Origin: Nitrospiria bacterium
Lineage (GTDB): Bacteria > Nitrospirota > Nitrospiria > DASWJH01
Assembly (NCBI GenBank): GCA_036397255.1
Contig: DASWJH010000120.1
Coordinates: forward strand, 1 to 35,936
Reading direction: 5' to 3'
DNA: 35,936 nucleotides
Positions 1-35,936 of this stretch are shown here, piece after piece (the stretch's first letter is position 1; the number at the start of each line of letters is the position of its first letter). The notes under the pieces were generated by a model. It had not been told where the DNA came from. It worked only from the letters and a program-made list of their open reading frames with translations, and did not search any database. A program made the position numbers and the translations under genes.

Positions 1-123
1 GCCCATGAAAACGGGGAAAAGTCAACGAATGTTGATGAAGCGTACTCGAAGATGCGAAAACAGGCGGACATCTGCGCACCATGGCGGTTCCCTCTGTCCA
101 AGTTCAATCTAAATGCGCATTAA
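1..123 (+). CDS. Possible C-terminal fragment of a gene cut by the left edge
   Basis: Frame 1 is open from the first base to a TAA at 121-123, giving 40 residues that end in SKFNLNAH. No family is recognisable. The base composition is somewhat richer in GC than the intergenic DNA that follows. A second plus frame and one minus frame are also open here, so coding on this strand is only a guess. Confidence 0.22.
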   Translation, partial: AHENGEKSTNVDEAYSKMRKQADICAPWRFPLSKFNLNAH

Positions 124-170
124 AATACAGACTCTAATTAACATTCCTTATTTGTGAAAGGTAACCACCT

Positions 171-217
171 AAATTCCCCCCTTAGAAAAATGGGGGCAAG
201 GGAGGATTTAATTTAAG
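171..217. repeat. Imperfect inverted repeat, dispersed-repeat type
   Basis: A run of C (176-181) faces GGGGG (192-196) across an AT-rich loop. The flanks AAATTCC and GGATTTAATTT extend the symmetry. On the minus strand it reads as TCCTCCCTTGCCCCC followed by an A/T loop and GGGGGG. This looks like the short C-rich/G-rich palindromes scattered between genes in many environmental genomes. The remaining DNA from 124 to 275 holds no gene I can support. Confidence 0.4.
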
Positions 218-275
218 GCTGACAAGGTTGGGAAAGGGTAACTTGAAGGGTGGAAAAAGGTTTAATTTTTGTAAT

Positions 276-1277
276 TTATTCTATTTCCGGAGCACCCCCG
301 GATCGGGCAATGTCTTCACCTTTAATTTTATCGATTTTGAATTTGTTAGCCCCTTGTTTCATTCGGTCCAGGGTTTCCTTGAAGGTGAGCGGTTCGGCAT
401 CTTTGGGTCTAAACCGAAGGGGATTACAGTGGGCAACCACAAAACTTTTAAGGTAAGGACTGGTTAGCCCTTTTTCTTTTAAAGCCTGGACCTTCTCAAT
501 GACAATATCATCCAAATCCAATAGGGTTTTTGCCCTTTGATGTCGAACTTCCAGTGCCTCCTCCAGAGGTTTCTTTAAAAATTGTTCCACCCGCTTGAGT
601 ATGGGATGATAGGCCCCTCCACTGAAACGGGGACGTTCTTCATAGGCTAACCCCAGCGTGATCAAGGAGGGTTCTTCAAATTCCAGTGCGTAAGACTCCT
701 CGCTTTCTCTTCCTAATTGAGCAAGCTCCTTATACATCCGTATGACCTCCAATGCTCTCTCACGCAAATTGTGGGCTTTTTCGGTGTTTAGGGCCAGAAT
801 CTGATACGCAGTTGCGGATTCGGGAACAACAATGGCTGTAATGCTTTTGGCTCCTAATTCTTTCATGGCGGATAAGCGGTGATGGCCGTTAGGTGTCCAG
901 TATTTTGCTTTTCCCTCTTTTTGTGCTCGGACCGCAATGATGGGATCCAGAAAGCGGCCGATCTTTCCAATAACCGTTTCCAATTTCCTGGCATGGGTAT
1001 CCGAAAGGTTCCTTTGATATGGGGTTGGTTCTACCTGGTGGATGGGGAGGGCAGCCATAAGTAGCCATTTTCCCCCGAAGGGTTCCCGGAAAACAGAGAA
1101 CACCTTTCCCCCATCGATCTCAATGGTTTGAAAGAGTTGATTTACCTCCGCAGGAGGGGCCGCGGTTTGAAGTTCCGTAGGCAATAACCCCACGGATAGC
1201 CCCGCCGGTTTTTTACGCCTTTTTCTGGTTCCAGGGGTTTTTGATTTTTTGGGTTTTTTCTCGGCCATGGTTTCCAT
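276..1277 (-). CDS. Stand-alone ParB N-terminal domain protein
   Basis: About 333 residues. A lysine/arginine-rich N-terminal tail (KKPKKSKTPGTRKRRKKP) is followed by a ParB/Srx-type domain. Its hallmark region has YQRNLSDTHARKLE, then a predicted strand with DPIIAVR, then TPNGHHRLSAMKELGA, which is the GxHR-type nucleotide-binding motif of ParB proteins. The C-terminal 150 residues are mostly helical and charged, without a clear helix-turn-helix. There is no ParA neighbour, so a role in partitioning is not implied; the basic tail suggests nucleic-acid contact. ATG at 1277 is chosen over an upstream TTG at 1298; ATG at 1268 is also possible, and none has a clear Shine-Dalgarno. The family call is firm and the role is unknown. 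Confidence 0.8.
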   Translation of the reverse strand: METMAEKKPKKSKTPGTRKRRKKPAGLSVGLLPTELQTAAPPAEVNQLFQTIEIDGGKVFSVFREPFGGKWLLMAALPIHQVEPTPYQRNLSDTHARKLETVIGKIGRFLDPIIAVRAQKEGKAKYWTPNGHHRLSAMKELGAKSITAIVVPESATAYQILALNTEKAHNLRERALEVIRMYKELAQLGRESEESYALEFEEPSLITLGLAYEERPRFSGGAYHPILKRVEQFLKKPLEEALEVRHQRAKTLLDLDDIVIEKVQALKEKGLTSPYLKSFVVAHCNPLRFRPKDAEPLTFKETLDRMKQGANKFKIDKIKGEDIARSGGAPEIE

Positions 1278-1438
1278 TATAGGATTCAAGCCAAACAATG
1301 TCTAATGGAGAAGATTAAAACCTATGGACCACAAAGGATATTGAAACACAGCATAATATAAAACCCTATATATTGTTTTTTCATTGACAAATTTCTTATT
1401 TTTATTTTAACCAAACTAGAATTTTTAGAAGGAGGAAA

Positions 1439-2275
1439 ATGCGGTTCCTTTTTGCTGAAGATGGAAGACAAGACCACCCCACCCCACCCGAAAGGGAATG
1501 GGCCCCTTGGTGGGGGTAGGTGGGGTTAGTGTGCCCAGAATCCCTGAGCCGGCTGGATAGTCAGATGGAAGAACTATGTGAGGGTTTTGGTTTTCCAAAA
1601 GGTGCCCCCTTTCAATGGGTCCCTAATGAAGAACTCTGGATGAATGACAATCTCAACGAGGAAAAAAAGAGCAACTTTTTTATTCAGCTATTAACTATAA
1701 CCAATAAGTTTGGGGTAAAAGCCATGGTAGCCATTGAGGATACCAAACTAGGAACCGCTACAAAGACAGCCCCGGATGGATTTGCAGATGTGATTTCTTT
1801 GTTCCTTGAGCGAGTTCAAAAGCATTTATCCAAAGGTCAGGAAGAGGGAGTTTTAATTATTGATGAAAAGAATGGGGAGAATAAAAGAAAAGGAAAATTC
1901 CTCATTAACTACCTTGAACTTTTACAGAGCAGCCCAACCTATGTAAAACCTCAACGGATTTCACTGAATGTTCTTTCCACCCCAGCACGCTTTAATCGCT
2001 TATTACAATTGGCGAAGGTGATTACCTCTTGTTCCGTTGCCATTGTAGGAGGGGAGGTTCATCTCTCCTCTCCTGTTTTTTCACATATTAAGCCGCTTTT
2101 TTTAAATGAAATGGGAAGAATCGGGGGAGTGGGCCTTAAAATTCACCCTGATATCCGGTATAGCAATCTCTATCATTGGCTCCTTGGGGATTCTTTCCTA
2201 ATTCGCGTATCCAAAAACTCAGGTATTCCGTTACCCTCCTCAAAGTACCCCTATTACAGCTCCGTGGATTTATAG
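1439..2275 (+). pseudogene. DUF3800 family protein with two compensating frameshifts
   Basis: ATG at 1439 follows a strong ribosome site (GAAGGAGG, 1428-1435) and opens with MRFLFAEDGRQ, the acidic start typical of DUF3800 (RNase H-like fold) proteins. That frame hits TAG at 1517. Between about 1498 and 1540 the expected family sequence GPLVGVGGVSVP is found in another frame (ATG at 1498). The first frame then resumes as ESLSRLDSQ and runs to 2275 through LWMNDNL, VAIEDT, GRIGGVGLKIHPD and YHWLLGD. So one base appears lost near 1498 and one gained near 1535. The site is extremely C/G-tract rich, so assembly error is as likely as true decay. A GTG at 1520 could only yield a protein lacking the N-terminal acidic motif. 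Confidence 0.75.
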
Positions 2276-2302
2276 ATTTTCTTCCGAAAAACCTTTTGAA
2301 AA

Positions 2303-2338
2303 TTTTTAATAAAAAAATTATTAAAAATATTTTAATAA
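2303..2338. repeat. AT-only overlapping inverted repeats
   Basis: TTTTTAATAA (2303-2312) pairs with TTATTAAAAA (2318-2327), and ATTATTAA (2317-2324) can pair instead with TTAATAAT just downstream. The two hairpins exclude each other. They sit 30 bases after the DUF3800 stop and could act as a weak terminator or as an A/T-rich element upstream of the next gene. Confidence 0.3.
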
Positions 2339-2473
2339 TCCATATATTGCAAAAGTTTACTGAGGTTTAACTTTAACAAAAAAAGTTTTAAATTTTATCA
2401 TTATAAAAAATTTTCCGATAATACAGATATAGTTTTCCTTCGATATTTTTCCCTTAGAAAATGGAGGATATTT

Positions 2474-3124
2474 ATGTTGAGATGGACATTCATTCTATCA
2501 ATATCTCTTGTTTTTCTCTTCCCCTTGATCTCCTTTTCTGAGGAAGGGGGCTTATGGATAGGAGGTTTCAATTTAGAGTTGGGAATGCAAAAGAAAGAGA
2601 TTGTGGAAAAGCTAACCGGGAAGTATCGATTCGTAGAGCAGGAAGATAGGCTAATGCTCATGGAGCAAAACGGGGAGAGGGTAAAAGTTGTGGGTGTCTT
2701 ATATTTTAAGAAAGGGAAATTAAGTTATGTGTCAAAAGGCTGGGGAGAGTATGAGGGGTTCCAGATGGATACCCTGGGAAAAACACTGTTATCCCTTTTC
2801 CAGAACCTGAAAAAAGGAGGGCTCACCTCAGCCAATATCGCTGTTGGATCTACACGGGAACCTCAGAATACCACCCATACCATTCAAATGGATTTTGGAA
2901 AAAAGAAAATTCGGATTAAAATTTTTGAAGGTCAAATGGCCTCCCCTCACATTTCGATTTTTGAAGAATTAGGTGAGGAAGAAAATGTGCCCCCAAGGTT
3001 ATTTCTTCCCAAGGAATCACCCGCCCTGATGCCGGAAAAAGATGTTGAAAAAGGTGGGCCCTTCAAGGAAGGGGAGATTGAGTCCCCAAAAACTTCAAAA
3101 TCTTCCCGGCCGGTGATTATTTAA
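2474..3124 (+). CDS. Exported protein with a BamE/SmpA-like motif, unknown function
   Basis: 216 residues. GGAGG (about 2463-2467) precedes the ATG by seven bases. Residues 1-22 form a classic signal peptide ending in LISFS before an acidic mature start. The segment FNLELGMQKKEIVEKLTGKY resembles the LGMskeeVxxxLG motif of BamE/SmpA-type small periplasmic domains. The middle is a mixed alpha/beta domain, and the last 45 residues are a proline/lysine/glutamate-rich tail likely to be disordered. It is not a lipoprotein, as it has no lipobox cysteine. No firm family was recognised; the periplasmic location is well supported. Confidence 0.7.
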   Translation: MLRWTFILSISLVFLFPLISFSEEGGLWIGGFNLELGMQKKEIVEKLTGKYRFVEQEDRLMLMEQNGERVKVVGVLYFKKGKLSYVSKGWGEYEGFQMDTLGKTLLSLFQNLKKGGLTSANIAVGSTREPQNTTHTIQMDFGKKKIRIKIFEGQMASPHISIFEELGEEENVPPRLFLPKESPALMPEKDVEKGGPFKEGEIESPKTSKSSRPVII

Positions 3125-3305
3125 AGGTTTGCACCCTCAAAGCCTAGATTAGGAATCATTTATCCCCTTCTATGGTTTTCTTGCCCGGGTTTCCTCCCTT
3201 AATTTAAGGTTTCCTGTTGACATTTTTGGTTTTAAAAAGGCATCCTATTTATAAACTGCCTAGTGCTTTCTTTTTCTTAAAAATTTTAATTACATCAAAG
3301 AATCC

Positions 3306-4085
3306 ATGGCTTTTTTAAAAATTGGAACCTGGAATGTCAATTCCATTCGGACCCGCCTGCAGGCGGTGTTGCAATGGCTAAAGGAGCAGGACCCCCATGT
3401 CCTTTGTCTTCAGGAAACAAAGGTTCAAGATGAACAATTTCCAAAAAGCCCGATTGAAGAGGCGGGATTCCATGTGGCCTTTAACGGCCAGAAGGCATAC
3501 AATGGCGTTGCCATCATCTCTAAACTTTCTCTAAGAGATGTTTCCATGGATTTTGACGGAAATCCTAATCCTTTACAAAAGAGGTTTATCGGGGCAACCG
3601 TTGGGAGTGTACGGGTGATTAACGTCTATATTCCCAATGGGTCTGAAGTAGGATCCCCTGCTTTCCAATTTAAGCTGGATTTTTTTGGGAAGTTGTCGGG
3701 TTATATCAAAAAGATTTATACCTTAGAGAATCCCTTAGTACTGGTGGGAGATTTTAATGTGGCCCCTGAGGCCATTGATGTTTATGACCCCGTTGCCATG
3801 GAAGGACAAATTCTGTTTCATCCCGATGAGCGAAGAGCGTTGGGAGAATTTGGAAAATGGGGTCTGGTAGATCTTTTTCGGCATTTCCATTCAAAGGGAA
3901 ATGCTTTTACCTGGTGGGATTACCGAATGAATGCTTTTCGCAGGAAAATGGGGTTACGGATTGATCATATTTTTGCAACACCATATCTTGCACAACGCTG
4001 CAGGGAATGTGAGATTGATTCGGAACCCAGGAAAAAGGAAAAACCATCGGACCATGCTCCGGTTATAGCCACTTTTGAAATCTAG
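3306..4085 (+). CDS. xthA: Exodeoxyribonuclease III
   Basis: 259 residues, normal for XthA. This Mg-dependent nuclease cuts at abasic sites and degrades 3' ends of duplex DNA in base-excision repair. The endonuclease/exonuclease/phosphatase signature is complete: TWNVNSIRTR at 8-17, LQETK with Glu37, NVYIPNG at 106-112, GDFN with Asp149, RIDHIF near 220 and the C-terminal SDHAP with Asp249 and His250. The start is set by the family N-terminus, since only weak ribosome-binding sequence is visible. It stands alone between an exported protein and an ankyrin lipoprotein. Confidence 0.97.
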   Translation: MAFLKIGTWNVNSIRTRLQAVLQWLKEQDPHVLCLQETKVQDEQFPKSPIEEAGFHVAFNGQKAYNGVAIISKLSLRDVSMDFDGNPNPLQKRFIGATVGSVRVINVYIPNGSEVGSPAFQFKLDFFGKLSGYIKKIYTLENPLVLVGDFNVAPEAIDVYDPVAMEGQILFHPDERRALGEFGKWGLVDLFRHFHSKGNAFTWWDYRMNAFRRKMGLRIDHIFATPYLAQRCRECEIDSEPRKKEKPSDHAPVIATFEI

Positions 4086-4151
4086 ATAACTGTTTAATTT
4101 AAATGGGAAAGTTAAATAAAGGAAAAAAGAGAAATTAAAAACATTAGGCCT

Positions 4152-4877
4152 GTGTATAAATATTTTATATTGAATGGTTTTTTAATTTTCGGAGCCCTAG
4201 GGGTCCTTTTGTTTTCCATAACCTCTTGCACCCAAGACGCAGGTTCCGAACGGAGAAAAGCCGCAAGGAACGAATTAAAAAGAATGGGAATCTCTTTTTC
4301 CCCTCAGGCCTTTATGGAAAGTATTAAAAAGGGTGAGGTGGGAACGGTGAACCTGTTTTTGGCCGGCGGGATGGATCCCGAAACAAAGGACAATTTTAAT
4401 CAGACTGCTTTGATGTACGCGGCAATGGAGGGGAGAAATAGTGTGGTGAAGGCTCTGGTAGAAAAAGGGGCCAATGTAAATGGCTATAATAATAAGGGCG
4501 GAACGGTTTTAATGTTTGCGGCCATGAACGGTCATGACCGCACGGTCAAAACCCTTTTAGAAAAAGGTTCTTTTGTCAATTCGAGCACTCGGGACGGTTT
4601 AACCGCTTTGATGGTAGCTGCCGGTGCGGGTCATAACGATACGGTGATGACACTGATTGAAGGAGGGGCTGAGATTAACGGGGGGGACGGTATTGGACAA
4701 ACCGCTTTAATGCATGCTGTTGCCGCAGAGCGTACCGGAACAGTAAAATCCTTGTTGGAAAATGGTGCGGATCCCAATGCTAAATCATCCAGAGGTTCAT
4801 CTGTTTTAGCCATTGCTAAATCCCAGGGGTTTACCGATATTATTCAACTGTTGGAAGAAGCCCAAGGTCAAAAATGA
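4152..4877 (+). CDS. Ankyrin-repeat lipoprotein
   Basis: 241 residues from a GTG start. The N-terminus is a lipoprotein signal: a hydrophobic stretch (residues 10-23) runs into ITSC, with Cys26 as the lipidation site. The mature part holds about five ankyrin repeats, roughly residues 57-235, recognisable from repeated TALMYAA/TVLMFAA/TALMVAA/TALMHAV helices followed by VKxLLEKGAxxN turns. Ankyrin stacks bind proteins; here that binding would be in the periplasm or on the inner face of the outer membrane. The partner is unknown. The initiation codon is not certain, as no good ribosome site precedes the GTG, but the lipobox supports this frame. Confidence 0.85.
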   Translation: MYKYFILNGFLIFGALGVLLFSITSCTQDAGSERRKAARNELKRMGISFSPQAFMESIKKGEVGTVNLFLAGGMDPETKDNFNQTALMYAAMEGRNSVVKALVEKGANVNGYNNKGGTVLMFAAMNGHDRTVKTLLEKGSFVNSSTRDGLTALMVAAGAGHNDTVMTLIEGGAEINGGDGIGQTALMHAVAAERTGTVKSLLENGADPNAKSSRGSSVLAIAKSQGFTDIIQLLEEAQGQK

Positions 4878-4914
4878 AGGGTTTTAAATTTATAATATTT
4901 CAGTTTAAGTATTC

Positions 4915-5919
4915 GTGTGTAATCTTTTGGAAAAATTGATCCTTTCTGGGACAGAAATTCAAACCTCACGAATCGGTTTGGGCACATGGGCCATTGGTGG
5001 ATGGCTGTGGGGAGGAACCGATGAAACGGATTCAATCCGAACCATTCAGTCTGCCATTGATCGGGGAATTAGTTTAATCGATACCGCCCCGGTCTATGGT
5101 TTTGGCCGGTCGGAAGAGATCGTTGGAAAAGCTCTGTCTGAATCCAATTATCGTGAGAAGGCGCTGATTGCCACCAAATGCGGATTAGAATGGGACAATG
5201 GCAATATTTTTAGAAATTCAACTCAAAGACGAATTCACAAAGAAATTGAGGCCTCACTAAAAAGGCTTCAAACCGATTGCATCGATTTATACCAAATTCA
5301 TTGGCCCGACCCATTGGTTCCTTTTGATGAAACCGCACGGACCATGGAGGACCTCCTGAAACAGGGAAAAATCCGGGCTGTGGGGGTCAGCAACTATTCT
5401 CCAAATCAAATGGATCAATTTCAAAAAGCAGCTTCTCTTCATACCAGTCAACCTCCCTATAATTTGCTCGAACGGGGAATTGAACAAGATGTGTTACCTT
5501 TTTGCCATAAAGAGGGTATCACCACACTTGTTTACGGTGTGCTTTGCAGAGGTCTTCTTACAGGAAGGATGAATTTAAATACCCAGTTTAAGGGGGATGA
5601 TTTGAGAAAAATAGATCCAAAGTTCCAGCCCCCTTCATTCGGGCATTATTTAAAGGCGGTCAAAGCATTGGATCAATTTTCAAAAGACCGGTATGGGAAG
5701 AGCGTGTTAGAACTTTCGGTCCGTTGGGCAATGGATCAACCCGGGGTGTCGGTGGTTCTTTGGGGTGCAAGGAGACCTCAACAACTGGACCCAATAGAGG
5801 GAGTGATGGGCTGGTCTTTAAATCAGGGGGCCTTATCCCTCATAGACCAGATCCTCGAGCAGAACATTCCTGGGTCCATTGGACCCGAATTTATGGCTCC
5901 TCCGGCTCGTCATGGATAA
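4915..5919 (+). CDS. Aldo/keto reductase
   Basis: 334 residues, an NADPH-dependent oxidoreductase of the aldo/keto reductase superfamily (TIM barrel). The catalytic tetrad is visible as Asp56 and Tyr61 (IDTAPVYGFGRSEE), Lys88 (ATKCG) and His129 (YQIHWPD). GVSNYS and the C-terminal VLWGARRPQQL are the usual cofactor-binding segments. It belongs to the YajO/YghZ-like branch that starts SRIGLGTWAIGGW. The start is either GTG 4915 or TTG 4927; the latter (MEKLILSGTEI) fits the usual family N-terminus. The substrate cannot be told from sequence. It lies 37 bases after the ankyrin lipoprotein. Confidence 0.93.
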   Translation: MCNLLEKLILSGTEIQTSRIGLGTWAIGGWLWGGTDETDSIRTIQSAIDRGISLIDTAPVYGFGRSEEIVGKALSESNYREKALIATKCGLEWDNGNIFRNSTQRRIHKEIEASLKRLQTDCIDLYQIHWPDPLVPFDETARTMEDLLKQGKIRAVGVSNYSPNQMDQFQKAASLHTSQPPYNLLERGIEQDVLPFCHKEGITTLVYGVLCRGLLTGRMNLNTQFKGDDLRKIDPKFQPPSFGHYLKAVKALDQFSKDRYGKSVLELSVRWAMDQPGVSVVLWGARRPQQLDPIEGVMGWSLNQGALSLIDQILEQNIPGSIGPEFMAPPARHG

Positions 5920-6047
5920 ACCCGCTATTTTTTTTATATTCCTAATGTGAAGTATTGCCTATGGACTATCAATCTCCTTAGGTTTTACCAGTAAAAAACA
6001 AAAAAAATTTTGTATTTTTAAAAACAATACCTTTTAAGGGGAACAAA

Positions 6048-6785
6048 ATGGAAACGACGGTAAAAGAAAAACCCTCATTTGCAAAATGGTTGATCCTTTT
6101 TGTTTTTGGGTTTGTGATTGCCTCATTTTTTTATTTTGATTTAAGCCAGTTTCTCAGTCTTACCTCTCTGAAAGAAAATAAAGAAGCCCTCCAAAACTAT
6201 ACCCAGAGCCATTACCTTTTGGTGGTGGGTTTATATATTCTTATTTATATCGTTCAAACCGCTTTTTCTCTACCCGGGGCCGCCATCCTCACCTTAGCCG
6301 CAGGTTTTTTATTTGGCGCGTTTTTAGGTACAGTCTACGTTAATATCGGGGCAACCGCAGGTGCGACTCTGGCTTTTATTGCTGCCCGGTATCTATTCCG
6401 GGATAGTGTGGAAAAAAAGTTTGGGACAAAACTGGATTCCATTCAGCAGGGTTTTTCCAAAAATGCCTTTAATTATTTATTAACGTTACGGCTCATTCCG
6501 CTTTTCCCTTTTTTCCTGGTTAACCTTGCTTCGGGTTTGACCCGAATGAAACTTCCCACCTATGTGGGTGGAACCGCATTGGGAATTCTGCCGGGGAGTT
6601 TTGTCTATGCCAATGCCGGAAAACAGCTTGGGACCATTAATGCTTTAGAGGATATTGCTTCTCAGGGGGTAATTGGTGCCTTTGTGTTGTTAGGCCTCCT
6701 TGCCCTGGTTCCTGTAGTTTACCAGAAGCTGAAAAGAGCTCCTATGGAAAAACAGGTTTTCGACGCAGGAGATTCCAAAAAATGA
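6048..6785 (+). CDS. TVP38/TMEM64 (VTT/DedA-like) membrane protein
   Basis: 245 residues, with AAGGGG eight bases upstream of the ATG. An N-terminal TM helix (about 15-33) is followed by the VTT domain (about 50-220). Typical features are the re-entrant segment SLPGAAILTLAAGFLFGAFLG, an Arg-containing loop AARYLF, and the LRLIPLFPFFLVNLASG motif with its amphipathic Gly/Pro-rich turn. Related DedA-type proteins move lipids across the membrane or support envelope homeostasis; which applies here is not visible. Its stop overlaps the next start by four bases (ATGA), so it is translationally coupled to the DUF3047 protein. Confidence 0.92.
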   Translation: METTVKEKPSFAKWLILFVFGFVIASFFYFDLSQFLSLTSLKENKEALQNYTQSHYLLVVGLYILIYIVQTAFSLPGAAILTLAAGFLFGAFLGTVYVNIGATAGATLAFIAARYLFRDSVEKKFGTKLDSIQQGFSKNAFNYLLTLRLIPLFPFFLVNLASGLTRMKLPTYVGGTALGILPGSFVYANAGKQLGTINALEDIASQGVIGAFVLLGLLALVPVVYQKLKRAPMEKQVFDAGDSKK

Positions 6786-7528
6786 GTTCCCTAAAAGGGT
6801 TGGCGTTTGGTTTATTGGTTATCCTTTTCTTTCTTGATCCATCTTTTGCTGATCGACCAAACGTCCTGAAGGTTGGGGAATTTTCCAAAGCAGTGGAGGG
6901 TGAAAATATCCCGGAGGGGTGGGAGCCATTGACCTTTAAAAAAATTTTGACCCACACCCGGTATGAAGTGATCAAAGAGGGGGATGTGACCGTTATTCAA
7001 GCGATGAGTGACGGTGGGGCCTCCGGTTTGACCCGAAAGATACATATCGACCTAAAAGAATATCCTGTTATTCAATGGCGCTGGAAGGTAGACAATGTGA
7101 TTCAAAGCAGTGATGTTTTCAGCAAAGAGGCCGATGATTATGCGGCCCGGATCTATATTACCTTTGAATATGACCCGGATAAGGTGAGTTTCGGTAAAAA
7201 GGTGAAATATAAAGCCGGCCGTCTCATTTTTGGAGACATCCCCATTGCGGCCATCAATTATATTTGGGAGAGTAAAACACCAAAGGGAACGATTGTGGAT
7301 AATGCCTATACAGATTTTGTCAAAATGATTGTGGTAGAGAGTGGAGAGGAGAGGGTGGGGGGGTGGGTTGAGGAAGAAAGAAACGTATTCGATGATTATA
7401 AAAAAGCCTTCAATGAAGAGCCTCCCTTGATCAATGGGGTTGCAATTATGACCGATACCGATAATACTGGTGAATCGGCCCAAGGGTTTTATGGGGATAT
7501 CATTTTTAAAAAAGGTCCTGGTTCATGA
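6782..7528 (+). CDS. DUF3047 family exported protein
   Basis: 248 residues. A signal peptide (residues 1-23, ending in DPSFA) leads into a beta-rich domain with the DUF3047 hallmarks: YPVIQWRWKVD near 97-107, DDYAARIYITFEYD near 118-131, NYIWESKTPKG, and a C-terminal MTDTDNTGESAQGFYGDI. The family is periplasmic or secreted and of unknown function. The start overlaps the upstream VTT protein by four bases, so the two are probably made together and may act at the same membrane. Confidence 0.9.
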   Translation: MSSLKGLAFGLLVILFFLDPSFADRPNVLKVGEFSKAVEGENIPEGWEPLTFKKILTHTRYEVIKEGDVTVIQAMSDGGASGLTRKIHIDLKEYPVIQWRWKVDNVIQSSDVFSKEADDYAARIYITFEYDPDKVSFGKKVKYKAGRLIFGDIPIAAINYIWESKTPKGTIVDNAYTDFVKMIVVESGEERVGGWVEEERNVFDDYKKAFNEEPPLINGVAIMTDTDNTGESAQGFYGDIIFKKGPGS

Positions 7529-7684
7529 ACCTAAATCGTCCAAAAGAATTCAAACCAGAAAATCTTTCCTTTTTACCCCGAAGGCATTTCAGAATTTTTC
7601 ACCTTCATCAATGGTGGAAGTCTCCATTTTTCAAAAAGTTGCGCTCAGGAAGCAGTATGTTATTGTTTATTTTAGGAGTTTGAG

Positions 7685-9520
7685 ATGGCCTATATTCCCA
7701 TAGAAGACTATGGTTTGATCGGTGATATGCACACTGCGGCATTGGTTGGGAAAAATGGCTCTATTGATTGGCTGTGTTTTCCCCATTTTGATTCCCCCAG
7801 TGTTTTTGGGGCAATTTTGGATGATCAAAAAGGCGGACGTTTTAAGATCTCACCTATCAATTCAGACGTCCATTGCAGACAATTTTATTGGCCAGAAACA
7901 AACGTTCTTGTGACCCGTTTTTTATCTCCCCAGGGGGTGGGCGAAATTGTAGATTATATGCCTATCGATATTGGGATAAAAGGTCATGGAGAACATCAGC
8001 TGGTCAGGCGTGTCAGTGCCGTCCGAGGAACCATTTCCTTCCGGATGGAATGTTTCCCCGCGTTTAATTATGCCAGGGATGAACATAAGACGGATGTTTT
8101 TCAGGAAGGGGCAGGATTTTACTCAAAAAATTTATGTTTGGGCCTTGGGACCAGAATTCCTTTAAGAAGGGAAAGAAATGGAGTGGTTTCTGAATTTACT
8201 TTAAACGAGGGAGAGACTACGACCTTTATTCTTCAGGATACCGAAGGTGAGTTTGGATGTGGAGCCTGCCTTTCCGAACCGGAAGCAGATGAATTATTTC
8301 GGAAAACGGTTAATTTTTGGCGCCATTGGATCTCAAAATCCAAATATACAGGCAGGTGGCAGGAGATGGTTCACCGCTCAGCCCTAGTCTTAAAACTATT
8401 GACCTATGAACCCACCGGGGCCATCGTGGCCGCTCCAACTTGCAGTCTTCCTGAGGGGATCGGAGGAGAACGAAATTGGGATTATCGCTTTACCTGGGTA
8501 AGAGATGCCGCTTTTACCTTATATGGATTGATGCGGATCGGTTTTACCGAAGAAGCCGCCAAATTCATGAATTGGTTGGAAGCCCGTTGCGGAGAAATTA
8601 ACCCGGATGGTTCTCTTCAGATCATGTATGGGATTGACGGGCGACACCGGATTCCGGAAGAGACCCTGGACCATTTAGAAGGCTATAAAGGATCCCGTCC
8701 GGTTCGAATCGGAAATGCCGCCTCTTCTCAATTGCAGCTTGATATATATGGAGAGTTATTGGATTCTGTATACCTTTATAATAAATACCGATCCCCAATT
8801 GCTTATGATTTTTGGTTACATCTGCACCGTTTGTTGGATTATGTTTGCGATCATTGGGTTGACCCCGATGAGGGGGTTTGGGAAGTCAGGGGAGGAAGGA
8901 AGCATTTCACCTATTCCAAATTAATGTGCTGGGTGGCCCTGGACCGCGGTTTACGATTGGCCGAGAAACGCTCCTTTCCTGCGGATCGGCAAAGGTGGCG
9001 CGAAAACCGGGATAATATTTATAAGGAAATTATGAGTAAGAGCTGGAATAGGGAGCGGAAAGCGTTTGTACAACATTACGAAAGCGCCTCCTTAGATGCT
9101 TCCAATTTGATCATGCCTCTGGTTTTCTTTTTATCCCCTGATGATCCTAGGATGTTAAAAACACTGGATGCAACTCTCCAATCACCAATCAAAGGGGGAT
9201 TGGTATCCAATAGCCTTGTATACCGGTATAATTTATCTGAAACAAGAGATGGTTTGTCTGGAGAAGAAGGGACCTTTAGTATGTGTACTTTTTGGCTTGT
9301 GGAGGCCTTAACTCGTGCAGGGCGGACCGACTCGGGGAAACTGGATCAAGCCCGTTTGTTATTTGAACAGATGCTGGGATATGCCAACCACCTGGGGTTA
9401 TACGCTGAACAGATTGGCCACAGCGGTGAAGCCCTTGGAAATTTTCCTCAAGCTTTTACCCACCTTGGTTTAATCAGCGCAGCCTACAACCTAGATCGTG
9501 CCCTTGGAAAAAAAGACTAG
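7685..9520 (+). CDS. Glycoside hydrolase family 15 (glucoamylase/trehalase-like)
   Basis: 611 residues. It opens with [36 protein letters not shown], split over an N-terminal beta-sandwich (about 1-215), followed by the (alpha/alpha)6 catalytic barrel. [20 protein letters not shown] at about 258-277 lines the active site. Glu400 in EGVWEVRGG is the expected general acid, and the second glutamate lies in [12 protein letters not shown]. Such enzymes remove glucose from alpha-glucans or cleave trehalose. There is no signal peptide, so it is cytoplasmic. TTAGGAG seven bases upstream of the ATG supports the start. It is coupled to the next gene and may connect to glycogen made through GlgC elsewhere in the window. 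Confidence 0.95.
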
Positions 9521-9521
9521 G

Positions 9522-10553
9522 ATGGTTCAAAAACCTAAAGTTATAATTGAAACTATACAGTATAAAGATTGGAATTGTAAAAGAATTAAGAACGGCCCAC
9601 TTGAGTTAATTCTCCTTCCCCAGATCGGAGGAAGAATTATTGGGATAAATTGGAAAAGTCATGACCTATTTTTTACCCAACCGGAAATGGAAGGTAAAAC
9701 CAAAAAAAATTCAGAATATATATTCCATCATCAATCCAAAAATCGAGGGACCGGTTCTCCCCTTTGGGGAGGAGATCGGACATGGCTTTCCCTCCAAACG
9801 GGTTGGCCCAAAGGAAATACTTTTAACGATTTAGATAGTGGGCCATACGAATTCTGGGTGGAAGAAGGGGGCCCGGAAACCGCAAAAGTGGGGATGAGAA
9901 GCCCGGTTTGCGGGGAAACGGGAATCCAAATCACCCGGTTGGTCGAGACCGCCTCGGGGGTTCAGGAATGGGGAGTGACTCACGGTATAAAAAATTGCTC
10001 TTTGAAGGATATCCACTTTGGAATTTGGGCAGGGACCATGGTTCTTCGACCCGGAAAAGTTTACTTTCCCCGGTGGAAGAAATCCCCTTTTCCTTTGGGA
10101 ATAAAAACCTTTGATGAAATAAAGGGATCCATTGAGGTTCGAAACAGGGTGGTCAATGCCATGGGAAAACTGGGGATTATCGATTGTGGAGACCCCGACG
10201 CCTTTAAATTTGGTGCTGACGGGCAGGAGGGGTGGATGTTGGGAATATTGGAAATCCCCAATTTGGGTTTGGTTGGGTTTAGAAAACAGTTTCCCGTCTT
10301 CTCTGACTGGGGGTATGGACATGACTGTATCACAGAGGTCTTTAATTCCGATCAGTATCCCTATTTTGAAATGACCATCCATGGGCCGTTAATCTCCTTA
10401 AAACCTGGTGAACGGTTTGAGCTTCAGGAAAGGCAGGCCCTTTTTGATGTTTTGCAATGGCCGAGGCGGGAAGTGGATGTGAGGGAAATGGTTGCACGAT
10501 CCTTTTCTGGAAAAATCGGCCGGGATTTGGTTCCCTTAAAAAAATCAGTTTGA
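9522..10553 (+). CDS. DUF4380-like (galactose-mutarotase-fold) protein
   Basis: 343 residues from the ATG one base after the GH15 stop; an in-frame ATG at 9498 inside the previous gene is less likely. The N-terminus has a beta-strand followed by LELILLPQIGGRIIGI, the start motif shared by aldose-1-epimerase-like sandwiches and DUF4380 proteins. Then come GGDRTWLSLQTGWP, GMRSPVCGETGIQITR, IHFGIWAGTMVLRPGKVYFP and, near the C-terminus, FEMTIHGPLISLKPGER. A role in sugar binding or epimerisation is inferred from the fold and from tight coupling to the glycosidase; the substrate is unknown. No signal peptide. Confidence 0.78.
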   Translation: MVQKPKVIIETIQYKDWNCKRIKNGPLELILLPQIGGRIIGINWKSHDLFFTQPEMEGKTKKNSEYIFHHQSKNRGTGSPLWGGDRTWLSLQTGWPKGNTFNDLDSGPYEFWVEEGGPETAKVGMRSPVCGETGIQITRLVETASGVQEWGVTHGIKNCSLKDIHFGIWAGTMVLRPGKVYFPRWKKSPFPLGIKTFDEIKGSIEVRNRVVNAMGKLGIIDCGDPDAFKFGADGQEGWMLGILEIPNLGLVGFRKQFPVFSDWGYGHDCITEVFNSDQYPYFEMTIHGPLISLKPGERFELQERQALFDVLQWPRREVDVREMVARSFSGKIGRDLVPLKKSV

Positions 10554-10750
10554 CCCTCCTTTTTTTCTTCTGCCCCCTTTTGGATGAGAAACCGTCCCCT
10601 ATTTTTTTCCTCATTTTAAGGGAAGAAAATACGGTCCAAAAGGATGCCAAGATAAGGTATTGAAAAAATGAAAGAAATTCTACAAAATATGACCTAAATC
10701 TTAAAGAAGCAGAAGAGATTGAATTTTAACCACAAGAAAAAGGAAAATAT

Positions 10751-11788
10751 ATGCAAGCATTTACCTGGATAGGAATGGCAGTCTGTATTTCACAGTCTGC
10801 CATGTTTTCCGGTCTAAATTTAGCTTTTTTTAGCATCAGTAAGTTGCAACTAGAGATCGAGGCGACCCATGGGAATCGAAGTGCCCACAAGGTTTTGAGT
10901 TTAAGAAAAGACTCCAATTTTCTTTTGGCGACGATCCTTTGGGGAAACGTTGGAGTAAATGTTCTACTTACTTTGTTATCTAATTCAGTCATGGTTGGGG
11001 TGGTGGCGTTCTTTTTTTCGACCTTTGTTATTACTTTTTTTGGCGAAATTATTCCACAGGCTTATTTCTCAAGGCATGCCATGAAGATGGCTTCATTAAT
11101 GGCCCCTGTCCTTCGTATTTATCAGTTTCTCCTCTTTCCTTTGACGAAACCAACATCCTATATGCTTGATAAATGGCTGGGGAGGGAAGGCATTCAATAT
11201 TTTCATGAAAAGCACCTGGAGGAACTCATCCGGATGCATATTATATCCTCGGAGTCGGACATTGATCGATTAGAAGGGAAAGGCGCCTTAAATTTTCTGG
11301 CCATTGACGATCTGACCATCATAGACGAGGGGGAAATCATTGATCCTAGAAGTATTATTGCCCTTCCCTTTCAAGGAAACCGGCCGGTTTTTCCCATTAT
11401 AGAATTTTCCCCATCAGACCCCTTCTTGAACAAAATTCAATTGTCGGGGAAAAAATGGATAATCGTTACAGACCCATCCAATGAACCGAGGATCGTATTT
11501 AATTCGGATACCTTTTTACGGGATGCCCTGTTTAAAAGCCAATCCTTTAATCCCTACCTCTATTGCCATCGCCCCATTATCGTAAAAAATCCGCAGACCA
11601 GTCTGGGAGGCGTGATTCCTCAGCTGAAGGTCCATCCCATGCGTTCCGATGATGACGTGATTGATGAAGACATTATCATTTTGTGGAGTGACCAGAAAAA
11701 AGTGATTACCGGGGCCGATATTTTGGGAAGACTAATGCGCGGAATCGTTCATCAGCAGAATGTTCCGTTCCAAAAACTGGTGAAATAA
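10751..11788 (+). CDS. CNNM/DUF21 transmembrane protein
   Basis: 345 residues. The N-terminal half is a CNNM (DUF21) membrane domain, with helices near 3-25, 55-80, 83-100 and 118-135. It carries FSGLNLAFFSISKLQLE and FFGEIIPQAYFSRHA, the signature segments of Mg/Co-efflux-associated CNNM/CorC proteins. The soluble half (about 190-340) has SIIALPFQGNRPVFPIIEFSPSD and similar strands that resemble a reduced CBS-pair region. No CorC_HlyC C-terminal domain is present. AAGGAAAA just upstream supports the start. Transport of a divalent cation is inferred from the family. Confidence 0.85.
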   Translation: MQAFTWIGMAVCISQSAMFSGLNLAFFSISKLQLEIEATHGNRSAHKVLSLRKDSNFLLATILWGNVGVNVLLTLLSNSVMVGVVAFFFSTFVITFFGEIIPQAYFSRHAMKMASLMAPVLRIYQFLLFPLTKPTSYMLDKWLGREGIQYFHEKHLEELIRMHIISSESDIDRLEGKGALNFLAIDDLTIIDEGEIIDPRSIIALPFQGNRPVFPIIEFSPSDPFLNKIQLSGKKWIIVTDPSNEPRIVFNSDTFLRDALFKSQSFNPYLYCHRPIIVKNPQTSLGGVIPQLKVHPMRSDDDVIDEDIIILWSDQKKVITGADILGRLMRGIVHQQNVPFQKLVK

Positions 11789-11848
11789 GATCAAAAGGGT
11801 TTAGAAGTTTATTCTTATTTGGGAGAAATTCCTCAAAACTTTCCTCCT

Positions 11849-11892
11849 CATTGCCACGGAAGCGGGGATCCAGAGGGAAAAACCAAAAAATA
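11849..11892. repeat. Degenerate copy of the ATTCCC/GGGAAT intergenic repeat
   Basis: The stretch with CATTGCCACGGAAGCGGGGATCC, continuing to CCAAAAAATAGAT, aligns with the better preserved copy at 15771-15818 (CATTCCCGCGCAAGCGGGAATCC, then CCAAAAAATATTG). The two copies share the order of elements and the A-rich end, but this one has lost stem complementarity. It fills the gap ahead of the NfeD-like gene. Confidence 0.5.
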
Positions 11893-11933
11893 GATCTGAT
11901 TCCTTCCACTACTTGGACCTGAGGGAATCCACA

Positions 11934-12605
11934 ATGGTCAAACAGGTTCGCGTCATACGAAATACCCTCATCATGGGTGGTTTTTGCGGGCTGATTCTTT
12001 GGTTTGACCGGGAAAGCATCACAGCAAACCTTAAGGCCGTTGGTTGGGGGGTATCGATCGGGATTGCCTATGGCCTGGTTTATTGGGCCCGGTTGGTCAG
12101 GCGGATTAGCCGCAAAGACCGAAGGTTTGAGCGAAATAAGATCTTTGTCAAATTCATCTCCCCATTAGAAGTTTTTCTTCTCGCCATGGCAACAAGCCAC
12201 TATATTTTCATCGGAATTGCCTTTATCATTCTGGCAGCCTCCATTTTCGATTGGCTCTCCGGGTATTGGTGGAGCGTTTTGATCGGAAGTTTCGGGATCA
12301 GCGCGTCTGTTTTTTTGAGTTTTAGAATCCTTATTTATGAGCGAAAAAATGGTCCTGTCTTTTATCAGTATGATACCCGGGCTTGGACCGGACCGGAGGC
12401 CTTGCTTTATCAAACCGGGGAGGTGGTTCAATCCCTGACGCCGCACGGAAAAGTGTTTGTCTATGGAGAATTATGGAACGCGGTATCTTTAAGCGGAGAA
12501 CCGATTGAGAAGGGGGAGAAAATCGAAGTCATTTCCCGAAAAGGACTGACGCTTCATGTGGATCGTGCGCCAAATGAATTGGAAGAGGAAGGAGAAAACC
12601 GGTGA
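11934..12605 (+). CDS. NfeD-like membrane protein
   Basis: 223 residues from ATG 11934, chosen because GAGGGA lies seven bases upstream; a TTG at 11913 would only add seven residues. Four hydrophobic segments (about 12-30, 38-55, 88-110 and 112-135) precede a C-terminal OB-fold of the NfeD type: TGEVVQSLTPHGKVFVYGELWNAVS, then KGEKIEVISRKGLTLHVDR. NfeD proteins usually accompany stomatin/SPFH or ClpP-class membrane proteases and affect membrane microdomains; no such partner is adjacent here. The preceding gene is a CNNM protein, with a repeat element between them. Confidence 0.85.
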   Translation: MVKQVRVIRNTLIMGGFCGLILWFDRESITANLKAVGWGVSIGIAYGLVYWARLVRRISRKDRRFERNKIFVKFISPLEVFLLAMATSHYIFIGIAFIILAASIFDWLSGYWWSVLIGSFGISASVFLSFRILIYERKNGPVFYQYDTRAWTGPEALLYQTGEVVQSLTPHGKVFVYGELWNAVSLSGEPIEKGEKIEVISRKGLTLHVDRAPNELEEEGENR

Positions 12606-12830
12606 AAAATTTTTAACGAACGATGGAAATAAAACGGGATTGTCACAACAGATACAAAGAGAGGGCTTGAAAATTTTGTCGTTTTAATGGTTATGGAAAG
12701 AAATTCAGCATGAGGGGTGAATTCAATCCGGGGTTTCTATTATATCTGGGACGATTTTTTTAGGGGGGGTCGCTTTTTAAAATATACAATCTTGAATGTC
12801 CTATTAGATTTATATTTCATTTTTATTTGA
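12606..12830. other. Non-coding gap before the metal-uptake locus
   Basis: No open frame with coding character and no clear terminator for the NfeD-like gene was found. The second half is AT-rich with a G7 tract at about 12764-12770 and leads directly into the promoter of the metal locus. Confidence 0.4.
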
Positions 12831-12858
12831 TTGACAAAACAAGATTTTTTGAAATAAT
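12831..12858 (+). promoter_or_regulatory. Sigma70-type promoter of the metal-uptake locus
   Basis: A perfect -35 TTGACA (12831-12836), a 16-base spacer and AATAAT (12853-12858, five of six matches) as -10. Transcription would begin near 12865, leaving a leader of over 400 bases before the porin gene. No clear Fur, Zur or MntR palindrome was recognised. Confidence 0.6.
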
Positions 12859-12894
12859 ATCCCCTATCCTTTATTGATCTGCAAAAGACGCCCT

Positions 12895-13194
12895 ATGACT
12901 GCAAAAAAAAGGTTCCTTCCCACAGCATTCGCTTTTGGTTTTGTCTTATATCTTCTTGTATTTTCCTCTTTTGCCCTTTTTCACGTGTACGCTCAGAATG
13001 AAATCTCAGATCCACGGGGTTGTCAGATTGGGTTGTGGGTTCAAAACGGGGAAAAAATTTCCCAAACAAGCCCACCTATCCCCGTGGGCCTTGTTTTTCT
13101 TTTTTACCTTTCACCAAAGAACGATATTGTTTTTTCTTCTTTTGGAAAAGGACCCCTTCCCAATAGGGGCCCGCCTTCCTTAATCCTCCTTTAG
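12895..13194 (+). CDS. Small exported ORF in the metal-locus leader, doubtful
   Basis: 99 residues from ATG 12895. Residues 1-35 look like a good signal peptide (basic start, hydrophobic core, VYAQ cleavage site), followed by NEISDPRGCQIGLWVQNGEK. After residue 55 the sequence becomes low in coding character and runs through a strong intrinsic terminator (13066-13105). The end may therefore be read-through of a broken or shorter gene. Possibilities are a small periplasmic protein, a relic, or a leader ORF whose translation affects the terminator. No family recognised. Confidence 0.35.
   Translation: MTAKKRFLPTAFAFGFVLYLLVFSSFALFHVYAQNEISDPRGCQIGLWVQNGEKISQTSPPIPVGLVFLFYLSPKNDIVFSSFGKGPLPNRGPPSLILL
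13066..13105 (+). terminator. Intrinsic terminator / possible attenuator in the leader
   Basis: ACAAGCCCAC (13066-13075) pairs with GTGGGCcTTGT (13084-13094, one bulged C) around an 8-base loop, followed directly by TTTTTCTTTTTT. It lies about 200 bases downstream of the promoter at 12831 and about 200 bases before the porin start. It therefore either ends transcription of the small ORF or controls read-through into the metal-uptake genes. Confidence 0.65.
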
Positions 13195-13237
13195 CTCTTC
13201 ATTTAAAGAAATCTCACATTGTGGCGAGAATCTAATT

Positions 13238-13271
13238 TTCCTTTGGAATTTCCTTTTGGTTTTCCAAGGAA
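13238..13271 (+). promoter_or_regulatory. Hairpin in the 5' leader of the porin gene
   Basis: TTCCTTTGGAA (13238-13248) pairs with TTCCAAGGAA (13262-13271), ten pairs with one bulged T. It ends about 20 bases before the AAGGAGGG ribosome site of the porin. It could be an mRNA-stability or translational-control element; its function is unknown. Confidence 0.35.
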
Positions 13272-13300
13272 TTTCAATAGATTTCCAGTAAGGAGGGACA

Positions 13301-14479
13301 ATGCGCTGGGTTCTTATCGTTTTATTCCTTTTCATTTTTTCGAATGACGCAATGGCACAGGGAGGAGCCATCTCCCAAGCGAAAAATCTATTTAATCCTG
13401 AGATTGGTTTAAACGGCATATTTTCAGCCGCATATTTTTCAGAACCGGACAATCTTCAGTTTGGGGCCCATGATTCCAATCAAAGGGGTTTTAATCTTCA
13501 AAACATTGAATTATCTCTTGGGTCTGCAGTGGATCCATACTTTCGTGCAGATGCTCATCTTATTTTTGGTTTGGAAGATGGGGAATCCTTTATCGAAGTG
13601 GAAGAGGCTTACTTTACCACTTTAAGTTTGCCCCATCAGCTTCAACTCATTGGAGGGCAGTTTTTTGCCCGGTTTGGACGGTTTAATCCACAGCATCCTC
13701 ATCAATGGGATTTTGCGGATCAGCAGATCATCAATAGCCGTCTTTTTGGAGGAGATGGATTAAGAAACCTCGGATTCCAGATTTCTTGGTTATCCCCGCT
13801 TCCCTTTTACTTGGAACTCATTGGAAGTATGCAAAACGCCAAGGGGGAAACGGCCTCAAGTTTTTTATGGGCGGAGGGTGATGTGGTGGGAGGCCACCCG
13901 ATCGGTAACCGAACCGTTGATGGATTAGATGATTATTTATATATGGGTCGGATCAAGACCGCATGGACACTTTCAGAAACGCAAGAAGTGATCATCGGGA
14001 CATCGGGATCGTATGGTCCCAATGGAACCGGTACCCATACGGATACCATCCTTCTGGGTGTCGATTTCTATCACAAATGGGTACCGGTTACCTCTCGAAG
14101 GGGATTTCCGTTCACTTCGCTACAAGCCGAGGCGCTCTGGCGTCGTTATGAGGCGGGGGATTTCACCGGAGCGGGAATACCGGATGAAATATTGAGAGAC
14201 TATGGGTTTTATGTTCAAGGGCTTTGGGGTTTTATCGAGCGGTGGGTGGTGGGCGGTCGGGTAGAGTATGCAAACGGAAATGGAGACAATGCGACTGACC
14301 CCCCTCGGGATCTGCGTTGGCGCTTTTCTCTGGATTTAACCCGTTACTTTAGTGAATTTTCCCGAATGCGACTTCAGTACAATGTCGATTTTGCTGAGCA
14401 TCTGAACGATAAAGCCGTTCATGCTGTTTTCCTGCAGTTTGAATTCTCGATTGGAAAACATGCTGCCCATACGTTTTAA
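13301..14479 (+). CDS. Outer-membrane beta-barrel (porin-like) of the metal-uptake locus
   Basis: 392 residues with an excellent ribosome site (AAGGAGGG). A signal peptide (1-19, ending in AMA) is followed by repeated amphipathic strands such as RADAHLIFGLEDG, FIEVEEAYFTTLSL, QLQLIGGQFFARFGRF and WVVGGRVEYANGNGD. The C-terminal strand is FLQFEFSIGKH. Barrels of this kind (phosphate-selective-porin or zinc-regulated barrel type) occur next to ZnuA-like proteins in several phyla. There is no TonB plug domain. The gap to the next gene is 25 bases with AAGGAG, so both are in one operon; passage of a metal or its chelate is inferred from context. Confidence 0.82.
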   Translation: MRWVLIVLFLFIFSNDAMAQGGAISQAKNLFNPEIGLNGIFSAAYFSEPDNLQFGAHDSNQRGFNLQNIELSLGSAVDPYFRADAHLIFGLEDGESFIEVEEAYFTTLSLPHQLQLIGGQFFARFGRFNPQHPHQWDFADQQIINSRLFGGDGLRNLGFQISWLSPLPFYLELIGSMQNAKGETASSFLWAEGDVVGGHPIGNRTVDGLDDYLYMGRIKTAWTLSETQEVIIGTSGSYGPNGTGTHTDTILLGVDFYHKWVPVTSRRGFPFTSLQAEALWRRYEAGDFTGAGIPDEILRDYGFYVQGLWGFIERWVVGGRVEYANGNGDNATDPPRDLRWRFSLDLTRYFSEFSRMRLQYNVDFAEHLNDKAVHAVFLQFEFSIGKHAAHTF

Positions 14480-14504
14480 CCATTTTTAAAAAGGAGTTTC
14501 AATC

Positions 14505-15419
14505 GTGAAAAAAAGTGTCGTTCTGTTCATTCTGATCTTTTTAATGAAAGGCCTGGTTTGGGGGGCTTCCTTAAAGGTTGTAACCACTACGGAAGATCTG
14601 GCTGCTATTGCTCGGGAGGTGGGAGGAAATCTAGTGACTGTTGAGAGTATAACTCATGGGGCTCAAGATCCCCATTTTTTAGAAGCAAGACCAAGCCAAA
14701 TGCTGAAGGCATCAAAAGCGGATCTTTTTATACAAATTGGGTTGGATTTGGAAGTGGGATGGGTTCCACCACTTTTGGTAGGGGCTCGAAACCCAAAAAT
14801 CCAACCGGGAGCATCCGGATACCTGGACACCTCCAATGCAATTACACCATTGGAGGTCATGACCGTTCCGGTGGATCGATCCAGAGGGGATGTCCACCCA
14901 TTTGGAAATCCTCACTATTGGCTTGATCCTGAAAATGGGAAAATGATATCTAAAACCATTTCGCAACGAATGAGTCAAATGATTCCCGAACAGGCGATGA
15001 CCTTCCAAAAAAATCAGAAAAACTTTGAAATTCACCTGAACGAAGCCATTTCAAAATGGAAGGAGAAACTTAAACCTTATCAAGGAACCAAAATAGTTAC
15101 CTATCATAACAGCTGGTCCTATTTTGCAAAGCGGTTTGGCCTTGATGTGGTTGCGTTTGTTGAACCCAAACCCGGTATTCCCCCATCCCCTGTTCATGTC
15201 AACAGTCTTATTCCATTAATGAAAACAGAAAACGTTAAACTCATCATTATGGAGCCTTACTTTAATCGGTCGATTCCAAATCTTTTGGCGAGAGAAACCG
15301 GTGCAACCGTTGTGGTTTTGCCTCCGTCTGTCGGCGGAGAGAAGGGAGTCAAAACCTACAAAGATCTTTTTGACCATCTTGTAGGGAAAATAACCACCTC
15401 CTTATCAAAGGGTTCCTGA
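14505..15419 (+). CDS. Zinc/manganese ABC transporter solute-binding protein (ZnuA/TroA family)
   Basis: 304 residues. A signal peptide (1-20) is followed by a cluster A-1 binding protein. Likely metal ligands are His57 (AQDPHFLEARPS), His137 (HPFGNPHYWLDP; His131 is nearby) and His201 (VTYHNSWSYF), with an acidic residue expected near the C-terminus. It lacks the long His-rich loop of many ZnuA proteins, so Mn or Zn is equally possible. It captures metal in the periplasm for an inner-membrane permease. The stop is followed at once by ATGATG of what used to be the permease start, now a relic; the working permease begins 466 bases downstream. Confidence 0.95.
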   Translation: MKKSVVLFILIFLMKGLVWGASLKVVTTTEDLAAIAREVGGNLVTVESITHGAQDPHFLEARPSQMLKASKADLFIQIGLDLEVGWVPPLLVGARNPKIQPGASGYLDTSNAITPLEVMTVPVDRSRGDVHPFGNPHYWLDPENGKMISKTISQRMSQMIPEQAMTFQKNQKNFEIHLNEAISKWKEKLKPYQGTKIVTYHNSWSYFAKRFGLDVVAFVEPKPGIPPSPVHVNSLIPLMKTENVKLIIMEPYFNRSIPNLLARETGATVVVLPPSVGGEKGVKTYKDLFDHLVGKITTSLSKGS

Positions 15420-15505
15420 ATGATGCTGGAAATCCTATCTATTTCATTTTTGCGCCAAGCCATTTTTTTCAATTTCCATTTTGGCGTTCATGGTGGGTTG
15501 TACCA
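15420..15505 (+). pseudogene. Decayed copy of the start of the metal permease gene
   Basis: ATGATG directly after the solute-binding protein stop begins a stretch that matches the first codons of the intact permease at 15885. The codons for MMLEILSI, a variable residue, F, another, then RQAIF align with mostly synonymous changes. An extra T in a 7-T run after codon 16 shifts the frame. Similarity continues in the shifted frame through the bases for LAFMVG (LTFMLA in the intact gene), then disappears. The ancestral operon order was therefore binding protein-permease with direct coupling, later interrupted or duplicated. Confidence 0.8.
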
Positions 15506-15765
15506 CAATGAAAGAGGTTTTTAATCCAGAAATCCATGAAATGACCGTTGAAGATGCACGAAGCCTGCATAACTTTCGGGATGTCCGTCATTTTCACCGG
15601 AGCCTTACAGCAATCCAAAGCAGGCGAATCAATCAAATTTTCTGGGAAGAAATATCAAAGGAGGGAGATGAAATCACATATTTCAAGGCGCAAAAAAGAA
15701 AACCTTTGAGGGACATCAGACACATCTTCCTAATGTCATGTCTCGGAAATACTTTGAATCATTGA
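15490..15765 (+). CDS. Small ORF of unknown origin inside the interrupted permease region
   Basis: About 91 residues if read from ATG 15490; ATG 15508 is an alternative. The first residues are the frameshifted permease relic. From MKEVFNPEIHEMTVEDARSL on, the sequence is hydrophilic and unrelated to a permease, with an odd C-terminus. No ribosome site and no family recognised. It may be a remnant of inserted DNA rather than a functional gene. Confidence 0.25.
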   Translation: MVGCTTMKEVFNPEIHEMTVEDARSLHNFRDVRHFHRSLTAIQSRRINQIFWEEISKEGDEITYFKAQKRKPLRDIRHIFLMSCLGNTLNH

Positions 15766-15770
15766 GGCCG

Positions 15771-15818
15771 TCATTCCCGCGCAAGCGGGAATCCAGAAGC
15801 CAAAAAATATTGGATTCC
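15771..15818. repeat. dRS3-like palindromic intergenic repeat
   Basis: ATTCCC, eight bases, then GGGAAT (within 15773-15792) forms a stem TTCCCGC/GCGGGAA with a GCAA loop. GGAATCCA (15788-15795) can instead pair with TGGATTCC (15811-15818), so two hairpins compete. A degenerate copy lies at 11849. It sits between the small ORF and the intact permease, which suggests a link with the rearrangement there. Confidence 0.7.
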
Positions 15819-15884
15819 GATAATTTTTTCCAAGGGAAAACATTTTTAGGTTAAAAAAACTTTCGGAAAGAAAATAGACCATTC

Positions 15885-16712
15885 ATGATGCTTGAAATAC
15901 TGTCCATTCCTTTTATGCGCCAGGCGATTTTTGCAAGCTCGATTCTGACTTTCATGCTGGCCTACCTAGGAATTCATGTGGTGAAACGCCGGATCGTTTT
16001 TGTAGATCTTGCCATCGCCCAGTTATCCGCTGTGGGTGTGGCTTTTGCCATGTTATTTGATTTCAACCCGCTTGTGTTTTCTTTAGTTTTTACGTTAGTA
16101 GGAGCCGGTTTATTATCTATCCCCGAATATGAGAAGAGGATTCCCCAAGAGGCCATTATGGGAATCATCTATGCAGTGGCATCCGCAATCGCGGTTTTGT
16201 TAATTGCCAACATCCCTCATGGAGAAGCGGACATTCTTAATCTGTTTTTTGGAAATATTTTGGGGGTTACCACACAGCAATTATTTGTATTACTCGTTGT
16301 TTTTGGCTTTGTGACCTTTATCCATATTTTATTCTCGAAAAAATTCATTCAAATCACCGAAACCTCTACTGTCGATCCATCTAATAAAAGTCATAAACGG
16401 TTTTGGAACCTTATCTTTTATCTTACATTAGCTTTGGTTATTGCGGTAGCCATTCGGACAGCAGGAGTTCTTCTGGTCTTTAGCACCTTGGTCATACCTG
16501 CCGTGACGGCTTTATTGTTTTTCCAACGGTTTTCTCACCTTGTCTTAACGGCTCTGGGGATTGGATTGATCGCAACGTGGACCGGTTTTATTAGCTCCTT
16601 CCAATTTGACCTCCCCACTGGACCCACCATTGTGACCGCCCTGGGAGGTTGGCTGTTTTTTGCAAGCCTGGTGAAAACTTCCATAAAATTTTTTAAAAAG
16701 AAGAAACCATAG
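15885..16712 (+). CDS. Zinc/manganese ABC transporter permease (ZnuB/MntB family)
   Basis: 275 residues. About eight TM helices with the family landmarks: the N-terminal FMRQAIFASSILTFMLAYLGIHVVKRRIVFVDLAIAQ segment, whose VKRRIVFVDLAIAQLSAVG part is the conserved cytoplasmic turn. Later come an interior IPHGEADILNLFFGNILG loop and RTAGVLLVFSTLVIPAVTALL. It would carry metal delivered by the solute-binding protein upstream. No ABC ATPase gene is adjacent, so the ATPase must be encoded elsewhere. The ribosome site is poor, and the intact gene follows a decayed copy of its own 5' end plus a repeat. A short inverted repeat with T-rich flank (16710-16738) overlaps the stop. Confidence 0.94.
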   Translation: MMLEILSIPFMRQAIFASSILTFMLAYLGIHVVKRRIVFVDLAIAQLSAVGVAFAMLFDFNPLVFSLVFTLVGAGLLSIPEYEKRIPQEAIMGIIYAVASAIAVLLIANIPHGEADILNLFFGNILGVTTQQLFVLLVVFGFVTFIHILFSKKFIQITETSTVDPSNKSHKRFWNLIFYLTLALVIAVAIRTAGVLLVFSTLVIPAVTALLFFQRFSHLVLTALGIGLIATWTGFISSFQFDLPTGPTIVTALGGWLFFASLVKTSIKFFKKKKP

Positions 16713-16841
16713 GGATTTTTAAAAATCTCTATGACTTTTAATCCCCTTATTCCGTTTTGGATTAAAAATTTTAATTAACCGACCATGTACGTTGTTTCGG
16801 ATGATATATCTAACGGAGTTCACTTTACCACCTTCTATCAA

Positions 16842-16947
16842 GACAAATGACCGGAAGCCGTAGGGCGCAAAGCGATAGACCTTATTTGGATAGCAGGGCT
16901 ATCGAGGTCACCAGGAAATATTGTCAATTTGGTAGCCCGGTTTTTTT
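16842..16947 (+). ncRNA. Structured leader RNA, GEMM-I (c-di-GMP)-like candidate, with terminator
   Basis: Ahead of the PEP-CTERM gene. A GGAA tetraloop (16853-16856) is followed by GGGCGCAAAGC (16863-16873), which resembles the GGGACGCAAAGC core of GEMM-I riboswitches. GACCT (16878-16882) pairs with AGGTC (16905-16909), enclosing a perfect GATAGC/GCTATC hairpin (16889-16903). GACAA (16842-16846) can close the fold with TTGTC (16921-16925). GGGCTATC (16896-16903) can instead pair with GGTAGCCC (16931-16938), which runs into seven Ts, forming a terminator. The class call is a resemblance only: the 3' part departs from consensus by about 20 extra bases. Confidence 0.5.
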
Positions 16948-16961
16948 AGAGATAGTTTAAA

Positions 16962-17646
16962 ATGGATAAAATGGTCTTTTTCTTTGTTTCACTTATTTTT
17001 CTAATGTTTCCTGGAAAAGGGAACGCTATTTCCTGGGAGTACTCCGCTTCTGGTTCAGTCTTAAGTTCACAAGGGAATTTATTGAACATTTCTGGGTCTA
17101 TGCTCCTTGATGGTGAGATAAGGGATTGGCAAACATTTTTGCCTTGGGTACCCCCCTCCACTTCCTTTCAGGGAACTCAGAATGCATTTTTTATTTTTAA
17201 TTTCGACCTACACATTGGAAATTAAATTTTTATGGAGGAGGGCCATTCAGCAATCCAGGGAATGTTAATGCTCTATACTTTTTGAAATGGTTGATGTTAT
17301 TTCTCCTGGAATTTATGATTATGGCGCGCCTGATTGGTTCCTTGAAGGTAGCGGTGATTTCAATTTTTGGTTAGATCAGGTCCATACGTTTTCCAATGTA
17401 AATGGAACCCGTGCATCCCTTCAGGAAATATTCCAGCAACCTCCCGCAATGATCCGCTTTCATAATTTATTTAGTGGATCAAATTCTAATCCTTCAATTG
17501 ACCCAGGGGGTTATCTTGATCCTATCGATCCCAAACTTCAAATTACGTGGACCCGGATTGCGGCTGTTCCAGAACCTTCTGTAATATTCCTTCTCGGTTC
17601 TGGCCTTGTAGGATTGGCATTTTTTAAGAGAAAGTTAACGGGATAG
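16962..17646 (+). pseudogene. PEP-CTERM-anchored exported protein with two frameshifts
   Basis: The N-terminal part (16962-17225) has a signal peptide (FFFVSLIFLMFPGKGNA) and a beta-rich start, SWEYSASGSV, ending at a TAA. The coding sense continues in a second frame over about 17216-17283 (LNFYGGGPFSNPGNVNALYF) and in a third from about 17284 (EMVDVISPGIYDYGAPDWF). It ends with the PEP-CTERM signal: VPEPS, a hydrophobic helix, then FFKRKLTG. Each shift equals loss of one base. PEP-CTERM proteins are sorted by an exosortase and often go to the extracellular matrix. The gene is either a recent pseudogene or carries two base-calling errors. The upstream structured leader suggests it was, or is, regulated. 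Confidence 0.75.
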
Positions 17647-17670
17647 AGTTTTAACAATGGATTTCCTACT

Positions 17671-17712
17671 AAAATACCCAGCGGTCATCGGGCCGATGGG
17701 TATTTTTTATTG
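17671..17712 (+). terminator. Rho-independent terminator after the PEP-CTERM gene
   Basis: AAAATACCCA (17671-17680) is fully complementary to TGGGTATTTT (17697-17706). An inner CGG/CCG can form in the loop, and the stem is followed by TTATT. It ends 25 bases after the stop codon and separates this locus from the AAA ATPase cluster. Confidence 0.8.
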
Positions 17713-17853
17713 CTATGTTATTGATTTCAAGAAGAAAGATTTAATTATGGACCCTTATTCAAAAATCGCACTTTCATGAAGAGAGTGGCATATTTCCTGA
17801 CCCAATCTGAATTACTTTTTAATCCCCAAATTTCACTGTTTTTTTTACCTTTC

Positions 17854-17882
17854 TTGACACACTTTCCACCCTCCGATACCTT
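17854..17882 (+). promoter_or_regulatory. Candidate promoter of the TPR-AAA gene
   Basis: TTGACA (17854-17859), a 17-base spacer and TACCTT (17877-17882, three of six). If used, transcription would start at or within a base or two of the ATG at 17889, giving a leaderless message. That would fit the absence of any ribosome site before that ATG. Confidence 0.4.
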
Positions 17883-17888
17883 TACGTT

Positions 17889-19247
17889 ATGCCTTCAGAA
17901 AGTGTGCCTGCACCGGATTCCATTATTGCGGCCCTGCGAGAGGCGGTTCGGGTTTCCCCAAACAGTTTGGATCTTCGGCGGAATTATGGCGATATGCTTC
18001 TAGGTTATGGGAAGGCCGAAGATGCCGAAACGGAATATCGTGAGGCCCTTTCCCTTTTTCCCCAGGACCCACAGCTCAAAGTAGGACTTGCCAGCGCCTT
18101 TTATCAGCAAGGGAAATACACCGCGTCTTTGGTGATGGTAGAGGACTTGATGAAGAGTTCTCAACCTCCTGCCCGAGGCTGTTTGTTGTATGTTCGGCTT
18201 CTGGTGCAGGATTCAAAAATTGAGGAAGCGGTCATACAGTACAAAAAAGCGGTCAAGATTGATCCTTCCGTTGCCGATTCCGATTTGGAAGAGCGGCTTG
18301 GAATTTTTCAGGATGAAGAGGAGTCGGAGATCGTTGACGGAAAAGTTAGAAACCGGGGGGGAGGGGAATCCGAAAAACCCGATCTGAGCATGGAACGGCC
18401 TACGGTGACTTTCGAGGCCGTAGGGGGGATTGAGGGGGTCAAAGAAGAGATTCAAATGAAAATTATTCATCCCTTGGCCCATCCCGAGATTTACAAAGCT
18501 TATGGCAAGGCGGTTGGCGGGGGAATTCTCATGTACGGGCCCCCGGGGTGCGGAAAAACCCATCTGGCCCGTGCAACGGCAGGTGAGGTAAAGGCGGGGT
18601 TTATTTCAGTAGGCATCAACGATGTTTTAGATATGTGGCTCGGTCAGAGTGAACGAAATCTTCATGAAATTTTTGAACAGGCTAGAAATCACAAACCCTG
18701 CGTTCTTTTTTTCGATGAGGTGGACGCCCTGGGTGCGAGCCGATCGGACATGCGGCAGAGCGCAGGGCGGCAGCTGATTAACCAGTTTTTATCTGAACTT
18801 GATGGAATCAAAACAACGAATGATGGTGTGCTTATCCTTGCGGCCACCAACGTTCCCTGGCATTTGGATTCTGCCTTTCGCCGGCCGGGCCGGTTTGACC
18901 GGATTATTTTTGTTCCCCCACCCGACGCCCCAGCAAGGGAGACCATTTTGAGAATTCTTCTTAAAGGTAAACCGACTCAGGATATCGATCATCAGCACAT
19001 TTCCAAGAAAACCGATGGTTTTTCCGGTGCGGATCTGAAAACCCTTGTGGATGTTTCCGTTGAAGGGAAGCTACAGCAAGCCATGAAAAAAGGAGTGCCG
19101 GAGCCTCTGACCACCAAGGATCTCCTTTCAGCCCTTAAAAAAAGAAAACCTTCAACAAAGGAATGGTTTTCTACGGCCCGTAACTATGCCCTGTATTCTA
19201 ATCAGGGAGGATTTTATGATGAAATTCTTCCTTATCTCAATATCTAA
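17889..19247 (+). CDS. TPR-containing AAA+ ATPase (Vps4/Cdc48-like single ring)
   Basis: 452 residues. The N-terminus (about 12-130) is three or more TPR-like helix pairs (DLRRNYGDMLLGYGKAEDAE; EEAVIQYKKAVKIDP), then an acidic/Gly linker (140-170). One classical AAA module follows: FEAVGGIEGVKEEI at 175-188, Walker A GPPGCGKT 217-224, an aromatic pore-loop MWLGQSE 249-255, Walker B VLFFDE 272-277, sensor 1 LAATN 317-321 and arginine fingers FRRPGRFD 330-337. The C-terminus has WFSTARNYALYSNQGGFYDE, as in archaeal Cdc48-like ATPases. No protease or second AAA domain. It is directly followed, with no gap, by a TPR/membrane protein, suggesting the TPRs recruit a partner for ATP-driven remodelling. 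Confidence 0.9.
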   Translation: MPSESVPAPDSIIAALREAVRVSPNSLDLRRNYGDMLLGYGKAEDAETEYREALSLFPQDPQLKVGLASAFYQQGKYTASLVMVEDLMKSSQPPARGCLLYVRLLVQDSKIEEAVIQYKKAVKIDPSVADSDLEERLGIFQDEEESEIVDGKVRNRGGGESEKPDLSMERPTVTFEAVGGIEGVKEEIQMKIIHPLAHPEIYKAYGKAVGGGILMYGPPGCGKTHLARATAGEVKAGFISVGINDVLDMWLGQSERNLHEIFEQARNHKPCVLFFDEVDALGASRSDMRQSAGRQLINQFLSELDGIKTTNDGVLILAATNVPWHLDSAFRRPGRFDRIIFVPPPDAPARETILRILLKGKPTQDIDHQHISKKTDGFSGADLKTLVDVSVEGKLQQAMKKGVPEPLTTKDLLSALKKRKPSTKEWFSTARNYALYSNQGGFYDEILPYLNI

Positions 19248-20495
19248 ATGAACCCAAACATCGAAAAAGGCCGCCTCCTGATTCAACAGTCCCGATACCC
19301 GCTTGCCGAGGAGGAGTTTCGAAAAGGGATTTCAAATGACCCCGAAGACCCTATCGCTCATGCCTTGTTGGCGGTTTCTCTTTCGAGGCAGAAAAAATAT
19401 GATGAATCCGTACAGAATGCCAAGACAGCCATTGGCCTTGCCCCGGATTTGGGGTATTGCCATTATGTCCTGGCCAGCGTTTTGGATGACAAAGATCAAA
19501 CACGGGAAGCGGAAACCGCCATCCGGGAAGCCATCCGGTTGGAACCCGATGATGCGGACTACCTCGCTCTGTTGGGAAGTCTGCTATTGCAACAGCGCCG
19601 ATGGAAAGAAGCCCTTCAAGTGGTGGAAGAAGGACTCAGGGAGGATCCGGAGCATGTGGAGTGCGCCAATTTTCGTGCAATGGCCCTCAACAAATTGGGA
19701 AGAAAAGAGGAAGCCTCCGCGTCCATTGAGGGTGCTTTGGCAAGGGACCCCGACAACGCCTCCACCCATGCCCGGCGAGGGTGGATTCTTTTGGAACAGG
19801 GAGATCAAACCCAAGCACTGGAGAATTTCCGCGAAGCCCTTCGGATTAATCCCCAAATGGTTTGGGCCAGGGAGGGGATCGTGGAGGCCCTCAAAGCCCG
19901 GAACATCCTCTATCGCGTTTTATTAAAATATTTCTTCTGGATGTCCAATTTCAGCCCTAAAGTTCAGTGGGGGATCATAATTGGGGCTTTTTTTTTCATC
20001 CGCTTCCTTAGGGAGATGGGAAGGGAGAACCCAGATCTTGCTCCTTTTGTGTTTCCCTTGATGGGTGCCTATCTTTTATTTGTTCTCCTGACATGGGTGG
20101 CCGACTCTCTTTTCAACCTGTTGTTGCGTTTGGATCGCTTTGGAAGGCTTGCCCTCTCTTCCGAACAGCTGCTGGCCTCCAATTGGATTGGGGGATGTCT
20201 TTTTTCAGGATTTGCAGGAATCGGGGGTTGGTTATTGATGGAGAATATTTTATTACTTTTTGCCGGGGTAGGTTCGGGGCTCCTGATGATCCCTATTTCC
20301 GGTATTTTTCGAGCCAATCAAGGAAAAGGGCGAAATTTCCTGATTGCTTATACCATTGGATTAGCAGGGTTTGGAATGATCTCTCTTGGGCTGGGTCTAT
20401 CGGGATTTCAGTCCGCTTCGGTGCTGGGGATTTTGTTTTTTGCGGGATGTGTATTATCCACCTGGATTTCAAATGCAGTGATTCTTCGCAGCTAA
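19248..20495 (+). CDS. TPR protein with C-terminal multi-TM domain
   Basis: 415 residues, starting at the base after the upstream stop (TAAATG), so it is coupled to the AAA ATPase. Residues 1-210 are about six TPRs (for example AEEEFRKGISNDPEDPIAHALLAVSLSRQKKYDES and ALENFREALRINP). Residues 240-412 contain about six hydrophobic helices (near 241-255, 266-290, 313-331, 333-350, 364-385 and 390-410), a Yip1-like or unassigned membrane domain. The likely topology is TPRs in the cytoplasm facing the ATPase, with anchoring in the inner membrane. Function unknown; context implies a membrane receptor or scaffold. Confidence 0.85.
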   Translation: MNPNIEKGRLLIQQSRYPLAEEEFRKGISNDPEDPIAHALLAVSLSRQKKYDESVQNAKTAIGLAPDLGYCHYVLASVLDDKDQTREAETAIREAIRLEPDDADYLALLGSLLLQQRRWKEALQVVEEGLREDPEHVECANFRAMALNKLGRKEEASASIEGALARDPDNASTHARRGWILLEQGDQTQALENFREALRINPQMVWAREGIVEALKARNILYRVLLKYFFWMSNFSPKVQWGIIIGAFFFIRFLREMGRENPDLAPFVFPLMGAYLLFVLLTWVADSLFNLLLRLDRFGRLALSSEQLLASNWIGGCLFSGFAGIGGWLLMENILLLFAGVGSGLLMIPISGIFRANQGKGRNFLIAYTIGLAGFGMISLGLGLSGFQSASVLGILFFAGCVLSTWISNAVILRS

Positions 20496-20706
20496 ATGTT
20501 TTTTATCCTTGACCACTGTTATTGCGTGGTTTTTCAAACCCTCCGAAATATTCCCGAGCTTCTTCCTTCTGGTCACCACCCAATCTAAATTTCCTCCACC
20601 TGGGGAAACAGAAACGGTTTCATCACAGAGATTGAAATTTTTCCTCCAAGATGTTATAAAAGCTGAATCTTTTTATACTTTTACTTTTACCGAAGGAGAG
20701 CTTTCT
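20496..20706 (+). other. Intergenic segment before the DUF3422 gene
   Basis: The frame of the DUF3422 gene remains open upstream to a TTG at 20509, but these 66 codons have no ribosome site and no family similarity. The segment contains a near-consensus promoter, so I treat it as non-coding. A 30-codon ORF from ATG 20496, overlapping in another frame, is also unsupported. Confidence 0.6.
20632..20660 (+). promoter_or_regulatory. Strong promoter of the DUF3422 gene
   Basis: TTGAAA (20632-20637, five of six), a 17-base spacer and TATAAA (20655-20660, five of six). The transcript would start near 20667, about 40 bases before the GTG at 20707 and its ribosome site. This allows the gene to be expressed apart from the upstream AAA/TPR pair. 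Confidence 0.6.
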
Positions 20707-22077
20707 GTGGAACCTAACCCTGGGAGAGAAATTAAAATCCCTCTCCAACGCCTTCATGAGCGGCCTAAAAAATACCTGGGGGAATGGCTCGATTTTCCGG
20801 CCCATGTTCACCATACGGCATTTCGGATGAAGAACCCTCCTTTTGAAAGGCCGGAAAGCCGCCAGCAATTTCTTCACGTTTTAAAGGCATTGGAAATTGA
20901 AGAAGCCAATTGCAATGTCATGGAAAAATTCGGGTTTGGAGTTCGGATTGAAGAGAATGGTGACCGGCTCGTAATCGTTTGGGAAGCCCACACAGAATAT
21001 TACAGTTATCAGATTTGGCATATTCCTGATGATAAAAACCTATTGTTCGATTTTGGTCCCATCAGCCTCCCTGGATTTGAGTTTCCGGTGTCCCCTTTGG
21101 GAGACCGGGTGACCTCGTTGGATATTATTTTTTCCCAGGAACCTAAAATTAAGCCCGACCTGATCAGGGGATTGTTGCCCGGCCCTCATGTTTATGGAAG
21201 CCAGGTTTTTGGAGAGGAAATTTCCATCGTCACCAGTTTTACCCCGGATGAGCATATGCGGGAGAGGTATTTAATTTTTTCCGCTTCTCCAAAAGCGCTT
21301 CTTCAACTTCTTCCCCAGGTGATTGATGCGGTGGCCACCATGGAAAATTACTATCATCTGTTGTTGCTCCCTTTTCCGGAATTCTCAAAAGCGGTTGACC
21401 GGATTCATCAGTTGGAGCAGCACCACCTGGAGCAGCGGACCAGTATTACCGCTGAACTTTCTACTTCGGATTCAAAGACGCTCCAAGGGTGGGTTAATCA
21501 GTTAACCCAGGATTTTTTGGAGGTCAGCCGTTTTGCCGAAGCCATGCGGTACCAGTTATCCGCCTCGGTACCTTATAATACAATTGTCATTTCCACCATA
21601 CGGGCCCTTCAAGAAAAACACCATCCTCCTTTTCTTCCCCTTTCGGATTATGTCCTGGGGGGAATTTCCGGGGTTGCAGATGGTTACGGGCAGTTAATCC
21701 GGCGTATTGAGGCCGTTGAATCCGATTTTCAAGGGAGTATCTCCGTGATTCGGACCCGTGTGAGCCTGATGCAACAGGAGCAGAACCTGGTTTTAGAAGA
21801 TCAAAATTTAAAATTACTCTCCAATGTGGATAAAACAACTAAAAGCCAAGCGGTTCTACAACAGACGGTGGAAGGTCTTTCCGTCATCGTGATTGCTTAC
21901 TATCTTTCCGGATTGGCCAACCATGTGTTTAAGGCCATGGAAGGGATGGGTTGGATTGCAAGTGCGACTATAGCCACCGGACTGTTTGTTCCCATTTCCA
22001 TCGGGTTTTCAATTGCTTTAATTTATTTTGGGAGGAAGTTTATTTATAAAAAAATGTGGCCAATGGGAAAAATTTAA
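20707..22077 (+). CDS. DUF3422 family membrane protein
   Basis: 456 residues from GTG 20707, chosen because AAGGAG (20693-20698) sits eight bases upstream and because family similarity begins at LQRLHERP, the usual near-N-terminal motif. Further landmarks are VIVWEAHTEYYSYQIW (the WExHTE motif), SRFAEAMRYQLSASVPYN, and a long helical stalk ending in KTTKSQAVLQQTVEGLSV. Two TM helices follow at the C-terminus (about VIVIAYYLSGLANHVF and a Gly/Ile-rich helix near GLFVPISIGFSIALIYF). The family is an uncharacterised inner-membrane protein with a large cytoplasmic domain and coiled coil. Here it follows a TPR-AAA ATPase and a TPR membrane protein, a possible functional set. Confidence 0.9.
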   Translation: MEPNPGREIKIPLQRLHERPKKYLGEWLDFPAHVHHTAFRMKNPPFERPESRQQFLHVLKALEIEEANCNVMEKFGFGVRIEENGDRLVIVWEAHTEYYSYQIWHIPDDKNLLFDFGPISLPGFEFPVSPLGDRVTSLDIIFSQEPKIKPDLIRGLLPGPHVYGSQVFGEEISIVTSFTPDEHMRERYLIFSASPKALLQLLPQVIDAVATMENYYHLLLLPFPEFSKAVDRIHQLEQHHLEQRTSITAELSTSDSKTLQGWVNQLTQDFLEVSRFAEAMRYQLSASVPYNTIVISTIRALQEKHHPPFLPLSDYVLGGISGVADGYGQLIRRIEAVESDFQGSISVIRTRVSLMQQEQNLVLEDQNLKLLSNVDKTTKSQAVLQQTVEGLSVIVIAYYLSGLANHVFKAMEGMGWIASATIATGLFVPISIGFSIALIYFGRKFIYKKMWPMGKI

Positions 22078-22155
22078 AACGTTTTTTCTGTGCAGGGTCC
22101 AATACCGGTTTGCCAAAGCCGAGAAAAAATAGGTGCAGGAAAAAAACTTTAGATG

Positions 22156-22174
22156 CGATCCCTTCCGGGGATCG
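22156..22174 (+). promoter_or_regulatory. Hairpin just upstream of the FKBP ribosome site
   Basis: CGATCCC (22156-22162), loop TTCCG, GGGATCG (22168-22174). It ends five bases before GAAAGGAG. It may stabilise the 5' end of the mRNA or influence translation. Confidence 0.4.
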
Positions 22175-22189
22175 AAGAAAGGAGTTTCA

Positions 22190-22870
22190 ATGTTGTTACG
22201 GATAGTTTTTTTTATGAGTGTTTTAATCTTTTCCAGTCAGGCCTTTGGAGAGGATCAGAAAAATCTGAAAAGCGCCAGGGAAAAAGCAAGCTATTCCATC
22301 GGTCTGAATATTGGAAGTGACATGAGAAGTCAGCCTGTGGAGCTTGACCTGGATGCCCTTACTCTGGGAATTAGAGATTCTTTTTCCGGAAAAGAATCAA
22401 GACTCTCGGAAGATGAGAGACGAGATGCCATGAATCAGCTTCAGCAGGAAGCCATGGCCAAAGCCAAAGAACAAGCCGAGAAAAACCAGAAAGAAGGGGA
22501 AAAATTTCTTGCTGAAAACAAAAAAAAGAAAGGGGTCGTTACACTGGCCAGCGGGCTCCAATATAAAGTCATTAAAAAGGGAAAGGGGGAAAAACCCAAA
22601 TTAACCGACCAAGTAACGACAAACTATAAGGGAACCTTAATTGATGGAACGGAGTTTGATAGTTCCTATGGCCGGGGGGAACCCGCCACTTTTCCTGTCA
22701 ATGGGGTGATTCCCGGTTGGACGGAAGCGTTACAGTTAATGGAAGTGGGTTCTAAATGGGAGCTTTATGTTCCTGCAAACTTAGCCTATGGTGAAAGGGG
22801 AGCCGGCCAAAAAATTGGACCTCATTCCACCCTTGTTTTTGATGTGGAATTGCTTTCCATAAAGAATTAA
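22190..22870 (+). CDS. Periplasmic FKBP-type peptidyl-prolyl isomerase
   Basis: 226 residues from ATG 22190, preceded by AAAGGAG; a GTG at 22133 would add 19 polar residues in front of the signal peptide and is rejected. The signal peptide (1-19, ending in QAFG) is followed by an FkpA/Mip-type helical dimerisation domain (REKASYSIGLNIGSDMRSQ, then a long charged helix to about 112). The FKBP domain has YKGTLIDGTEFDSSYGRG, VIPGWTEALQLMEVGSKW, YVPANLAYGERGAG and FDVELLSI. It catalyses proline isomerisation and assists folding in the periplasm. It is close to FkpA/Mip but not assignable to one. Confidence 0.95.
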   Translation: MLLRIVFFMSVLIFSSQAFGEDQKNLKSAREKASYSIGLNIGSDMRSQPVELDLDALTLGIRDSFSGKESRLSEDERRDAMNQLQQEAMAKAKEQAEKNQKEGEKFLAENKKKKGVVTLASGLQYKVIKKGKGEKPKLTDQVTTNYKGTLIDGTEFDSSYGRGEPATFPVNGVIPGWTEALQLMEVGSKWELYVPANLAYGERGAGQKIGPHSTLVFDVELLSIKN

Positions 22871-22886
22871 CGGGGGTATTTCCTTA

Positions 22887-22943
22887 AAGCCTTCATTCCT
22901 CTAACCTGAGGAGTAGGCTTGGGTAAATTGCCGCCCCAGGCAA
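22887..22943 (+). other. Two tandem hairpins between the FKBP gene and its terminator
   Basis: AAGCCT/AGGCTT (22887-22892, 22915-22920) encloses TCCTC/GAGGA (22897-22901, 22908-22912). TTGCC (22928-22932) pairs with GGCAA (22939-22943) and is followed by an A-run. Together with the terminator downstream they make three hairpins in 110 bases, which could be a 3'-UTR-derived small RNA or layered 3' end protection. Confidence 0.35.
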
Positions 22944-22964
22944 AAAATATTTCCTTTTATTTTA

Positions 22965-23004
22965 CCCCGTCCCCTTTCCTTCGGGAAAGGGGACGGGGCC
23001 TTTT
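22965..23004 (+). terminator. Strong 15-bp stem terminator with TTCG loop
   Basis: CCCCGTCCCCTTTCC (22965-22979) is perfectly complementary to GGAAAGGGGACGGGG (22984-22998), closed by a TTCG tetraloop and followed by CCTTTTC. The U-tract is short, but the stem is exceptionally stable. It separates the FKBP gene from the convergent HAD phosphatase. The DNA from 23005 to 23149 shows no gene. Confidence 0.75.
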
Positions 23005-23149
23005 CGGTTACCCGTTTTAGAACAGCTTTCTTTAGAATCGGTTGGCCGAGATTCCAAGAGGGTCCTTTATGTGGGGTTGGATGAAGGACAGATTTACTGA
23101 AGTAAAAACGGGGAAATGAAATGGAATAAAGATTTTGACTAGCCGAGGG

Positions 23150-23920
23150 TTAAATTTCGATGGAAGTCACCGAGTCTAAAATTCTGGTAGGCCGGTAAGG
23201 AAAGTGTTCTATATCTTCTTTTTTCGTAACCCCTGACAATACGAGAATCGTTTCCAACCCGCTTTCAATTCCCACTACCACATCGGTATCCATTCGATCT
23301 CCCACCATTATGGTATTTTCCGAATGTTCTCCCAATTTCCTGAGGGCCGACCGCATCATTAGAGGGTTGGGTTTTCCCACAAAATAGGCTTTGCAACCCA
23401 CGGCCTTTTCAATTAAAGCCACCAAGGCCCCAGTGGCTGGAACAATTCCGGTGTCACTGGGCCCTGTTACATCGGGATTGGCTCCGATTAACCTAGCTCC
23501 TCCCTGTATAAACCGGATGGCCTGGGTAATGTGGTGATAATCATAGTGTTGGGTGTCTCCCACCACAACATAATCAGGTTGGTATTCCGTAATGATATAC
23601 CCGGCTTGATGTAACGCGTCGATCAGCCCTGAACCCCCAATCACGAAAGCGGTTCCTTTTGGTTTTTGAGAGGAGAGGAAGCTTGCGGTAGCAAGTGCAG
23701 AGGTGTAGAGGTGTTCAACAGTAACCCTTAACCCGATTTGTTCCAAACGATGTTGCAGATCCCTAGGAGTTCTTTCCGAGTTGTTGGTCAGGATGAGAAA
23801 CTTTCGTTTTTCCTTTTTCAAACGTTCAATAAACAGATCTGCTCCCGGGATGACTTTATTCCCGCGGACCAATACACCGTCCATATCTATCAAAAGGCTT
23901 TTCGATGTTTTTTGTTCCAC
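23150..23920 (-). CDS. HAD-IIA family phosphatase (NagD-like)
   Basis: 256 residues from GTG 23920. Motif I is LLIDMDGVL, with nucleophile Asp12 and acid/base Asp14. LTNNSER is motif II, FVGKPNP carries the motif III lysine, and MVGDRMDTDV gives the motif IV acidic residues; the IIA-type cap lies between motifs II and III. NagD-like enzymes remove phosphate from nucleotide or sugar-phosphate side products. It heads a run of minus-strand genes and is convergent to the FKBP gene. The substrate cannot be told. Confidence 0.93.
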   Translation of the reverse strand: MEQKTSKSLLIDMDGVLVRGNKVIPGADLFIERLKKEKRKFLILTNNSERTPRDLQHRLEQIGLRVTVEHLYTSALATASFLSSQKPKGTAFVIGGSGLIDALHQAGYIITEYQPDYVVVGDTQHYDYHHITQAIRFIQGGARLIGANPDVTGPSDTGIVPATGALVALIEKAVGCKAYFVGKPNPLMMRSALRKLGEHSENTIMVGDRMDTDVVVGIESGLETILVLSGVTKKEDIEHFPYRPTRILDSVTSIEI

Positions 23921-23997
23921 CTAAGAGGATTCTTTCATTTATACGAAAACGGGAACAGGAGGTAGTTTCGTGGTTTAGATTAATTTCAAAAAAGATT

Positions 23998-24882
23998 TTA
24001 AAATCCCTGAAGTGCTGAGATGCGCTCCTCAATGGGGGGGTGGGTTGAGAATAGGTGTAACCAACCCCGGGAGGTTCCCGAGATTTTCATTGTGGCAAAA
24101 GAATCGCTGGTGCTGTATTGGGGCTTGGCGGTTTCCACAAAACGGCCAATGGTTTGAAGAGCCCCCACCATGGCTTCTTTTCCGTATTTCTGTGCCGCAA
24201 AACGGTCCGCTGCAAACTCACGCCTTCGTGAGAACCAGCAAATGGGGATCATGGCCAAGAAAGAAAGAATGATTTGAAGAAAGAAATAGGTAGCAATGCC
24301 CAGCATGTAATTTCTCTCCATGACATGTCGTGAAACGAGATTACTAATAAAATAGACAAACGTATTCATCAACCCCGCCAAAACAGTGGTGGTGAACATA
24401 TCACCATTAAAAATATGGCCCATTTCATGGGCCAAAACGGCTCGAACCTCCCGTTCCCGCATTGATTGGACCAAGCCGGTTGAAACCGCAACCATAGCAT
24501 TGTTTTTGGATGGACCTGTTGCAAACGCATTGAGATCCGGAGATTCATACACCCAGACCTCTGGCATTTTAATTTGAAGGGATGTGGAGAGTTCTTGAAC
24601 GGTCCGATAGACCATTTGTTCGGTGGCCGATTTGGGTTCTTTAATTTGAACTGCACGGAAACTCATTTGAGCAATTTTTTTGGAAAAAGCAAGACTGATA
24701 AAAGCTCCCCCAAACCCGAGTAACATAGACCAAACAAGGATCGTTTGATTAACAGAGCCCCTAACGTCGATTCCAAACATGGGAAGGACAACATTTACCA
24801 AAATGGTAAATGTAATGGATAAAGTAATAAAAATGAGTATGTTGGATAAAATTAAAAGAAAAATACCCTTCATATTTTTCAT
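23998..24882 (-). CDS. htpX: HtpX membrane zinc metalloprotease
   Basis: 294 residues, the normal length. Two N-terminal TM helices (about 5-33 and 48-67) precede the M48 catalytic region with HEMGH at 152-156. Two more TM segments (about 162-185 and 195-215) follow, and then RRREFAADRFA, which supplies the third zinc ligand Glu. The C-terminal STHPPIEERI is typical. It degrades damaged inner-membrane proteins with FtsH. TAAGGAG upstream of the ATG and a TTGACA/TATCCT promoter 100 bases upstream are visible. The stop codon lies in a GATTTTAAAATC palindrome followed by six Ts, perhaps a weak terminator. Confidence 0.97.
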   Translation of the reverse strand: MKNMKGIFLLILSNILIFITLSITFTILVNVVLPMFGIDVRGSVNQTILVWSMLLGFGGAFISLAFSKKIAQMSFRAVQIKEPKSATEQMVYRTVQELSTSLQIKMPEVWVYESPDLNAFATGPSKNNAMVAVSTGLVQSMREREVRAVLAHEMGHIFNGDMFTTTVLAGLMNTFVYFISNLVSRHVMERNYMLGIATYFFLQIILSFLAMIPICWFSRRREFAADRFAAQKYGKEAMVGALQTIGRFVETAKPQYSTSDSFATMKISGTSRGWLHLFSTHPPIEERISALQGF

Positions 24883-24983
24883 TTTTTGATTTTTCTCCTT
24901 AATTACTTTTTAAACCCAACAAAAACTTTTTTTAGGGTATTAAGGTATTAATTTGTTTGGGTTAACCTGATCGGGTAATAAAT

Positions 24984-25013
24984 AGGATAAATCCATTTTT
25001 CAATTGATGTCAA
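24984..25013 (-). promoter_or_regulatory. Promoter of htpX
   Basis: Read on the minus strand: TTGACA (25013-25008), an 18-base spacer, TATCCT (24989-24984, four of six). It lies about 100 bases upstream of the htpX ATG. The 202-base gap to glgC otherwise contains only AT-rich sequence and a 10-base palindrome, AGGGGCCCCT. Confidence 0.5.
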
Positions 25014-25084
25014 ATCTTATTCTTTAAATGAGTTTTTTAAAAAAAATATTAGGGGCCCCTCTGAATTAAAAAAGAGAGAAAAAA

Positions 25085-26332
25085 TCATTTTTTGGGGTCA
25101 TTTAGTGCCCTTCCTCCCATTGACAAACCACGGGGAAAAACAACCAATCCGGATTTGGTCACATAATATTTTTCCCTATCCGAAGCAATATCGTAACCAA
25201 TGCTGGCCCCCGGAGGGATGACATTGTATCGGTCAAATACAGCTCGACGTATCCGAGCTTTTTCACCCACGATGGATCCGTCCAAGACAATGGAATCTTC
25301 AATGGAGGTACCCTGTTCAATGCGGACATTTCTTCCAATGACCGAACGGGTGATGGTTGCATCGACTACCCGGCTTCCCTGACCGATTAAAGTTCCGTCT
25401 AAATGAGATCGTTCAATTCTCACTGCGGGTCCATCAAAATTATCGGTCATGATGGGCCAGGCATTGTTATGAAGATTAAACGTTGGGAACTCTCCTAATA
25501 GATCCATATTGGCCTTCCAATAAGCCTCTAGTGTTCCCACATCCCGCCAATATCCATGCTCTTCATGAGGTTGTATTCCCGGGATTTGGTTTTGAAAAAA
25601 ATTGTAGGCAAACACATTGTTAGATCCGATCAATTTCGGAATAATATCCCCGCCAAAGTCATGTGATGCGGATTGGCCTGCGTCCTGCTCCAAGGCCTGA
25701 TTGAGAACATCCGTATTAAAAATATAGTTTCCCATGGAGGCAAATGCTTTTGTTGGGTCCTCGGGCATGGGGGGAGGTCTTTTTGGTTTTTCCTCAAAAC
25801 CGATAATTTTATTTTGTTCATTGGTCTTAACGATTCCAAAATCCTTTGCAAAATGAATAGGAACCGGGAGAGCAGCAACGGTTGCATCTGCTTTCTTGTC
25901 CAGGTGAAATTGGATCATTTGATTGATATCCATTCGGTAAATATGGTCCGCCCCAAAAATAGCAACCAGCTCAGGTGAAAAATCCCGGATGAGGTTGAGG
26001 TTTTGGTAAATGGCATCGGCGGTTCCCTGGTACCAGCCGCTCCTTTTTTTCATTTGAGGGGGGACCACGGTGATAAAGTTCCTTTGAATTCTTCCGCTAA
26101 TTCGCCATCCACGGCGAAGATGTTCAATGAGGGATTGGGATTTATACTGGACCAGAACATAAATGGACATCAGTTCTGAATTAAGGAAATTGCTGAGAAC
26201 AAAATCGATGATCCTATATTTTCCCCCGAACGGAACCGCGGGTTTGGTCCGGTCCGTGGTCAGCGGCATCAGGCGTTCCCCCTTTCCACCGGCAATGACC
26301 ATGGCCAAAATTTTTGATTTGTTAATTTCCAT
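25085..26332 (-). CDS. glgC: Glucose-1-phosphate adenylyltransferase
   Basis: 415 residues. It makes ADP-glucose from ATP and glucose-1-phosphate, the committed step of bacterial glycogen synthesis. Seen: the nucleotidyl-transferase motif MVIAGGKGERLMPLTTDR with KPAVPFGGKYRIIDF, GWYQGTADAIYQN, FGADHIYRMD (metal-binding Asp), GFEEKPKRP, and the C-terminal left-handed beta-helix repeats (IGRNVRIEQGTSIEDSIVLD). No other glycogen gene is adjacent; the GH15 enzyme 16 kb away could act on the product. No ribosome site is obvious before the ATG. Confidence 0.97.
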   Translation of the reverse strand: MEINKSKILAMVIAGGKGERLMPLTTDRTKPAVPFGGKYRIIDFVLSNFLNSELMSIYVLVQYKSQSLIEHLRRGWRISGRIQRNFITVVPPQMKKRSGWYQGTADAIYQNLNLIRDFSPELVAIFGADHIYRMDINQMIQFHLDKKADATVAALPVPIHFAKDFGIVKTNEQNKIIGFEEKPKRPPPMPEDPTKAFASMGNYIFNTDVLNQALEQDAGQSASHDFGGDIIPKLIGSNNVFAYNFFQNQIPGIQPHEEHGYWRDVGTLEAYWKANMDLLGEFPTFNLHNNAWPIMTDNFDGPAVRIERSHLDGTLIGQGSRVVDATITRSVIGRNVRIEQGTSIEDSIVLDGSIVGEKARIRRAVFDRYNVIPPGASIGYDIASDREKYYVTKSGLVVFPRGLSMGGRALNDPKK

Positions 26333-26374
26333 TGGGTTTAGTAAAACGTCCCAAGATTTTGAGGTTTTTTTTTA

Positions 26375-27097
26375 CTATAGTTTTCGTTCTTTCTTGAGGG
26401 CATTGTAGGCTTCATTGATGCTTTTAAATTTTTTCTCGGAAAAAGCAATGAGTTCAGGTCCTAAATGGGAAACCTTATCAGGATGGTATTGGGATGCCAA
26501 TTGCCGGTATGCGGATTTGATTTCCCCCTCGGAAGCGGTGGGGGAGAGGCCCAATTCACTATAGTGGTCTTTCTTTTTGGCCAAAAGATATCTGGATTTT
26601 ATTTTCTCGTGTTCATCAACCCCGATACCCAAACCGTTGATCACCTGCTGAATGGCGTCTTCCTCTTCTTTTGTGATGACATGATCGGTAATGACCACCT
26701 GGTAAACCAGATCCAATAGCAGGAGGCGCTGTTCCCTCCCTGCAAATTGATCAAAAGCTTTACAAATTTGGAATAAATCGGGGTTGACCCTTTGGGTTTC
26801 ATTTATCATGGCATCGATAAACTTTAGTTCCATTCCTTTATAATGAAGACCCCTAGAGAAAAAGTTATGAATCGTTTTACGTTCGTGATCGGATATAGAC
26901 CCGTCAGCCATTGCAATTTTGGTCAGAATGGCGATGAGGTGAGTAATAAAAACCTGTTCACCCTTTGGGGCCCCCAAGCGGCCATCTGAAAGTGCCCCTG
27001 CCCCTTTCGAAAGGACATGCTGCATTGCTCCCCCAATGACGGCCCCTAATGGACCCCCTAGTAAGAGACCGATTCCTGCTCCTAATAGCCACCCCAT
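26375..27097 (-). CDS. TerB/DnaJ (DjlA-like) co-chaperone
   Basis: 240 residues from the ATG at 27097, selected because GGAGGG lies nine bases upstream; an earlier in-frame codon adds 13 basic residues. A glycine-rich hydrophobic start ([23 protein letters not shown]) looks like a glycine-zipper membrane anchor. A TerB-like all-helical domain follows (about 50-150; [18 protein letters not shown]). The C-terminal J-domain (about 180-240) has the HPD motif in [10 protein letters not shown]-proteins stimulate DnaK; DjlA-type ones are membrane-tethered. It lies 42 bases upstream of glgC and may share its transcript. Confidence 0.92.
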
Positions 27098-27326
27098 AAA
27101 TAAATTCCCTCCGGATTTCCATCGTTTAAAAACCACTATACTAAAAATTAAATACGGTTACAAGGCAAGGGGGTGAAAACCAGTTTCCAAAAAGAGGAAA
27201 GATCAGAAAAGGAAAAGTGGACCCTATTTATAGGAAAATGGGCGGAAAAAAACCTTTTTCCATTTTAATAAAAAACGGTTAAATTTAAAAACCCATGACC
27301 TGGTTAGAAAATGAGGGGAGCGGCTC

Positions 27327-27746
27327 TTAGAGTTGTGTGGCTTTTAGAACCTTTGATGCTTTAGCCATATTGGGTCCTTTGACCCAAAAAATTGCGCCAT
27401 ATCGCCCCTTACCGGCACAAATAGCATCGATAGCGGTAACGTTAATTTTCGCAGCGGACAGTTTTTCCATGATGGATGCGATGGCTCCGACACGATCTTG
27501 ACCTTGAGCCAGAAAACCTGTTTTTTTAGCCCCGACCTTTACCTTTAACCGCTTTGCCGTGGATAAAAACGCTTTGGTATTTTGGGGGATCAAATCCAGT
27601 TGGCTTTTCCCTCCTCGCGGAAAACCCGAAAACCCAAGGAGATTAATTTTTTCTTTTTTAAAATCCCCGAGTATTTTAGCGCCTACCCCCGGTCGATTTG
27701 GTACTTGAATTTTAAAATAATCTACTTTTTTTATTCGGTCTGCCAT
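27327..27746 (-). CDS. Tandem ACT-domain protein
   Basis: 139 residues. Two ACT folds in series: residues 8-65 (YFKIQVPNRPGVGAKILGDFKKEKINLLGF) and 73-138 (TGFLAQGQDRVGAIASIMEKLSAAKINVTAIDAI). The second carries the usual small-ligand-binding Gly turn. AAGGAG precedes the ATG. ACT pairs without a catalytic domain usually sense amino acids or act as regulatory partners. No target is adjacent, so ligand and partner are unknown. The 230-base gap to the TerB-DnaJ gene contains a small GGAAAAA/TTTTTCC hairpin (about 27244-27262) that could end this transcript. Confidence 0.87.
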   Translation of the reverse strand: MADRIKKVDYFKIQVPNRPGVGAKILGDFKKEKINLLGFSGFPRGGKSQLDLIPQNTKAFLSTAKRLKVKVGAKKTGFLAQGQDRVGAIASIMEKLSAAKINVTAIDAICAGKGRYGAIFWVKGPNMAKASKVLKATQL

Positions 27747-27932
27747 TTTATTCTCCTTTTTTTAAAAAAATACCCGCTAACTATTTGATGAAAGTTTTAA
27801 GCTAAGTGGAGAGCCATCATAATCAATTTTCATCAATTATGAAAGGGATTTGTTTAGAAGTTTTAAAATTTTAACCGAGCTTGCCCCATGAAGAAAAATC
27901 CGGGGATTTCCCCATTTTTCTCATACCCATTC

Positions 27933-28697
27933 TTAAATCATATTCACCACAAGATTGAGGGATAAAATCTTATCCGTGTCGGTGGCCCCCAAGGGTGGTT
28001 CGTTATCGTATTTAACCAGGTAACTAGCCTTGAGAGAAAGAAAACCGTTAAGGGCAGAAATAAGGGCAGCCTCCCCATTAACGTTATAATTTCCATCATC
28101 TTCGAAATCAGGGAGATATTCTATCCAAGCTGTAAATCTATTTTTTTTGGTAAAAAAATAAGCGTATTCCCCAAAAACCCTTCCACCCACATAGTCATTT
28201 GTTCTATCATAGTCCATTGGAAATTTCGTTGTGAGGTACTTGTCTGTAAATTCATCAAGTGTATAATTCAAGCCCGCTTCGCCCAATAGTTTATGTTTGG
28301 GGCCTGTAAGGAGTCTATACCCTGCACCCCCGCCAAAAAAAAGGCGTGAATCGACCCCAGCAAACTTATCCCTTAACCAGGAGGCGAGTCCAAAGGAATA
28401 GGCCCTTTGAGTAAATTTGTATTCTGCCCGTAGATCAGTTCCATACCTTTGTCCTTTTTTTTCGCCGTCTGTTTCTGAATAGAGTAAATTGAGTTTCCAG
28501 GTTCCCTCTAAATGGTCTGATGGAAGAAACTTAAAGGTATTGTTCAGGATGAAGGTGGTTACATCGGTGTTTCCTGATGAATCCACATATCCTAATTCGG
28601 AATCATCGCTTATTTTTTTTATTTCTTCTTCCCCATATGCAACGGGGGCGATTATCAATAGGGCGAGGAATGGAAAAAGGAAAGGGAATACCTTCAT
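27933..28697 (-). CDS. DUF481 (YdiY-like) outer-membrane protein
   Basis: 254 residues from the ATG at 28697, which has GGAG six bases upstream; the longer ORF start at 28709 is less likely. The signal peptide is MKVFPFLFPFLALLIIAPVAYG. The mature chain matches the DUF481 pattern of short beta strands ending in aromatics (SELGYVDSSGNTDVTTFIL, TWKLNLLYSETDGEKKGQRY, LLGEAGLNYTLDEF, GRVFGEYAYFFTKKNRFTAWIEYLPDF) and closes with LSLNLVVNMI. This predicts a small outer-membrane barrel of unknown substrate. It has its own strong promoter upstream. Confidence 0.9.
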   Translation of the reverse strand: MKVFPFLFPFLALLIIAPVAYGEEEIKKISDDSELGYVDSSGNTDVTTFILNNTFKFLPSDHLEGTWKLNLLYSETDGEKKGQRYGTDLRAEYKFTQRAYSFGLASWLRDKFAGVDSRLFFGGGAGYRLLTGPKHKLLGEAGLNYTLDEFTDKYLTTKFPMDYDRTNDYVGGRVFGEYAYFFTKKNRFTAWIEYLPDFEDDGNYNVNGEAALISALNGFLSLKASYLVKYDNEPPLGATDTDKILSLNLVVNMI

Positions 28698-28813
28698 GTT
28701 CGTCTCCATACTCTTGAAAGGTTTTAATGATTCGTTGGGAGGAAACCAGGTCAGTTAAAAGAATTTAAAGCTTCCACGAGAAGGAATTTCTGAGTCCAAA
28801 TACAAAAATGAAA

Positions 28814-28842
28814 ATTCTAATCGTAAATTTATTAAATTTCAA
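28814..28842 (-). promoter_or_regulatory. Promoter of the DUF481 gene
   Basis: Minus strand: TTGAAA (28842-28837), a 17-base spacer, TAGAAT (28819-28814, five of six). It sits about 115 bases ahead of the ATG, in the divergent region with the glutamine-amidotransferase-like gene. Confidence 0.6.
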
Positions 28843-28861
28843 CCAAAAAGCGGTACTATAT

Positions 28862-28890
28862 TTACCATTGGTCCGTGGCTGTGCTAGTAT
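28862..28890 (+). promoter_or_regulatory. Candidate promoter of the C26 hydrolase gene
   Basis: TTACCA (28862-28867), a 17-base spacer and TAGTAT (28885-28890), preceded by TGC that gives an extended -10. Four of six matches in each box. It faces the DUF481 promoter about 20 bases away, and transcription would start about 20 bases before the ATG at 28918. Confidence 0.42.
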
Positions 28891-28917
28891 TAAAGCGATA
28901 TTGCATGAGAGAAAAAA

Positions 28918-29625
28918 ATGATCAGACCCACCATTGCAATTGCTTTTCGATCAAACCATCCTAAAAAAAAAACCGAAGAGGGGTACCTTCAATGGATTAA
29001 GAAATGGGGGGGAGATATCCGTATTATTGCTCCGGGGGATCGCCATCCTCTTAGGGGGGCTGATGGGCTGGTTTTAACAGGGGGAGAGGATATTGCCCCG
29101 GAGCGGTATGGAGAAAAAGATTGGGGTTGTCGAAAAATTAATTTAGTTCGGGACGAGTTTGAATTGAAACTCCTTCAAATCGCATATCGGAAAAACCTTC
29201 CGGTCCTGGGTATTTGCCGGGGAATTCAGGTTTTGGCCGTTGCTCATGGAGGTACCTTGGTTCAGCATCTTTCGATGGAATTTTCTCCCGGGAAAAATGG
29301 CTCTGTTCATGTGGCCCATTGGGATCCGAAAGGAAAAGATCAAATCCACTGGGTGGGCATTCGGCCGGGGACGAAACTGTCTAGAATCATCCAAAAAAAA
29401 AGAATTAGGGTGAATAGTCATCACCATCAAGGGGTTCAAGCGGTGCCTCCCTCTGTGATCATCAGTGCGTGTTCTAAAGATGAAGTTATTGAGGCTATTG
29501 AAGTTCCGGGAAAACGGTTTGTCATGGGAATTCATTGGCACCCGGAACGATGGGAAAAACCCTCTTCCAGGGCCATTGCACAGGCATTTATCAAGGAATG
29601 CCGAAAATCCATCAATCATCCATAG
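28918..29625 (+). CDS. Class I glutamine-amidotransferase-like hydrolase (peptidase C26, PuuD-type)
   Basis: 235 residues. The class I triad is present: Cys100 in LGICRGIQ, and His208 and Glu210 in GIHWHPER. GADGLVLTGGEDIAPERYG near 48-64 is the family's oxyanion-region motif, typical of gamma-glutamyl-GABA hydrolases and related peptidase C26 enzymes. It cleaves gamma-glutamyl amides or similar; the substrate is not determined, and no polyamine or GABA genes are nearby. It is followed after seven bases by a protein of unknown function, so the two are probably co-transcribed. Confidence 0.9.
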   Translation: MIRPTIAIAFRSNHPKKKTEEGYLQWIKKWGGDIRIIAPGDRHPLRGADGLVLTGGEDIAPERYGEKDWGCRKINLVRDEFELKLLQIAYRKNLPVLGICRGIQVLAVAHGGTLVQHLSMEFSPGKNGSVHVAHWDPKGKDQIHWVGIRPGTKLSRIIQKKRIRVNSHHHQGVQAVPPSVIISACSKDEVIEAIEVPGKRFVMGIHWHPERWEKPSSRAIAQAFIKECRKSINHP

Positions 29626-29632
29626 AGGTTTC

Positions 29633-30694
29633 ATGCGAGAACAACGCTGGGAAACGCGGTCAACGCTTCAATATCATGAAATCCTTTCATTGAGAAAAAG
29701 GCTATCCTCTATTGGTCTTAATCCCGCGGATGAGGAGAAAGATGTTATCTGCTACATTGAGGAATGGAAGGTGAGGGAGCCCAAAGAGATTTTGAAATTA
29801 GATTTTTTGCCCATCGAAGATGTGACCCTGGTTCATATTCGTGAAGGGTGGCGCGGAGATTTTTACCTTCTGGCCGGTGGGTACCATTCTGTTTATCGCA
29901 GATATCAAGCGGTGAACACCTATTGTTCGGTGAGTCATCCCTGGTTGATGCCGGGGCCACTCTTAACCCATTTTCCGAGGTCAATGTTTTGGGTTGGTTT
30001 TAGACATAGCCATGGGTTTATTCGAATTCGTTTGCATACCCGTGAGGTCATCACCCCGGGAGATGTTGATGATCAGGAACACCGGTCATTATGGTTGGAG
30101 GAACGGCAAAGAATTTTTGCGAATGCCGTTAAAATTATGGACTTTCCCATTCAGGTTGATGTAGACAATGAGAAATTGTTATTAAAAACCTCAGAGGAAG
30201 GAGTTGCCTTTTTTTGTTCATGGCCAGACGCATTCGGGCCATGTCAATTTGAATATAACTCTTCGGATCCGTTTCAATTTTTAGCCCCCTCCAGTCAATT
30301 GGCTGCCACCCAGGGGAACGAATTGTCAACCGTTCGTGCCTACCTGACCGGATTTTCAGACCAGGCTCTTAAGGATTTTGAAAGTGTGGATAAGGGGGGA
30401 GAGTTTGTCTACCGATGTTCGGCCCACTGTCATTTGAAAGACCTTTCAGAGATAAAGGAAATCATTGGTGATAAAAGCCGGTTGTTTTTAACCCTTTGTG
30501 AATTTCAAACCCAAAGTATTTTTCCAAACCTTGAAGATATTTATGCCATTGTAGGGGTGATGGGTGTTGAGGGGGGATTTAAAATTGAGGTCCGGTTGAA
30601 TCGAGCTCCTTATTCAAAGGAGGAAATGGCGGATTGGATTGAAAAACTTTTAGCGTACCCGATGGTTTATTCTCCCTTACCCCCTTTTCCTTGA
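29633..30694 (+). CDS. Protein of unknown function coupled to the C26 hydrolase
   Basis: 353 residues from ATG 29633, seven bases after the upstream stop with AGAGG in between; longer readings overlap that gene. No family was recognised. It is mostly hydrophilic, has no signal peptide or TM helix, and is rich in aromatic and His residues (YHSVYRRYQAV, FWVGFRHSHGFIRIRLHTREV). Around 170-190 is a DVDNEKLLLKTSEEG turn. The last 50 residues (AIVGVMGVEGGFKIEVRLNRAPYSKEEM) look like a small alpha/beta domain. It is likely cytoplasmic and could be a partner or regulator of the hydrolase. Confidence 0.7.
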   Translation: MREQRWETRSTLQYHEILSLRKRLSSIGLNPADEEKDVICYIEEWKVREPKEILKLDFLPIEDVTLVHIREGWRGDFYLLAGGYHSVYRRYQAVNTYCSVSHPWLMPGPLLTHFPRSMFWVGFRHSHGFIRIRLHTREVITPGDVDDQEHRSLWLEERQRIFANAVKIMDFPIQVDVDNEKLLLKTSEEGVAFFCSWPDAFGPCQFEYNSSDPFQFLAPSSQLAATQGNELSTVRAYLTGFSDQALKDFESVDKGGEFVYRCSAHCHLKDLSEIKEIIGDKSRLFLTLCEFQTQSIFPNLEDIYAIVGVMGVEGGFKIEVRLNRAPYSKEEMADWIEKLLAYPMVYSPLPPFP

Positions 30695-30756
30695 CCCTCC
30701 CTCTTCGGAACTGCTAAATTTAAAGGGGTATTTTCTTTTTTTAGGTTTAAAAGTCT

Positions 30757-32226
30757 ATGAAATCCCTTGAAAATTTAAATTTTGATAATACCTATTCCCA
30801 ACTTCCCGAAGTTTTTGGAACTAAGCTTTTACCGACTCCCCTTCCTGAGCCTTACCTGGTCAGTTTCAATTTAGAGGGGGCTGAATTGATTGATTTAGAT
30901 CCCAAAGAGGTTAATCGCCCGGAATTTGTAACGTTTTTTTCTGGAAATCGACTTCTTCCGGGCAGCCAACCCCTGGCCATGTTGTATTCGGGGCACCAAT
31001 TCGGGGTCTATGTTCCTCAATTAGGGGATGGCCGAGCCATTTTGTTGGGAGAGGTGGTAAATCATAATGGGGAAAGGTGGGACCTCCATCTCAAAGGAGC
31101 GGGAAAGACCCCGTATTCCCGTCATGGAGATGGCCGGGCTGTTTTACGTTCCACCATCCGTGAATACCTTTGCAGCGAGGCGATGCATGGGTTGAGAATT
31201 CCAACCACCCGGTCTCTTTGCATTATCGGGAGTGATGATAAAGTGATGCGGGAAATGGTGGAGACCTCAGCGGTTTTACTGCGTTTGGCACCATCTCATA
31301 TCCGGTTCGGTTCTTTTGAGGTTTTCTATTATTGTGAAGAATTTGAACCCCTTCAAACCCTGGCAGAATATGTCATTGAATTTCATTTTCCCTTTTTGAA
31401 GGGGAAAGAGGATCGATATATTGGGTTATTCGCTGAAATTGTGAAGCGAACTGCAAAGTTAATTGCCCATTGGCAATCGGTGGGCTTTGCCCATGGGGTG
31501 ATGAATACGGATAATATGTCGGTTTTAGGCCTTACGTTTGATTATGGGCCTTTTGGCTTTATGGATTCCTATGATCCAACCTTTATTTGCAATCATTCAG
31601 ATCACACGGGACGTTATGCTTTTCATCAGCAGCCCAGGATTGGGTTTTGGAACCTGACACGGTTGGCCAAGGCCCTTTCGCCATTGTTTCCCATGGGAGA
31701 AGCACAAGAGGTATTGGAGTCCTATCAATCATTGTTGATAGCTCAATTTCACACGGATATGCGGAAAAAATTGGGCCTTAATGAAACCCAAAAAGATGAT
31801 GAGGCCTTGATTGGAGAGTTCCTCCATTTAATGCATCAGGACGGGGTTGATTACACCATTTGTTTTAGAGCAATGGGCCATTTTCAACGGGATTCCAAAA
31901 CGAATCATTCAAAGGTTAGGGACCTTTTTGTGGACCGGGAGGCATTTGATCACTGGGCTCAAAAATACCGGAACCGTTTAAAATTGGAAAACACCCAGGA
32001 TTCTGAGAGAAAGACCCAAATGGATGGCGTCAATCCAAAATACGTATTACGAAATTATTTAGCCCAAGTCGCCATTTTAAAGGCTGTGGAGGAACGGGAT
32101 TTTTCTGAAATTGATCGCCTCTTGTTCCTTTTGAAAAGTCCGTTTCATGAACACCCTGAAATGGAACATTATGCGGATTTGCCTCCGGACTGGGCGCGGC
32201 ATATTCAGGTGGGTTGCTCTTCCTAG
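30757..32226 (+). CDS. selO: Protein adenylyltransferase SelO (YdiU/UPF0061)
   Basis: 489 residues. SelO is a pseudokinase-fold enzyme that transfers AMP to hydroxyl side chains of proteins in redox homeostasis. Family residues are all visible: LGDGRA, Lys113 in LKGAGKTPYSRHGDGR, Glu136 in STIREYLCSEAMH, Asp252 and Asn253 in NTDNMS, and Asp262 in FDYGPFG. The C-terminus ends GCSS, where the antepenultimate Cys corresponds to the selenocysteine of animal SelO. No adjacent redox operon; a 62-base gap follows the unknown protein. Confidence 0.95.
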   Translation: MKSLENLNFDNTYSQLPEVFGTKLLPTPLPEPYLVSFNLEGAELIDLDPKEVNRPEFVTFFSGNRLLPGSQPLAMLYSGHQFGVYVPQLGDGRAILLGEVVNHNGERWDLHLKGAGKTPYSRHGDGRAVLRSTIREYLCSEAMHGLRIPTTRSLCIIGSDDKVMREMVETSAVLLRLAPSHIRFGSFEVFYYCEEFEPLQTLAEYVIEFHFPFLKGKEDRYIGLFAEIVKRTAKLIAHWQSVGFAHGVMNTDNMSVLGLTFDYGPFGFMDSYDPTFICNHSDHTGRYAFHQQPRIGFWNLTRLAKALSPLFPMGEAQEVLESYQSLLIAQFHTDMRKKLGLNETQKDDEALIGEFLHLMHQDGVDYTICFRAMGHFQRDSKTNHSKVRDLFVDREAFDHWAQKYRNRLKLENTQDSERKTQMDGVNPKYVLRNYLAQVAILKAVEERDFSEIDRLLFLLKSPFHEHPEMEHYADLPPDWARHIQVGCSS

Positions 32227-32345
32227 GGTTGGTATAAGAAAATGGAAACAATAACCATGAATCCCTTCCCGGAAATGTTTTTTTTGGATCTTTGTTAAAC
32301 ATACGAAAGGCTCTTCTTTTAATAAAAATCAAGTAATCATCCACT

Positions 32346-33017
32346 ATGAGAACGCGTCCCGGTGTTCTGGTTAATCTCATCCATCTAACTGCTTTGGGCT
32401 TCCTCGGTGTTCTCTTCCGGATTTTAAACCGCACGGAGGTTTTCGGGAGGGAAAATATTCCGAAGCGAGGGGAACGGGGGGTTTTATTTCTTTGCAATCA
32501 TATATCCACATTTGATCCCTTTTTAATTGGGGTAACCGCCATGCCCCGGTTCTCGGAGGTTTGGTGGCGTGCGGCCGCTAAGGAGGATCTTTTTCAAACC
32601 AGTTTCTCACGTATCATCATGTATCTAATTGGGGCCTTTCCGGTAAAAAGAGGGCAACATGACCAGAAATCAATGGATCGAATGGTTGAGTCCCTTCAAA
32701 CGGACGTGTTGGTGGTTTTTCCGGAGGGAACCTGGTCTTTCAGCGGCCAGCTATTACCCGGCCGGGTGGGGGTTGGAAAAGTCATTTACCAGGCCAAACC
32801 CCGGAAAATTCTCCCGGTTGCTGTGAAAGGGACAGATCTGATTCTCCCACGTAATGGTTGGTTTCCACGGATAGGGCAACATGCAAAAATTATATTTGGG
32901 AAACCTATTCATCTTGACCATTTTTATTCCATGCCAGATAATTTGGACACGGCACGGGAAATAGTAAAAGTGGTAATGAAAGAAATCGGAGAATTAAGTA
33001 ACCAAATCGAAAAATGA
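32346..33017 (+). CDS. 1-acyl-sn-glycerol-3-phosphate acyltransferase family (PlsC)
   Basis: 223 residues. The acyltransferase signature is complete: motif I NHISTFD (His52 and Asp57), motif II with AAKEDLF and GAFPVKRG, motif III FPEGT (125-129), and a later PVAVKGTDLILPR. It acylates lysophosphatidate or a related acceptor on the cytoplasmic face of the membrane; an N-terminal amphipathic or TM helix (about 8-27) would anchor it. It is convergent, 25 bases away, with the M23 endopeptidase gene. It could also be a PlsC paralogue rather than the essential enzyme. Confidence 0.9.
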   Translation: MRTRPGVLVNLIHLTALGFLGVLFRILNRTEVFGRENIPKRGERGVLFLCNHISTFDPFLIGVTAMPRFSEVWWRAAAKEDLFQTSFSRIIMYLIGAFPVKRGQHDQKSMDRMVESLQTDVLVVFPEGTWSFSGQLLPGRVGVGKVIYQAKPRKILPVAVKGTDLILPRNGWFPRIGQHAKIIFGKPIHLDHFYSMPDNLDTAREIVKVVMKEIGELSNQIEK

Positions 33018-33042
33018 ACACTTCCTTTTTCTTAACACCTTT

Positions 33043-34320
33043 TTAAGTTTTTGAGGCAGAATGAGAAGCGGTAAAAATGCGGGCCGGAGATGGGGCGATT
33101 TGGTAGAGAAAGTTTCGGGCTCTTTTTTTAAATTCATCCAGTTCTGAGGGAGATAGAAACCGGACATTTGGGTTTTTTATATTTAAAGGATTGACTAATC
33201 TTCCTTTTTGGTAAAAAGAATAGTGGAGGTGGGGTGCCGTCGCCAAGCCACTAGAGCCCACATACCCGAGGACTTCCCCCTGCTTAATAGACCTTCCGAT
33301 CTCAATTTTTTTGGAATACCGGGAAAGATGACCGTAGGCGCTTGAAAAAGTTTGATTATGTCGAATTTTAATCATTTTTCCCATGCCCCCATTTTTTCCT
33401 TTAAAAACCACAAGGCCATCTGCGGAGGATCTTACGGGGGTTCCATAAGGGGCGGCGAAATCGATGCCCAAATGGGGTTTCCGAATTTTTAGGATGGGAT
33501 GAAGGCGGTTTTTTGAAAAAGGAGAGCTGATGGTTTTGAACCGGAGGGGTGATTTTAGAAATTTTCTTTGAAGGGAATTTCCATTGGGATCAAAATAACC
33601 TTTATCCCCATTCCGGCCTTCGAAAAAGACGGCTTCAAACGTCTTACCCTGGTTTTCAAATCGGGCCGCAAGGACCTTTCCTGGTCCCACAAAAAGCCCT
33701 TTCCGCCAACGTTCCTCATACAAAATGCTGTAAGTATCCCCCTCTCTCAAATCGGTTCCAAAATTAATATCCCAAGAAAAGATTTCCTCTAAAGAGGCCG
33801 CCAGAGAGGTAAGGGCACAGGCCTCATCCAAAGATAAATAAAGAGAGTTTTGAATATCCCCCTGGGCGATGTTCTTCCTAAGGTCGTAGGGAGTTTTTTC
33901 CACCGAAGCCATCCAATGATTAGCGTCCCGCTTCAATGAAAAATTTTTCTCTCCATCAATGTCCAATTCGAATTGGGTGACCTCACCATTTTCATTTAAA
34001 AAAACAGTGTAAGGGCTTCCCTTTTTAATTTTTTTCAAGTTAAAAACTTTTTGACTCAAAGAATTCATCGTGTGTATTTCCTGATCTGAAAACTGATGTT
34101 TTTTCATTAAATCGAAGAAAGTTTCTCCAGGAAGAACTTGACCTAAATGGATAAGATGATGGTTTGTTTTTTGGGTTTTACCCGGGAAATGTTCCCGTGC
34201 GGAAATTAGTTCTGGCAATAGAGGGGTTTCCACGGATGTAATATATCCAGGTTTGGCCAATACTGCGGCCAAAAATACCGTGAATAAAATTAAGGTTTTA
34301 ATTAAATAGGGGGTCTGCAT
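33043..34320 (-). CDS. M23 family peptidoglycan endopeptidase
   Basis: 425 residues from ATG 34320; a TTG at 34353 is the alternative. An N-terminal signal anchor (about 5-25) is followed by a LysM/OapA-like region (VLPGETFFDLMKKHQFSDQEI) and a middle beta domain. The C-terminal peptidase M23 has GIDFAAPYGTPVRSSADG, GHLSRYS and PHLHYSF, whose His-x-His and the upstream His/Asp bind zinc. It cleaves peptide cross-links in the cell wall and resembles the MepM/YebA group. The downstream end converges with plsC. Confidence 0.93.
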   Translation of the reverse strand: MQTPYLIKTLILFTVFLAAVLAKPGYITSVETPLLPELISAREHFPGKTQKTNHHLIHLGQVLPGETFFDLMKKHQFSDQEIHTMNSLSQKVFNLKKIKKGSPYTVFLNENGEVTQFELDIDGEKNFSLKRDANHWMASVEKTPYDLRKNIAQGDIQNSLYLSLDEACALTSLAASLEEIFSWDINFGTDLREGDTYSILYEERWRKGLFVGPGKVLAARFENQGKTFEAVFFEGRNGDKGYFDPNGNSLQRKFLKSPLRFKTISSPFSKNRLHPILKIRKPHLGIDFAAPYGTPVRSSADGLVVFKGKNGGMGKMIKIRHNQTFSSAYGHLSRYSKKIEIGRSIKQGEVLGYVGSSGLATAPHLHYSFYQKGRLVNPLNIKNPNVRFLSPSELDEFKKRARNFLYQIAPSPARIFTASHSASKT

Positions 34321-34502
34321 GGTCTTTTTTAAAAAGGAAATAATGTAACACAAAACTTCCCAGTTTGGAAGAGGGAAAAAAGAAAGAGGTCCCTTGATTC
34401 ACCCAAAAAGAGCAGGGAATCCATGATGTTTCAGATTTAATTTACGGAAAAAAATAAGTTAAATAAAATTTAATTAGTTTATATGAAGTTGGAAGGGTTG
34501 TT

Positions 34503-35687
34503 TTACTTTTGGGGAGTGATGGCGGGGATTAATTGTAGAATATCCCCCTTGAGGTCAGTGATGTATAGTTCACCTTTTTCATCTTCCCCAAAAGAACTAA
34601 TAAGGCGGCCGGTTTCCAATAGGGTTTTTACTTCCTTCGGTTTTTTATTGTTTGGCCTGAATCCAAAAATTTTCCCGTTCCCGAAATCCGCATATAAATA
34701 GGTGCCGCATAAATTGGGAATGGAATGTCCTCGATATACGAACCCCCCAATCACCGTTGTCCCTTGAGAGCGGGGGTAATCCCAAATGGGAAGAACCAAA
34801 CCTTGTTTTTTGCAATTACGTTTCACCCTTGGGGTGCAGATGGTTCCCTCCATAGTTCTCCATCCATAATTCTTCCCGCTTTGAACGATGTTGATTTCTT
34901 CACGGGCGCTTTGGCCTACGTCCCCCGCATAGAGAAGCCCTGTGGAGAAATCAAAAGAAAAACGCCAAGGGTTGCGAAGCCCAGGGGCCCATATCTCTGG
35001 CTCTGCGTCTTTCCGGTTGAGAAAAGGGTTATCCGGTGGAATGGAATAAGGTTTTTCTTTTCCCTTTTGATCCACATCAATTCGTAGCATCTTTCCTAAG
35101 AGGGTGGATAGTTTCTGGCCGTTATTTTGGGGATCATTTGCGGATCCCCCATCCCCCATTCCAATATATAGATATCCATCCGGGCCGAAGGCGATGTTCC
35201 CTCCGTTATGATTTCCGTAGGGTTGAGGAATGGTCATTAAAATCCGTTGACTCTTAGGGTCGGCCTGGTTTTTGTTTCGGCCGGTTTTGAATTCTGAAAT
35301 GACGGTGTGCAACCCTTTCCTTGTTCTGGTGTAGTTGATGTAGAATTTTTTATTTTTTGAAAATTGTGGATGGAAGGCCAATCCCAGAAGGCCTTTTTCT
35401 CCCCCAGAGTCCACTTGTTTTCGAATATCTAAAAATGGTTCAGGGAGAACCTTTCCCTCTTCCAAAACCCGAATGGTTCCCCCTTGCTCGATTATAAAAA
35501 GACGACCCGAATGATCCCGGCTATGGGTAAGGCCGACGGGGGACCTTAAACTCTTTGCGATTGCCTTAAGTTCGATGGGGGGCAGTGCGGGAGCAGATTC
35601 ATTTGTCTGGCAGGGCTGGAAATTCGCACCCCAACTTGGTGTTTGAAGAAAGTAGAAACAGGTTATGGCAAAGAAAATATTTTTCAT
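34503..35687 (-). CDS. PQQ-dependent soluble sugar dehydrogenase (GSDH/Asd-like)
   Basis: 394 residues from ATG 35687; a TTG 36 bases earlier would put polar residues before the signal. The signal peptide ends in PSWGA. The mature protein is a six-bladed propeller of the glucose/sorbosone dehydrogenase family, with SPVGLTHSRDHSGRLFIIEQGG, GGEKGLLGLAFHPQF, YGNHNGGNIAFGPDGYLYIGMGDGG, GLRNPWRFSFD and GDVGQSAREEI. The last four carry the PQQ and calcium contacts. Two Cys pairs in the C-terminal third (CTPRVKRNC) suggest disulfides. It acts in the periplasm; the sugar or aldose substrate and electron acceptor are not clear. Confidence 0.92.
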   Translation of the reverse strand: MKNIFFAITCFYFLQTPSWGANFQPCQTNESAPALPPIELKAIAKSLRSPVGLTHSRDHSGRLFIIEQGGTIRVLEEGKVLPEPFLDIRKQVDSGGEKGLLGLAFHPQFSKNKKFYINYTRTRKGLHTVISEFKTGRNKNQADPKSQRILMTIPQPYGNHNGGNIAFGPDGYLYIGMGDGGSANDPQNNGQKLSTLLGKMLRIDVDQKGKEKPYSIPPDNPFLNRKDAEPEIWAPGLRNPWRFSFDFSTGLLYAGDVGQSAREEINIVQSGKNYGWRTMEGTICTPRVKRNCKKQGLVLPIWDYPRSQGTTVIGGFVYRGHSIPNLCGTYLYADFGNGKIFGFRPNNKKPKEVKTLLETGRLISSFGEDEKGELYITDLKGDILQLIPAITPQK

Positions 35688-35768
35688 AAAAATTGGAAGG
35701 AAAGATGTGCTTAAATATACCAATGTCTCTAATCCGATTGCAAGGTACTTGAAAGGTATTTTTTGATT

Positions 35769-35936
35769 TTAATGATCTTTATTTAAAAGATCTTTCCAGT
35801 AGTGTCCCAACGTTGAATGGGTTGCCTGTTCTAACTTATAGAGAAATATTGGTTTTTCTTTTAAAGTGCAATTTTTCGATTTGAAATATTTCTGTCCGAT
35901 AGGCCACACTTCCGTATACCTGCAGAAGGAGATGGC
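35769..35936 (-). CDS. C-terminal part of a gene cut by the right edge
   Basis: On the minus strand one frame is open from the edge for 55 codons to TAA at 35771-35769. The peptide is rich in Lys and aromatics and ends GHYWKDLLNKDH. It would lie about 80 bases upstream of the sugar dehydrogenase ATG, on the same strand. No family recognised. The composition is compatible with coding, but the length is modest. Confidence 0.4.
   Translation of the reverse strand, partial: AISFCRYTEVWPIGQKYFKSKNCTLKEKPIFLYKLEQATHSTLGHYWKDLLNKDH

What the first reader, a model, noticed from the sequence alone, without database searches (positions are those of the whole stretch)
17889..22077. TPR-AAA ATPase / TPR-membrane protein / DUF3422: candidate undescribed membrane machine
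A Vps4/Cdc48-like AAA ring with its own TPR domain abuts, with no gap, a protein that is half TPR and half multi-TM. The next gene is a DUF3422 protein with a cytoplasmic domain, helical stalk and two TM helices. TPRs on both the ATPase and a membrane protein suggest docking, so the set could remodel or extract membrane proteins. No named system that I know has this composition. Domain calls are from visible motifs; the shared function is inference.
Basis: partly seen in the sequence, partly recalled or inferred. Interest (0 to 1): 0.8.

Follow-up and report, generated by a model that had tools for sequence, protein, structure and literature searches.

The report
Membrane-anchored AAA ATPase gene pair
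Two touching genes encode a ring-type motor ATPase and a membrane protein that probably docks it; the pair recurs in at least eight bacterial phyla and was noted in print once without a function, while the third gene in the finding (DUF3422) is an unrelated neighbour.

Summary
The three ORFs exist as described. The first two form a real unit: P1 (17889-19247, TPRs plus one classical AAA domain with all catalytic motifs) and P2 (19248-20495, six TPRs plus a six-TM domain that no Pfam family matches). Their stop and start codons abut. Searching with P2's membrane domain alone found relatives in at least six other phyla; 29 of 29 deduplicated loci carry the same ATPase next door, 13 with a 4-nt overlap, and share no third gene. 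Actinobacterial plasmids carry diverged pairs.

DUF3422 is not part of it. None of 18 other genomes carrying P1 and/or P2 has DUF3422; 88 of 246 phylum genomes have DUF3422, but only the window's also has P1. Here DUF3422 most likely starts at GTG 20707, with its own Shine-Dalgarno and promoter-like site, about 210 nt after P2.

The pair is not wholly new. Ravi et al. [quoted passage not shown] Best model: P2 tethers the P1 ring to the inner membrane, where it pulls on or disassembles membrane proteins without a built-in protease. Docking and substrate are inferred.

The parts
17889..19247 (+). P1: soluble TPR-AAA ATPase, 452 aa
   Evidence: Pfam AAA 137 bits, TPR families, AAA_lid_3; orthologues 53-64% identical in 14-15 loci; AAA part closest to p97/Cdc48 D2 in PDB by sequence and fold
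17913..18299 (+). P1 N-terminal TPR domain (residues 9-137: cap helix plus three TPR hairpins), followed by a disordered linker (141-165)
   Evidence: AlphaFold2 model, pLDDT mostly 84-93 in the TPRs, 23-31 in the linker; Pfam
18384..19142 (+). P1 AAA module (residues 166-418): Walker A GPPGCGKT 217-224, pore loop MWLG 249-252, Walker B FFDE 274-277, arginine fingers in RRPGRFDR 331-338
   Evidence: invariant or nearly invariant columns in 15-16 aligned sequences; motif names from established AAA knowledge
19143..19244 (+). P1 conserved C-terminal tail EWFxTARNYALYSNQGGxYDDILxYLKL
   Evidence: mean column conservation 0.81; kept at the C-terminus of nearly all loci, including the diverged ones
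19245..19250 (+). TAA-ATG junction, zero spacing, no Shine-Dalgarno visible for P2: translational coupling likely
   Evidence: sequence; 4-nt overlap at the same junction in 13 of 29 loci
19248..20495 (+). P2: TPR plus six-TM membrane protein, 415 aa
   Evidence: Pfam TPRs only; membrane domain has no Pfam family; orthologues 40-51% identical; AlphaFold2 pLDDT 89.7, pTM 0.73
19248..19859 (+). P2 cytoplasmic domain, six exact 34-residue TPRs (residues 1-204)
   Evidence: model; repeat register used
19860..19946 (+). P2 cap helix and juxtamembrane helix (WAREGIVEALKARNxxYRxxLxYF), among the most conserved stretches of P2
   Evidence: mean conservation 0.83 for residues 204-220; TPR6 and cap hold many of the lowest-entropy positions among 38 sequences
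19965..20471 (+). P2 six-TM domain (residues 240-408), N-in/C-in by charge
   Evidence: helices; K+R 3.5 and 2.8 in the two inner loops against 0.3-0.6 in the three outer loops, averaged over 21 sequences
20632..20660 (+). promoter-like TTGAAA-N17-TATAAA between P2 and DUF3422 (not part of the module; separates the two)
   Evidence: only match in the window; 5 of 100 shuffles have at least one; consensus match, not proof of function
20707..22077 (+). DUF3422 gene with corrected start GTG 20707 (456 aa): a neighbour, NOT part of the module
   Evidence: Shine-Dalgarno GAAGGAGAG at 20692-20700; homologue alignments begin near its first residues; absent from all 18 other genomes carrying P1 and/or P2

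Best explanation
P1 and P2 are a self-contained two-gene module: a membrane-tethered classical AAA ATPase. P2 sits in the inner membrane with six TM helices and a cytoplasmic six-TPR arm; P1 is a cytoplasmic single-ring AAA ATPase with its own TPRs. P2 (directly, or together with a substrate) recruits the ring to the membrane through TPR contacts and/or the conserved P1 C-terminal tail. The ring then threads or disassembles membrane proteins or complexes with its aromatic pore loop. There is no protease domain, so it acts as a segregase/remodeller rather than a protease. Shown: the pairing and its conservation, domain anatomy, intact catalytic motifs, membrane domain, absence of a third partner, independence from DUF3422. 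Inferred: hexamer, docking, direction of force, substrate.
For: P2-membrane-domain searches, which do not use P1, land next to a P1 orthologue in 26 of 28 loci and 29 of 29 deduplicated loci hold both. No other gene family is common to them; the only wider clusters are antisense shadow ORFs of P1/P2. P1 and P2 distances co-vary (r = 0.89, 0 of 5000 permutations reach it, 12 loci; shared ancestry not removed). Walker A/B, pore loop and arginine fingers are conserved. The AAA part is 38-39% identical to p97 D2 with TM-score 0.73-0.76 by target length. P2 has six predicted TM helices with positive-inside loops. No peptidase domain in either protein. Actinobacterial plasmids carry the same ATPase (406-563 bits against at most 189 for the window genome's other AAA proteins) with a TPR-TM neighbour, overlapping by 4 nt in two of three. 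A published comparative study independently proposes 'membrane proximal action' (PMC11237479).
Against: No interaction, activity or phenotype is known. The groove of P2's TPRs is not clearly more conserved than its outer face (entropy 2.32 vs 2.42); only TPR6 stands out, on all faces, so a single conserved groove ligand is not indicated. The P1 model is only moderate (pLDDT 75.8, pTM 0.53). One KSB1 locus (L053) and one paralogue (L113) have P2 without an adjacent P1. One Verrucomicrobiota locus has a GDSL-lipase gene between the two (L058).
Confidence: 0.55

Rival explanations
1. Three-gene machine including DUF3422.
For: Same strand and adjacent in this one window.
Against: 0 of 18 other genomes carrying P1 and/or P2 encode DUF3422. 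88 of 246 phylum genomes have DUF3422 but only 3 have P1, and just the window genome has both. DUF3422 relatives at 49-70% identity in the same class stand without the pair. Own ribosome-binding site and promoter-like site. DUF3422 fusions in the phylum are to glutaredoxin/ferredoxin-thioredoxin reductase and 4Fe-4S domains, not to TPR or AAA.
Confidence: 0.03
2. Bacterial ESCRT-IV: a Vps4 descendant that disassembles ESCRT-III-like polymers (PspA/Vipp1 or Snf7) at the membrane.
For: Called VPS4-like and archaeal in origin in PMC11237479; a weak Vps4_C hit at P1 residues 402-424 (13.6 bits, cut-off 21.3); CdvC model matches at 189.5 bits (cut-off 650).
Against: No MIT domain (TPRs instead). 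PspA_IM30 is absent from 7 of 12 genomes tested, including the 97% complete window genome. No ESCRT-III-like gene is a shared neighbour. The 50 best solved folds are all p97/Cdc48, none Vps4.
Confidence: 0.12
3. Substrate-delivery module for a separate protease: P2 selects membrane proteins, P1 extracts them, and FtsH or another protease degrades them (like the TPR domains and adaptors of mitochondrial i-AAA).
For: TPR-type N-domains and membrane-anchored adaptors Mgr1/Mgr3 are known for Yme1 (PMC5438985). The window genome has several other AAA proteins, two of FtsH size.
Against: No protease gene accompanies the pair consistently; an M28 peptidase appears in 5 of 29 loci at varying distances. 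P1 has no HbYX-type proteasome tail (sequence).
Confidence: 0.18
4. Horizontally spread conflict or defence cassette.
For: Patchy distribution (about 1-10% of genomes in each sampled phylum); the AAA domain matches the anti-phage ATPase IetA at 123-124 bits; P1/P2 have the highest GC of 33 genes in the window.
Against: The IetA match is below the curated cut-off (124.4 of 510) and covers only the AAA domain; P2 hits PADLOC only through a generic TPR model; no defence genes recognised among the neighbours that were annotated; no effector domain in either protein.
Confidence: 0.1

Closest known systems
Bacterial 'VPS4-like AAA+ beside TPR-6TM protein' noted by Ravi et al., mSystems 2024 (PMC11237479; example ACB74714.1)
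   Same: [quoted passage not shown] the same composition in every stated respect.
   Different: They give one sentence, no name and no function. The TPRs of the ATPase itself are not mentioned there. I could not fetch ACB74714.1 to align it, so identity is by description.
p97/Cdc48 (D2 ring)
   Same: AAA module 38-39% identical; pore loop, Walker motifs, arginine fingers; segregase-type ATPase.
   Different: One AAA domain instead of two; TPRs instead of the Cdc48 N domain.
Vps4/CdvC (ESCRT-IV)
   Same: Single-ring classical AAA; weak Vps4_C-like segment.
   Different: No MIT domain, no ESCRT-III neighbour, score far below the CdvC cut-off.
Mitochondrial i-AAA Yme1 with Mgr1/Mgr3 adaptors
   Same: AAA plus TPR-type N-domain (plants, fungi) and membrane-anchored adaptors that bring substrates at the membrane.
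   Different: Yme1 is itself membrane-anchored and carries an M41 protease; P1 has neither.
EccA (type VII secretion AAA ATPase)
   Same: N-terminal TPR-like domain plus C-terminal AAA, soluble, works with a membrane system.
   Different: Different AAA clade; 31.5 bits against a cut-off of 466.65; no ESX genes here.

Membership tests
VPS4-like AAA + TPR-6TM pair (PMC11237479) | classical AAA ATPase gene adjacent to TPR + 6TM gene | tested here: met
VPS4-like AAA + TPR-6TM pair (PMC11237479) | sequence homology to the published example ACB74714.1 | not tested
   the record was not fetched; no collection here gives it by accession
Vps4/CdvC | N-terminal MIT domain | tested here: not met
   Pfam finds TPRs, no MIT, in P1 1-165 at E up to 5
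Vps4/CdvC | Vps4_C oligomerisation domain | tested here: inconclusive
   13.6 bits vs cut-off 21.3
Vps4/CdvC | NCBIfam CdvC equivalog score | tested here: not met
   189.5 vs 650
Vps4/CdvC | ESCRT-III/PspA partner in the genome | tested here: not met
   PspA_IM30 absent in 7 of 12 genomes incl. the window's; Snf7 itself not tested
Cdc48/p97 | two tandem AAA domains | tested here: not met
   one AAA domain
Cdc48/p97 | D2-like AAA fold and motifs | tested here: met
FtsH/Yme1 | M41 metalloprotease domain and TM anchor in the ATPase chain | tested here: not met
   no such domain; no TM segment in P1
EccA | T7SS_EccA equivalog score | tested here: not met
   31.5 vs 466.65
IetA anti-phage ATPase | NCBIfam equivalog score (NF042959) | tested here: not met
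   124.4 vs 510
DUF3422 (third gene) | Pfam PF11902 over cut-off | tested here: met
   145.7 vs 25 bits
CorA (considered for DUF3422) | profile-profile homology | tested here: inconclusive
   hhalign probability 0.4%, E 0.14, though aligned at the matching stalk/TM1 position

The most novel reading that the evidence does not exclude
A widespread but unnamed bacterial membrane segregase: a single-ring p97-like ATPase held at the inner membrane by a dedicated TPR-6TM receptor, working without ESCRT-III, ubiquitin-like tags or a protease, with a membrane domain of a family not yet in Pfam.
Probability: 0.35. Interest if true: 0.75.

Novelty: new member of a known kind. Interest (0 to 1): 0.42.

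Why it matters
Bacteria are usually thought to pull proteins out of membranes with FtsH-type proteases. A conserved ATPase plus dedicated membrane receptor with no protease would be a bacterial counterpart of p97 or Msp1-type extraction. The pair is simple (two coupled genes, also in culturable Actinomycetota), so it is directly testable. Removing DUF3422 from the picture also prevents a false functional label for that family.

Tried and rejected
Three-gene unit with DUF3422: rejected. A conserved third partner: looked for in 29 deduplicated loci with up to about 8 kb on either side, none found (earlier: neighbours are M28/S9 peptidases, prephenate dehydratase, LigD, UvrC, cytochromes, mostly lineage-specific). 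PspA as obligatory substrate: not supported. DUF3422 as a CorA relative: no significant profile match. Conserved TPR groove as docking pocket: groove not clearly more conserved than outer face. Plasmid search with the P2 membrane domain: nothing at E 1e-3, because the actinobacterial membrane halves are diverged. Fold search with P2 returned only TPR-type matches in the rows shown, so the membrane domain stays without a known fold match. Synteny of DUF3422 in relatives: no window gene consistently beside it. Papers: no hit for DUF3422 or TPR-AAA terms.
Full report
WHAT IS THERE. The window lies in a 3.35-Mb genome, 97% complete. Its phylum is Nitrospirota by inference: a same-phylum genome (G053) has a 16,039-base contig of the same length and gene content as MHDZ01000095.1, 'Nitrospirae bacterium GWC2_57_13'. 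P1 (17889-19247) has TPRs and one AAA domain; P2 (19248-20495) has TPRs and hydrophobic helices; the third ORF is DUF3422. P1's TAA touches P2's ATG.

CORRECTED START OF DUF3422. The TTG at 20509 is an unlikely start. A GTG at 20707 is preceded by GAAGGAGAG, and a TTGAAA-N17-TATAAA site sits at 20632-20660 (at least one match in 5 of 100 shuffles, so suggestive only). Homologues align from close to the first residues of the GTG version. The gap after P2 is therefore about 210 nt.

IS DUF3422 PART OF IT? No. In 246 genomes of the phylum, 88 have DUF3422 and 3 have a P1 orthologue at E <= 1e-60; only the window genome has both. Of 19 other genome entries that carry P1 and/or P2 (18 distinct, since G247 and G053 appear to be the same genome), none has a DUF3422 match (their completeness is mostly not told). 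In the window's class DUF3422 is present in 18 of 30 relatives at 41-70% identity, and in the ten of those loci that were fetched no P1 or P2 orthologue stands beside it.

IS P1-P2 REAL? Yes. A scan of 84,980 species with P2's membrane domain gave 18 loci in KSB1, Nitrospirota, Calditrichota, Chloroflexota, Verrucomicrobiota, Planctomycetota and Fibrobacterota, most with a P1 orthologue of 53-64% identity directly upstream. A profile of the membrane domain alone, applied to whole genomes, matched 2 of 242 (Nitrospirota), 1 of 151 (phylum of a Chloroflexi MAG), 9 of 151 (of a Fibrobacteria MAG), 14 of 195 (of a Verrucomicrobia MAG) and 4 of 40 (of a Calditrichia MAG). For the last three searches, 26 of 28 loci have the ATPase directly upstream on the same strand. 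One of the two exceptions is a second paralogue; the other is the locus with a 756-nt stretch before P2. Read more widely, 29 of 29 deduplicated loci hold both genes, 13 with a 4-nt overlap, and no third gene recurs. Exceptions outside that set: L053 (KSB1) has P2 with no P1 nearby, and L057 and L070 are cut by contig ends. Chloroflexota have two tandem P2 copies (L057, L062, L064). P1 and P2 pairwise distances correlate at r = 0.89. On actinobacterial replicons (Nonomuraea, Streptomyces goshikiensis, Actinomyces oris) a P1 relative scoring 406-563 bits, against at most 189 for the window genome's other AAA proteins, is followed by a diverged TPR-TM protein. The distribution is broad but sparse, which fits horizontal spread; P1 and P2 have the highest GC of the 33 genes in the window, a weak sign of import.

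ANATOMY. P1: cap helix and three TPR hairpins, a disordered linker, an AAA module with all motifs intact, and a strongly conserved tail that ends the protein. In the PDB the AAA part is closest to p97/Cdc48 by sequence and by fold (D2: 38-39% identity, TM-score 0.73-0.76 by target length). MIT is absent; Vps4_C is sub-threshold. P2: six exact 34-residue TPRs, cap helix, juxtamembrane helix, six TM helices (pLDDT 89.7, pTM 0.73). Loop charges put the N-terminus, the C-terminus and the TPRs in the cytoplasm. The membrane domain matches no Pfam family, and the fold search returned TPR-type matches in the rows shown. The most conserved region is TPR6 plus cap and juxtamembrane helix, not the TPR groove as a whole.

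HOW IT PROBABLY WORKS. Shown: a conserved, coupled pair with an active-looking AAA motor and a membrane protein carrying cytoplasmic TPRs, with no protease and no third partner. Inferred: P2 tethers the P1 ring at the inner membrane and helps it grip membrane substrates; the ring extracts or disassembles them. Contact could be TPR to TPR, or P1's conserved tail to P2's membrane-proximal TPR6/cap; my data prefer neither. Confidence 0.55.

WHAT IS KNOWN. Ravi et al. [quoted passage not shown] My independent six-TM count agrees. [quoted passage not shown] The pair is therefore noted, unnamed and, in the papers I could search, uncharacterised. PspA, the bacterial ESCRT-III relative, is missing from 7 of 12 genomes tested, the window's among them, so an ESCRT-like job on PspA is not the general answer. 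TPR-type N-domains and membrane adaptors of mitochondrial i-AAA (PMC5438985) are the nearest functional analogy.

VERDICT. The finding is partly right: a genuine two-gene membrane AAA module, recorded once in the literature without function, next to an unrelated DUF3422 gene. Interest 0.42; novelty: new member of a known kind.

Noticed in passing
L049:6844-8715 and L050:6823-8658 (other genomes of the phylum): DUF3422 fused behind glutaredoxin and ferredoxin-thioredoxin reductase catalytic beta domains; in L044 and L045 DUF3422 follows a Cys-rich 4Fe-4S ferredoxin-like N-terminus (weak Fer4 hits). This suggests a redox link for the DUF3422 family.
   Followed up: partly
window 21853-22040 (DUF3422 C-terminus): Family motif LQxTVEGLSVIVIAYYLSGLAxYVFKAL joins the stalk helix to TM1; CorA aligns at the equivalent place but without significance.
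   Followed up: partly
window 17854-17888: TTGACA-N17-TACCTT ends 6 nt before P1's ATG and no Shine-Dalgarno is visible: P1 may have a leaderless mRNA. The second hexamer matches the consensus at only 3 of 6, so this is weak.
   Followed up: no
window 17287-17646: Small ORF ending in a PEP-CTERM sorting signal (27.9 bits), followed by a terminator-like hairpin at 17685-17699; it may be the remnant of a longer gene, since another short ORF lies just upstream at 16962-17225.
   Followed up: no
L058:6436-7389: A GDSL lipase gene sits between P1 and P2, overlapping P2's start by 4 nt, in a Limisphaerales MAG; in the related L065 the same gap is 756 nt with no long ORF detected.
   Followed up: no
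L057, L062, L064: Tandem P2 paralogues in Chloroflexota, suggesting a hetero-oligomeric membrane part there.
   Followed up: no
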